From the NCBI RefSeq assembly GCF_030463535.1, contig NC_132896.1, forward strand, positions 32,107,680-32,171,679: a stretch of DNA of 64,000 bases. Direction: 5' to 3'. The translations under genes and the position numbers were made by a program. How positions within the stretch are numbered: position 1 is the stretch's first letter; each line of letters begins with the position of its first letter. The stretch is from Salminus brasiliensis (lineage: Eukaryota; Chordata; Actinopteri; Characiformes; Bryconidae). Below the pieces are notes generated by a model. That model saw only the letters and a program-made list of their open reading frames with translations. It ran no database searches and was not told where the DNA came from. This document shows positions 1 through 64,000 of this stretch, in pieces.

Positions 1-245
1 TCAAGGGTATTAAAAAGAGTCAATCCTGCTTTTGTTGGAGTAACTCTACTAGAGTTTCTACTGTCCAAGGAAAAATGGCATTCTGCTAGATTTTGGAGAA
101 GCATTGCAGTGAGGATTTGATTGCAACCAGCGACAAGAACGTGGATAATTGCCACCCCACCACTTCCCCAACTCATCCCAAATGTATTGGATGTAGCCCC
201 ATCATTCAAGGGGTGTAAGGAGTGTTTTAGCCCAGAATGCTTACT
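1..245 (+). mobile_element. Tc1/mariner-like MITE family A, copy 1 (left end off the window)
   Basis: The first bases carry the family blocks TCAAGGGTATTAAAAAGAGT, CTGCTTTTGTTGGAGTAACT, GATTTTGGAGAAGCATTGC and GTGAGGATTTGATTGCA, as in the complete copy at 27357-27888. Similarity fades before the setd7 exon at 373. It is non-coding. Confidence 0.7.
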
Positions 246-372
246 GCAACAACATGAGCCAATCAAGATAGAGGGCATTTACATATATCATGTATGCACT
301 GTAATAGAACTGTAATAGAGTGGTAATAGAGCTCAATTATCAAACATTCCCACCTATATGTGTTTCTACCAG

Positions 373-3300
373 TGTGTATGTTGGACAGTCGCTGATTTCT
401 GGAGCAGGGGAAGGACTGTTCGCCAAAACCGACGCTGACGCTGACACAGTAATGGCCTTTTACAATGGAGTGCGCATCACACACTCAGAGGTGGGCTCAA
501 GTCATTTTGGAGCATTTCCATTGGTCCATTCATTATGATTTTTTTAGGACAGTTTAAAAAAAAACAACTGCCAGATTTACATTATGTCAAAATGTAAAAA
601 GGGGAGGGGGTTTCCAGTCAATGGGCCTCATTCATGAAACGCAAGCAGAACGACTTTTGCATATGTTTAGCATGTCAAGTGTGCGCACCGTCTCTCTGAG
701 AAGGGTCGCTCGCTGGTTAGTGACTTTAGACTACCGAGATCCAGCAGATCCCATGCTTACTTCCGTACCTGTACAGGTGCTGTCAGTGCTTGGATCCTTC
801 TGGAACATTAGAGTGAGAGATGGGGATTCCTCAGCCCTCAGTCATCCCAGCATCATCCCAGGAGTTTATTCTTGACTCATTGCCACTGGCGTGAGGGTGT
901 ACCTGCCAGAAATGACTCAATTGGCTCACTATTGATTTCCAGTAAATTATCTGTAACATTTCATGGCAATTTTTTTCATTCCAAAATGTAAACCTACCAT
1001 GGAGATTTTGGGAACTTTGGGGAATTTATGGGTATTTATTAGAGTTGATAGGAAATATTGGATCATTTAAAGGAACTATATCATGCACTATCATCAATGT
1101 ACTGTTTTTGTCAACAGCAGACATGAAGGCAAAATAATACAAATAATAACTATGACAGTTAGTTGTGCGCAAAACATAATTAAAAACCTAAAACATAAAT
1201 GGTTAATTCTTTCATTGAACAATTAAAAAAACAACAAAAACAACAAAAGAACGCAACTCCTGCTCAAATGAAATTGCTCATTAAGCTTGTGCTTTTATTG
1301 TCAATAAAAACATGATCCTCATTAAAACTTTAGGAAGACCTTAGGTTCAAATGTGTGCTTTCAGTAGTGGTGAGTGTCCGGTTTCTAGAAATCATCTAGA
1401 CATATGCTGTACATGTGATGGAGGAATGGACAGTGCATGCAGGGGGTGTGGTCTTCCTAATAGCCCTTCAGTGTGTAATGCGCCATGTGCCTGGAATTGG
1501 GGAGCAGCTTTGCTGTTCAATAGTTTTGGTCTAATATCTAATTATTTTAGCCAAGATTATGCCTCTGTATATATTTTTATCAACTATATGTAAGTTTCTC
1601 ACTTTTAGCTTTAAATATTCCCATTTTATTCCCACAATTACTTGCTAAATTTCCCAACTTTGAAAATTTCTGGAATTCCTGGAATTTTGCAACTGTAGTT
1701 TTTACGAAGGTTTCATGAATGAGACTTTAAAATCTTTAAAATGATATGAAATGATGAGTTGTGTATAAGCCAGGGACATGAGGTATCATAAATACAGTCA
1801 GTCACAATTAATATGACTGCAGTTTGACCATACAAACCAGATTTGGACACATGGCAGGAAAGCCAAAGTGGACGGCTCTGTTAGTTTATTGGTCATTGCA
1901 ATTTGTGTACAGGGAAATGAGGGGAAAGTGAAATGCATAGCAACACCACCACCAATAATACTATTAATACTATTAATAATAATAATACATATTATGTTCT
2001 GAATTGACAGGTGGACGACCGTGATTGGTCTCTGAATGGGAACACCATTTCATTGGATGAGGACACAGTGATTGATGTTCCTGAACCGTTCAATCTCACA
2101 GAAAAATACTGTGCATCTCTTGGACACAAGGCCAATCACTCCTTCACCCCCAACTGCAAATACGACCCGTGAGTGTGGAAGTGTCATGCAGTGAAGTCGG
2201 GAGTTAGATCATGTGGTGTGGGTGCAGACACTGAGGAAAGAAGGAAGACTGTGAGATTCACACAATTCAGTCAGTAGCCATAAAGCAGGCTTCTTCACTT
2301 CTGGTCCTGGAGGCCAGGTGTTCAGCACGGTTAGGTGAATTCGCCACTCTTACTCACCTGATTCAGATTGTTTTAGTATGTACTGTTATTTTATTTACTA
2401 ATTGAATCCAGTTCTCTTAATGCTCTTAATGATCAGCCGATACCGAAAACGATCTGATCTGATCTCTGTGTGTGTGCGTATAAATAACCCAGCCCCACAG
2501 TTTAGATCAGATGAGCTGCTGATTTAATCCGTTCAGTAAAATCCCAAAAGAATCAGTCGAGACTTTTCTTAAAATTACTGTTTTATAGTGTTAAATATCT
2601 TAATTAATATCCAGTCTGACTCTCCTTCCTGATCAGTCAGCTCCCAGCTCATTTACAACACTGCAGTCAGGCCTGAGTGTGTATATTGCTCCACACTGTG
2701 GACTGGTATCTGTGATTGTTGGTCTACTGGTGTGTAATAACTGGTTTATAGTGGGTGAATGTGCTGTGTGTGTGTGTGTCATTGGGGTATCTATAGCGTG
2801 TGTGTGTGTTAGCATTAGCGTTAGCCTCCACTCTGTTCTGAATGGGTTCTTCAGGGCTGGTTTAACAGAGAAAGGCGAGTGAGCGGTTCTGCGGTTCTCC
2901 CGCTGGTAAAACTGAGCGTTTCAGTGAGAGTTTTATAAAGGGTCAGATATTATGGACTGTTTTTTTAATGATCCACTGTAAAATAGCTCCACACTGCAGA
3001 ACCTCAACTCCTTTATTAACCTTCTAAGGACATCCCCACTGCTGCTGCAGCCAACTAGGCAAATCCGTTGATGGTGCTGTGAGGACAGCAGATGGCGCTC
3101 TGAACACTGTGGTAAAAACAAAGAATTAGGACTGGATTGGGATAACAATACCCGAGACCCATTAAAATATGTCCGGCTCAGCCCGATCCGGATCCACTGG
3201 ATCAGTTTGGGACATCCCTACCTAAAATTGTATGAATATGTGTGTATTTTTTTTTTTTAAATAGGGGTCATGTAGACCTCTATAACCATGTGTTCAAACC

Positions 3301-3689
3301 TTCAAAGCACTGAAGGGACCTGCTGGCTATTGCAGAATCAGTATGTTTGATTAGTGGTCCTGCTGCTGCTGGTTTTCCAGAAGCAACAAGAGAAAATTGA
3401 CAGTTGTCCCTCAGCGATCCATATAAGTCTATCATGGCTGATTGTCCCTGTTGTACATTTCCCTCTTCTTCTTCTTTCTTTCATTAGGTTCGTCCATCCT
3501 CGCTTCGGGCCAATCAAATGCATCCGAGCAATCCGAGCGGTTCAGAAAGACGAGGAGCTCACGGTCGCTTACGGCTACGACCACGAACCTTCAGGGAAAT
3601 CCGGCCCAGAGGCTCCAGACTGGTACAAGCGGGAGCTGCGCGAGTTTCAAGAGAGAGAGGCCGGAAGGGGAGCTAAGGACACATGTTAA
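373..3689 (+). CDS. setd7: SETD7 histone/protein lysine methyltransferase, C-terminal three coding exons (5' part outside the window)
   Basis: Coding exons are 373-490, 2011-2168 and 3488-3689 (stop TAA 3687-3689); the phases join correctly (codon CC|G spans the last intron). SETD7 mono-methylates histone H3K4 and many non-histone proteins in nucleus and cytoplasm, using S-adenosylmethionine. The first exon gives the start of the SET domain (VYVGQSLISGAGEGLF, then FYNGVRITHSE). The second holds the cofactor and active-site core GHKANHSFTPNC, with the NHS motif that contains the conserved His. The third has FVHPRFGPIKCIR and the catalytic AYGYDH, followed by the post-SET helix GKSGPEAPDWYKREL. 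The C-terminus GRGAKDTC is a little longer and more divergent than in mammals. The N-terminal MORN repeats are upstream of base 1. All catalytic motifs visible here are intact. A 3' UTR follows to about 4590. Confidence 0.96.
2408..3220 (+). mobile_element. Non-autonomous DNA element, hAT-like, copy 1 (setd7 intron)
   Basis: This stretch of the last setd7 intron matches, in opposite orientation, 40395-41042 in naa15. Shared landmarks are the start near CCAGTTCTCTTAATGCT, the block TTTAGATCAGATGAGC, ACTGCAGTCAGGCCTGA, CACTGTAAAATAGCTCCACA and CCACTGCTGCTGC. It ends near 3220 in GGGACATCCCTA after GATCC-rich sequence, like the terminal repeats of teleost elements that begin AGGGATGTCCCGATC. No transposase reading frame is present. 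Confidence 0.6.
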
Positions 3690-4568
3690 GAACCCTCTGA
3701 GAGTCATAACCCCCCCAACCCCTCCCCCCTCCCCCCAAAAAACCTCTCGCATAACGCCAAGCAGCCTAAAAAAACACCTTGAATCTCCAGACCTGTCCTT
3801 TTGCCATCTTGCTGTTACCCAGTGCTAACAAACGACCCTGTTTTTAATACTTTGTCGGTCACACTTCCTCTTAACCTGCTCTGTTTTTTCTGGGTGTATC
3901 CTCTTCGATTCAGAGGCTAAACAACACTAGACTACCGCCAGACCTTTTCCCACTTAGCTACTGAAGAACTTAAGAGACTTTCTTGTTCTCCAGAGTGGAG
4001 GTGCTACGATGTGTGATCTCAACACCTACAGGTCTGCGAGAGTGCGAGAGAATGCGCCTAGACTGTGAAGAGTGACTGAAGCACAAGGTGTTGCAATTTG
4101 GCACCGCGATGTGTATCGAGAACTATGCACTATTGACCCAAGCAGGAGTTCTTCTCTGCAAACCTCTACAAGCACTTGCAATGCAGTCCGTGTTAGTCTG
4201 TGGATGAGTTGCCCTTAGCCGTTAGATGTTAGAACATCTTCCACTCCAGCAATCACTTGTGGAGTAGTTCAGCCTCTCTCTCGTGGCACAGGTATTGTCT
4301 GTTGTTGTGTTTACCTGCACTGAGAACCATCAGACACTAATTGTGCTGTAAAGTACGGTATTATAATCACTCACATTGTAAACACTTTGGATTTCAGCCT
4401 TCGTTGGAAAAATCATCAGGAGGAGAAGTGTTGAAGCACATTACGTCTGCGTGTGTGAGAGTTGAATGAGTGTGTGTGGTCAAGAATCCAGGAGATGATC
4501 AGGAGGAGACTTTATATGGGACTGAATTCAGGCCTTTGATATGCAATATCTCTAAACCAAGATTTATC

Positions 4569-4574
4569 AATAAA
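4569..4574 (+). terminator. setd7: setd7 polyadenylation signal AATAAA
   Basis: A canonical AATAAA lies 880 bases after the setd7 stop codon, at the end of unique-looking sequence that reads as 3' UTR. The sequence beyond about 4600 becomes AT-rich and repeat-like. No better signal occurs between the stop codon and this point. Confidence 0.6.
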
Positions 4575-4599
4575 ATATTTAAAACCCGACCCAGTCTGC

Positions 4600-5389
4600 T
4601 TTCTGTGATTCTGTGTGATGATGTTCTATTTAGACTCAATGAGCTGATTCTGAACGTACAAGACCAGACAAGGGCTAATGAAGAACACCTGAGAAGAGAT
4701 AACAATGAGGCTCAGCAGCAAAGTAGGCACATGAGGGAGCACTAATGACTGGGCGGGGCTTAGGCAGAGACATGGGGGCTGAAGAACACATGGGGGGGCA
4801 AAACAAACCCACTGTGAAGAACAAAACTTGAGGGCACAAACTGGACATAAGTGTAATACAATATTTTTTTTATTATTTTGGTTAAATATACTTATGATCT
4901 GCATATATATATATATATAAACTGTTTTTTTGTTAAATATTAAAATTGTCTTAAAATATCTTTTTTTTTTTTTTAAATATGCATATGGGGCAAAAATGAG
5001 AATATGAGGTAGATATCTGTAACTTTAACTAGTTTAAATATTAAATATATTTTAAAATATAATTTATTATAAATATTTGTAATAGAAATTACAGATTTTC
5101 TACATTTTGGGGGTTGTTAGGCAAAATCGTGCCCATAGAAAACTTAAATATTTCTATTTTACCATCAACAACATCCCACATACAAACTGAAGGCACCTGT
5201 TGGCTCGCTGGTCATTTTTTTTTTGACAGCAAATAGAAATGGCTACATCTGCACCGCAGACAGAGCTCATATTTATATTTTTTAAAGTATTATTATTTTT
5301 ATTAAGTAGGTGGAGTTAAATCTAACAACTTCAGAGGTGTAATTAACTATAACTATTAATGACTTGGGCACCAGCGTAACCTGTGGCGT
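4600..5389. other. AT-rich spacer between setd7 and the tetraspan gene
   Basis: No exon is supported here. The stretch is rich in A and T, with a short (AT)n run near 4902-4918 and several T runs. Neither strand shows a long reading frame or a recognisable family. Confidence 0.5.
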
Positions 5390-5507
5390 CAGAGCTCGAC
5401 CACGCCCACTGTATGGGGAAGTGGGCGTGTCCAGGTAAATGAGTGACTCACCTGCTGTAAAGGAAGCGGAACGGACGTGAGGGGACCTGCGGGAGAGTAG
5501 CAGAGAG
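5390..5507 (+). promoter_or_regulatory. Possible promoter and 5' UTR exon of the tetraspan gene
   Basis: A short GC-richer island stands in AT-rich surroundings. It has an inverted repeat with 10-base arms, CACGCCCACT at 5401-5410 and AGTGGGCGTG at 5420-5429; both arms contain a CACCC/GC-box core like those bound by KLF/Sp factors. It is followed by a purine-rich stretch ending in a good donor, GAGAG|GTAAGAG, at 5507/5508. The ATG exon of the next gene has an acceptor at 7117-7118, so an untranslated first exon here is plausible. This is inference; no transcript evidence exists. Confidence 0.35.
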
Positions 5508-5876
5508 GTAAGAGTGCGTTTATTAATAAACATCGACCAAACGTTTCAGATTTAGGGCTCGAGTCATATGGAGCCGGTTCCATCCCCCTGCTTCTGTTCA
5601 CACTTTATTAACAGGGCCTGAAGTGGCTGTTTGGTTGGTCAGTCATTCAGGATCAGACAATGGAGCTTAGCTGAACTCGCATTCGCCTGGTTTCTGTTTC
5701 CAACTTTCTGTCCCACCTTCAGTGGAGCTGCAGTTTCTCTAGAGAGCCATGAAAACCTGCCCAGACAGCAGGGTGTGTGTTCGAGGCCCTCAGGGTAAAT
5801 ATAAAGAGATTTTAGAGGAAAAGGAGAAGCAGTCTGCAGCTCCTCTACTCCTGAGGGGAGGGGAAGCACCTGTAGG

Positions 5877-5911
<35 letters not shown>

Positions 5912-6654
5912 GAGTGGATCTCAGTTTAAGCTCTTCATCATTAAAACCCAGAGAGCCTCACAGTAAGTCATTATACACTATGGTGAGGTGCTGAGGCCTA
6001 CATGCTGAGACGGTTCTCAGTCTTTATTAGAATAAAAGTCCTTTTTATATTTAACAATGTAATTTTAAATAGAGGAAACTATTTACTGTTAACTAAAATA
6101 ATAATAATAATAATAATTAATAAATAAATAAAATTTCAGTGTAATTGCATATAAGCGAATGAATGAATGAATGAATTAATATTACAGATCTTAATTATGA
6201 AATTATCTGTGATCAGCAGTTTTAGCTAGCATAAATGTTTCTAGGGTAAATTGAATTAAATTAAATGTCATTAAATTGAATCACTTCACATTTTTACTCA
6301 GATTCAAGCTGTTTTACTCTAAAGTCACCCTGTATTTCTAGTAAAAATTGAAATTAAGGATCTCTTTAAAGCAGTTTTTACTAGTCGAACCTCTTATTTC
6401 AGATATCAGCTAGTAAATGTTTATCTGTAGTAATATCAGCTCTGCAGATTAACGAAGCCATATCCTCGATGTAGTTCTGATTGGTCATATTTTACGTTTA
6501 TTTACTTAAAATTTACTCTCTAGGGTCTAGAGTTACAGTGTTACTAGTAAAAACTCCAGTTACAGATATCTGTATTTTGTTACTAGTAGAAATCCTGCAT
6601 AACTCCTGATATCTACTCTGCAATTCTGTGAATTCATTTATGTACAGACTGGTC

Positions 6655-6880
6655 CAAATCGTCGCTGTCCAATGAAAAACATGCATCTCCAACAACAGCA
6701 ACTTTACAACTTTCAGTGGAAGTCGATGTAAAAAGATGGTATTACAAGTACAGGTTTACAGTTTTGGAGCATTTCTATTGGTCCATTCATCCAGATTTAA
6801 TGATGCACTGTACAGAAGCAGCTACAGGGTTGGAGAAAACTAAAAAAACTGACAAAAATGGAGATGCAGGTTTTTCATTG
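6655..6880 (+). repeat. Interspersed repeat family with GGAGCATTTCTATTGGTC core
   Basis: The block TTTTGGAGCATTTCTATTGGTC followed by AAAAATGGAGATGCA recurs at about 500-600, 11440-11690 (reverse), 13240-13440 (reverse), 15240-15430 (reverse) and 26985-27210. The copies are diverged and non-coding. It looks like an old short interspersed or MITE-type repeat; I cannot name the family. Confidence 0.55.
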
Positions 6881-7134
6881 GTCAGCCGAAGTGTGATCAA
6901 ACATCAGTACCTGACCTCACTAAGGGCCTTTTAGAAAGGCTGGTTCTGCAGCAAACGGCCTCAAACTCCTTATTAAGACCCCTGATTTCTGAAGGAGGAT
7001 CAGCCCTTACACGGTTTCACAGCCCGGCTTTGGCAGAGAGCGCTCTTCTATGAACCATCATGGCCTGTAAGTATAATATTTTTAATTTGAGCTTATATTT
7101 TCTGATCTGAAGATCTAGGAGGCCCAGACTGACG

Positions 7135-10977
<3,843 letters not shown>

Positions 10978-11332
10978 AACCCACCGTCCGTGAAAGCAGG
11001 AGCCCTGGGTGTGAACACCAGCCTGGTCATTATTGTCACAGTCATGCTGTTCAGTTCTGGTGTCTGAGCCAGTGTCTGAAGCCTCCGTCAGTGTGGACCT
11101 CTGAGGAGATTTATTAACCCTGGAGTTGCCGTTGGCAGACCCCTCAGGTTGGCTTTCAGATGGGTGGCGTTTTCCTTTCCATGTGTCCATGAGTTCCCTC
11201 ACATTTCATTGTATTGCTTGTAGGAGGATCATTTGGTGCCAAATGCAGATTTTATAGCATCATTTTTAATGTTTGTGCCTTTTTAATTTATTTAATTTAT
11301 AAAATTTATACTGTGTTTTTTATATTTTGTTA

Positions 11333-11338
11333 AATAAA
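11333..11338 (+). terminator. Polyadenylation signal AATAAA of the tetraspan gene
   Basis: AATAAA lies 356 bases after the tetraspan stop codon (10975-10977), at the end of a plausible 3' UTR. An AT-rich stretch precedes it. Confidence 0.6.
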
Positions 11339-14300
11339 CAACCATTTTTGATCAATTGTGTTTATATAATTTGGTGTGGATTTTGGGGATCTGGCTGAAA
11401 TGCATTACAATATTTTGACTGTTTCATGAGGTTCGATATTTACAGCCAATCAAGAGTTTAGATTATATGCAAAATTTCATTACGGTCACTCAAAACTCTG
11501 TATTTTCATTTTTGTATGTATTTTAAAATGAGAATTTCATGATGAAAGGGACAATAGAATAGCAATGCTCCAAAATGACTTGGAATAAAATATTGGAATT
11601 TAAAATATTTTTACATTGACTTCAATTGAAAGCTGGGTTTGTTTGTTTTTTGTTTGTTTGTTTGTTTTCTGTTGCCTTTCTGGAGAAAACAAGGTTTTTT
11701 GGGGCCAAAATGCTTGAAATTACTGCATCTACTGCCAGTAACAGCCTGACGTTTCAGTGCAACTGCAGGCACCGAACTGTGACCCCGGTAATGTGACGAT
11801 TTGGTACGAAAACTTGTAATATTATACCCCTACTTTGTAGTGGTATCAGTCAGTGCCAAGAATTTTGGATTGCATACCCAGCCCTAATGATTATATGCAA
11901 TATTTTTTTATTATTTTAAAAAACATTGGTGTAATGTGGCAGAATTTCTCTAAAGGATTATGATGATGATGATGATGATGATGATGCACACATGGGCCTA
12001 TCTTGGAGATATAAAGGAAAACTTTAACAATGTTTATAAATGATTATTATGAATAATGGTGATAATTCTGCTCTATTGTTCAGGTTTCAGTTTTAGCTGT
12101 TTAATAAAACCTTAAATTAAGCTTCACCCTTTTTTGAACATCACGTCTCCACACAGAAATCACAGTGACTCAGTTCTGAAATGGACGTGGTGCTTTATTC
12201 CAAGATCTGACTGAAATAAAAACTGCAACAAACAGGTTGTCCGAGCTCTCAGCATTGTTCTTTATGTCCCTTCTCAATAACATGGTCATAAACTGGTGCA
12301 GAAAGTCTGATATGTGTGGTCACGTAGTAACACGCGACATGAGGTGAGTCAAATGTTCGATCAAGCAATGATCTGAGGTCCAATAATAATAATAATAAAA
12401 AAAAAGGTTTTAAACATCCTGAGAAATAAAAAACGGTACAATGGAGATGTTCACTTTACACTTTAAATAAAAAGGACACTTAAATAAACCAGTTTTGGCA
12501 AGAAAAGGAAAAATAAATCCAACCAAAAAGAGGAACCGACCCAATCCAGCAAAACACTGCAGTGTTAAGATTGTCTGAACTGCTTGAAGACTGTTCTAAC
12601 AATGGTCCTTCAGTTCTAATCCTGGAGGCCTGCCATCCAGCAGCAGGGTTTGGTGATTTCCCTGCTCAAACACACCGGCTGAACCTGGCCATGGCCTGCT
12701 GATCTGGACCACAGCCCTCCAGGGCAGAAGCTGAAGAACCCTGACCTGCACTGCACGCTCTTAACCCACCCAGAACCAAAATAATGTCTCCTATTTAAAC
12801 CTCCTCATTCCCCTCCTATGGCAGTCGGAGGTCTTCAAGTTGAAAGCTTTACAACACTGTATTTTTTTTTTAAAGTGACAGTTCGGTGAAAAACATATGA
12901 TTTACACAGCCGAGCTCCTCTCCTACCCCAGATGTAAAAACGTTTGTCAAATGTGCTTCTTTACCTCTGCATTGGCGCGACATGGCTATCATAACAAACG
13001 AGGACACAGTGTTACTGATGCGAAGCACCAAAGCTATAAGAGTACTAACAGTGCCCTCTTGTGGGGAATCTTTAGCCTGCTAAAGGTGAGTGAGTGAGTG
13101 AAGGAGTTTCCAACCAGGTTTAGGAGATGCTGCTTAACTGAAAACGGTCGCAGCAGCCATGCTAAAGCCTGGCCGGAGGGCATTTATAAATGATCTCAGA
13201 AAGTCTCAGAACATCAGGACCCACATATTGTGCAGAAACCTTGAATTTGGCAATTTTTCTTTTTTGTCATATTGTGAACTTGGCTGCTGTTCTTTACGTT
13301 GGGTCACAATTTCAAAATGACTGGACCAATAGAAATGCTCGAAATGGACCTGGAATTAAATGAGATTCCAGTGACTTCCACTGGAAGTTAGGAAGGTTTT
13401 TACCTCCTGCTGTAAAACTGCTGTTTTAGAGATACTGAGTTACTGAGATGCTGAGGTTTTTGAGGTCACTTAACTTAATTTTAGGCAAATGTATGTTGAT
13501 TTAGCCATGTTTAGATACATCTGGGGTTATATGTAAGGGTTTCCCCATGAAAACTGGCCAATTTCTTTTTTGGTAGATCTGTGTTGCAGTTGCCTCCTAC
13601 TTTTCAATCTAGCTCAATCTAGCATAATAAATGTATTAAAGCGCAAAATACTTGTGCATTTGAATTGTGCATTGAGCTCCTACAAAGTACTGGAGGCCTA
13701 CTTAGTCTGAGCTTCAGGTTTATTTATATATATAAAAAAATAAAAATAAAAAAAGCCCCAAAATTAATGGAAAAGAAATCTGCACTGGAATCAACCAGAG
13801 CAAACTTCAAAAAATAAACGTCTACAAAGTCACCTAAAAATCCAAACTTAAAACACCAAATGTTTGATTAAAATAAGGGTAAGATTGACTACATTTTGTA
13901 TAACTGTGATTTTTTTAACCCCCTGTGCTGGACCGGCGTCCTGTCCAGGAAGGGGGTTAATCCTGCCTTGCGCTAATTAACCCTGACCAGGAATAAGCAT
14001 AATTTTTTTCCCCACAATTACCTCTATAAACTCCTAGACTGATGAATTTCCCAGAAATTAAAAACCCCAGGTATGTCCACGCCTGGGGATTTTCCCACAT
14101 GCTCACCACAGGACCTGCTGTGGCCACCGCGGGAAAAGGGAACCAATGGCATGCTTAAAAAAAAACAGGGCAGGGTTCAGTCCAGGCTGCTGCCCTGTAG
14201 CCGTGAGCGTTTCTAGTCATCTACTGAAGGGTTACACGATGAACGGGCGACTGCTGCTTGATACAGATGCTCTAAGAGTACAATAAGGCCATGCGCTGAG

Positions 14301-15172
14301 CAAACGCGGTGCACTATGTGAGGCACGGGTCATATATCAGGAATCTTGTGCTGCATATTGGAGGCAACTGCTTCTATAGGTCATGAGGGGCAGCCTAATG
14401 ATTCAGATTCAGAGTATTACATACAACACTGGACACCGAGAGCAAAGCTTTCCTTTGGATTGTACTCTTTACTTAAAGCCTTTGGACGACCTGGATCACC
14501 TGATGAATGACTGTGGTAAAGCTGATAAACGCTCGGCCTCACTCTGTACAGTACAAAGGCGAAAACTACCGTAATTCAGACTCTCCTTGTTCTGACAGTG
14601 GATTTATATAATATTAGTGTTGTCTTCCCTTCATTTCCCTTTATATCCATGTGACGTTCCCCTGAGAACCCCAGAGGAGCACTGTTGCAGCCTTCTGACT
14701 GTGTGTGTGAGCGCATGTGTGTGTTGCAAGTTAAATCCCTTTTAGCCCTCATTTAGAGATGTGTTGTTTTGTAAAATGACAACGAGGCAGCCCAACGCAA
14801 TACTGCATAAATAATATCCTGCCAAATAAACTCTTAAACCTATCAAACTATTTAATATTTCTCATTTTGACATCTTGTAAGAATGTGATCGGATTATAAA
14901 CTTATTTTTAGATGTTTTTACTTAAATTAATCTACAAAATTAAGTGTTTCTCTATTGGCAAATCATTTAAATTTTCAATTGATTTTAATACACAAACCTT
15001 GTGTATTATCAAACCTTGAGGGACAGAACTTATATTGGATAATCAATCACCATTTATTAACTGTATGCAAAAAAAAATTGACGTCCCTTGTTAAATTACA
15101 TGAAGTGTTAAGTGTAAACAAGTGAAAAAGTTCACGTTTGCTTACTGTAGAAGATTTGTTGATTTATTTACA

Positions 15173-15239
15173 CTACTTTGACAAAAGTATTGGGACACCT
15201 GCTCGTTCATGGTTTCTTCCAAAATTAAGGGTATTAAAA
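15173..15239 (+). mobile_element. MITE family A, left-end fragment
   Basis: Only the terminal part is kept: GACAAAAGTATTGGGACACC, then GGTTTCTTCC and AAGGGTATTAAAAT. It is followed directly by another repeat type. Confidence 0.6.
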
Positions 15240-15539
15240 TAAAAAAACCTTGCATCTCCATTTTTGCTGTTTTTCACTGTCTGGCTTCTTTTGAATCTGG
15301 CTGTTGTCCTTTGCGTTGTGCACTAAGTTCTTATAGAAATCCTTCAAAAAGATCTTACACTGACTTCCATTGAAAGTTAAGAAGGAGTTTTTATTCTCCT
15401 GTAAAATTGGCATTTTGGAGATTGCAGGACAGCGACGGAATAATGCTTAAAACAAAGCAAGATGATCTGCTACTGGAATGAGACGTTCACAACATTAAAA
15501 AAGGGCTGTAAATAGATTCCATTAATCTTCTGACTGGGG

Positions 15540-15935
15540 GTGGGGAATCTCATCTGACTTATTTATTGATATGTTATTTATATTATTGATATTTTATGAT
15601 ATATTCATTTTTTTGTGATATGAAATTTATCAAACCATGATCAATTCTTTTATTTTTTTTATGTGAGCATACTGTAGTGGATATTGTGAGTGCTTAATGA
15701 ACACTGACCAACTGTCTATTTCAGTATAAAGAGGGCATAATTAGTCTAATTGGATGTAGTGCAGCATCCAATTAGACTATTTTGAATAAATAAATAAATA
15801 AGGGTTCGTATTCGGATAGCATTTTTTTAAAAACCTATGAGAAAATATTTTAAAAAATAGTAAATATTGTGTATAATGAAAATGTCCTATTGTTATTTTG
15901 TGATATCATTTTTGATCATATCGCCACACCCCTAA
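15540..15935. mobile_element. Non-autonomous element with GATAT-rich ends (hAT-like MITE)
   Basis: The stretch is full of TGATAT and ends in TGATCATATCGCCACACCCCTA, close to the end of the copy at 49425-49775 (CCATATCGCCCAGCCCTA). It contains a perfect 15-base inverted repeat, with arms at 15742-15756 and 15765-15779 around an 8-base loop. Confidence 0.5.
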
Positions 15936-16499
15936 TTCTGACAATCTGAGACCTATTTTGCTGAGTTTTAGGAATAATTGCCAGGATATCATTTGAGCAG
16001 TGAAAGTGAATGCCAATGTTCAGCTGGTCCAAGAGGAACCTCCATTCACGGCTCACGTATTTCTAATAAACGAGTGAAGGAATGCTCTGTGTTGACGTTG
16101 CAGGGCTGCTATATTATCTGAGGTGTCGTAAGGTTGCCTGGAGGGGACATTATTAAGCCTTTTCAGGAAATCTGACCTCAAAATGTGTTAGGAAGAACAA
16201 TTTAACCCCTAAATCCTAAGGCCTGGTTTCCTGGACATGGATTAGGTCTACGTTTTCTCCCTGATTAAGAATCTCCATTTTGGGTGCTGTCTAGTCAGGG
16301 ACTAGGTATTATCCCTGCCCGGAAAACCGGCCCTAAGAGTCCATTCTTCAGTTCTACACCTTATTGGTGTATCACTAGTGTTCAAAAGTTTGGAATCACC
16401 ATTTTAGTCATATAAAGCATGCAAGCTTATCATATCTGCTGAAGATTAATGCGTGTCATTCTCCACAACTTCATATATTTCAAACAGTGACAAAGCGAG

Positions 16500-16770
16500 A
16501 ACCGGTGCTCCCGAGTGGCATATCTGTCTAAGTGTTGGTCCGATCTCTGGGAGAGCGCAGGTTCAATCACCGGTGTTGCCACAGAAATCGGTGGCCGGAC
16601 GTCCCAAAGAGCACAAGACCAGTTGTGCTCTCTAAGACATCGGGCCACAGATGGGTAGGATGGCCCTCCCTCTCCCCCCCATCACTCAGTGAAGTAACAG
16701 AACTGGCATGTTAGTGCACTGCTCCAAGCGTGATCAGCCTCAGGGCCTCGGCTTTGAAACGTGGTGATCA
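16500..16770 (+). mobile_element. tRNA-derived SINE copy
   Basis: It shows TCCCGAGTGGCATATCTGTC and a B-box-like GCAGGTTCAATCACC, then GAGCACAAGACCAGTTGTGC and GGGTAGGATGGCCCTCCC. A second copy at 59755-60070 shares the blocks GAGCACAATTGGCCGTGC and GGGTGGGTAGATGG. Confidence 0.6.
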
Positions 16771-16904
16771 AACCTTGTGGGACAGAACAGATAGATAGAT
16801 AATCAATCGATAATTATGAACTGTATGCAAAAAAAGTATTGACGTCCCTTGTCAATTACATGAAGTGTAAACAAGTAAAAAAAAAAAGAGTTCAAAGTTT
16901 ACAC

Positions 16905-17362
16905 TATTTGGACAAAAGTATTGGGACACCTGCTCATCCATGGTTTCTTCCAAAATCAAGGGTATTAAAACAAGTTGGAGTAACCGTCTCTACTGTCCAG
17001 GGACGACTTTCTACTTGATGTTTGCATTGCAGTGATGGTTTGATGAAATTCAGCAACAGGAATGTTAGTGAGACGTTAGCGAGATCAGGATGTTGGATGA
17101 TCACCACGCCAACTCATCCCAAAAGCACTGTATGGAGCACCAGCATCATTCCAGAGTTCTTCCACCGCTTCACAGCTCAACGCTGGGGGCGTTATACCCC
17201 TCTAGCCCTCAAGCATTAGGCAGCATGGTGCTAATGGGTTCATGTTTATCTCTACAGGGACGAGACAAGAGTGTATGTGTGCACTTGCACATCTGTGGAT
17301 ATGCAACCTAAAGCAGATGAATGTGTTCATTAGGAGGGGTGTCCACAAACATTTTCATGTCG
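16905..17362 (+). mobile_element. Tc1/mariner-like MITE family A, copy 3
   Basis: It runs from ACTATTTGGACAAAAGTATT to GGGGTGTCCACAAACATTTT, with the usual internal blocks (CAACTCATCCCAAAAGCACT; TATACCCCTCTAGCCC). Both ends are recognisable. Confidence 0.75.
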
Positions 17363-17870
17363 TTCATGTCATTGTTTGGTAAAAACAAATAAAATACCTC
17401 TGCTGGTGGTCAGTACTAGTGCCTCAGTGTACACCTTAACTTAGTCACTAAAATAAATAACCATATATAAGCCATTATTAATATGAAAAGGGATTCCAAA
17501 CTTTTGAACAGGTGTTTTTTAGATATTATATCGATGGTATTAAGATTGACTGAATCGGAAGCCTCAAAGGGGTTGAAGCTGTCTGTAATATTGCACATTA
17601 TGTGAGCCGATCTGAATATGTACTGAGATTCCAGTCCGGATTTCCAGAGGAAACGGGTGGGGAACACCTACAGGCTCCACTTTCTCTACAGATACGGATG
17701 CAGTTTGTCTGCCTGCATGAAATTCCCTTATGTCTAATCCCTTACTACTGTGCACCAGTTCAGAATTGGTGAGCTCCCTCACTGGCTCCTCCCCCTTTGA
17801 GTTGTCTCACAAATGCAGAATGATTAAGCTCCTCCCTCTCTCTCTCTCTCCCTCCCTCCCTCCCTCCCCA

Positions 17871-20800
17871 CTAGCTCCTCCAGCAGCTGCAGCCCCAGTT
17901 CCCCCGCTGCTGCTCCTCCTGCTCATTCCGCCCTCCCAGCGTGACGGTGTTGCCCCCAGCTGCCAGCTGGCTCAGCACCAGGGGCTTCTGGGACTTCAGC
18001 TTGTGCGCCACCGTCATGAAGATGGCCTCTACGTGGTCGCTGCTGTTGCGGCCGCCCTCCGGGTTCTTGGCCGAGGTCTCGAAAAGGGGCATGGACTGGG
18101 CGTCTGCGAACTGCTGCGCCACCTCCGTGCTCACCTGAGCCAGGTGCCGTAGGTCGCACTTGTTGCCCACCAGGATCCGGGGCACCTCCTGGCCCAGGGC
18201 GTGCTGCCGGCACTCCTCGATCCAGGCCGGAAGGCTCCGGAAGCTGGCGGCGCTCGTCACGTCGTACACGAACACGACGGCGTGCACGTTGCGGTAGTAA
18301 TGCTGCACCATGCTCTTGCGGAAGCGCTCCTGTCCCGCCGTGTCCCACAGCTGGACCTGAGGGAAGAACGGAGAGCGGTCAGCGTTCGGCCAATAACCGG
18401 CCAACACAGTAACTGTCCAAAAGTTTGCGGACACCTACTTAGCAAACATTTCTTCTGTAATCACGGGAGTTCGGCTCCCTTTACTAAAGCTACAGCCTTT
18501 GGGAAGGCTTTACACTAGGATTTTACACTAGTACACTAAAACATTGCTGTGAGGATCTGATTGCATTCAGCCCCAGCCACTGCACTTGCCTCGTTATCTG
18601 CTACAGTATTTTGTTATAATTGAATAATTGTTCCAGACATGAGTAGCTCTGCCCTTTCTGTTTTTCGCACTGCATTATGGGATAACAGTGTCCATTATAA
18701 CCCCATAATCCTCAAAAAAGGGTATCTTGGCTACTCAACTTTGACACTTTCCTCTATACTACATACTAAATACTCAAAAAGTAGCTAGTATTAGTAATTA
18801 GTACGCAATTCAGACGCGTTCCTTTTACTGCTGATCTGGAAACAGCTGTTAATTATAATTTATACCACTAAACTATCCGATTATTGAATTTTAGGAGCCA
18901 TAAGGAGAGTGTATGATACAGAGAGAAAGCCAGAGACCGAGGGGGCGAGTGGAGGGGCGAGGATTCACAGTGCTGAGACGCTTTTGTCCTCCCAGCAGTG
19001 GAGAACAAACAGCGCGAGTGTGTTGGTGAGTAAACAGGGACATGACCGGAGGAGTGTGTGCTGGAGGGGCAGCGTGGGCGCCTCACAGAGAGTACCAGAG
19101 AAATATCACAGGGATTCAGTGTCAGTGTGGAGCAGCAGCAGCTGCACAGAAATAGAGCAGATGATGATCTGCGATTTCAGCGACAGGCACACCGAGGAGC
19201 TTCGTACCTCATAGACATGCAGATCTCAGGCCTGCTACTGCGGCTGCTCAGCACACACTTCAGAGAAAGGGAGGGAGGGAGATTCCCGCCTCCTGGAGTC
19301 CATCTGCACTCATGGTTTGGTGTTTTTCCTGCATTTCGGTCACTATTAGCTAAACATCAAGTACTCCAGTCCAGTCCAGGTTCAATTTCATCTCATTTTC
19401 AATAACTTATGCATGAAAATATCTTGGTTTAATAGAACAACTGCAACAGTTGCATATATGTGCATCACAGTGGGTTCATAAAACGCTGAATTTGAGGCCC
19501 TGAAACAACCCTAAACCTTGTATATACCTCTCCATGTATCAGCCATGCCCAAAAATACATGGCAGGGCTGGGTTGATGGCCAACCTTCTCCCCATCCCCA
19601 TCCCTCCCAGGTGTGATGATGGTCAGCACAGGTGTCTGTTGGCTGCTGTATCGGAGCTGAGGAGCCATGGCCTGTAGATCTGGGTGAATCTCAGGTGGGT
19701 CTCAGACCAGCTCAAGCTCAAGCCAATCGAACTGGTCAAGCTGGTAAACCAGTATGTGGTGTTTGATGGTTTAGCTGGCCTTCCAGCATGACCCACCTGA
19801 CTAAGCTAAAGCTAGTCAACCAGTATGATCACGCTCAAGGGTTCAAGGGTTGACCTGCTGCTGCTGCTGCTGCTGCTGCAGCCTGACCACGCCAGTCAAA
19901 CTGACCAACTAGCATTCGCCAACCAGTATGACCAGCTTGCTGACCAGCTTTTCAACCACACTGACCATCAAAGGCCAGCTCAGACCATCTACCAGCATCA
20001 TGAGCTGGGTATTCATAAGCAACGTGTCCCTCGTGGCTGCAGCAACAGCCTCTACTCTTCTGGGAAGGCTTTATATTAGATATTGGAACACTGCAGCTGT
20101 GAGGATTTGATTGCATTCAGCCACGAGAGCATTAGTGAGGTCAGGTACTGATGCTGGATTGGTCCCACAGGTGAATACTGTACCATCAGATCTACCTGTC
20201 TGCCTGTTTACCTGTCTGTCTGTCTACCTGTCTGTTTACCTGTCTGCCTCTCTACCTGTCTGTTTACCTGTCTGTCTACCTGTCTGTTCACCTGTCTGTT
20301 CACCTGTCTGTTCACCTGTCTGTCTGTCTGTCTACCTGTCTGTCTGTCTGTCTACCTGTCTGTCTGTCTACCTGTCGGTCTGTCTACCTGTCGGTCTGTC
20401 TGTCTGGCTACCTGTCTGTTTACCTGTCTGTTTACCTGTTTACCTGTCTGTCTGTCTACCTGTCTGTCTGTCTGTCTACCTGTCGGTCTGTCTACCTGTC
20501 GGTCTGTCTGTCTGGCTACCTGTCTGTCTGGCTACCTGTCTGTCTGGCTACCTGTCTGTTTACCTGTCTGTCTGTCTGTCTACCTGTTTACCTGTCTGTC
20601 TGTTTACCTGTCTGTCTGTCTGTCTGTCTACCTGTCTGTTTACCTGTCTGTCTGTCTACCTGTTTACCTGTCTGTCTGTCTACCTGTCTGTCTGTCTATC
20701 TGTCTGTCTACCTGTTTACCTGTCTGTCTGTCTGTCTACCTGTCTGTCTGTTTACCTGTCTACCTGTCTGCTCACCTTAATTTTCTCCCCGTCGATCTCT

Positions 20801-20994
20801 ATAACCTTCTCCCGAAAGTCCACCCCGATCGTGGCCTCCGTCTTATCCGGGAACCTGCCGGCGCAGAAGCGGTAGGTCAGGCAGGTCTTGCCCACCCCGG
20901 AGTCTCCGATCACGATGATCTTAAAGATCCGAGTTCGGGGAGGAGGCAGCGAGGAGCTGAACTCCAGCGAGGAGAGAGGGGAGTCCTCGGCCAT
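17871..20994 (-). CDS. rab33b: RAB33B small GTPase, 234 aa, two exons
   Basis: Exon 1 is 20776-20994 (ATG at 20994) and exon 2 is 17871-18356; the intron is phase 0. RAB33B acts at the Golgi, in intra-Golgi retrograde transport, and binds ATG16L1 in autophagosome formation. Nucleotide-binding motifs are complete: GDSGVGKT (residues 30-37), WDTAGQE (77-83), NKCD (138-141) and ETSAK (166-170). The N-terminus [12 protein letters not shown], the run [14 protein letters not shown] and the switch region [11 protein letters not shown] match RAB33B closely. The C-terminus reads GCSCWRS then TAG, so the CSC expected at the very end is followed by three more residues; mammalian RAB33B ends in CWC. A TGA-to-TGG change at the Trp codon would explain it. 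The intron is packed with CTGT-type repeats directly after the donor. The gene is divergent to mlsl. Confidence 0.95.
19680..20030. repeat. Degenerate CTGGT/ACCAG repeat with a CTG trinucleotide run
   Basis: Many short inverted and direct ACCAG/CTGGT words (AAGCTGGTAAACCAGTATG, CAGCTTGCTGACCAGC) fill this part of the rab33b intron, with (CTG)n at about 19855-19878. The same word pattern occurs at 28715-29110 and about 32030-32110 in mlsl introns. It is an old degenerate repeat of unknown family. Confidence 0.5.
20195..20770 (-). repeat. (CTGT/CTAC)n array at the 5' end of the rab33b intron
   Basis: About 575 bases of CTGTCTGTCTACCTGTTTAC-type units. On the transcribed (minus) strand it reads CAGGTAGACAG and CAGGTAAACAG repeatedly, each a near-consensus 5' splice site, and it begins a few bases after the real donor AAG|GTGAGC at 20776/20775. 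A short block of the same motif recurs in the 5' UTR at about 21060-21105. The plus-strand reading frame of about 250 codons here is a repeat artefact. Confidence 0.95.
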
Positions 20995-21400
20995 GTCTCT
21001 ACCGGCTGTCCGGGGGTGTATTATCCGGGTCGCTGCGCTGCTGAACGCATGTATGAGGAGGCTGTCTGTCTGTCTGCCTGTCTGCCTGTCTGTCTGTCTC
21101 TCTCAGCTGAGTCACTCTGAGCACTCCCAGGCAGGTTTACCCGCAGGAGCAGCCGGATCCAGGCCTCGAGCTGCAGTTGGGAGGACTCCTGCTGCTGCTC
21201 TTCAGCTCTGACTGAGCGCCCCGCTGCTGGTTCGCTGTATCCGGTGTTATTTGGACCGATCAGCTCGCATCTCTGCACTGTTTTGGTTTTCAGCCACGTA
21301 ACGATGTCCGCGAGCAGTCTCGCGAGACTTTGCTGGGAGGAGACCTGGCTGTTCTTAAAGGGTCCGTGTCCTAAACGCCCCTTCTCCAGAGATCCGTTCA
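20995..21400 (-). promoter_or_regulatory. rab33b: rab33b 5' UTR and promoter region
   Basis: CpG-richer sequence directly upstream of the rab33b ATG, with blocks such as CTCGCGAGACTTTGCTGGGA; TCTCGCGAGA-like elements are known core-promoter signals of housekeeping genes. No TATA box is seen. The transcription start cannot be fixed from sequence alone. Confidence 0.45.
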
Positions 21401-21484
21401 TCTACATTTTATTAATTAATTACACCTATTTACCTGGCCGTTTCCCAACATATTAAATGTACAAAATACAAAATACCAAGACAA

Positions 21485-23545
21485 GACACCATGTAGGCCA
21501 CTAAAAGAGCATGTATGTACCCAAGAAAACCCCATGCATGTACCCCAAAACAATATGCACAAACCCCCAAAACACTGTGCATGTCCCACAAACACCATTA
21601 ATGTACCCCAGGACACCATGCATGTACCCCCAACCACCATGCATGTACACTACAACACTGTGCATGTACACTAAAACACTGTGCCTGTACCCCAAAACAC
21701 TGTGCATGTACCCCAACCACCATGCATGTACACTACAACACTGTGCCTGTACCCCAAAACACTGTGCATGTACCCCAAAACACCATGCATGTACCCCAAC
21801 CACCATGCATGTACACTAAAACACTGTGCCTGTACCCCAAAACACTGTGCATGTACCCCAAAACACCATGCATGTACCCCAACCACCATGCATGTACACT
21901 ACAACACTGTGCCTGTACCCCAAAACACTGTGCATGTACCCCAAAACACCATGCATGTACCCCAACCACCATGCATGTACCCAACCACCCTGCATGTACA
22001 CTAAAACACTGTGCATGTACCCCAAAACACCATGCATGTACCCCAACCACCATGCATGTACACTAAAACACTGTGCCTGTACCCCAAAACACTGTGCATG
22101 TACCCCAAAACACCATGCATGTACCCCAACCACCACGCATGTACACTACAACACTGTGCCTGTACCCCAAAACACTGTGCCTCTCCCACAAACACCATTA
22201 ATGTACCCCAAGACACCATGCATGTACCCCAACCACCCTGCATGTACACTAAAACACTGTGCCTGTACCCCAAAACACTGTGCATGTACCCCAAAACACC
22301 ATGCATGTACCCCAACCACCATGCATGTACACTAAAACACTGTGCCTGTACCCCAAAACACTGTGCATGTACCCCAAAACACCATGCATGTACCCCAACC
22401 ACCCTGCATGTACACTAAAACACCGTGCCTGTACCCCAAAACACTGTGCCTCTCCCACAAACACCATTAATGTACCCCAAGACACCATGCATGTACCCCA
22501 ACCACCATGCATGTACACTAAAACACTGTGCCTGAACCCCAAAACACTGTGCATGTACCCCAAAACACCATGCATGTACCCCAACCACCATGCATGTACA
22601 CTAAAACACTGTGCATGTACATCAAATCACCATGCAGGTCACTAAAAGACCATGCATGTACCCCAACCACCATGCATGTACACTAAAACACTGTGCATGT
22701 ACCCCAAAACACCATGCATGTACCCCTAAACACTGTGCATGTACCCCAAAACACCATGCATGTACCCCTAAACACTGTGCATGTACCCCAAAACACCATT
22801 ACATCAAACCACCATGCAGGTCACTAAAAGACCATGCCTATACCACAAACACCATGCATGTGTGCTAAAACACCATGCATGTACCCCAAAATCATATGCA
22901 TGTACAATAAATAATATAATTGCACCCAAAACACCATGCATGTACCCCTAAACAATGTGCATGTACTCCAAACACTATAAATGCACCCCAAAACCCCATG
23001 CATGTTTCCCAAAACAATTATGTATGTACAACACACACCATGCATGTACACCAAGACACTGTGCATGTACATTAAACTGCATGCATGTACCCCATCCACT
23101 CTACATGTACACTAAAACACCATGCATGTACATTAAACTGCATGCATGTACCGCGAACACTTACACTGTGTGCTAAAACACAATGCCTGCACCCCAAAAC
23201 AATATGCATGTACAACAAATAACATGAATGCACCCAAAACACCATGCATGTACCCCTAAACACTGTGCATGTACAACACACACCATGTGTGTACACCAAG
23301 ACACTCTGCATGTACAATAAAACTCCATGCATGTACACCAAAACACCATGCAGGACACTAAAACTCCATGCATGTAGCCCAAAACACTATGAATGTACAA
23401 CACACACCATGCATATACACCAAGACACTCTGCATGTACACTAAAACACCATGCATGTACACCAAAAGACCCCACAGGTCACTAAAAGACTATGCATGTC
23501 CATCAAAACAGCATGCATGTACCCCAAAGACAATGCACATGTGCC
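21485..23545 (+). repeat. 20-21-bp minisatellite with an 83-bp higher-order unit
   Basis: Tandem monomers of the type GCATGTACCCCAAAACACCAT and GCATGTACACTAAAACACTG fill about 2 kb. In the left half, four monomers (20+21+21+21) form an 83-base unit; CACCATGCATGTACACT starts at 21718, 21801 and 21884. The right third (after about 22850) is more diverged. Both strands give open frames of up to about 170 codons (HVPQNTMHVPQPP-like), because most monomers are 21 bases. The array sits between the divergent start sites of rab33b and mlsl. Confidence 0.95.
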
Positions 23546-23797
23546 TAAACACATTTTCTACTTGCCACCAAATATGGAAAAACACCTGAACATTGATCGT
23601 GTTTTTCATGACAGTAACTGGCAGCTAGAGGTGCAATGACCCTTACCAAAGTCCAGCTCCAGAGGAACTGAGCGTACGAGCAGAATGCTGGCAAGTTTTC
23701 CCCTCTTTTGCTTAGTTAAACACAAACTACCTTTCAGTTCAATGCTATTCTTCAATCTTTTGTTTGTTGTTAAGGTCGCAGTCTTTCATTTTCAGCT

Positions 23798-23803
23798 TAT
23801 AAA
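23798..23803 (+). promoter_or_regulatory. mlsl: TATA-like element upstream of mlsl
   Basis: TATAAA (within GCTTATAAATTG) lies 64 bases before the proposed ATG at 23867, a sensible distance for a short 5' UTR. It is downstream of the minisatellite array. Confidence 0.4.
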
Positions 23804-23866
23804 TTGTAGACTGCTCCAGTATTTGTGCACCAGCAAGGGGCGCTGAGGCCGTGCAATGACAGCAGC

Positions 23867-24924
23867 ATGCTAACACTGAGGAGCAATGTCTTTTATTGGC
23901 ACACACAGACACCCAGAGGTGTAGATGTGGAGCCTCCTCCTGCGGGGCTGCAGCTGGAGTTCCAGACCCTCTTCACTACTGAAGCTCTGCACTTTCTGTC
24001 TGATTTGTGCTCCACCTTCCAACCAGAGGTGGACAAGGTGAGTGAACAGGGGACCTAACAGCAGCAGTAACAGTGGCAGTGTAGCACCGCAGGTCACGGC
24101 TCTCTGTTTTGTTCATCAGGCCTTGAAGCTTAGAATTCTCCGAAAGGTTCAGCTGGATTTGACCGGAGAGCTGCCGGACTTCAGTGCGGACACGGCTCAC
24201 ATCCGCAACGACCCCTCCTGGAGAGTCAGCCCTGTCCCTCCTCGACTGCGGTGCAGACATGTGGACATCGGTGACCTTGCACCCTGTGACACGCAGCGTC
24301 TCATTCAGGGCCTCAGGTCTAAAGCTCAAGGAATACAAGTACGTCTGGACCAATACCTAGACATGTTTGTGGACAGACTAGACTGCACACCAACCAGCCA
24401 TAACATTAAAACCAGGTGAAGTGAATAGCATTGATTATCTGGGTCAGGTGGCATCTGTCAAGGGGTGGCTAGAGCCAAGCGAGACGACTTGGTCAGGCAG
24501 GTCTTGTGGGATGTTCCCGGTTGCAATGACCCTGGAGGCAGGGTCACGGGCACCCAAGGCTCACTGATGTGATCCATAGAGGCCCCACCTCACAATGTCC
24601 AGGAGTTGGAAGGATCTGCTGCTAATGTCCATGTCTCAATGGTTTAGAGCTGTTTTGGTGGCTCAAGGGGGGGCTTCACAATATTAGGCAGGTGGTTTTA
24701 ATATTATGGCTGATTTGTCAGTTATTATTGAAAATAATATCAATATTTATTAATATATAAAGGGATAGGGATCTAGATCTAGTTCTTGAATGGTAGTGAA
24801 GCTATAAAGAAGCTATATGAGATATTGATCACACAGGTAGATGCAAATTACAGGCAGATGGTAGTGCAGATCTTCGATGACACAGGTTTATTTGATAGGA
24901 AAAACATTTATTATAATATTATAT

Positions 24925-25006
<82 letters not shown>

Positions 25007-28000
25007 TAGGTGGATTTCGATGATGGAAACTGCCCAACATACTACAATCAGATTAAAGGCATCTATAATGTGTATCAGGCTGTACACAACCAGTTTAATG
25101 GTGAGTACTGGCATCCCTGTGTATGATGTATAATCTTTAACTGGACCATTAGGAGCAGGGGTGGTAAACCTGCGAACAGGCGCCCAAGGCTCACCGATGC
25201 TAATGGAGGCCCCACCTCACAATAAAGGATCTGCTGCTAACGTCTCGGTGGCAGATACCACAGGACACCTTCAGAGGTGTTGTGGAGTCCATGCCTCAAC
25301 GGTTCAGAGCTATTTTGGTGGCACGAGAGGGGCCTATGCAATATTAGCCAGGTGGTTTTAATGTTATGGCTGATTTGATCCTTAGTTATTAAATATCTGC
25401 TGCTAAAATCTTGGTGCCAGACACCAAGGGACAATATCTGTCAATCCGCTGTCGGAAACTGATGGTGTGGCTGTAATGACGGACGTCCGTTCAGTGAAAA
25501 AGTAAATAATTCGATTACAGTAGTGATGGCAGCCTCGAATTGAATCGATGAATCGATTCATTTGCAACTCTGTGTTTCGGCACATTGCTTCGAGCTCCAA
25601 ATCATAATGATGAAGTCATGTGACTGTTCATGTCATGAAACCACATTCATCCCAGTTGCTGATGCTGTTGTTTTGATGCTTAATTGGCCACCAGGTGTCA
25701 CTGTAGTGCGATGATTCCAACGAATCATCAGACCGAATCTTTTTCCGAATCGTTGTTTCAATTGTTTCATTTGCTTCAATCTCTCAAAAGCCCGACTCAT
25801 GCCATCTTTAAAAATAGGGGGAATACAAGCAGGACAGGGTGAAGTCATCCTATACAGATCAGCTCTCACTGTGTTTGTATCTAATGGAGAGCGAGGCCGT
25901 GTTTGTGAGACGCTGCTGTTGTTGACGATCGTCGTGACTTCTTCTTTCTCTTTTAATGACTCACATGGAGCTAGTTGAGTGTAACAGCGCCCCGGTACAG
26001 AATCTTCAGCTTGATTTCGGTGCACAGCTTAAAACAGCCTCAACTTTTCATACTAAGTTTGAAATGTACGTTTTTTTATTCTCTATTTTGGAGATAATGA
26101 AGTAGACGTTTGAAAAGTGCGGACCACGATTGACTGAGGCAAGGAGGAGAACTTAAGGAATTTGGGCTGGAGTTCTGGGGGGGGCTTAGAGCTGATGGGA
26201 CCCGAAGCCAGACCCCTCTTGCCAGGCAGAGGATGAATAAAATTGGACCATCGGGAGGAGCAAGGGCGGGTGGAGGGATCCGAATTTTCTTCAGGAGAGG
26301 GGAGAGGAGCAGCTGTATCGCGCATAGTAATGAAGAGGAGGAGTTGGGGCGTGGTCCTTCTCCTAAAGTGAAGGTGTCTTTGTCTTACCCCCTTATGTTG
26401 TCCCTTCCGGGTCTGTGTCTCTGTTTCGTCTTGCCTTGTTCACATCAGCACACGGCTCTGTTCATGTTTGGTTCTTGTCTCCGCCCCTAGCCCCGCCTTG
26501 TTGTTAGTGTTCCCACCTGTGCCTTCTTTGTAGGCCTGCCCCTCTTGTTAGCCTCAGGTGTTGCTTGTTGGTCTGTGTATAGGTACTTAGATAGCTTCAT
26601 GGTTAGTTTAGCTTAGCTTAGCTTAGCTTGTTTGGTTTCTGTGTGCTTGTCTCTTTTGTCACTTTTGTTCTCCAGTTTCTGTGGATCCTGTTTTGAAAAC
26701 CTGCCCCCCTCCCATAGTACTGTAACCTGTTATAGTATCTACGATGCTATACTGCTAGCTTGTGCCCCAGTTTCTCTGCCTGTGTGAGAATTCAAGCTAA
26801 TATCTGCACCATTTTCTTCCTCCTCCTCCACCAGAAGCACCTCCTCTGTCTCAGGCCCCGGTGCTGATGCTCCGCCCACGCGCATGGAACATGGTGGAGC
26901 ACAATTTAATGGTACTGATGCTGGCTGTACTCTCTCTGCTGATTCTCGTTTATAAAAGTGATGCTTATTATGCACATCTTCACAGTCCCACGAAGAGCTT
27001 GTATCTCCAAAATAGCAGCTTTACAGGAGAAGAAAAAAACCTTCTGAACATTCAATAGATGTCAATGTAAAAATATTTTATTCAGTCATTTTGGAGCATT
27101 TCTATTGGTCTGTTAATGATGAAATTCTGATACAATGTAAAAAAAACATCTGCCAGATTTACCTTAGGTCAAAAAGTGAGAAACGGGAAAATGGAGATGC
27201 AAGGTTTTTGCATGAGAGCGACGATATGCTATATGTACTGTATTTGATATTGGCATGTAAAGTTGCCTGTGTTGACTTGTGTAAGATAGAGCATCAAACA
27301 GAGTGTGCAGACTTTCTAGGTTGCACCTTCCTTCTAATTACACACTGTCAATAATACACTATAAGGACAAAAGTATTGGGACACCTGTTCATCATTCATT
27401 GTTTCTTTTAAAATCAAGGCTATTAAAAAGAGCTTAACCTGCTTTTATTGGAGTAACTGCTTCTACTGTCCAGGGAAGAAGGCTTTCTACTAGATTTTGG
27501 AGGAACATTGCTGTAAGGATTTGATTGCATTCAGCAACAAGAGCCTTAGTGATGTCAGGATGTTAGATGGTCACCACCCAAACTCATCCCCAACTCCTCA
27601 ACTCATCCCAAAAGAACTGGATGGAGCACCACAATCCATCATTCCAGAGAACACAGTTCTTCCACTGCTCCACAGCTCAATGCTGGGGGGCTTTATACCC
27701 CTCTAGCCCACACCTGGCATTTGGCAGCATGGTGCCGATAGGTTCATGTTTATCTGCTCAGAGAGTCCTATTCTATTGGCAGTACTTCTCTACAAGGACT
27801 AGATGAGCTGTATCAGCAATGGGTGCAACTTAAAGTAGCTGAATACATTCATTAGAAGGCGTGTCCACAAATATTTGGACATATAGTGCAGCATGTTTCT
27901 GATAAAGTGGCCAATGAGTTTACATATTTTTTGTGTGTTCATATGCAGGTAAATGGTCAGGAGGTCCCAGGTCCGCTCTTCGATTTCGGCCTGTTGATGT

Positions 28001-31000
28001 TCCATAATGCAAGGCTGCTGCTGGAGAACCAGAGCGGTCCCTTCTTCTATTTGTCCAAGGTCAGAGCAGCATGGTCTCCTGAGTCTGGGCTGGCCCAAGC
28101 CTTTATTAGGGGCCCTAAAGCAGATTTTCATTTGGGGCCCCCCATACCACCACCTTCATCATTCCATAGGGGGAGAGATATTGTGCAATACGCTGAAGCG
28201 CCCGAGCCTTTATCGACCATCCAAGTGGCGCGTATCTGCATTTGGCCAACAGTGGCAGCAGCAGCCAACAGCAGGAATTGAGCCAACTATGAAAGTAAAT
28301 TAATATAAAATCAATGTTTTTACCTGTGTAAAACTATTTCGTTTTATAATTCATTGTAAATTTTTAAATATGTATTTTTTATCATGATATCTTGGTGCTC
28401 TTGGGGGCCCCCTGGTTGCGTTGGTCAGCGTAATTCGAGTATGCCCTGGCCCGGCTCTGTCCTGAGCAGTGTTGAGGAATTTTTATATATGCAGTAGTAC
28501 CATCTAACTCAGACGTAGCCAATCAGCCAAATGTAGCTTCTTTAGTTTAGCGCCCAAGCTACAATGCTAATGTCGCTAACAATCTATAACTAGAAGTCTA
28601 GATACAGACTCCCAAAATCATTTCCATAAATACATCATCACACGCTTCTCTCAACCCCCTCAAACCCCATCCAGGTCTTCATTATGGTGGTGCAGATGTG
28701 CTGATGTGGTTGATTTAGGGTGCAGGTAAGACCTGCTTTTGCTGCTAGCTGGTATCAGATGGCTCAAGCTGGTCTAAAATGGTCAAGATGGTTAAAACGC
28801 TGGTCATCCAGGTGAAAACGTACCCCACCCTATGCTGGAGAGCAAGCTGGTTAAAGCGGTTGACCAGTTTAGCCCTTGAGCAGCATGTAGCGTATGCCTT
28901 TATTTGAGTTTGGTGGACTAGCTAACCTATCAGCATGGTCAACTTGACCAAGCTGGTCTTCAAGCAGGACATACTGGTTGACTAGTAAGTAGTGAGTAAA
29001 TGCTGGTTCAGCAGTTGGACTAGCGTGGTCAGGACCAGCTAAACCATCAAACTCAAACAGACCCAATGCTGGTCAAGGGATAAGCTGGTCAACCAGCTTT
29101 CACATGGAGGACCAGCTTGAAGATCTGAAGGAGTTTCTACAACATCAGCGTGTCTCTGATTGTACTGTGGATCCACTCTGGTGGTCCTTACGGCCTCAAA
29201 AATCCCAGCCACACTTCAGCATGATGGTGTTTGGTTTCCAGGAGCAGAAGCTACTGTAGATAATGGGTTACTTGTCGTTTTTAGGTTGAAAGCCACCTGG
29301 AGGCGAGACTCTGGAATCAGGTTTTTCTCTGGGCAGAGGAGAAGGTAAAGACTTCTGCTTCAGCTGAAGTTTCTTATTCAGCATTTCATGCTCTTCCAGT
29401 CTTCACGGTACCTGTATGACGTTTTCTGTGTGTGACAGCTCAGCCTGCCAGCGGGCAGTATAAAGGCGACGGTGCTGATTGAGTGTGTTCTGGCCTCGTT
29501 TGAGATGGAGGAGATTCTGTATGAGCTGCGAGAGCATTCTGCAGGTTTGAACTGCGGCATCTGGGATTACTCGGCTTCCTTCGTGAACAAACTTGGTCAG
29601 TTTCTGAATTTATTGACAGTAAATATTTTGGGAAGCACTTTAAAATACGACTTTTCTTATCAATGGTTTGATATTTGCTTATAAACGGACCTCACGGATT
29701 ATTAATAAGCAGTTACAGCGCAATTAAAAAGGGCCCAGCAGTGAGCCCTTTTTCGTCTCTACTGTTAAAGCTTAGATGTTGCTGCTCCTGGTCTCCATTT
29801 GTCTCGTCTATCAGTCAGTGCTAAAGCTTAAGGAGGTCAAGGATCAGAATTTTAGTCCTAAATCATCATCTGATCTTCTTAATTTGATGTTCCTTGGCAT
29901 CTCAGAATGTCAGTGTCCGTGTTCAATGAGTTGTGAACACTTATAAACACCAAAAAAGGTCTTATTATTAAATGTAAACACATCAGTGTTTGTTAATGAG
30001 TTCCAAACATGAACATCAACAAGGCTGAAAATGTGAAGGCCAGCTTAGACCTTCCATTGCTCAGAGCTAGTAGTCAGTCTATATATTAATGTAGGCTAAT
30101 CAGACGATCATTAGTGGGTAATTAAAGCTTCTGTTGATCTCTGCTGAAGCTGACCAGTAGAACACTGACTGCTGGAGAACCCACAGCAAGATCAGGAACC
30201 AGCAACCTCTAAGCTTGAACAGTATGGAGGAATGTGGGCTCACTGTTTGGAAAGCAACAGGTCACCGCTGGCCTTTTTATGTAGGCCTCGGTGTAATAGA
30301 GCTGCTTACGAAGGTCCTTAAGGTGCTTAAGGTACATATTTTCACCATTTATAAGACCTTTATAAGGGTAGTCTTGTTATAAAGTGAGACACATGACACT
30401 TCTGACCCCTGCAGGTCACCGGGCTGAGTTCCTGCTCCCTGACCGCAGCAAGTACGTGAACATGGAGAAGCGTTTCCTGCGCAGCTACATGGACCTGCTG
30501 GTGCAGACGTGCCATCGCAGGGGCGCCCTGGCAACCGGCGGTATGGCTGCGCTGCTGCTGCCCAGAGACAAGCAGAGCGACCTTTACAAGACCGTAGTGA
30601 CCGCTGTCACCAGGCAAGAGATGATGCACTTAGTACCAGAGTTAGTGGTGGCCACAATAAGACGGGCAAGGCCCTGTTGAGCAGCACAGCCCTAATGATC
30701 GGATGTGACGCATTTCAATATTCTGGTATTTCAGACTGAAGCTGCTGGAAATCCAGGCTGGGGTCGACGGCTTCATGGTGTATGACTTGGACCTGATTGA
30801 GCCCATGCAAAAGGTGAGTGCAACATGTGAGACAGGTGTCTACAAACGTTTGGACTGATAGGCCAAACATTGGGGTTTCTCTCATCCACCTGCATTAAAA
30901 ACACACGTATGTCCTCACTCTCTCTGTCTTGGTCTTCCACTCAGCTGTTCCGGCTTCATTCCCAGGGAGAGAATCAGCTCCAGCAGCTGCGAGAGGACGT

Positions 31001-34000
31001 CATTGTGACCCCTAAAGACCTGCTCACTATGCCAGCGGTCAGTCAAGCCAGATCAGATGCTTCTATTATAGGATATAGACACATATTATATAAATGGGAT
31101 TGAAGTGCATGGTTATGTGTTGTTTATGCTGGAACAGGGTTTGGATTTGGGGACTAAATTTAATCCTGGAAACCCCATCCCATTCCATCCCAGAGCACCC
31201 CACCCCACCCCATCCCCATCCCAAAACATCCCCATCCCTATCCCACCCCATCCCTGCCCACCTCATTCCATCCCAGCCTATCCCACCCAATGCCAGCCCA
31301 TCCCAGAAAACCCCGTCCCAGAACACCCCATCCCAACCCACCTCATTCCAATCCACCCCACCCCATCCCACCCCACCCCATCCCCATCCCATCCCACCCC
31401 ATCCCCATCCCATCCCATCCCATTCCAGCCCATCCCAGAAAACCCCGTCCCAGAACACCCCATCCCTGCCCACCTATTTCCAATCCACCCCATCCCTTAC
31501 CATCCCACCCAATGCCAGCCCATCCCAGAACACCCCATCCCTACCCACCTCATTCTAATCCACCCCATCCCATCCCCATCCCAAAACACCCCATCCCCAT
31601 CCCAAAACACCCCATCCCATTCCATCTCAGCCTATCCCACCCAATGCCAGCCCATCCCAGAAAACCCCATCCCAGAACACCTCATCCCTACCCACCTCAT
31701 TCCAATCCACCCCATCCCATACCATCCCAGAACATCCCCATCCCACCCCATCCCATCCTAGCCCAGCCCATCTCACCACCCCCCAACTCATTCTCTGCAG
31801 GTTCATGTTCTTGCAGGACCCAAATGGGATGGGCTGGATCTAATGGATCTAGTATCTGTAGTTTCTGCGTAATCAATCACAATGTCGTTACAATGCAACC
31901 TCTCCTTCTCCAGGGTGGAGTAACACTGTACGGGCTGAAGTACAACATTGCCGTTGGGGTGCTGTTCATCAACACTTGGCTTTCAGGTAAAAAAAAAACC
32001 AAGAAATGTAATAACGCCATGCTTAAGGTTTTTATTTGAGTTTGATGGCGTAGCCACCAGTCCACCAGTATGATCAGCTCAACGATTAATCAAAGACCAC
32101 CTTAGGCCATCTGAAACCATCCACCAGCAAAAGCTGAGATATCAGCAGGGCACTTTAAGCTTAGATATTTCTCTGTGCTCTGGGAGCTTCATGGCATGTT
32201 TGGGCCGCATCATGCAAGCCTTACGTTATGTACGTTAAGAGTTATGTGAATTGACGAATCACGCTTCCCTATCTGGCTCTGATGTACGAGTCTGGATTTG
32301 GAGAACCCAAAATGCCAGGAGAACGGTACCTGCCTGGCTGCACTGTGCTGCACCAATTGTAAAGTTTGGTGGAGGAGGGATAATGCTACAGAGTTGTTTT
32401 TCCAGGGCTGGCCTATAAATCTTACTTCCTCAGCAGCTAACCCAAGATATATTAGACAAGGAAGGCCCTATTCTGTTCCAGCATGACTGACTGTGCTCCA
32501 GTGCACAAAGCAAGGTCCATAAAGGCGTGGGTTGGGTGAATTTGGTGTGGAAGAACTTGACTGGCCCGCACAGAGCCCTGACCTCAACCCCATCAAACAC
32601 CTTTGGGATGAACTAGAACAGAGATTGTGTAAGTGTCCCAATACTTTTGCGACATCTCTGAAACCGCTAACTTCAGTGGATGTTCTAGAGCCACCACTGT
32701 GGCGCCCAGTGGGTCAGTGATACTAGAGGGGAACGATGACTCGTGGGAGTGGACCAGTTAACCTCTATAACACAAATGACTGGGTTACTTTATCTGACAG
32801 GCAGAGGGCATTTCTTCTACAAGGGCCAGGTGGAGGACTCGGCCACTGCAGAGATCTCCAGATCTCAGGTGGGTTTGGGTCTTTCAAAGCTGTGTTGTCC
32901 TTCTTCATTTTCCATTTAGTGAAACAGTTTTGTTGAGCAGTGGTTAAAGAACCTCAATGACTTGCCTGACTCTGGTTTAGGTGTGGCAGTGGATTCGGCA
33001 CCAGGTGAAACTGGAGGATGATGGGAGGTCTGTAACCCGTGGGTTGGTCAGGAGCCTGACAGAAGGTCTGATGGTGGATCTGAGGGCAGCTACAAGTTGT
33101 CGGACACAACGGTAGAGTATCTACTACCATCGACTGATGCTACAGACAAAAGAAAGGTCTGCCTCATCCAATCAAAGTATGGACTCCACAAGACCTCTGA
33201 AGGTGTCCTGTGGTGTCTGGCACCAAGACATTGTCCTGCAAGTGGCAAGGTGGGACCTTATCTCCTGTTGAAGCTGATGTGTAGTGTAGTGTACTCAAGG
33301 CATCTGGCAATACACCACATGTCCAAATGTTTGTGGACACCCTTTCGTCACTTCAGTTGCACCCATTGCTGACAAGATGTGCAAATGCACACACAGCTTG
33401 TCTAGTCCCTGTAGGGAAATACTGCCAATAAAATAGGACTCTCTGGAGCAGATCAACATGAACCCATGAACTGGCACCATGCTGCCTAATGCCAGGTGTT
33501 GACTGGAGGGGTATAAACCCCCCAGCATTGACGGAACTGGGTTCTCTGGAATTATGGATGGTGGTGCTTCACCCAGTACTTTCAGGATGAGCTGAGAAGT
33601 TGGGGATGATGAGGTGGTGTGGTGATCATCCAGCATCCTAAACTCTCAAACACTCTTGTGGCTGAAGGCAATCAAATCCTCACAGCAATGCTCATCCAAA
33701 ATCTAGCAGAACGCCGCCTTCTCTGGACAGTAGAGACAATTACTCCAACAAAAGCAGGACAAACTCCTTTTAATACCCTTGATTTCAGAGAAACAATGAA
33801 TGAGCAGGTGTCCCAATACTTTTGGCCATATAGTAAATCTGGTAAATCATCTCTTTAAAGAACCCTATCTGGAACCTTTATTTTCTGAAATGACTGCCAA
33901 TACATATACCTGCTCTTTCTACCCTTACAGAGATGAAGAGAGGTTGACAACAGCCATGTCCATCTTTCTGGAGGTGGTTCAGAAGAGCCATTTCCCAGAG

Positions 34001-34099
34001 TTCCTCACCACCTACCTGTACCTGGACCACACCTTCCTGAGCTCACAGGGTAAACACGAGCACAGCAGAGCAGATGGACCTTCCAAGGCGAGGCTTTAA
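23867..34099 (+). CDS. mlsl: Malate synthase (animal type), 14 exons, 565 aa
   Basis: Exons: 23867-24037, 24120-24338, 25010-25100, 26835-26911, 27949-28059, 29285-29344, 29439-29595, 30415-30613, 30735-30813, 30945-31037, 31914-31986, 32801-32868, 32981-33111, 33931-34099. All phases match, giving 565 codons, the usual size for malate synthase A (about 540-560). The enzyme condenses glyoxylate with acetyl-CoA to malate. Motifs: [11 protein letters not shown] (173-183) with the substrate Arg; [16 protein letters not shown] (253-258); [18 protein letters not shown] (264-281) and WDY (285-287) with the acidic metal ligands; [26 protein letters not shown] (454-466) with the likely catalytic Asp456. 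The protein ends ARL, a peroxisomal PTS1-type tripeptide. Intron 8 is GC-AG (donor AG|GCAAGAG at 30613/30614). The N-terminus ([12 protein letters not shown]) is the least certain part. No stop or frameshift is seen. Confidence 0.93.
24394..24714 (+). mobile_element. Non-autonomous DNA element with CAGCCATAACATTAAAACCA termini
   Basis: It opens with CCAGCCATAACATTAAAACC and closes with GGTGGTTTTAATATTATGGC, which are inverted repeats. Relatives are at 25147-25378, about 33170-33270, 39222-39605 and 62975-63182. This terminal sequence is common in teleost genomes. It lies in mlsl intron 2. Confidence 0.7.
24927..25006 (+). repeat. (TA)n plus T-tract in front of mlsl exon 3
   Basis: About 37 bases of TA are followed by about 40 consecutive T, and then GTAG and the exon at 25010. 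The T run serves as the polypyrimidine tract. Confidence 0.95.
25147..25378 (+). mobile_element. Second copy of the CATAACATTAAAACC-type element (5' truncated)
   Basis: It has CGCCCAAGGCTCACCGATGC, GAGGCCCCACCTCACAA and GGTGGTTTTAATGTTATGGC. The left terminal repeat is missing. Located in mlsl intron 3. Confidence 0.65.
25480..26030. mobile_element. hAT-like non-autonomous element fragment
   Basis: Clustered GAATCGATGAATCGATTCA-type words, the phrase GGCCACCAGGTGTCACTGTAG and AATCATCAGACCGAATC are typical of degraded hAT-derived repeats in fish. Its boundaries are uncertain. It lies in mlsl intron 3. Confidence 0.35.
27357..27888 (+). mobile_element. Tc1/mariner-like MITE family A, most complete copy (532 bp)
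   Basis: It begins CACTATAAGGACAAAAGTAT and ends ATTTGGACATATAGTG, so its termini are imperfect inverted repeats with the CACTATA...TATAGTG form. It is flanked on the left by TA. Inside are all family blocks (TCAAGGCTATTAAAAAGAGC; GTAAGGATTTGATTGCATTC; GGGGGGCTTTATACCCCTCT). It is non-coding, in mlsl intron 4. Confidence 0.85.
31165..31790 (+). repeat. C-rich CCCATCCC minisatellite in mlsl intron 10
   Basis: About 620 bases are built from CCCATCCCAGAACACCCCATCC-like words with almost no G on the plus strand. The minus strand is therefore a series of GGG and GGGG runs able to form G-quadruplexes. Pro/Ser/His-rich frames over it are artefacts. Confidence 0.95.
32225..32660 (+). pseudogene. Tc1/mariner transposase remnant
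   Basis: A frame at about 32532-32630 reads [20 protein letters not shown], the signature around the second catalytic residue of Tc1-type DDE transposases. Upstream, at 32298-32400, are matching nucleotide remnants (GGAGAACGGTACCTGCCTG; GTTTGGTGGAGGAGGGATAA). It is broken and truncated and lies in mlsl intron 11. Its right end runs into the AGTGTCCCAATACTTTTG terminus that also ends family A. Confidence 0.75.
33310..33836 (-). mobile_element. Tc1/mariner-like MITE family A, copy in reverse orientation
   Basis: It runs from CACATGTCCAAATGTTTGTG to CAATACTTTTGGCCATATAG, the reverse complement of the 27357-27888 copy with all internal blocks. It lies in the last mlsl intron. Confidence 0.85.
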
Positions 34100-34174
34100 T
34101 GACTAGGCCCTCTGTATCGTTTCCATTCAGCTCAGCGTTTTAATCCTCAGAAGCCTGTTACTAAAACTACGTTC

Positions 34175-34180
34175 ATTAAA
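34175..34180 (+). terminator. mlsl: Possible mlsl polyadenylation signal ATTAAA
   Basis: ATTAAA, the commonest variant signal, lies 76 bases after the mlsl stop. A MITE begins at about 34369, so the 3' UTR is likely short. Confidence 0.4.
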
Positions 34181-34368
34181 GAGACGATCTTCTGCGTGAC
34201 GACCCATAAATGCACAAAGTTCTCATGGAGAAGTGAGTACTGATATGAACCGAGCATGTCCTTCAGACTATGGACAGAAAACCCTGTGCTTATGGCAGCC
34301 ATACAGCTATAGTACAGAACAGCAAAGTCCCATTAAGTACAGGGTCATGATTTCTCAAGAGATGCACT

Positions 34369-34860
34369 AAACGGACAAAAGTATAAGGACACCTGCTCAT
34401 TCACTCGCTCTTCGGAAATCAAGGGTATTAAAAAACAGTTGATCCTGCTTTTGGGATGAGTTGGGCTAGAGGGGAATGCTCTAGCTGCTGAATGCAAGCA
34501 AATCCTCACAGCAATTCCCCTCCAAAATCTAGTAGAAGGCTGTCTCTTAGATTCTGGGGGAGAATTGCTGTGAGGATTTGCTTGCATTCAGCAGCAAGAG
34601 CGCTAATGAGGTCAGGTCAGGATGTTGGATGATCACCACCCCAACTCATGCCAAAAGTACTGGATGAAGCATCACCATCCATCATTCCTGAGAACACAGC
34701 TCTTCCACTGATCCACAGCTCAATGCTGGGGGGCTTTATACCCCTTTATAAGCCCACGCCTGGCATTATTAGGCAGCATGGAGTCAATAGGTTCATCTTT
34801 ATCTGCCGCAGAGTCATAATCTATTGGCAGTGCTTCTCTACAGGGACTAGATGAGCTGTG
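34369..34860 (+). mobile_element. Tc1/mariner-like MITE family A, downstream of mlsl
   Basis: ACGGACAAAAGTATAAGGAC at the left, then CAATGCTGGGGGGCTTTATA and CTCTACAGGGACTAGATGAG. An internal inverted duplication (AATCCTCACAGCAATT near 34501 and GAATTGCTGTGAGGATT near 34562) is unusual for the family. Confidence 0.75.
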
Positions 34861-35372
34861 TGCTCAGATTAGCTTATAGCAAGTCTAATAATGGTGCAGG
34901 TGGAGGTCTTAAGGCTCAAACAGCTGAGTTACTGAGGCTTATGTGGCATTTTCTACGGAAGCTAAAACAAATTAAGACCTTGTTGAAGACCTTGTTCTTA
35001 CTGGCTGGAAATTAAATGAAGGGAACCACTTTTATTAACGCGGTTATTTATGAAACCAAAAGAGATGAGAGGGTGAAGAACCTTTAAAAAATAAAAAATA
35101 AAATAAATAAATACAAAAGGTTTCTCCACCCCTGCTCCTGAAAGCCCCATGCTCCTGGAAGCCCCATGCTCCTGGAAGCCCCATGCTCCTGACATTTCAG
35201 AGCCTTCCCTTCTTCTTCCTCAGCCAACCAGCTCCTTAACAAGCCTGGTTAGAGATGCATAGGGTGCGTGAAAGCAGGGCTATGCAGGTTATGGGAAAGG
35301 AAGGAGGACAGAAACGTGTGTTAATGCTGCACATGATCAGACATTCAGAGATTCAGTTCACTTAAATTCGGT

Positions 35373-35378
35373 TTTATT
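35373..35378 (-). terminator. naa15: Possible naa15 polyadenylation signal (AATAAA on the minus strand)
   Basis: TTTATT on the plus strand gives AATAAA on the minus strand, 1.17 kb beyond the naa15 stop. The sequence between is A-rich and not obviously repetitive, consistent with a 3' UTR. Other signals cannot be excluded. Confidence 0.4.
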
Positions 35379-36544
35379 TGCAACTGCTTCGAGTGTCAAA
35401 TGATGGAACCGAGTTCAGACAGTGGTATGATCGGCAGGCTCGTGTATTGTGGAAAATGAGACAATTATTCAAACCAAATTATGGAAAACCAGTGGGACAG
35501 GGGGAGAAATTAGGAAATAGGAAATGAAAACCTAGGGAAAAAAAAAAAAAAAAAGGTCAATAAAAGTCTTGGAGAGCCACTAAGTGCAGCTCAGACAGAC
35601 GTTCACTGGATAACCCAATCCCAAATTCCGGAGACGAGGAAAGAAAAACAAAAATGGAACAAAAGGATGAAAACGAGAAATGAAAAGAAGAGGAGGAGAG
35701 GCAGACACGCATCTCCTCAGCACTCCTGGTGAACCTGTATGATGCTCAGCTTATGAGCACAGTCGCAGTTCTCCTGGCAGCCAAACCGGGCCTCCTCACT
35801 CACTGACCACCTACTGGCTGACTCAGGAACTGCTCTTCTTATAATAACCAAGCCTCATTATTATTATTATTTTTTTTTTTAAACCCAGTCCCTCTTCACC
35901 CTACCCTCCCTAACCAAACGCTCTTGCAACAGGTGCCACCACCATCTTAAGTCCTTAAGCTCCACCTCAGAAGGTTTGGCACACAACCACCCGAGTCGAA
36001 CCAGGACCAAGAGTATTGCTCCTCGATAGCTTTTTTTTTGTTCTCTTTAATATTCTTTTATATAAATTACTCTTAAAAACATGAGAAGGAGGCGCATGTA
36101 TCAGACGAACGTGGACTCAAGTTCATCACAACCATTTTCATCCATGTTCCGTTCTCTGCATACATGCCACTTACTGGTTATTTGTGTAGGATTAGTTATT
36201 AGGCATATTAAAAAAAAAAAGAAAAAAAAAAGAAAAGAAAAAGCAAAAAAAAAAAAACAACAAAAAACTAAAGATGAAACAATAATCAAACATAAAACAA
36301 GATATCCTCTCCGTCCCCTATCGCCCTGTGGCTTGCGTGTCTGATGCCGATGCCGAAGTCCTGCGAAGCTGAAGTCCTGGTCTGGTCACTGCAGTAGAGT
36401 CACGACCTCTGCGTCTGGGTGGGGGTGGGGGGGGTCTGGTCTTGAAACGGCAGCCGGCCACCAAAAGAAAAAGAAACTCAAACGAAAAGAAAACCCACAA
36501 CCTTCTTCTGGCTCCGTGCTCCTTTCAGAACCTCTCTCAACCCC

Positions 36545-51668
<15,124 letters not shown>

Positions 51669-52801
51669 TGTTGCCTTGTGTAGCTGTGCTAGAACATTAA
51701 GCAGAGCTGAAGGTTCTACTCCAGGGCTGGGTTGTGTGTGTAAAGCGGCCGAACCGCGCTGGGTGTCGGACTGTGTGTCTTCACGTGGTGACACAAGGCC
51801 TGCGGAACCAAAATGGAGGCTCGGGCACTGTCTGCGCATGCGCGGAGCGGAGAGGAGCGGCGAGGAGGGAGGGGGGAGGGGGAAGAGGAGGAGGAGGAGG
51901 GGGGGCAGGAGGGGGGCGTACGGAACCAAAATGGATATCTGCTGATAATTAAACTACGTAAAGTAAAACTACTGTTTATAAAATATAAAATACTGCTCAT
52001 CTGAGCATGCAGGGGGCATTTATTTATGACCATAATACAGCCGCACCTGCAGAACCGGAATACTGCTCATCTGAGCATGTAGTCGCAATCACGTCAGAAC
52101 CAAAATTAAAAGTTAGAAGCACATTTAGAAATATTCTGCTGATTATTATTTAGCTTAGATAAGGAAAAGCATCTTTCTTAGCTAGGTAATAAAGTTATTG
52201 CGCAATACTCCGCATAAATATATAATATAATAAAAGCCCCGTGTTAAAAGACTTAATGCCTAATGGTTGATGTAGCTATGTAAATGCAAAAAATCCTGGA
52301 TGTAATATAATGCTATTTAGCATGTGGCTGCACACAATAAACATTATTTGTAATTATTATAATTACGATACGATACTTTTATTGTCATTGCACAATGTAC
52401 AACGAAATTCAGCAGCAATCCTTAAGGTGCTTAAACATACAATAAATAACACAACTAAAAAAATTAAAATATACACACAAATTTACACAGTGATGCACTG
52501 ATTGATAATTATATATCTCACCGTAAGACCGCACTGCATTCTCTTTAATATTATTTTATTAGTAGTACATATAAAATCTGTAAATATTTGGACTTATATT
52601 ATCGTGTAAATTTAATAGCTGATAATTAATCGATTTCATTTTTCGACCCAATGCCAACTAGCTATTGTTGTCGATCGATTGCTCTGACTGCGCGCAGTTT
52701 ACTAGGAGGACAAATCGGGCCAGATAATCAAACACCTATCACGTTGAGCTGCACCGCGGTGGACGCGCTTGTTTGTGCTAAAGTCGTTGAATCGCGTTAA
52801 A
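51669..52801. promoter_or_regulatory. Divergent naa15/ndufc1 promoter region
   Basis: The two ATGs are 1.13 kb apart and point away from each other, as in human. Near naa15 are an E-box CACGTG (51782-51787), a perfect NRF-1-type palindrome TGCGCATGCGCG (51833-51844) and the repeated block GGAACCAAAATGGA (about 51804 and 51922), which includes a YY1-like AAAATGG. A G-rich purine tract follows at 51845-51915. NRF-1 and YY1 are known regulators of nuclear genes for mitochondrial proteins, which fits ndufc1. The ndufc1 side (52690-52800) is CpG-richer again. No TATA box is seen. Confidence 0.6.
51990..52079. repeat. Two direct copies of ATACTGCTCATCTGAGCATG in the divergent spacer
   Basis: The identical 20-mer starts at 51990 and 52060 (70 bases apart). 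Each copy contains the near-palindrome TGCTCATCTGAGCA. Confidence 0.8.
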
Positions 52802-54401
52802 ATGCCGGGAGGTCGCTTATTATTACAGACTGCAGCAGTGAGCAGGAGTGAGTACTGGGTCTCTACTACTGGGGCAGACTGTCTTTCCGTGTCTGCAGGC
52901 GACGGATGTTATACTGTGGGCATTTTTATCCAGCTAGCGCATCGCTAACCAGGCAGGCCTGAGCCGCTGACCTTAGCTTCTCCTGGCTAGCTGGTGGAGG
53001 AGGATATCGTGAGGGGTCTCTCAAATTAATAAATAATACTCCTATAAACCTATAAAACCCCACCTATAAACTATAAAAGACTAGCTCATTAAATTGAAGG
53101 AATGGTTTAAGTGTCTTTAATATTATTTTTCTATTTTTCCTAAATATTATTTTTGATAATTCAATATTGTAATATTGTTTTCTAAATGTTATGATTATAA
53201 ATGATATTTTACTATGATCAACATTAATTTTCATTGTTGCTATTTCATGCAAACCTTTTACAAACATCTTATTTTAGTAGTCTGTTGTTTTATTCTCTTA
53301 GAAATGGTTCCTAGATAGTAATAATTACAGTAATTAATGTACTACAGAATTCTGTTTTATTACATGTTAATTATGTGTTACTGTTGTATTTCTAGGTATT
53401 ATTAGATGTTTGGATTAATATCGTATTAGATTAGGTGTAAAGGTAAAGGTGCACGTATTTGTCGCTGTACACTGTCCTCTGCATTTAACCCATCTGGTAG
53501 TGAACACACACTCACACACACACACACATGTGTTAGGGGCAGTGAGTACACACACACACACACACACATGTGTTAGGGGCAGTGAGTACACACACACACA
53601 CACACACACACACCCAGAGCGGTGGGCAGCCAACTCCTGCGCCCGGGGAGCAGAGAGGGTAAAGGGCCTTGCTCAAGGGCCCAACAGATTAGATATTAGA
53701 TATTATCTGATGCATTAAATTACATACTTTACGGCTGTCTGCCAGGTCCTGAACACAATGCCTAAGATTAAGCGTTTTACTGCCGTGTACTCCCAACCGT
53801 GAGAGTGAAGACACCCGTATTTACAGTTGGGCATTAAGGCAGTGCGAGACCCAGAACGGTCAGCTGGCACCTCGTCACCTCGTGAGCTCTTGCTCTAAGG
53901 CACCTCAGCCATGGATGCTGGCTCGAACCAGTGACCACCTAGTCCCGAGCCCCCCTTTTCTAACTTTTTAGGCCACAGCTGCATTAAATAGTTAATTAAT
54001 GACTTTAATTAATACGTAATGATATTGATTAATGCTGTTTTATATTCATGTCAGTCTTCTCTTGAATTTAAAATGTGTCTTTTCTTTGTTTACAGTTGCT
54101 AGCAGGAATATGTTCACTGCGTTTAAGCCAGATACATCGAAACCAAACTTCCTGCGCGTGGGACTGACGTTTGGAAGCACAGTGTTCCTGTGGGCACTGG
54201 TAATACCACTCTCACAATGAATCACTGCTCTAAATTGCTCACAGTATATTTGATGAATATTTCTGTGATTATCTATAACATTCATGAGAGCTTCTAGATC
54301 ACGACTGATGACCTGTGTATGCCTGTTCTGTGTCCCCTTAGCTCTTCAAACAGCACAGCACTGATGTGGCGGAATACAAGAAAAGAAATGGACTGGAGTA
54401 A
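52802..54401 (+). CDS. ndufc1: NDUFC1, mitochondrial complex I accessory subunit (KFYI), 69 aa
   Basis: Exons 52802-52847, 54096-54199 and 54342-54401 join with phases 1 and 0. NDUFC1 is a small single-span subunit of the membrane arm of respiratory complex I in the inner mitochondrial membrane. The N-terminus (MPGGRLLLQTAAVSR) is basic and fits a mitochondrial presequence. The hydrophobic span is VGLTFGSTVFLWALLF, and the conserved C-terminus reads EYKKRNGLE, as in mammals (EYKRRNGLE). Human is 76 aa. A donor 13 bases after the stop (54414/54415) and an acceptor at 54978-54979 indicate an intron in the 3' UTR. The gene is divergent from naa15 and shares its promoter region. Confidence 0.93.
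53440..53690 (-). mobile_element. tRNA-derived SINE (reverse) with embedded CA repeats
   Basis: Reverse complement of the element at 55800-56060: GGGCCTTGCTCAAGGGCCCA and CCTCTGCATTTAACCCATCTG flank CA runs. The CA part is itself duplicated as two copies of CATGTGTTAGGGGCAGTGAG. Located in ndufc1 intron 1. Confidence 0.6.
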
Positions 54402-54479
54402 TTCCTCACAACATGTAAGCATCACTCTTTGCTGTGGCTGTTGATGGCAATAACCGACTGAAATCTGAGAGAGTGGTGT

Positions 54480-54720
54480 TTACATTTACATTTACATTTA
54501 TGGCATTTAGCAGACGCTCTTATCCAGAGCGACTTACAAGGTAACTCGTATTACAGAGGTGGGCCAATGTAGTGTTAGGAGTCTTGCCCAGGGACTCTTA
54601 TTGGTGTAGCGCAGCATAGTCACCCAGACCGGGAATCGAACCCTGGTCTCCCACATGGTGTTGTTGTAACGCAATGGTAGGTGGTGGTGTTATCTGTTGC
54701 GCCACACCAACCACTACAGT
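54480..54720 (+). mobile_element. Interspersed repeat (SINE-like) in the ndufc1 3' UTR intron
   Basis: TTTACATTTACATTTATGGC, then TTTAGCAGACGCTCTTATCC and AGAGCGACTTACAAGG, ending with a tRNA-like segment GGGAATCGAACCCTGGTCTC near 54630. The module is widespread in teleosts. Confidence 0.65.
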
Positions 54721-55070
54721 GGTGGGTCTTAGTTTAAGCATTGTTACCTGGGCACAGTATGAGCTGTATGTTGTGTGATGTATCTGCACTGATAAAGCAA
54801 CCTGTATGGATTATATAAACAGCACAACATAAGCAGTAAAATATCTGATGTACATGCAATTAATGTTTGCAATTACTCACTATGTCGTGCTTAACATTGC
54901 ATGCTAATTAAATCCATGTAAGACTTGCAGTAACGCTGTATGTGTTTATTCATCGCTTTCCCCCCTTATCTCTCCACAGGACACATTTCCATCCTCTCTG
55001 GATAGTCTGCCATGCTTGTGTTCCTTCTGTCTGTGCAGTCCACTTCTCTTGGATAATCTCTCTGATGTAA

Positions 55071-55076
55071 AATAAA
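55071..55076 (+). terminator. ndufc1: ndufc1 polyadenylation signal AATAAA
   Basis: AATAAA lies at the end of the second 3' UTR exon (from 54980), in GTAAAATAAAGATTG. Position and context fit a short terminal exon of about 110 bases. Confidence 0.65.
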
Positions 55077-55799
55077 GATTGTTATATATTAAACACGCTT
55101 CCTGTTCAATCCCTTTCTGCAGACCCTTTCTTCTGGAAATGTTTGCACATTGAGTGTTGTTGCCATTGTGCGCTGTATGTGGAACACTGATAGTTGGGAC
55201 AGTTGAAGGACACACCCAGAGGCATCCTGTAGAGGAGGCAGTCCTGCAGACCCTCAGGTTTATTACATTTCTCAGAGAAACAGCCTTTTAAATAGCACAG
55301 AATGGGACTAATGAGACCTGACCTTAGATCACTGTAATACCATACAGGTATAGCATGAGGTGTTTGGTGCACAGCTATACAAAGTCATGGTTCTTAATAC
55401 ATCAGTGGATTGGAAAGTGATCCATTATTGTCTGTCACTGTAATTTAATACATATAATTATAATATTTACACCCACTAGTGTTCTCACTCAACAGATTTT
55501 CAAGCCATCCGTGGTGGTGAGGTGCACTCGCACGACTTGTAGCCTTGTTCAGTGGCGCTCATTCAGTCATGGGTTGCTGAAATTATATGCTGTACAGAAA
55601 ATGACTGACCTTTTCTCACAATGTTACTGGTACGCTGTTCTTATTTTGGAAATTCTGGTAACCAGTCTGCAAAAGTTGATAGTTTTTATATAGTAATTAT
55701 AATTTATTAATTATTTCACATCATTACAGATAGTATTCAGTTCACTTTTGGTTTTATATTTAGGTTTTTATATACCAATGTCCTACATATCATATCATT

Positions 55800-56060
55800 A
55801 GAGCTCCGGGCTATTGATGACAGGGTTGTGGGTTCGAGCGGCCACTGTTGGGCACTTGAGCAAGGCCCTTCACCCTCTCTCTGCGCCCTGGGTGCCCAAC
55901 GCTCTAGGGGTGTGTGTGTGTGTGCGCGCTTACTGACCCTATTTCACTACTGTGTGTGTCTGTGTGTGTGTGTGAGTGTGTTCACCACCACAGATGGGTC
56001 AAATGCGGAGGGCACATTTTGCTGTACATTGTACAATGTACATTGACAAATACCTGCACC
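55800..56060 (+). mobile_element. tRNA-derived SINE (forward)
   Basis: B-box-like GGGTTGTGGGTTCGAGC, then TTGAGCAAGGCCCTTCACCC and a GT-rich body; the tail is ATGGGTCAAATGCGGAGGGC. It is related to 53440-53690. The intergenic stretch from 55080 to 55800 shows nothing else I can support. Confidence 0.65.
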
Positions 56061-56199
56061 CTTATACCCCTAAAAAAACATACACCAAAAAAGTTGAATA
56101 TGTATGGTAAATAACTATAGCTAATTATTATTATTATAATTTTAATTTTAAATAATTATCAGAAGACTTTTATAGTGGCAGTAGCAGAAGCAGTAGCAA

Positions 56200-56368
56200 C
56201 GCTACTTCAGTCGCGTCGGGACTTTTATTTTGAAAGGCGCGCCGCCGCGCTGTAAATCTCCTCAGTGCGGCTGCAGCGCCCTCACGCCCCCTCCGTGTGT
56301 GTCTCCGGGCTCAGTCAGTCAGTCTCAGGCCCGGCGTGCTTCAGTCTCCCCGGCGTGTGTGTGTCAGG
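56200..56368 (+). promoter_or_regulatory. mgarp: CpG-rich promoter and 5' UTR of mgarp
   Basis: The stretch immediately before the mgarp ATG contains GGCGCGCCGCCGCGCTG and is far richer in CpG than its flanks. Triple AGTC words (TCAGTCAGTCAGTCTCAGG) occur close to the ATG. No TATA box is visible. Confidence 0.45.
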
Positions 56369-57491
56369 ATGTTCGCGGTCAGAGCAGCGTGGCGGCGGTG
56401 TGCGGTCCATCAGGCCCTCGCGGTTCGGTCCAGCCTGAACGGAGCCGGTGAGGATCGGGTTTCGCTGGTACACATTAGCTACACTAACGGACAGTAGGGC
56501 CGGCAGCAGTGACCCGGAGCGCGAGGCTAGCTAAATCACTCACTTAACGATTAGTTTTTAATTAATAAAAAATATTCACACACCTTTACGTAAGTTCATA
56601 CCATTTCTGTGATGTTTAGAAAATAGTAAATAGCAGTTTGAGTCGGTATAAGTGAAAAATTCGGCTGGAAGTGGCTTCTTTCTCGGAATTATCCAGTCCA
56701 CCTTAAGCGCTGCAGTAGCTCCGCTGCGGTGCCGCGCTGCCCGCATGTAAACCGCTGCAGCATTTAAGGTGGACCGGAGAATTCCCAATCAGACAGCAGG
56801 CTAGTGTGTGTTTTAAGGGGAGTGAAGGTCAGATGCTTTCTTCTGTGGGCTGCACGACACCAGACCTGAGCTCCAGTACACCATGTACAAACCGAGCACA
56901 TGGGCTCACACACACACTCCACACACACTCCACACACACCTGGACTCCTGTGCGTTTCCTCAGACTTCGACCCTTTGACATTGGTTTAGCTGCAGTTTAA
57001 AAGTGTGTTAACTCGACTTTTGGCTTTTTAATTAAGATTAAATCATTTATACACGATTATGAAAGATAAGGTTGCGTAATAGTGGATGGGGGGCGGGGCG
57101 AGCGGGACTCATATTGTGGATTTGGGGGCGTTTGCGTTCAGGAATGCCGACAGGACTTTTAATGTGTGACCTTCAGTGGAGGGGGGGGAGGAGGAGGAGG
57201 GGGGAGTGGAGGGGGAGGGGAGGGGGGAGTGGAGGGAGAGGAGGGGGAGGGGGGAGTGGAGGGGGAGGGGAGGGGGGAGTGGAGGGAGAGGAGGGGGAGG
57301 GGGGAGGGGAGGGGGGAGTGGAGGGAGAGGAGGGGGAGGGGGGAGTGGAGGGGGAGGAGGAGGAGGGAGTGGAGGGGGAGTGGGGGGGGGGGGAGGAGGA
57401 GGAGGGGGGAGTGGGGAGGGGGGGGGGGAGGAGGAGGAGGAGGGCGAGGAAACTGGTTCCTCTGTCATTCACGTGCTGGTGAACGTGCACA

Positions 57492-57541
<50 letters not shown>

Positions 57542-60500
57542 GATGAGTATATGTATTTTTCTATCTAGTGCATTCCTGATCAGCTGTGTCTGGCTGGGCC
57601 TGGCTGGGCCTGGCTGGGCCTGGCTGTGTCTGGCTGTGTCTGGCTGTGTCTGGCTGGGCCTGGCTGGGCCTGGCTGGGCGTCTCTCTGTAGAGCCCAGGC
57701 CGGCTGTGGTTCAGGGCCATGGCCGCTCATACACAGTATTTAATAACTGGCTCTACACACTGCACAAATGTAGGAGTAGTAAGTTGCATAGTAGTGTGTT
57801 AATGCTGGTTAAGAGCCAGGAGAGAGCTGATAAGAGCTTAAAGAAGCCCCCCCTGCACACACACCCACCCATGTACTGCACTGTCAGTGGTTAAAAACGT
57901 TATTAAAACATTATTATCCAGGCATTTCTTCAATTAATTTGACTAAAACATCATTTTTGATCAGTTGTCATGGTTCTAGTTATCTAGCTCTTCTAATGAT
58001 TGCAGGTCACCTTTATGGATATTAAGATAAACAGTGTATTAATGTAGTTATAGATGTTGATTATAATTATGCAGAATAAATATAAATTAATATAAATAAT
58101 AGGCAAGATTTTTTTTTACTTTAAACCATTATAACAGTTTAATCCTAATTATTTTAACACCATTTATTTATTTATTTTGCTTTGCACATCTTGACTTGAC
58201 TTTTATCATAATTAATAGTAGTACAGGTAGGAGAGGAATTCTGTATGGATTAGATATGAAGAATTAGGACAGTTTTGCAGTTGTTGACCCTTCAATGCAT
58301 GTGTGAATTGAATGTTGTATAATAACATAGAATAGAAAAGGTTTTCAACGAATGTCAACGTACAAGTAAATGTCTTTTTTTTAATTATTTTTATTGTATT
58401 TAAAAATGGCTATAATAAATTATATTGCACAGATTAATATATTGTATTATATAGTTTATACAAATAAAATTATGGATGCCAGCACATAAATAAGTAAGTC
58501 AAGTCAAGTGGGTTTTATTGTCAGTGCAGACAGATACAGTACAACACAGTACAGACGGAGAATAATAAATAAATTAGGGGTAGTGTGCAAATTATGCAGT
58601 GTGCAATAAATATTGAGTCCAGTGAGGTAGTAAAGTAATAATGGGGTAATGTACAGTAGTAATAGCACTAGTACAGTGTAGTAACACCTCATACAGTATG
58701 CTAATGTGTTACCAGTGCTTTACTAACACAAGTGAAAGTGGTACTTATGGTACTTATGGTACTTATGGTACTTGTACTCAGCTTCTCCACCCATCTCCCC
58801 TAAGAAACCCGGTGTGATTAGTGACGCAGCGCTGTGGCTCTACTGCACGCTCACTCTCTCTGTACTGTTTGACTCCTAAACCAGATTAGCAGATTAGCCG
58901 GTATAAATAACACCGTAGTGTCTGGAGCTCTGTGACTGACCGGATTACGAGTGAGAAGATAAGCACCATTTCTTTTATTGTCCTCTAGAGGAACCGTCCT
59001 GTGGAGTACAGTACAGTCCAGTCCTCACGTTGATTTTCTGGTCCCTTGATCATTCTGTGACCGTTTGACCACAGCCGTGGATTTGCTCAGGGAGGACGGG
59101 TCTGATAAGGACGCTGCAGGTCTGCGCGTGCAGAGCCGAGGCGGACACGAGTCCAAGCTGCTTCTGTAGTAAACAGAACTTCTGACCTTAGGGTTGGGCT
59201 CGGATGGAATTAGTGTAAGTGAAGAGGACGGTGGAAACGGACGTCCTCCTGGGGTCAGAAGAGTCGAGGCTTTACTGAAAGGTGTTTAAAATGAAAGATA
59301 TGCTGGGATTTTATTAAATTCTGCTTTTTAATTAAAAAATTACTAAATTCATTTGTCTCTAAAAGCTTGACAAATTGTCCTTTATGGTTCTCAGTTGTGG
59401 TTTAAGAAAATAAAGTACATATTTATCAATATTTTGATGTATTCTAATATTTTTAGTTAAAATATTAAGTATTATTAGGTATTTTTTTAAGTATTATTTA
59501 AAGACAGTTACATATAAGTGCCTTTTGATGAGAGTCACTATTTTGGATGTCAGAATTTCAGTACACAGGGCAAAAGACTGAACATTAGTAAGTAGAGAAG
59601 CTAAGAGGCTAAGTCTAAATATTGAGACAGTAAGTGATCACCATCAGCTATGGTCTCAACAACATGGACTTGGTATGCAAATATAATGACTTACTTTATT
59701 ATTTGTTTTTGTTTTAAAATTGAAATGTAAAGTGATGTAGTGCTACTTCTTTATGATCTGGGCGGGGGTCGCGAGTTTGAATCCAGAGCCGTGCCTCTCT
59801 GCCATCAGCGTCCGGAGCCTGAGAGAGCACAATTGGCCGTGCTCTCTCCGGGTGGGTAGATGGTGCTGTCCCTCATCCCTCTTAAAGCAATATTGGCCGG
59901 CACAGGCATCTGTTAGCTGAAGTGGTGGTGCTGGGGACCTGGTGCTTTGCCTTCCTCAGAGCGTTTTGGTTGCCCTGCAGTGCCAGACAGGGGCTGGATT
60001 CACATGTATCAGAGGGAGGTATGAACGGGTGGGTTAGTTGGCAGGAATTTGGAGGAAAATTTGATAAAAAATGTATTAAAAAATAAAATAAAATAAGATT
60101 TGCATCAGATTTGAGCATTATTGTTTGTGTCTAAAGACCTTTTCCTCGTATTTAAAGAGACGAGGTTGGTGACTGAGTTGAATTCCAGCGTTAGCCTAGC
60201 ATCTAAAGTATCATGTGTCCAATATCTAATATTTTGGCGGATCATCTGCAACTGGTCAAAGTGATATTCATCATATTAATTAAATTATTTATTAATATAT
60301 ATTTACATTACATTTACATTTACGGTATTTAGCAGACGCTCTTATCCAGAGTGACTTACAAAGTGCTTTGCTATTTACCCAAGAAAAGCCTTAGCTAGTT
60401 AGAATAGACCAATAAATCAAAGGATGCCTCCAAGCTTAGACATTACTATATATATATATATATACTATAATAAATATACATTATTTATTATTAATTTACG

Positions 60501-62336
60501 AATGTAATTATTTAAATAGTATTTTATAATTAATAAAAAATAAAGTTGTCTAAATTTATTTCCTCTGTGTTTTTTTTTCTTTTTTCTGTACAGTCGTTCC
60601 TCGGAGGCCCATGTCATCAGTTCCAGGCGGCTCGGGCGAAAATATCCTGTATGTAGTCCTGTGTGGCGGCGCCTTCGCCGGAGCTCTGACATATGTGAGT
60701 CCTTCTGCTACTTCAGCATTAATTCGTCCCTGCAGGGAAAAATAAGCCGATTTTATGAATTATTTATTGATGGTTTGTTTATTTTGTTTTATAAATTAGG
60801 CCTACAGTACTGTGACGTCCGACAGCGCCCGCTTTACTGACCGCATTGCAAATATCGAGGCCCGGCCCAAGGATGACTGGAAGCCCAAGCAATGGCCACC
60901 GAAGAGTAAGTCTACCTCACTCTCAGTAACACAGCTCTCCAACCCACCCTGGGACAGCGTTCCCGTTTGGAATGGTTTGACATCTTGGTGCGTTAAATGC
61001 GGGTGACCGAACTAGTCAGCTAGTAAATCAGTTACCATGATGGCAGACACTTGAGTGCTGCCTGAGGAGGATTAGGTAAAAGGTCACATTCTGTATCCAG
61101 CAGTGTGTGTATTTATAGCCCAGTGTCCAAACACCTGAAAACGGAGCTGAGTGAGTTTGTGAAGGGTTTCTCACCAGACAGGGCCTTATCTGAGCTCCTA
61201 ACGCCGTCCCTGCAGGATCAGAGGACGAAATACCACGTTAAACGTGGACTAAAGGGAAAATATCAGCTGGAGTTATTCATATTCACCTAATGTCAGCTAG
61301 AGTAGGGGACGTCTGACTAACGGCGGTTAGAGTAAGGGACGTCTGACTAACGGCGGTTAGAGTAGGGGGCGTCTGACTAACGGCGGTTAGAGTAGGGGAC
61401 GTCTGACTAACGGCGGTTAGAGTAGGGGACAACTGACTAACGGCGGTTAGAGTAGGGGACGTCTGACTAACGGCGGTTAGAGTAGGGGACTTCTGACTAA
61501 CGGCGGTTAGAGTAGGGGACGTCTGACTAACGGCGGTTAGAGTAGGGGACGTCTGACTAACGGCGGTTAGAGTAGGGGACGTCTGACTAACGGCGGTTAG
61601 AGTAGGGGACGTCTGAACAAACGGCGGTTAGAGTAGGGGACGTCTGACTAACGGCGGTTAGAGTAGGGGACGTCTGACTAACGGCGGTTAGAGTAGGGGA
61701 CGTCTGACTAACGGCGGTTAGAGTAGGGGACTTCTGACTAACGGCGGTTAGAGTAGGGGACGTCTGACTAACGGCGGTTAGAGTAGGGGACGTCTGACTA
61801 ACGGCGGTTAGAGTAGGGGACGTCTGACTAACGGCGGTTAGAGTAGGGGACGTCTGAACAAACGGCGGTTAGAGTAGGGGACGTCTGACTAACGGCGGTT
61901 AGAGTAGGGGACGTCTGACTAACGGCGGTTAGAGTAGGGGACGTCTGACTAACGGCGGTTAGAGTAGGGGACGTCTGACTAACGGCGGTTAGAGTAGGGG
62001 ACGTCTGACTAACGGCGGTTAGAGTAGGGGACGTCTGACTAACGGCGGTTAGAGTAGGGGACGTCTGACTAACGGCGGTTAGAGTAGGGGACTTCCGACT
62101 AACGGCGGTTAGAGTAGGGGACGTCTGACTAACGGCGGTTAGAGTAGGGGACGTCTGACTAACGGCGGTTAGAGTAGGGGACAACTGACTAACGGCGGTT
62201 AGTCTGAACGGGTTTGGGTCTGAACCTCGGGTTCTGTGTTTCAGATATTTACTGATGCATTTTTCTAATTAAGGCTTTATTATAATGCCTGTTTACCGTT
62301 GTGTTTTTCTCTGTTTAGGCCAGGATGGAGGTGACA
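56369..62336 (+). CDS. mgarp: MGARP-like mitochondrial protein, first four coding exons (3' end beyond the window)
   Basis: Exons 56369-56447, 60594-60694, 60800-60905 and 62319-62336 join in phase. MGARP is an integral mitochondrial protein linked to mitochondrial distribution and steroidogenic or hypoxic responses. The N-terminus (MFAVRAAWRRCAVHQALAVR) is basic and amphipathic, as in a mitochondrial presequence. It is followed by RRPMSSVPGGSGENILYVVL, a membrane span to about residue 60, and AYSTVTSDSARFTDRIANIE, which matches the conserved TVTSDQAKHTEH-type block of mammalian MGARP. The last exon seen is an 18-base microexon coding QDGGD between split codons, with donor GTGAGT. The acidic C-terminal region that names the family is not in the window. 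The identification rests on the conserved block and on the position next to ndufc1. Confidence 0.85.
57179..57455 (+). repeat. G-rich purine tract, GGGGAGTGGAGGG repeats, mgarp intron 1
   Basis: About 275 bases almost without pyrimidine, made of GGGGAGTGGAGGGAGAGGA-like units. It gives long Gly/Glu and Pro/Ser frames on the two strands, which I regard as artefacts. It is followed by (GT)n at 57496-57538. Confidence 0.95.
57585..57682 (+). repeat. 10-bp minisatellite TGGCTGGGCC / TGGCTGTGTC
   Basis: About nine tandem 10-base units in mgarp intron 1 alternate between two variants: three TGGCTGGGCC, three TGGCTGTGTC, then three TGGCTGGGCC or a close variant. Confidence 0.9.
58740..58778 (+). 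repeat. 10-bp tandem repeat TACTTATGGT
   Basis: About four copies, the last one variant, in mgarp intron 1. It is short and non-coding. Confidence 0.85.
59755..60070 (+). mobile_element. tRNA-derived SINE, second copy of the 16500 family
   Basis: GGGTCGCGAGTTTGAATCC (B-box), AGCACAATTGGCCGTGCTCT and CCGGGTGGGTAGATGGTGCT. It is in mgarp intron 1. Confidence 0.6.
61290..62205 (+). repeat. 30-bp minisatellite in mgarp intron 3
   Basis: About 30 tandem copies of a unit read ACGGCGGTTAGAGTAGGGGA then CGTCTGACTA. Variant units recur at fixed distance: CTTCTGACTA at 61490 and 61731, and GAACAAACGG near 61614 and 61855, both 241 bases apart. The array therefore grew by copying an eight-unit block. 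A minus-strand Ser/Pro/Thr frame over it is an artefact. Confidence 0.95.
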
Positions 62337-62974
62337 GTGAGTATCCAAATGATTATACTACAGTTTTCTCTGTTCTTTGAAACTCTGCTAACATCTGTCT
62401 CTGCACTCACTGAACTAATGTGCTGCTAATGTGTGAACCTGAAAATTAGAACTACACAGCCCAGTTCCATATACACCTGGGATAGGAGCCATTTCTCACT
62501 GTAGACCTCACCATAAAGTCAAAATCCATGTTTCAGTACTCACACCCACTCTGAGTGAGTGAGTGAAGCCCAGCCCATTGCATGACGTCCGTTCAGCTGA
62601 ACACTGCAGAACACTGCAGAACACGGCACATCATGGTAAATCACCTGAGCACATGGCCACCCTGTTCTGATTAATGTTAAATATCATAAAGTTTCTCTGT
62701 TCGGCTGAGCAGAATATAAAGCCTGCATGTCCTAATAGAATTAGCTTCAGCAGGGTCCGAAGGTCATTTTTGGTGGCCTTTTGGTGGCCAGCTGAGAATG
62801 AGGCACTGACAGACAGGCTTTCAGGGATGTTCTTCTGAGTTCTTATAGGTTAGTTATGGGTCAGACGAGGGCATAACAAATGTCCAACAGGTCCAATAGC
62901 TAGTTAGCAGCTAGCTAACAGTGGCTAGAGTAGTTCAAGTCTAGCTGACATCAGAATACCTACCAAAAGTCGGT

Positions 62975-63182
62975 GGTGGCGGAGGCATGGACACCAAAGG
63001 CTCATTGATGCGATCCATGGAGGTTCCACCTCACGAGGTACAGGACCTGCTGCTAACATCTTGGTGCCGGATATCACAGGACACCTTCAGAGGTCTTGTG
63101 GAGTCCATGCCTCAACAGGTCAGACATGAGGGAGACATACATCATATTAGGCAGGTGGTTTTAATGTTATGGCTGATCGGTG
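62975..63182 (+). mobile_element. CATAACATTA-type DNA element, 3' part
   Basis: CACCAAAGGCTCATTGATGC, GAGGTTCCACCTCACGAG and GGTGGTTTTAATGTTATGGC match the copy at 25147-25378. The rest of 62337-63616 shows no exon I can support. Confidence 0.6.
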
Positions 63183-63616
63183 AAGACAGCTTTGGGTATT
63201 GTTTTGCGAGATTTTCCATATTTAGTCCCATAATTTGCTCAATAGCAAATATTTAGAGCAGTAGTTCCTGGTTCGGAGCCACCGATCCGCTGTGCAGCAC
63301 TGAATGGGATGTGAAGTTGCATGGTGTTTTTGCCAGTGGTCTGTGTTGGTGAGTTTTCTCTCCAGGTATCTTGACGCCTTACCCTTCCTGCCTGTAGCTA
63401 CTCCTGGCCAGAGCTCCTGTTAATCAGAACAGGGCTCCGCCCTCCTTCACTCCTATTGGCTCTTCACCTTAATGACCCGTCTGTACCGCCTTGTCTTGTT
63501 CTGTCAATCTCCTCACGCACATTCCCACCCCATTACCCACAGGTTCGTCTCTGATTTCACGAGATTCAGGCTTTTCAGGAGGAGGACCGTTCAAATACAA
63601 TCACAAGCTTTGAGAT

Positions 63617-64000
63617 GCACTTTGTGGACAAATGTTTGTGGACACCCCTTCTAATGGATTTGCTGAGTTTCTGACAGCCACTGCTGACACAGATGTGCAA
63701 GTGCACATGCACACAGCTTGTCTAGTCCCTATAGAAAATAAGTACTGCCAATAGAATAGGACTCTCTGCAGGGGCAGATCAACATCATGACCCTATCGGC
63801 ACCATGCTGCCTAATAATGCCAGGCATGGGCTAGTAGAGGGGTGTAAAGCCCTCTAGCATTAAGCTGTGGAGCAGTGAAGGAACTGTGTTCTCTGGAATG
63901 ATGAATGGTGGTGCTCCATCCAGTACTTTTGGGACCAGTAGGGGATGATGAGGTGAGGTGGGGATCCATCATGCAACATCCAGACCTCACTAGCATTCTT
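63617..64000 (-). mobile_element. Tc1/mariner-like MITE family A, reverse copy truncated by the window end
   Basis: TTTGTGGACAAATGTTTGTG at its start, then GTCTAGTCCCTATAG, CATGGGCTAGTAGAGGGGTG and ACTTTTGGGACCAGTAGGGG. The left end of the element lies beyond base 64000. Confidence 0.75.

Follow-up and report, generated by a model that had tools for sequence, protein, structure and literature searches.

Malate synthase genes in coelomate animals were described by Kondrashov et al. in 2006 (PMC1630690), with orthologues recorded in several fish, frog, opossum and apparently platypus, as well as in sea urchin; pseudogene remains were reported from placental mammals, and the gene was apparently lost in chicken. 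Among sequenced animals, isocitrate lyase was reported from nematodes and cnidarians only, and the function of an animal malate synthase without isocitrate lyase was posed as a question. According to the part of that report available to us, the gene order around the malate synthase gene is conserved in vertebrates, the animal proteins have kept their conserved motifs (data not shown), and no acceleration was seen in the coelomate lineage. The zebrafish protein, Mlsl, ends in ARL, reported as a peroxisomal signal, and is listed as a fish peroxisomal candidate that is absent in human (PMC8919083, in the part available). Expression of zebrafish mlsl (ENSDARG00000074684) was reported to be dysregulated, and rescued by dexamethasone, in a glucocorticoid-deficient mutant which accumulates glyoxylate (PMC5191836, likewise in part).

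The active site of malate synthases has been described in PMC3112382, the available part of which assigns glyoxylate and magnesium binding to an arginine, a glutamate and an aspartate, with a further aspartate acting as the base. In the same source, isoforms H and G have a tryptophan next to the aldehyde carbon of glyoxylate, and the adenine of CoA is faced by a helix-capping proline (Pro 261 in isoform H, 369 in A and 538 in G); in isoform H the methyl group of pyruvate is closely contacted by this tryptophan and by Pro231.

The window analysed here is a stretch of 64,000 nucleotides from Salminus brasiliensis (C19:32107680-32171679, in a genome of 1.07 Gb and 103 contigs), and the positions below are counted from its first letter. 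A malate synthase-like gene occupies positions 23867-34099 of the forward strand, on which all of its 14 exons lie. The spliced frame runs over 565 codons with no internal stops, compared to 28 and 24 stops in the remaining two frames, and the gene is open and intact as first described: the preliminary description had claimed 14 in-phase exons of full length, free of stops and frameshifts. Exon 1 (23867..24037) ends in a GT donor and begins at a putative start codon at 23867, chosen by sequence, with an in-frame stop upstream at 23807. The spliced model also includes exons 3 (25010..25100), 5 (27949..28059), 6 (29285..29344), 10 (30945..31037) and 11 (31914..31986), while exon 14 (33931..34099) includes the stop codon and encodes a C-terminal ARL (34088-34096), a peroxisomal signal of the PTS1 type in which zebrafish Mlsl also ends.

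All 13 introns have AG acceptors and 12 of the 13 have GT donors, the exception being intron 8, which follows exon 8 (30415..30613) and has a GC donor at 30614 (CAG/GCAAGA, with the slash at the exon end). GC donors of the form CAG/GCAAG are ordinary. In contrast, the introns of the coelomate orthologues are all GT...AG in the available part of PMC1630690; like those orthologues, around which gene order is reported as conserved, the locus has an intact frame with introns and no accompanying isocitrate lyase. The length of 565 amino acids, which agrees with the preliminary description, depends on a longer form of exon 13 (32981..33111), with which the family scores rise. A model of 537 amino acids with a short exon 13 was rejected, as the additional 28 residues match the family better (390.1 versus 375.8 bits for the best PDB chain, and 82.0 versus 62.7 bits for the C-terminal Pfam domain). 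The only stop inside the exon 7 family match of the genome search, a TGA, was located at 29433-29435, which is intronic and lies 5' of exon 7.

The predicted protein was searched against Pfam, PDB and NCBIfam. All three malate synthase Pfam domains were present in order and each above its curated cut-off (MS_N, E 9.8e-6; MS_TIM-barrel, E 1.5e-70; MS_C, E 5.9e-23), and at an E-value threshold of 0.001 only two distinct PDB sequences were matched, both of them malate synthases (1.3e-115 and 1.7e-97). The second of these is malate synthase A (E 1.7e-97), which covers residues 33-536; on these values, together with that of the TIM-barrel domain, a chance match is excluded. The NCBIfam malate synthase A equivalog TIGR01344, a model meant for bacterial and archaeal annotation, gave 475.2 bits (E 1.8e-142) and did not reach its cut-off of 594.5 bits. 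When the TIM-barrel family was searched for in the whole genome (E 0.001), the three matches were exons 5, 7 and 8 of this gene, and no second malate synthase copy was seen among the best four candidates scored. The identification as malate synthase in the preliminary description thus holds as regards the family; it does not extend to the exact substrate, since the positions of the glyoxylate-side tryptophan and the adenine-side proline are replaced. Malate synthase is therefore a family name here.

The gene sits between two genes on the reverse strand, part of rab33b at 17871..18434 (Ras family; the best five PDB chains are all Rab-33B, E 3e-64) and exons of naa15 at 39703..40266 (NatA_aux_su; NAA15 match, E 7.9e-57), which we take to be adjacent in human too. 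As a vertebrate gene already on record it is no anomaly, and the main claim was known before; the occurrence of the gene in fish and other non-placental vertebrates, as had been stated beforehand, agrees with the available part of PMC1630690. The locus adds one more intact copy of a gene family already recorded in fish, and sharpens the 2006 question of the role of an animal malate synthase without isocitrate lyase.

A comparison was made with E. coli malate synthase A (PDB 3cuz, 3cv1 and 3cv2), which shares 41% identity with the fish protein over a stretch of 449 amino acids. The organism of these entries was taken from the ecMSA numbering in PMC3112382, which fits at six positions; the index of the PDB chain equals the number used in the available part of that paper minus one, in agreement at all six positions named. 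By alignment, Arg174 (26873-26875, in exon 4, 26835..26911), Glu258 (29481-29483) and Asp286 (29565-29567), both in exon 7 (29439..29595), and Asp456 (32836-32838, in exon 12, 32801..32868) are kept and correspond to the catalytic arginine, the magnesium ligands and the aspartate base. Arg176 is likewise conserved; Arg174 is presumably the catalytic residue of the two. The pocket residues Ile94 and Met330 of the E. coli enzyme are also common to both proteins (Ile107 and Met339 in the fish).

The pocket differs from that of the E. coli enzyme in five replacements, and the fish protein has in addition an extra C-terminal tail bearing the ARL. In exon 9 (30735..30813), Trp365 is replaced by Met376 (30775-30777) and Pro369 by Leu380 (30787-30789), so that the canonical pair of a tryptophan at the aldehyde and a proline at the adenine is absent from the aligned positions. 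Trp365 was taken to be the probable aldehyde-side tryptophan because it stands four residues before the proline, as in isoforms H and G in the available part of PMC3112382. In exon 2 (24120..24338), an altered segment (residues 106-130) is aligned with adenine-pocket residues; here Thr95 is replaced by Leu110, Gly96 by Ala111 and Met102 by Arg117, with a two-residue insertion alongside which makes the alignment less certain. A misplaced exon 9 was ruled out as the cause of the changes there, as the flanking G-DG-V residues stay aligned.

The tryptophan and the proline were kept in 81 out of 81 homologues (the best 80 of at least 497 bacterial relatives, and one viral contig). The motif DGTW[VI]AHP, which was not contained in the scan patterns used to gather the bacterial relatives, was present in 78 of these, with DGSWVAHP or DGAWVAHP in the other three. 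Among viral contigs the scan gave this one relative, whose motif marks it as bacterial in type, and none of animal type. Conservation was assessed in an alignment of 74 of the 80 bacterial proteins (the best 80 of at least 497), a column being considered conserved at 95% or more. The fish protein agreed in 118 of the 162 conserved columns and differed in 44 (42 substitutions and two gaps), of which 26 fall in exons 2 (11 of 25), 4 (7 of 12) and 9 (8 of 14). As the comparison set consists of the fish protein and bacterial or viral-contig sequences, general divergence may explain part of the 44 differences; mean identity was 42.0% between the fish protein and the bacteria and 62.7% among the bacteria themselves. 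A literature search gave no further published work on the pocket or the activity of an animal malate synthase among the matches listed, with most subscription journals outside its coverage. The replaced tryptophan and proline are specific residues to compare across vertebrates, and the apparently altered pocket is, as a lead, the remaining point of interest of the locus.

The absence of a visible isocitrate lyase, which had been noted for the window, was extended to the whole genome: no candidate for PF00463 was found at E 10, in an assembly which may be incomplete and parts of which are masked as N. The same search gave matches in 8 of 14 control genomes, and a genome search of the same kind did detect the malate synthase exons. 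As no isocitrate lyase was found in the genome, the enzyme was judged not to be part of a glyoxylate cycle. For allantoicase (PF03561), three matches above the cut-off were observed within 5 kb at C1:60.04 Mb, compared to none in the 14 controls. Two of the three cross stops (one stop in one match and six in the other), which probably reflects read-through into introns, and open frames with allantoicase-like sequence are also present in the genome. The ureidoglycolate lyase family PF04115 had no match in the genome (1 of 14 controls matched), which leaves the step to glyoxylate without an assigned enzyme here. A purine source of glyoxylate has been proposed in PMC8919083 and named as possible in PMC3743077, in the parts of these papers available.

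The favoured reading, to which a probability of roughly 0.6 is given, equates the gene with the malate synthase-like gene of fish (zebrafish mlsl) and takes its product to be a malate synthase A-type enzyme of the peroxisome which disposes of glyoxylate that does not come from isocitrate. By means of its C-terminal ARL the protein would be imported into the peroxisome, in or near which glyoxylate may arise from purine breakdown (via allantoicase), from glycolate oxidation or from amino acids. With the arginine, Mg2+ and the aspartate base, the enzyme would then make malate by transferring the acetyl group of acetyl-CoA onto glyoxylate, and acetyl-CoA from beta-oxidation would be spent on usable malate. 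Both the substrate and the expression of the gene are what we infer. The open frame, the three domains, the kept catalytic residues, the ARL, the allantoicase matches and the lack of isocitrate lyase support this reading, and the zebrafish expression in the glyoxylate-accumulating mutant (PMC5191836, in part) was counted in its favour. The replaced pocket residues and the TIGR01344 score below the cut-off count against it, as do the stops in the allantoicase matches and the lack of a match to PF04115.

It is possible, if rather unlikely, that the reaction type of malate synthase has been kept (condensation, assisted by magnesium, between an acyl-CoA enolate and a 2-oxo acid) and that the acceptor or the donor is a different one. 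In a known malate synthase, one side of the pocket hinders the methyl group of pyruvate, and loss of the tryptophan may open that side; the tryptophan contacts this methyl group in isoform H and adjoins the aldehyde carbon in both H and G (PMC3112382, in part). On the adenine side, the changes may alter how CoA fits. The concentration of 26 of the 44 differing conserved columns in exons 2, 4 and 9, with the four catalytic positions kept, is consistent with such a change, as are the replacement of Trp365 and Pro369 by Met376 and Leu380 and the TIGR01344 score. However, general divergence may account for some of the 44 differences (42.0% versus 62.7% identity), Ile94 and Met330 of the E. coli enzyme are kept, and animal proteins are said, in the available part of PMC1630690, to retain the conserved motifs with no coelomate acceleration. 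A wider form of the proposal, which we consider unlikely, is that the vertebrate enzyme has kept its catalytic centre and that its acceptor side (tryptophan to methionine) and adenine side (proline to leucine, with neighbours) were rebuilt after the loss of isocitrate lyase, the enzyme now joining an acyl-CoA to another 2-oxo acid, or to glyoxylate with different kinetics. If this were true, the rebuilt pocket would explain the lone survival of the gene in fish, frogs and marsupials and its later dispensability in placental mammals.

The same replaced residues in exons 2 and 9, together with the one GC donor, could be taken to mean that the gene, although open, is decaying in S. brasiliensis, with the changes in the pocket due to relaxed selection and representing a step to loss of the placental type. 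This was held to be improbable: GC donors of this type are ordinary, acceptors are AG throughout, the 565 codons are free of stops and frameshifts, and the protein retains its ARL end along with all four catalytic residues, even if loss of the gene is on record in placental mammals and apparently in chicken (PMC1630690, in part). Bacterial contamination or recent transfer from bacteria, for which no evidence was found, was considered extremely improbable and is effectively ruled out by the 13 introns, some of which contain repeats, the vertebrate-type genes on either side and an identity of at most 44.6% to any of the 74 bacterial homologues aligned (out of 80 fetched, the best of at least 497). 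A search against Rfam at gathering scores gave two LINE 3' elements and nothing else.

The donor of intron 8 of the malate synthase-like gene, at 30614, was found to be GC and not GT (CAG/GCAAGA), in contrast to the animal malate synthases of a 2006 paper (PMC1630690), for which GT...AG introns are given.

Repeats rich in CCCATCCCA occupy positions 31165-31805 of the intron preceding exon 11, and both strands of this stretch carry long open frames of low complexity. A dispersed repeat was observed in two copies, one in intron 4 (27591-27705) and one shortly after the gene (34634-34748), which were 90% alike across 115 bases. Upstream, about 98 copies of a 21-base unit form an array of two kilobases (21503-23537), which ends approximately 330 bases before the start codon.

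Two UnaL2 LINE 3' elements, both on the reverse strand (54497-54550 and 60319-60372), exceeded the Rfam gathering score. At 61298-62202, a 30-base unit is repeated thirty times; this array is probably recent, as its copies are 97% matching.
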